From Acidobacteriota bacterium (GTDB lineage Bacteria > Acidobacteriota > Terriglobia > Terriglobales > Acidobacteriaceae): a stretch of 7,982 nt of DNA. Each line of letters opens with the position of its first letter. Within the stretch, counting starts at the first letter, position 1. The notes beneath the pieces are model-generated. The model saw nothing but the letters and a program-made list of their open reading frames with translations. It did not search any database and was not told where the DNA came from. Position numbers and translations under genes: made by a program. Positions 1 to 7,982 of this stretch are shown here, one piece after another. The stretch spans positions 1-7,982 of the forward strand of contig JAJZDO010000123.1 of NCBI GenBank assembly GCA_021805955.1, in the 5' to 3' direction.

Positions 1-58
1 TTATTGATCAGATCGAACTCCCTAGTTTGAGCGATAACGCTTTTACAACAACGCTTTA

Positions 59-91
59 TCTGTCTTACAGGCTACCGAGCAGCAAGACAGA
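59..91. repeat. 8-bp inverted repeat (hairpin) in the purH leader
   Basis: TCTGTCTT at 59-66 is perfectly complementary to AAGACAGA at 84-91, with a 17-nt loop that contains a small nested GCT/AGC pairing (71-73 with 78-80). No T-run follows on either strand, so it does not look like an intrinsic terminator. It lies about 130 nt upstream of the purH start and could be a leader hairpin, an operator or chance. Confidence 0.35.
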
Positions 92-204
92 ATACAAATG
101 ACCGTTTACGACTATGGAGCTGGGTGTGATCCTGAGGTTTGCCGGTGCAAAAATCGGTTGGCATGCTTGCATTAAACTGAATGTTGCTTCCATTTCATTC
201 AATC

Positions 205-209
205 GAGGA
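205..209 (+). promoter_or_regulatory. Ribosome binding site of purH
   Basis: GAGGA lies 11 nt before the ATG at 221 and supports that start. The spacing is slightly long. The same motif type and the same gap recur before the TPR gene at 1926-1929. Confidence 0.55.
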
Positions 210-220
210 CATTCAGGCCT

Positions 221-1798
221 ATGAAGCCAATTCGGCGGGTGCTGCTCAGCGTCACAGATAAATCGGGAATCGTCGAATTTGCGCGCGTCTTGACCAAATA
301 TGGCGCCGAACTGGTATCCACAGGCGGAACCGCCCGCACCCTGCGCGAAGCGGGTCTGACAGTATTGGATATTTCCGAGTTGACGGGATTTCCGGAGATG
401 CTGGATGGCCGCGTGAAGACGCTGCATCCCAAGGTGCATGGCGGCATCCTCCATATCCGCTCCAACGCGGAACATCAAAAGGCAGTGGCGGAGCATGGCA
501 TTCAGCCGATCGATATGGTGGTGGTGAATCTGTATGCATTTGAAGCTACGCTGCACAAGCCGGGTGTGCACTTCGCCGAGGTGATTGAGAACATCGACAT
601 CGGTGGACCGTCGATGGTGCGGTCGGCGGCAAAAAACTTTGAGGATGTCGCGGTCGTGACTTCCGTCGCTGACTACGCCTCATTGACAGATGAGTTACAG
701 GCGAACCAGGGTCAACTGAGCCGCGCCACGCGCTGGCGGCTGGCGCAGAAGGCGTTTGCGCTGACCGCAGCGTACGATATGACGATTGCGAACGCGCTGG
801 AAACTCTGCCTGCGGATCCCCCTGCCGCAACAGCTACGGCAGTGTTGCCCAAGGCGTGCGACGAACCGCTCCCCGCCACATTACGTGTGGTGTATCCAAA
901 AGCCATGTCATTGCGCTACGGCGAAAATCCGCATCAGCGCGCCGCCTTGTACGCCAATGGCAGCGGAACGGGCATTGCCGGGCTGCACCAGTTGCAGGGC
1001 AAAGAGCTAAGCTATAACAACCTGGTCGACTTGGATGCCTGCTGGGAACTTGCCCAGGAGTTGAAAGACCCGGCGGTGGCCATCATCAAGCACACCAATC
1101 CATGCGGAGTCGCCACGGCTGCGACAATCGTGGAAGCCTATGAAAAGGCGCTGGCTTGCGATCCTGTGTCCGCCTTCGGCGCAGTGATCGGCATCAATCG
1201 TGAGGTGGACGGCGAAGCGGCGGCAAAGATCGTCAAGTTGTTTGTGGAGGCAATTGTCGCACCCGCATTCAGTTCTGAGGCGAAAGAGATTCTTTCCGCC
1301 AAGAAGAACCTGCGACTGGTGGAGGTGAAGCCAGCCCCGGCCGCGCCGGTGATGAAGCACGTCTCCGGCGGCATGTTAATGCAGGATGCGGACTGCGGCC
1401 GGATCGAAGCTTGTGAGTTGAAAATTGTCAGCAAACGTCCGCCGACACAGAATGAGATTGACGCGCTCCTGTTTGCCTGGAGGGTAGCGAAACACGTCAA
1501 ATCGAATGCAATCGTCTACGCGCGAAACGGGCAGACACTCGGCATCGGCGCCGGACAGATGAGCAGGGTGGATGCAGCGAAGTTTGGCGCCATGAAAGCC
1601 ATTTTGCCGCTGGACGGCTGCGTGGCGGCTTCCGATGCCTTCTTCCCGTTTCCCGACGGCCTGGAAGTCGTGGTTGGAGCGGGGGCTACAGCAGTGATTC
1701 AACCGGGCGGTTCCGTGCGTGACTCAGAAGTGATTGCCGCCGCGGATCGCTTGAATACCGCGATGGTTTTCACCGGAATGAGGCATTTCCGGCACTAG
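221..1798 (+). CDS. purH: Bifunctional AICAR formyltransferase / IMP cyclohydrolase PurH
   Basis: This cytosolic enzyme performs the last two steps of de novo purine synthesis: AICAR is formylated with 10-formyl-tetrahydrofolate to FAICAR, which is then cyclised to IMP. The 525-aa protein has the usual family length. The N-terminal MGS-like cyclohydrolase domain (about residues 4-200) shows STGGT (33-37) and the signature [15 protein letters not shown] (56-70), including Lys66, which aligns with an active-site lysine of the human enzyme. The C-terminal transformylase domain shows [19 protein letters not shown], the Lys290-His291 pair in IIKHTNPCG (the catalytic Lys-His of the family), [16 protein letters not shown] and QPGGSVRD, and ends in the typical GMRHFRH. 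A Pro/Ala-rich linker precedes the second domain. The ATG at 221 is preceded by GAGGA. The gene is intact. It is upstream of, and possibly co-transcribed with, the TPR gene, but 142 nt separate them. The family call is near certain. Confidence 0.98.
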
Positions 1799-1826
1799 GG
1801 AAGTTCCCTTGCGGTATCGTTTTCGC

Positions 1827-1838
1827 CTCGAATTCGAG
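1827..1838. repeat. 12-bp perfect palindrome
   Basis: CTCGAATTCGAG reads the same on both strands. It lies just upstream of where a -35 box would be for the TACAAT at 1862-1867, so it could be a dimeric repressor site. One copy alone is weak evidence. Confidence 0.3.
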
Positions 1839-1925
1839 ACCCTCGGCGTGGCGTTCCGGCGTACAATCAAGTAAAAGGGGCCGAATTGCTCCATTTCCGT
1901 GCGTGTTGACCGCGGCACAAGGTGC

Positions 1926-1929
1926 GAGG
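1926..1929 (+). promoter_or_regulatory. Ribosome binding site that decides the TPR gene start
   Basis: GAGG lies 11 nt before the ATG at 1941. The in-frame upstream GTG at 1899 has only a distant AGGGG (about 18 nt away) and would add 14 residues before the signal peptide. The ATG is therefore preferred. Confidence 0.5.
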
Positions 1930-1940
1930 TAGTGTTTCGA

Positions 1941-4124
1941 ATGACGAAGGATCGTGTCGCCAAAGGGAATCCCCTTTCTTGGTGGAGATGGCAACAAGCC
2001 GCTGTACTGTGTACGGCGATCGCATGCTCTGCGGCTGCAGTCGCCCAAAGCAATTCCGCTCCTGAAACGACGCCCTCGAGTGCGCCCACAGGAGTCGGTG
2101 GCCCATCCACAACACCGTCGCAAGGGAATGCTCCTCTGACTCCGCAACCGGCAGGTGAAACCGGCAAGCGGGCCCAATCCTATTACCATTTTGCGCTCGG
2201 CCATTTGTATGAGGAATCGGCCGAACAGTATGGCCGGCCTGAGTTGGCCGTGCAAGCGATCGAGCAGTACAAGCTAGCCATCACACATGACCCCGATTCG
2301 GTGTTTTTGCAGGATACGCTGTCAGATACGTATTTCAAGCTGGGGCGAATCCGCGAGGCCATTGAAACCGCGCAACGAGTACTGAAGACTCACCCGGATA
2401 ATCTGCAGGCCCACAAGCTGCTGGGTCGTGTCTACTTGCGATCGCTGGGTGACACTGAAAATGGCCAGCAACCGGGCCCGATGCTCGATCTCGCCATTCA
2501 AGAATTTCAAAAGATCGTTCAGATCGAACCGAATCAGGTGGAAGATCGACTGCTCCTGGGGCAGCTATTCACCCTGAAGCACGACATCAAGGACGCAAAA
2601 GCGCAGTTTGAGGAAGCGCGGCGCATCGACCCGAATTCAGAAGACGTGGTGTTGAATCTGGCTCGCCTGTACGGGGAGCAGAACAACCTGCCGGAAGCCA
2701 TCAACGTGCTGCAGAACGTTCCTAGAGATGACCGCACTTTCAAGATCAATCTGGCGCTGGCCGCTGCATACGATCAGTCCTCGAATTCAAAAGCTGCCAT
2801 TGCCGCTTACCAGGACGCGCTGAATCTGCAGCCAGGCAACCTGGATGCGCAACGCGGTCTGGCGGAAGATCTATTGGCGAGCGGCCAACCCGATGCCGCA
2901 CTAAAGATTTTTCAGGGTGTCGCCGCCCAGGACCCGGAAGATGCGCACTCCTTTTTGAGAATTGCGGAAGTGCAACGCACTCAGGGACATTTGAAGCAAG
3001 CCGCGGCTGCATTGGATCGCGCCATGGCGCTCAATCCGGATTCCCCCGAGGTACGGTATACCGAAGCCTCGATCGCCGAAGCCCAGGGCCATCTTGACCA
3101 GGCGGCGGAACTGCTGCAGCAATTGGCAGACAACACGCACCACGACAGCGAAAAATATACGGCGGACGAAAAAAATAACCGCGCCATCTTCCTCGATCGC
3201 CTGGCAACCGTGTATCGCGACCAGAACAAAACGCAGCAGGCTCTTGCCGTTTACAAGGAAATGATTGCCCTGGGCGGCGACGATGCCGAACGCGGATATC
3301 AGGGCGAAGTGGATACGTATCGCGATGCCAAGATGCTGCCGGAAGCGACTGCGGCTGCGCAGGCGGCTGTGCAGGCGTTGCCGAAAGACGTCGATCTAAA
3401 ACTGACGCTTGCCGGACAGCTGGCGGATACCGGGAAAACGAAGGAAGGGGTCGCGCTAGCTAAAGCTCAGTTGAACGGCAGCAAACAGGACCGCGTCGTG
3501 TGGCTTGCCCTTGCGCAAATCTTCACCAGACTGCACAAATGGAGAGATGCCTCATCGGCCATCGATCAGGCGCAAAAGCTCAGCACTACCAAACAAGAGA
3601 CGAGCCTGATCTACTTCCTTCGTGGAGCGCTGCAGGAAAGACAAAAGCATATTGACGCCGCCGAGCAGCAATTTCGACAGTCGCTCGCATTGGATCCGAA
3701 CAATGCGTTGACCCTGAATTACCTGGGGTACATGCTGGCAGACCACGATCAAAAATTGAACGAAGCGCTGCAACTGGTAGAACACGCGGTCAAGCTGGAT
3801 CCACAAAACGGCGCTTATCTCGATTCACTGGGTTGGGTGCACTATAAGCTTGGCCAGTATGAGCTAGCCGAACAGGCACTGGAGAAAGCTATCACCTTGA
3901 TCCCGAAGGATCCCACCGTCCATGACCATCTGGGCGAGGTATACGCGTCAACGGGCCATCTACAGCAGGCGGTCGCGCAGTGGGAAAGCTCTCTGGCAAA
4001 CTATGCCGGCTCCGCTCCAGCGGACGCTGAACCGGCGGACGTAAACAAGGTGCGCAAGCGGCTGGATAAAGCCAAGGTCAAGCTGGCGAAAGAAGATTCG
4101 CACGCCGTTCCGATCACACACTAA
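1941..4124 (+). CDS. Exported tetratricopeptide-repeat protein
   Basis: This 727-aa protein (from ATG 1941) is built almost entirely of TPR helical hairpins, a protein-protein interaction scaffold; its partner is not known. Residues 1-35 look like a Sec signal: a Lys/Arg-containing n-region with WWRW (14-17), a hydrophobic stretch (20-34), and an Ala-Val-Ala|Gln site after residue 35. Cys29 in the order Ala-Ile-Ala-Cys-Ser could instead be a poor lipobox, making it an outer-membrane lipoprotein. A Ser/Pro/Thr-rich linker (about 37-70) precedes some 17 consecutive units of roughly 34 residues, many ending in Asp-Pro or Asn-Pro (for example LALDPNN, VKLDPQN). The last three units are the most canonical and include LNYLGYMLAD and LDSLGWVHYKLGQY, a pairing common in large periplasmic TPR proteins of Gram-negative bacteria. 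A basic tail (KVRKRLDKAKVKLAK) follows. An in-frame GTG at 1899 would lengthen it by 14 residues. The gene ends 16 nt before the HD hydrolase and probably shares its transcript. Precise function unknown. Confidence 0.9.
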   Translation: MTKDRVAKGNPLSWWRWQQAAVLCTAIACSAAAVAQSNSAPETTPSSAPTGVGGPSTTPSQGNAPLTPQPAGETGKRAQSYYHFALGHLYEESAEQYGRPELAVQAIEQYKLAITHDPDSVFLQDTLSDTYFKLGRIREAIETAQRVLKTHPDNLQAHKLLGRVYLRSLGDTENGQQPGPMLDLAIQEFQKIVQIEPNQVEDRLLLGQLFTLKHDIKDAKAQFEEARRIDPNSEDVVLNLARLYGEQNNLPEAINVLQNVPRDDRTFKINLALAAAYDQSSNSKAAIAAYQDALNLQPGNLDAQRGLAEDLLASGQPDAALKIFQGVAAQDPEDAHSFLRIAEVQRTQGHLKQAAAALDRAMALNPDSPEVRYTEASIAEAQGHLDQAAELLQQLADNTHHDSEKYTADEKNNRAIFLDRLATVYRDQNKTQQALAVYKEMIALGGDDAERGYQGEVDTYRDAKMLPEATAAAQAAVQALPKDVDLKLTLAGQLADTGKTKEGVALAKAQLNGSKQDRVVWLALAQIFTRLHKWRDASSAIDQAQKLSTTKQETSLIYFLRGALQERQKHIDAAEQQFRQSLALDPNNALTLNYLGYMLADHDQKLNEALQLVEHAVKLDPQNGAYLDSLGWVHYKLGQYELAEQALEKAITLIPKDPTVHDHLGEVYASTGHLQQAVAQWESSLANYAGSAPADAEPADVNKVRKRLDKAKVKLAKEDSHAVPITH

Positions 4125-4140
4125 AGCTCTCAGTCCTCTC

Positions 4141-5286
4141 ATGCAGGCAACCTCTCTCAGCAACTGCGCAGTGATCGGCGATGCGTCCGATCCCCTGACG
4201 GCGAGAGAGCACACAGAAACTCCGCACGCATATCGCTCCGCCTTTCAACGCGACCGCGATCGCGTCATCCACGCGCGAGCGTTCCGAAGACTTGCAGGAA
4301 AAACGCAGGTTTTCACCCACCGCGACTCGGATCACTTCCGAAGCCGTCTGACCCACACCATTGAAGTTACGCAGATCGCCCGCACCATTGCGGCGGCGCT
4401 GGATCTGAATGAAGAGCTGGCCGAAACTCTGGCGTTGGTCCATGACATTGGACATCCTCCCTTCGGTCACGCCGGCGAACAAGCGCTGGACCGTCAACTG
4501 CAAGCGTACGGCCTGCACTTCGACCATAATTTGCATGCCTTGCGCATCGTTGAATATTTTGAGCAGCGTTATGCGGGATTTCGCGGACTAAATCTGACTT
4601 TGGCGGTACGTGAAGGCATCATCAAGCATTCGCGCGATTATTCACTGGCCGAGCATCCTGAGTTGCAACCGTACCTGCTGGATGAATTGCCGCCGCTGGA
4701 AGCCCAATTAATTGATCTGGCCGATGAGATCGCATATCTGACCGCGGATATGGACGATGGCGTGGAGGCGGAGATTCTCTCTGTGGAAAATCTGCGGCGC
4801 AATGTTTCTTTGTTTGAGGAATTTTATCGGAAGATGGAACAGCGATGTCCGGATGCCGCTCCGAAACTGCTATTCCACGAAGCACTGAAGAGAATGTTGA
4901 ATGCGCTGGTTAACGATCTGGTGGTGACTACACATCGCCGCGTGACAGAGGGTGGAATTCAATCGCTCACTACGGTCCGCCACGCGGGTCATAGACTGGT
5001 CGCGTTTTCTGAAGAGATGGAGCGGCGCCGCCACGAAGCCAAACAGTATCTTCTGCAGGAGCTTTATCACGCCACCTACCTGGAACGGGATCATGCCCTG
5101 GCGGAAGAAATTATCGCGGGACTCTTTCAATATTGGATGCGCAATCCGCTGGAACTACCCGCGAGTCACGAGACACAGATTGCCATCGAAGGCGCTCCGC
5201 GCGTGGTTGCCGACTACATTGCCGGCATGACGGACCAGTTCATTGAAGACCAGTGGCAACATGTGCAGGCGTCCCAGCGAAAATAG
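4141..5286 (+). CDS. dgt: HD-domain deoxyguanosinetriphosphate triphosphohydrolase-like protein
   Basis: This is a metal-dependent HD-superfamily hydrolase of the dGTPase/SAMHD1 type, which cleaves dNTPs to the deoxynucleoside and triphosphate in the cytosol. In 381 aa it carries the family's N-terminal RDRDRVIHARAFRRL-type stretch (37-51) and TQVF (55-58), then the HD metal ligands His72 (LTHT), His101-Asp102 (ALVHDIGHPPFGHAGE) and Asp195 (LADEIAY). The DHN at 128-130 and the C-terminal region (EEIIAGLF) also match the family. Length fits the dGTPase-like subgroup, shorter than E. coli Dgt; substrate preference cannot be read from sequence, so the symbol is by homology. The ATG at 4141 follows the TPR stop by 16 nt and has no clear Shine-Dalgarno, only a pyrimidine-rich tract, suggesting translational coupling or a different start; GTG at 4171 is a weaker in-frame alternative. 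The HD core is intact with either start. Confidence 0.93.
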   Translation: MQATSLSNCAVIGDASDPLTAREHTETPHAYRSAFQRDRDRVIHARAFRRLAGKTQVFTHRDSDHFRSRLTHTIEVTQIARTIAAALDLNEELAETLALVHDIGHPPFGHAGEQALDRQLQAYGLHFDHNLHALRIVEYFEQRYAGFRGLNLTLAVREGIIKHSRDYSLAEHPELQPYLLDELPPLEAQLIDLADEIAYLTADMDDGVEAEILSVENLRRNVSLFEEFYRKMEQRCPDAAPKLLFHEALKRMLNALVNDLVVTTHRRVTEGGIQSLTTVRHAGHRLVAFSEEMERRRHEAKQYLLQELYHATYLERDHALAEEIIAGLFQYWMRNPLELPASHETQIAIEGAPRVVADYIAGMTDQFIEDQWQHVQASQRK

Positions 5287-5302
5287 CGCGGAAGGAAACG
5301 TC

Positions 5303-6217
5303 TCAATCCGGCCCCGTTCGCGCGCTGTCAAGCCATGCTGTACAGATCATGTCGCGCAACATGGTAGCGCCCGCGGCCAGTCGCTCTGCGGTAAAGCTGC
5401 GGGATGCCGCAGATCCATGGCCGTCGAACGCTCCTCGCTTGTCAAAGCGATAGACTTGGGCGACCTGCGCGTGCGTCGTCCACAAGTACAGCACAAAATT
5501 CTGAAACGGAGCATCCAGAACGCGCGCCGGTGGAATCAGCGGCGCAACATCCTGCGCGCGCTGAGTGTCGTGCACAAATTCTGTTTCAAACCGGCTGTGG
5601 ATGCCGCGCCGGCGGGTGAAGCGCTCAGGATTTCTTGACTCCACCCATCCGTTGAAATTGATTGTCGTGTGCAAGGGTTGCGAGCCGTCCCCGACGTAGT
5701 GGCCAAGACAGCCGATGTCGTACAAGACTGCTTGCTCTGCGCCGTAGGTGTCCCGATGCGCAGCGAGCAATGCCCGATAGTCGCGCATGTCCACCACCAG
5801 CCGCTCAAAGTCTTCATCGGCCTGCCATGGCAACAATCCTACGTTTTGCGGAACGAGTCGGTCGGCCAGATCCGGATGCAGACGATCCGCGGCTTTCAAA
5901 TCGTCGAGGAAACCGTAGCGTTGCGCGGGTAAGCCGCCGGGAGCGGCCATGTCCGCCAGTTCGAGATTCAGAAAATGCTCAGGAGCATCGGCAGCGCTGA
6001 GCTCCGGCTCCGAAGCGACCCGCCAACGGTCTGGCTCCGGCCCTAGATATTCAATCTCGTCCAGCGCCAGCGGCGTGCGCAGAAATGCAGGCATGTTTGC
6101 CGGCAACGTCTCCATCGCCACTCGATTGATGATTTTGTGACCATCCCGTCCCCAGCCGAAAGAATGCGGCGCGGCGAGACACAAAAAGAATGCCAGAACG
6201 AAGATGCCTAAGACCGA
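5303..6217 (-). other. Signal-peptide-like segment and zinc-dependent phospholipase C/S1-P1 nuclease domain of the fusion gene
   Basis: These enzymes are secreted tri-zinc phosphodiesterases acting on single-stranded nucleic acid or phospholipid. Residues 457-477 contain a strongly hydrophobic run (VLGIFVLAFFLCLAA) followed by Ser-Phe-Gly, a good signal peptidase site, and then Trp478. Using fusion numbering, the metal ligands expected of the family are all present: Trp478 (mature residue 1), His483 in WGRDGH, Asp519 in GPEPDRW, His537 in HFLNLE, His629-x3-Asp633-x5-His639 in GHYVGDGSQPLH, and His663-x3-Glu667 in IHSRFE. The last acid is Glu, as in Bacillus cereus phospholipase C, where P1 nuclease has Asp. 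Many bacterial proteins called S1/P1 nucleases look alike, so the substrate remains open. No ATG, GTG or well-placed TTG precedes this segment within the interdomain region, so it has no obvious start of its own. Confidence 0.82.
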
Positions 6218-7585
6218 CGGCAGACCTGACCGGGACGCCGCAAGACTACGGCTGCAATAGCGTTGCCACCATGCATCGAATTGTGCCAGCGAGCGCTCAC
6301 ATTGCAGTTTATGACGCTCGCGTTTGTCGCGAATCTTGCGTCGCAATTCTTCTTCCAGCGGTTCGAGCAAATCGAACGTAATGTTGACGGGTTGGAAGTG
6401 TGCGGGATCAGCATGGGTGATGTAATGCACCAGCGATCCCAGGCCGGTCGCTCTCGGGATTGGCTCCGGTTGCTCACCGCGTACCAGAGCTGCAACATGA
6501 AGGCCAGCTAACATTCCAGTGGCGATCGATTCCGTGTAGCCCTCGACGCCGGAGATTTGTCCCGCGAAAAGGATTTGCGGATGGTCGCGCAGTTGCAGCG
6601 TTTCGCTCAGCAATCGAGGCGCATTGATGTAGGTGTTGCGATGGATTTGGCCATAGCGTAGGAATTTCGCGTTTTCCAGGCCGGGGATCAGCCGCAAAAT
6701 CCGCGCTTGTTCGCTGTACTTTAAGTGATTCTGAAACCCAACCAGGTTATAGGAATCCGCCCGCAGATTTTCGCAGCGTAACTGCACCACCGCCCACGGC
6801 GTTTTCCCTGTTCTAGGATCGCGCAGGCCTACCGGCTTCATTGGGCCGAAGCGCGGCGTATCGCGGCCACGCCGAGCAAGTTCTTCAATGGGCAGGCAGC
6901 CTTCAAAATAAGTAAGTTTCTCCCATTCTTTTTCTTGCACGGATTCCGCTGCAACAAGGGCGTCGTAGAAACGGTCATACTCTTCCGCCGTCATCGGGCA
7001 GTTGATATAGTCTGCTGTGCCCTTGTCCCAACGTGCAGCCATGTAGACGCGGTCCATGTCGATAGACTCCGCATCTACGATGGGGCTGATGGAATCGTAA
7101 AACGCAAGGTGTTCGCTGCCGGTCAGTCGAGAGATCGCCTCAGACAGCGCCGGAGAAGTCAGCGGCCCGGAAGCAACGACGGTCCATCCATCCGCAGGAT
7201 CGAGCGTCGTCACTTCCTCGCGATGCACGGCAATGCGCGGCTCCGCTGCGATGGCGTCGGCGACGAGCCGGGAAAATGCCACGCGGTCCACGGCCAATGC
7301 ATGGCCGGCGGGCACGGCGGCGGCATCCGCAGCCTGCAACAGAACCGATCCTGCGAGGCGCATTTCCTGCTTCAACAGCCAGGGAGCCGTGTGCTCGCTT
7401 TCAGACTTGAGAGAATTGGAGCAGACCAGCTCGGCGAAATCGGCAGTCCGATGAGCTTCTGTCGAACGTACGGGACGCATCTCGTACAGATCGACATAGC
7501 AACCGAGGCGGGCCGCCTGCAGCGCTGCCTCCGGTCCGGCAAGTCCAGCGCCGAGTACGCGAATACGTGGAATGTTGTTTGTCAT
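5303..7585 (-). CDS. trmFO: Fusion: TrmFO tRNA (uracil-54-C5)-methyltransferase + zinc-dependent phospholipase C/S1-P1 nuclease domain
   Basis: One 760-codon frame encodes two enzymes. Residues 1-445 are TrmFO, a cytosolic FAD enzyme that makes m5U54 (ribothymidine) in the tRNA T-loop using 5,10-methylene-tetrahydrofolate. They show the dinucleotide-binding VLGAGLAGPEAA (10-21), YEMRP (34-38), LVCSNSLKSE (53-62), the nucleophile-type Cys230 in YFEGCLPIEELA, GPMKPVGLRDP (248-257), and GQISGVEGYTESIATG (342-357). TrmFO homologues are about 435-445 aa, so this half is full length. Residues 457-477 resemble a signal peptide, and 478-760 are a zinc-dependent phospholipase C/S1-P1 nuclease-type domain. 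The start is ATG 7585; a TTG lies just before it at 7588. There is no well-spaced Shine-Dalgarno: AAGAGGA lies 19 nt upstream inside a hairpin. The gene is convergent with dgt and divergent from waaA. A one-piece product, internal initiation or an artefact are all possible; the identity of both halves is firm. Confidence 0.93.
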   Translation of the reverse strand: MTNNIPRIRVLGAGLAGPEAALQAARLGCYVDLYEMRPVRSTEAHRTADFAELVCSNSLKSESEHTAPWLLKQEMRLAGSVLLQAADAAAVPAGHALAVDRVAFSRLVADAIAAEPRIAVHREEVTTLDPADGWTVVASGPLTSPALSEAISRLTGSEHLAFYDSISPIVDAESIDMDRVYMAARWDKGTADYINCPMTAEEYDRFYDALVAAESVQEKEWEKLTYFEGCLPIEELARRGRDTPRFGPMKPVGLRDPRTGKTPWAVVQLRCENLRADSYNLVGFQNHLKYSEQARILRLIPGLENAKFLRYGQIHRNTYINAPRLLSETLQLRDHPQILFAGQISGVEGYTESIATGMLAGLHVAALVRGEQPEPIPRATGLGSLVHYITHADPAHFQPVNITFDLLEPLEEELRRKIRDKRERHKLQCERSLAQFDAWWQRYCSRSLAASRSGLPSVLGIFVLAFFLCLAAPHSFGWGRDGHKIINRVAMETLPANMPAFLRTPLALDEIEYLGPEPDRWRVASEPELSAADAPEHFLNLELADMAAPGGLPAQRYGFLDDLKAADRLHPDLADRLVPQNVGLLPWQADEDFERLVVDMRDYRALLAAHRDTYGAEQAVLYDIGCLGHYVGDGSQPLHTTINFNGWVESRNPERFTRRRGIHSRFETEFVHDTQRAQDVAPLIPPARVLDAPFQNFVLYLWTTHAQVAQVYRFDKRGAFDGHGSAASRSFTAERLAAGATMLRDMICTAWLDSARTGPD
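6251..7585 (-). other. trmFO: TrmFO domain of the fusion gene
   Basis: This is the 5' portion, residues 1-445. The TrmFO-like sequence ends in the usual charged helix (RKIRDKRERHKL, 416-427) and FDAWW (436-440). Five codons near this end (Trp439, Trp440, Gln441, Tyr443, Cys444) are each one substitution from a stop codon, which fits an ancestral trmFO stop in this area. The exact boundary is an estimate, within about 10 residues. Confidence 0.8.
6344..6355 (-). promoter_or_regulatory. Possible internal start (TTG) with Shine-Dalgarno-like sequence
   Basis: Read on the minus strand, GGAAGAAGAATTG places a purine-rich GGAAGAAG about 2-5 nt before an in-frame TTG at 6346 (Leu414 of the fusion). 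It is the nearest canonical in-frame start codon upstream of the signal-like segment. Initiation here would give the hydrolase a long basic n-region of about 43 residues. The purine run also simply encodes Glu-Glu-Glu, so this may be coincidence. Confidence 0.15.
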
Positions 7586-7759
7586 CAAAAGAGGACTTCG
7601 ATCTTCCTCTTATGGTAACGGCAGCGGAGGGCGCACCGCTCGGACGGCACGGCGCAACCAGTGCAGCAATGACGAAGAGTAAGGTAGTAAAGAGGTTCGT
7701 TGTCAGGGATTCAGCGCACAGCGTAGTTTTTTGTCGTGCGTTTAAAAATTTACTTACCC
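7586..7759. promoter_or_regulatory. Divergent intergenic region between trmFO and waaA
   Basis: This 174-nt region must carry the start signals of both genes unless waaA is transcribed from elsewhere. Toward waaA, TTGTCA (7700-7705) matches five of six -35 bases, and TAGTTT (7724-7729, 18-nt spacer) is a poor -10. Toward trmFO, CTGACA (7706 down to 7701) also matches five of six -35 bases, with CTTACT 17 nt further as a poor -10. The two -35 candidates overlap on opposite strands. Both are weak. No protein-like frame is seen here. Confidence 0.25.
7589..7611 (-). repeat. 7-bp inverted repeat in the trmFO leader
   Basis: AAGAGGA (7589-7595) and TCCTCTT (7605-7611) are perfectly complementary around a 9-nt loop and lie 3 nt upstream of the trmFO ATG. 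On the trmFO transcript the 5' arm is AAGAGGA, the best Shine-Dalgarno-like sequence there, but it is 19 nt from the ATG and would be paired in the hairpin. This could lower or regulate translation, or be chance. Confidence 0.4.
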
Positions 7760-7982
7760 ATGATGCTGCTCTACAGTCTGGCCCTGGTGGCCGCCATTGT
7801 TCTCGCTTCGCCGTATTGGCTGCTCCGCATGGCGTGGAGTGGGCGCTACCGACACGGATTGGGTCAGCGGCTAGGTCTGATTTCTCAAGGCCTTCGTAGA
7901 TTTGTCGGGCAGCGATCCACCGTCTGGGTCCATGCAGTCTCGGTCGGAGAAGTCATCGCCGCAAGCCGTCTGATCGAAATGC
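7760..7982 (+). CDS. waaA: 3-deoxy-D-manno-octulosonic acid (Kdo) transferase, N-terminal part
   Basis: The gene runs off the right edge; 74 complete codons are visible. WaaA (KdtA) transfers Kdo from CMP-Kdo to the lipid A precursor at the cytoplasmic face of the inner membrane, an essential step for lipopolysaccharide core assembly. The protein begins MMLLYSLALVAAIVLASPYW, a single N-terminal membrane anchor ending in SPYWLLRM, followed by the typical GRYRHGLGQRLGL (28-40) and WVHAVSVGEVIAA (56-68). Glu64 in HAVSVGE corresponds to the family's catalytic glutamate. These motifs in this order are characteristic of bacterial Kdo transferases (GT30). Two adjacent ATGs (7760 and 7763) are possible starts, and neither has a clear Shine-Dalgarno. 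The gene is divergent from trmFO. The nucleotide-sugar-binding C-terminal domain lies outside the window, so completeness cannot be judged. Confidence 0.93.
   Translation, partial: MMLLYSLALVAAIVLASPYWLLRMAWSGRYRHGLGQRLGLISQGLRRFVGQRSTVWVHAVSVGEVIAASRLIEM

Follow-up and report, generated by a model that had tools for sequence, protein, structure and literature searches.

Gene organization of the locus

We have analyzed by computation a stretch of 7,982 nucleotides from contig JAJZDO010000123.1 of an Acidobacteriota bacterium (the window from here on), covering the architecture of its main gene, conservation, selection, the number of origins, the fold of the hydrolase and the presence of cleavage-type sites and of conserved internal starts. 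On the minus strand a single open reading frame joins a complete TrmFO, the folate/FAD-dependent tRNA m5U54 methyltransferase, to a zinc hydrolase of the S1/P1-phospholipase C (PLC) type that is complete as well, with a signal-peptide-like segment in between. The features are the following:

5303..7585, minus strand: fusion ORF, 760 codons plus stop
6266..7585, minus strand: TrmFO half, residues 1–440
6155..6265, minus strand: linker with the internal signal-peptide-like segment, residues 441–477
6170..6214, minus strand: most hydrophobic 15 residues, 458–472 (mean Kyte-Doolittle 2.93)
6154..6155, minus strand: predicted signal peptidase I cut between Gly477 and Trp478 (S-F-G/W)
5306..6154, minus strand: S1/P1-PLC-type zinc hydrolase half, residues 478–760
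4141..5286, plus strand: dGTPase-like HD protein, convergent, ancestral neighbor of the hydrolase (by synteny)
7736..7981, plus strand: start of the divergent neighbor of trmFO (by ORF and synteny cluster), which we take to be kdtA

No Rfam match was found within the window. Upstream of trmFO, two motifs on the minus strand, GCCGTTACCAT and about TTTACTACCTTACTCTTCGTC (window 7612–7622 and 7671–7692), recur slightly changed in genomes G000, G006 and G009 of the survey described below, while the remainder of the spacer differs by eye. They are possibly a shared promoter or regulator site.

The TrmFO half scores above the curated equivalog cut-offs of NF003739 (632.6 vs. 262) and TIGR00137 (576.9 vs. 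428.65) and could be aligned to 3g5q. By its sequence it is a full-length homologue of TrmFO that shares the FAD motif (GAGLAG, residues 12–17) and both cysteines, i.e., Cys55, aligned to Thermus Cys51, and Cys230, presumably the second catalytic one. TrmFO is normally a stand-alone protein, whereas here its chain continues through an export signal to another enzyme. A TrmFO of Mycoplasma bovis, which has neither signal nor transmembrane segment, was reported in both cytoplasm and membrane (PMC9630594), a situation different from that of a TrmFO half linked to a signal.

The hydrolase half has the fold of the S1/P1-PLC family in the predicted structure, and in the structural alignment residue 1 of the model pairs with the first mature residue of the solved relatives. 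The spacing of the zinc ligands is that of SmNuc1 (W478, H483; H629, D633, H639; H663, E667). The last ligand is Glu as in PC-PLC, while SmNuc1 has Asp instead. With 22.8 bits against 29.5 the fused hydrolase misses the gathering score of PF02265, a cut-off that the stand-alone relatives P0050 (30.4) and P0117 (32.6) exceed. Of the 49 fusions described below, 4 have a precomputed PF02265 assignment. Therefore, we regard this half, from its fold and its ligands, as a divergent relative of the S1/P1-PLC proteins and claim no membership of PF02265. Its substrate class could be nucleic acid or phospholipid, the PC-PLC-like Glu ligand and the Pfam name S1/P1 being neither of them decisive. Members of this superfamily normally carry their own N-terminal signal peptide, whereas here the hydrolase is made as a C-terminal extension of a cytosolic enzyme. 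A full-length AlphaFold2 model of the fusion was too poor to use (pLDDT 59.5), perhaps due to an alignment that was shallow over TrmFO.

Distribution and conservation of the fusion

A homologue search with residues 430–760 as query found 143 proteins, 120 of them listed. Both halves were present in 49 of the listed ones (P0001–P0049, P0001 being the window's own), with PF01134 present and an alignment spanning 99–100% of the hydrolase query; one of them, P0018, is a fragment of 516 residues. The other 71 of the 120 listed are stand-alone hydrolases. A TonB_C domain (PF03544) was found at the C terminus of 69 of these 71 relatives (P0050–P0120), which is in itself an unusual ending for an S1/P1-type hydrolase. 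All nine zinc-ligand residues, the Trp included, are invariant in the 49 fusions when compared with the ligand list of SmNuc1. Cys230 is kept in the 48 fusions that cover this position and the FAD motif in the 46 of the 49 aligned that cover that region. The preliminary description of this DNA had argued from such residues that neither half is decaying.

We have also searched 10 genomes of the genus. The fusion was found in one frame in G000, G006, G008 and G009, and in G007 contig ends interrupt it, one contig containing the junction, which is in frame. Relatives with separate genes do exist: the TrmFO and hydrolase genes are on different contigs in G003 and G005, and in G002 a TrmFO fragment lies at a contig end, the hydrolase being on a different contig. 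Only the hydrolase was matched in G001 (73% complete) and only TrmFO in G004. The window could have been a lone exception among relatives with separate genes, a case against the fusion that had been foreseen from the start, and it is not, as G006, G008 and G009 show. In the four genomes with the one-frame fusion no second match to either half was found but one (33–35%, residues 269–379), over a stretch that also matches MnmG models.

At the level of the family, the hydrolase was matched at E ≤ 1e-30 in 221 of 398 genomes, and among the matches listed a fusion was recognized only in five members of the genus. For this survey 27 of 30 loci were opened (4 fusions and 23 stand-alone), and the remaining rows were judged by frame length, among them a 654-residue hydrolase frame in G284. 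The named fusion carriers among 80 loci (L097, L098 and L102) are uncultured acidobacterial assemblies. Some long frames were considered as additional fusions and rejected. The long TrmFO frames of G042, G048, G051 and G060 have their added length mostly upstream of the FAD motif (that of G042 also has about 100 extra residues downstream) and are read as frame overhang in GC-rich DNA. In the long hydrolase frames L081 (G028) and L088 (G216) the Trp is preceded by an ATG at a distance of 28 and 25 codons, respectively, so that they are read as stand-alone.

The assembly of the window's genome is fragmented (418 contigs), and the fusion might then come from an assembly or sequencing error that merged two genes. 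Against this, the same architecture appears in 49 protein clusters, which come from several sources, three other genomes of the genus have it in one frame, and the reciprocal junction (see below) is present elsewhere in the genome. This recurrence together with the reciprocal junction rules out an assembly error, whose probability we regard as negligible. The in-frame fusion claimed in the preliminary description is genuine and no artefact. The frame is in fact always kept: the distance between the QCER motif of TrmFO and the Trp is 47–52 residues in the 49 fusions, a count by eye gave 44 for G008, and the length of the linker differs by whole codons.

Origin by reciprocal rearrangement and later loss

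The comparison of gene order points to how the fusion was formed. In G003, G005 and G021, which belongs to an outgroup genus, the ancestral order is found, with the presumed kdtA divergent from trmFO and der convergent with it; trmFO and der are directly adjacent in G003 and have 1–2.4 kb between them in G005 and G021. The ancestral order around the hydrolase, found in G001, G002, G003, G005 and G021, has dhs divergent from it and the dGTPase gene convergent (der and dhs were named by Pfam). In the fusion genomes G000, G006, G007 and G008, trmFO runs into the hydrolase, which faces the dGTPase gene, and the contig of G009 ends just past the fusion. We searched six genomes for dhs and found it adjoining der in five (G000, G004, G006, G008 and G009), while in the sixth, G007, dhs was not found. 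Since both new junctions are seen, the event was a reciprocal exchange, in which trmFO/der and dhs/hydrolase became trmFO/hydrolase and dhs/der.

The protein divergently beside the hydrolase in unfused relatives belongs to the deoxyhypusine synthase family (PF01916, 312 bits for the L046 copy), with copies at L046:10561–11775 and L045:5939–7156. Deoxyhypusine synthase is best known from eukaryotes and archaea.

In the hydrolase tree, the halves from 53 fusion rows group as a single clade, apart from 9 stand-alone rows (support 100/98), and in the TrmFO tree G004 falls within the fusion clade (branch support 99/94). L012, L013 and L018, in which no TrmFO motif was found, and L087, with no Trp motif, were left out of the trees, and P0003, P0018 and P0029, without the N-terminal motif, are absent from the TrmFO tree. 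G004 carries trmFO, the dGTPase gene, TPR, purH and, further along the same 141-kb contig, dhs and der, the hydrolase being gone; the match to TrmFO residues 1–440 ends 56 bases from the dGTPase match. Its TrmFO frame has 471 codons and acquired a short tail, which runs over the end of the dGTPase frame. G004 thus shows the fusion undone (L194:2950–3260). One hydrolase clade, with G004 nested among the fusions and showing the rearranged order, indicates a single origin, followed by a loss at least once. Repeated fusion is not supported, the sole unfused TrmFO within the fusion clade being that of G004, with its rearranged order and dhs/der junction.

The loss in G004 means that the hydrolase is dispensable in that lineage. 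This would suit a frozen accident, with a working TrmFO and a hydrolase half that is tolerated and of little use, as would the values of dN/dS (Nei-Gojobori, 10 pairs of five genomes, G007 partly covered), which are higher for the hydrolase (0.09–0.17) than for TrmFO (0.04–0.08). Residues 448–477, between the halves, gave 0.20–0.53. However, both halves are under purifying selection, and the values of the hydrolase together with its nine invariant ligands indicate selection on this half in the other genomes. We consider a frozen accident very improbable.

Predicted export signal and cleavage site

The signal and its cleavage site were judged by hydropathy and the −3/−1 rule. The signal-peptide-like hydrophobic segment that had been proposed to lie between the halves is present in all 49 fusions. 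It starts 20–24 residues before the Trp, its best 15-residue mean hydropathy is 2.32–3.25, and the net charge of the 20 residues before the hydrophobic core goes from 0 to +3, being 0 in 6 of the 49. Position −1 is always Ala or Gly, and position −3 is Ser in 45, Ala in 3 and Cys in 1. The 71 listed stand-alone relatives have Gly or Ala at −1 without exception and Ser (64), Leu (5) or Cys (2) at −3, the five with Leu fitting the rule poorly. A signal-peptidase-type site directly before Trp478 is conserved in 49 of 49 fusions.

This position would matter for the chemistry of the enzyme. In S1 nuclease, the zinc cluster is coordinated by the main chain of the Trp with which the mature protein begins. 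The zinc cluster of SmNuc1 is bound by eight side chains and by the main chain of Trp27, its N-terminal residue (PMC11705217), and in Bacillus cereus PC-PLC Trp1 binds Zn3 (PMC10420013). As in these solved relatives the Trp ligand is exposed by removal of the signal peptide, the fused hydrolase should work only once it is cut free. As long as the chain is uncut, the amino group of this Trp is not free, and the site would be expected to stay incomplete until the cut.

If cleavage failed, the uninterrupted frame with its single hydrophobic segment would give an intact bifunctional protein of the inner membrane, its TrmFO half cytosolic and its hydrolase half exposed on the periplasmic side. The use of the mature N-terminal Trp as zinc ligand in the solved relatives argues against this, as does the −3/−1 site that all the fusions share with the stand-alone relatives, and we regard a permanently intact chain as quite unlikely. 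The preliminary description had offered two outcomes, tethering of TrmFO to the membrane or release of the hydrolase. Release by cleavage is favored on the same two grounds, and what stands of the tether is that TrmFO would still keep its C-terminal anchor.

Internal translation starts

A normal secreted hydrolase could also be made from an internal start before the hydrophobic segment, the fused chain being then a by-product. In-frame ATG, GTG or TTG codons 20–29 positions before the Trp are indeed found in G006 (ATG at −29, also GTG at −19), G007 (GTG at −25, also TTG at −45), G008 (TTG at −23, another TTG at −58) and G009 (ATG at −20). In G008 a GGAG six bases before the TTG at −23 makes a weak internal start possible, but the GGAG of G007 overlaps the GTG itself. 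In the window, the 60 codons that precede the Trp contain a single in-frame ATG, GTG or TTG, a TTG located within the hydrophobic core, and nothing resembling a Shine-Dalgarno sequence was found in the stretch scanned. The position is different in every genome, and 3 of the 49 fusion proteins have a Met between −45 and −21 (GTG and TTG being invisible at the protein level). The stand-alone relatives, in contrast, have an ATG 23–36 codons before the Trp in all 23 loci opened; among the five fusions only G006 has one in that range. We found no internal start codon conserved across the fusions examined and consider this alternative unlikely. The hydrolase's own start codon was lost in most fusions examined and, presumably, its own promoter was lost too.

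Proposed mechanism and significance

We think it probable that one precursor is processed by signal peptidase into a membrane-anchored TrmFO on the cytosolic face and a periplasmic hydrolase. TrmFO would be made first by the ribosomes and fold in the cytosol. The signal-peptide-like segment would then enter the Sec translocon with its N side remaining cytosolic, and the hydrolase half would be exported. Signal peptidase I would cut at S-F-G/W, leaving Trp478 as the new N terminus, whose main chain would complete the three-zinc site. The products would be a zinc phosphoesterase-type hydrolase, periplasmic or exported further, and a TrmFO that its C-terminal hydrophobic tail would anchor to the inner face of the inner membrane, unless this tail is later trimmed. 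The hydrolase would be made in a fixed proportion to TrmFO. We infer translocation, cleavage, anchoring and the activity of both products, and one messenger giving two enzymes in two compartments, as first proposed, is the best-supported reading. We lean slightly towards the complete version, a polyprotein with two unrelated products for different compartments, in which signal peptidase both releases and activates the hydrolase, TrmFO stays anchored, the ratio is fixed by a common start codon and the hydrolase has no independent route.

No TrmFO-hydrolase fusion was found described in the open-access literature searched, in agreement with the claim that none was known. There is a partial precedent in Bradyrhizobium fbcH, where one ORF for cytochromes b and c1 contains an internal signal sequence and gives two products after signal peptidase. 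Both of these are membrane parts of one complex, whereas here the two enzymes are unrelated and would be separated by compartment. The names in use hide the hydrolase half: 16 of the 49 fusions are named by a source, and the name is always that of the tRNA methyltransferase alone, a warning for annotation.

The partners in a gene fusion usually share a pathway or a compartment. Here a cytosolic tRNA enzyme has been joined to one of the exported type, and the fusion has persisted, with selection acting on both of its halves. The fixed ratio or the location of the two enzymes may be useful or may be merely tolerated. The zinc chemistry of the N-terminal Trp makes cleavage a testable requirement, and these bacteria would offer a natural test of the way in which Sec and signal peptidase deal with an internal signal that follows a folded enzyme of 440 residues.
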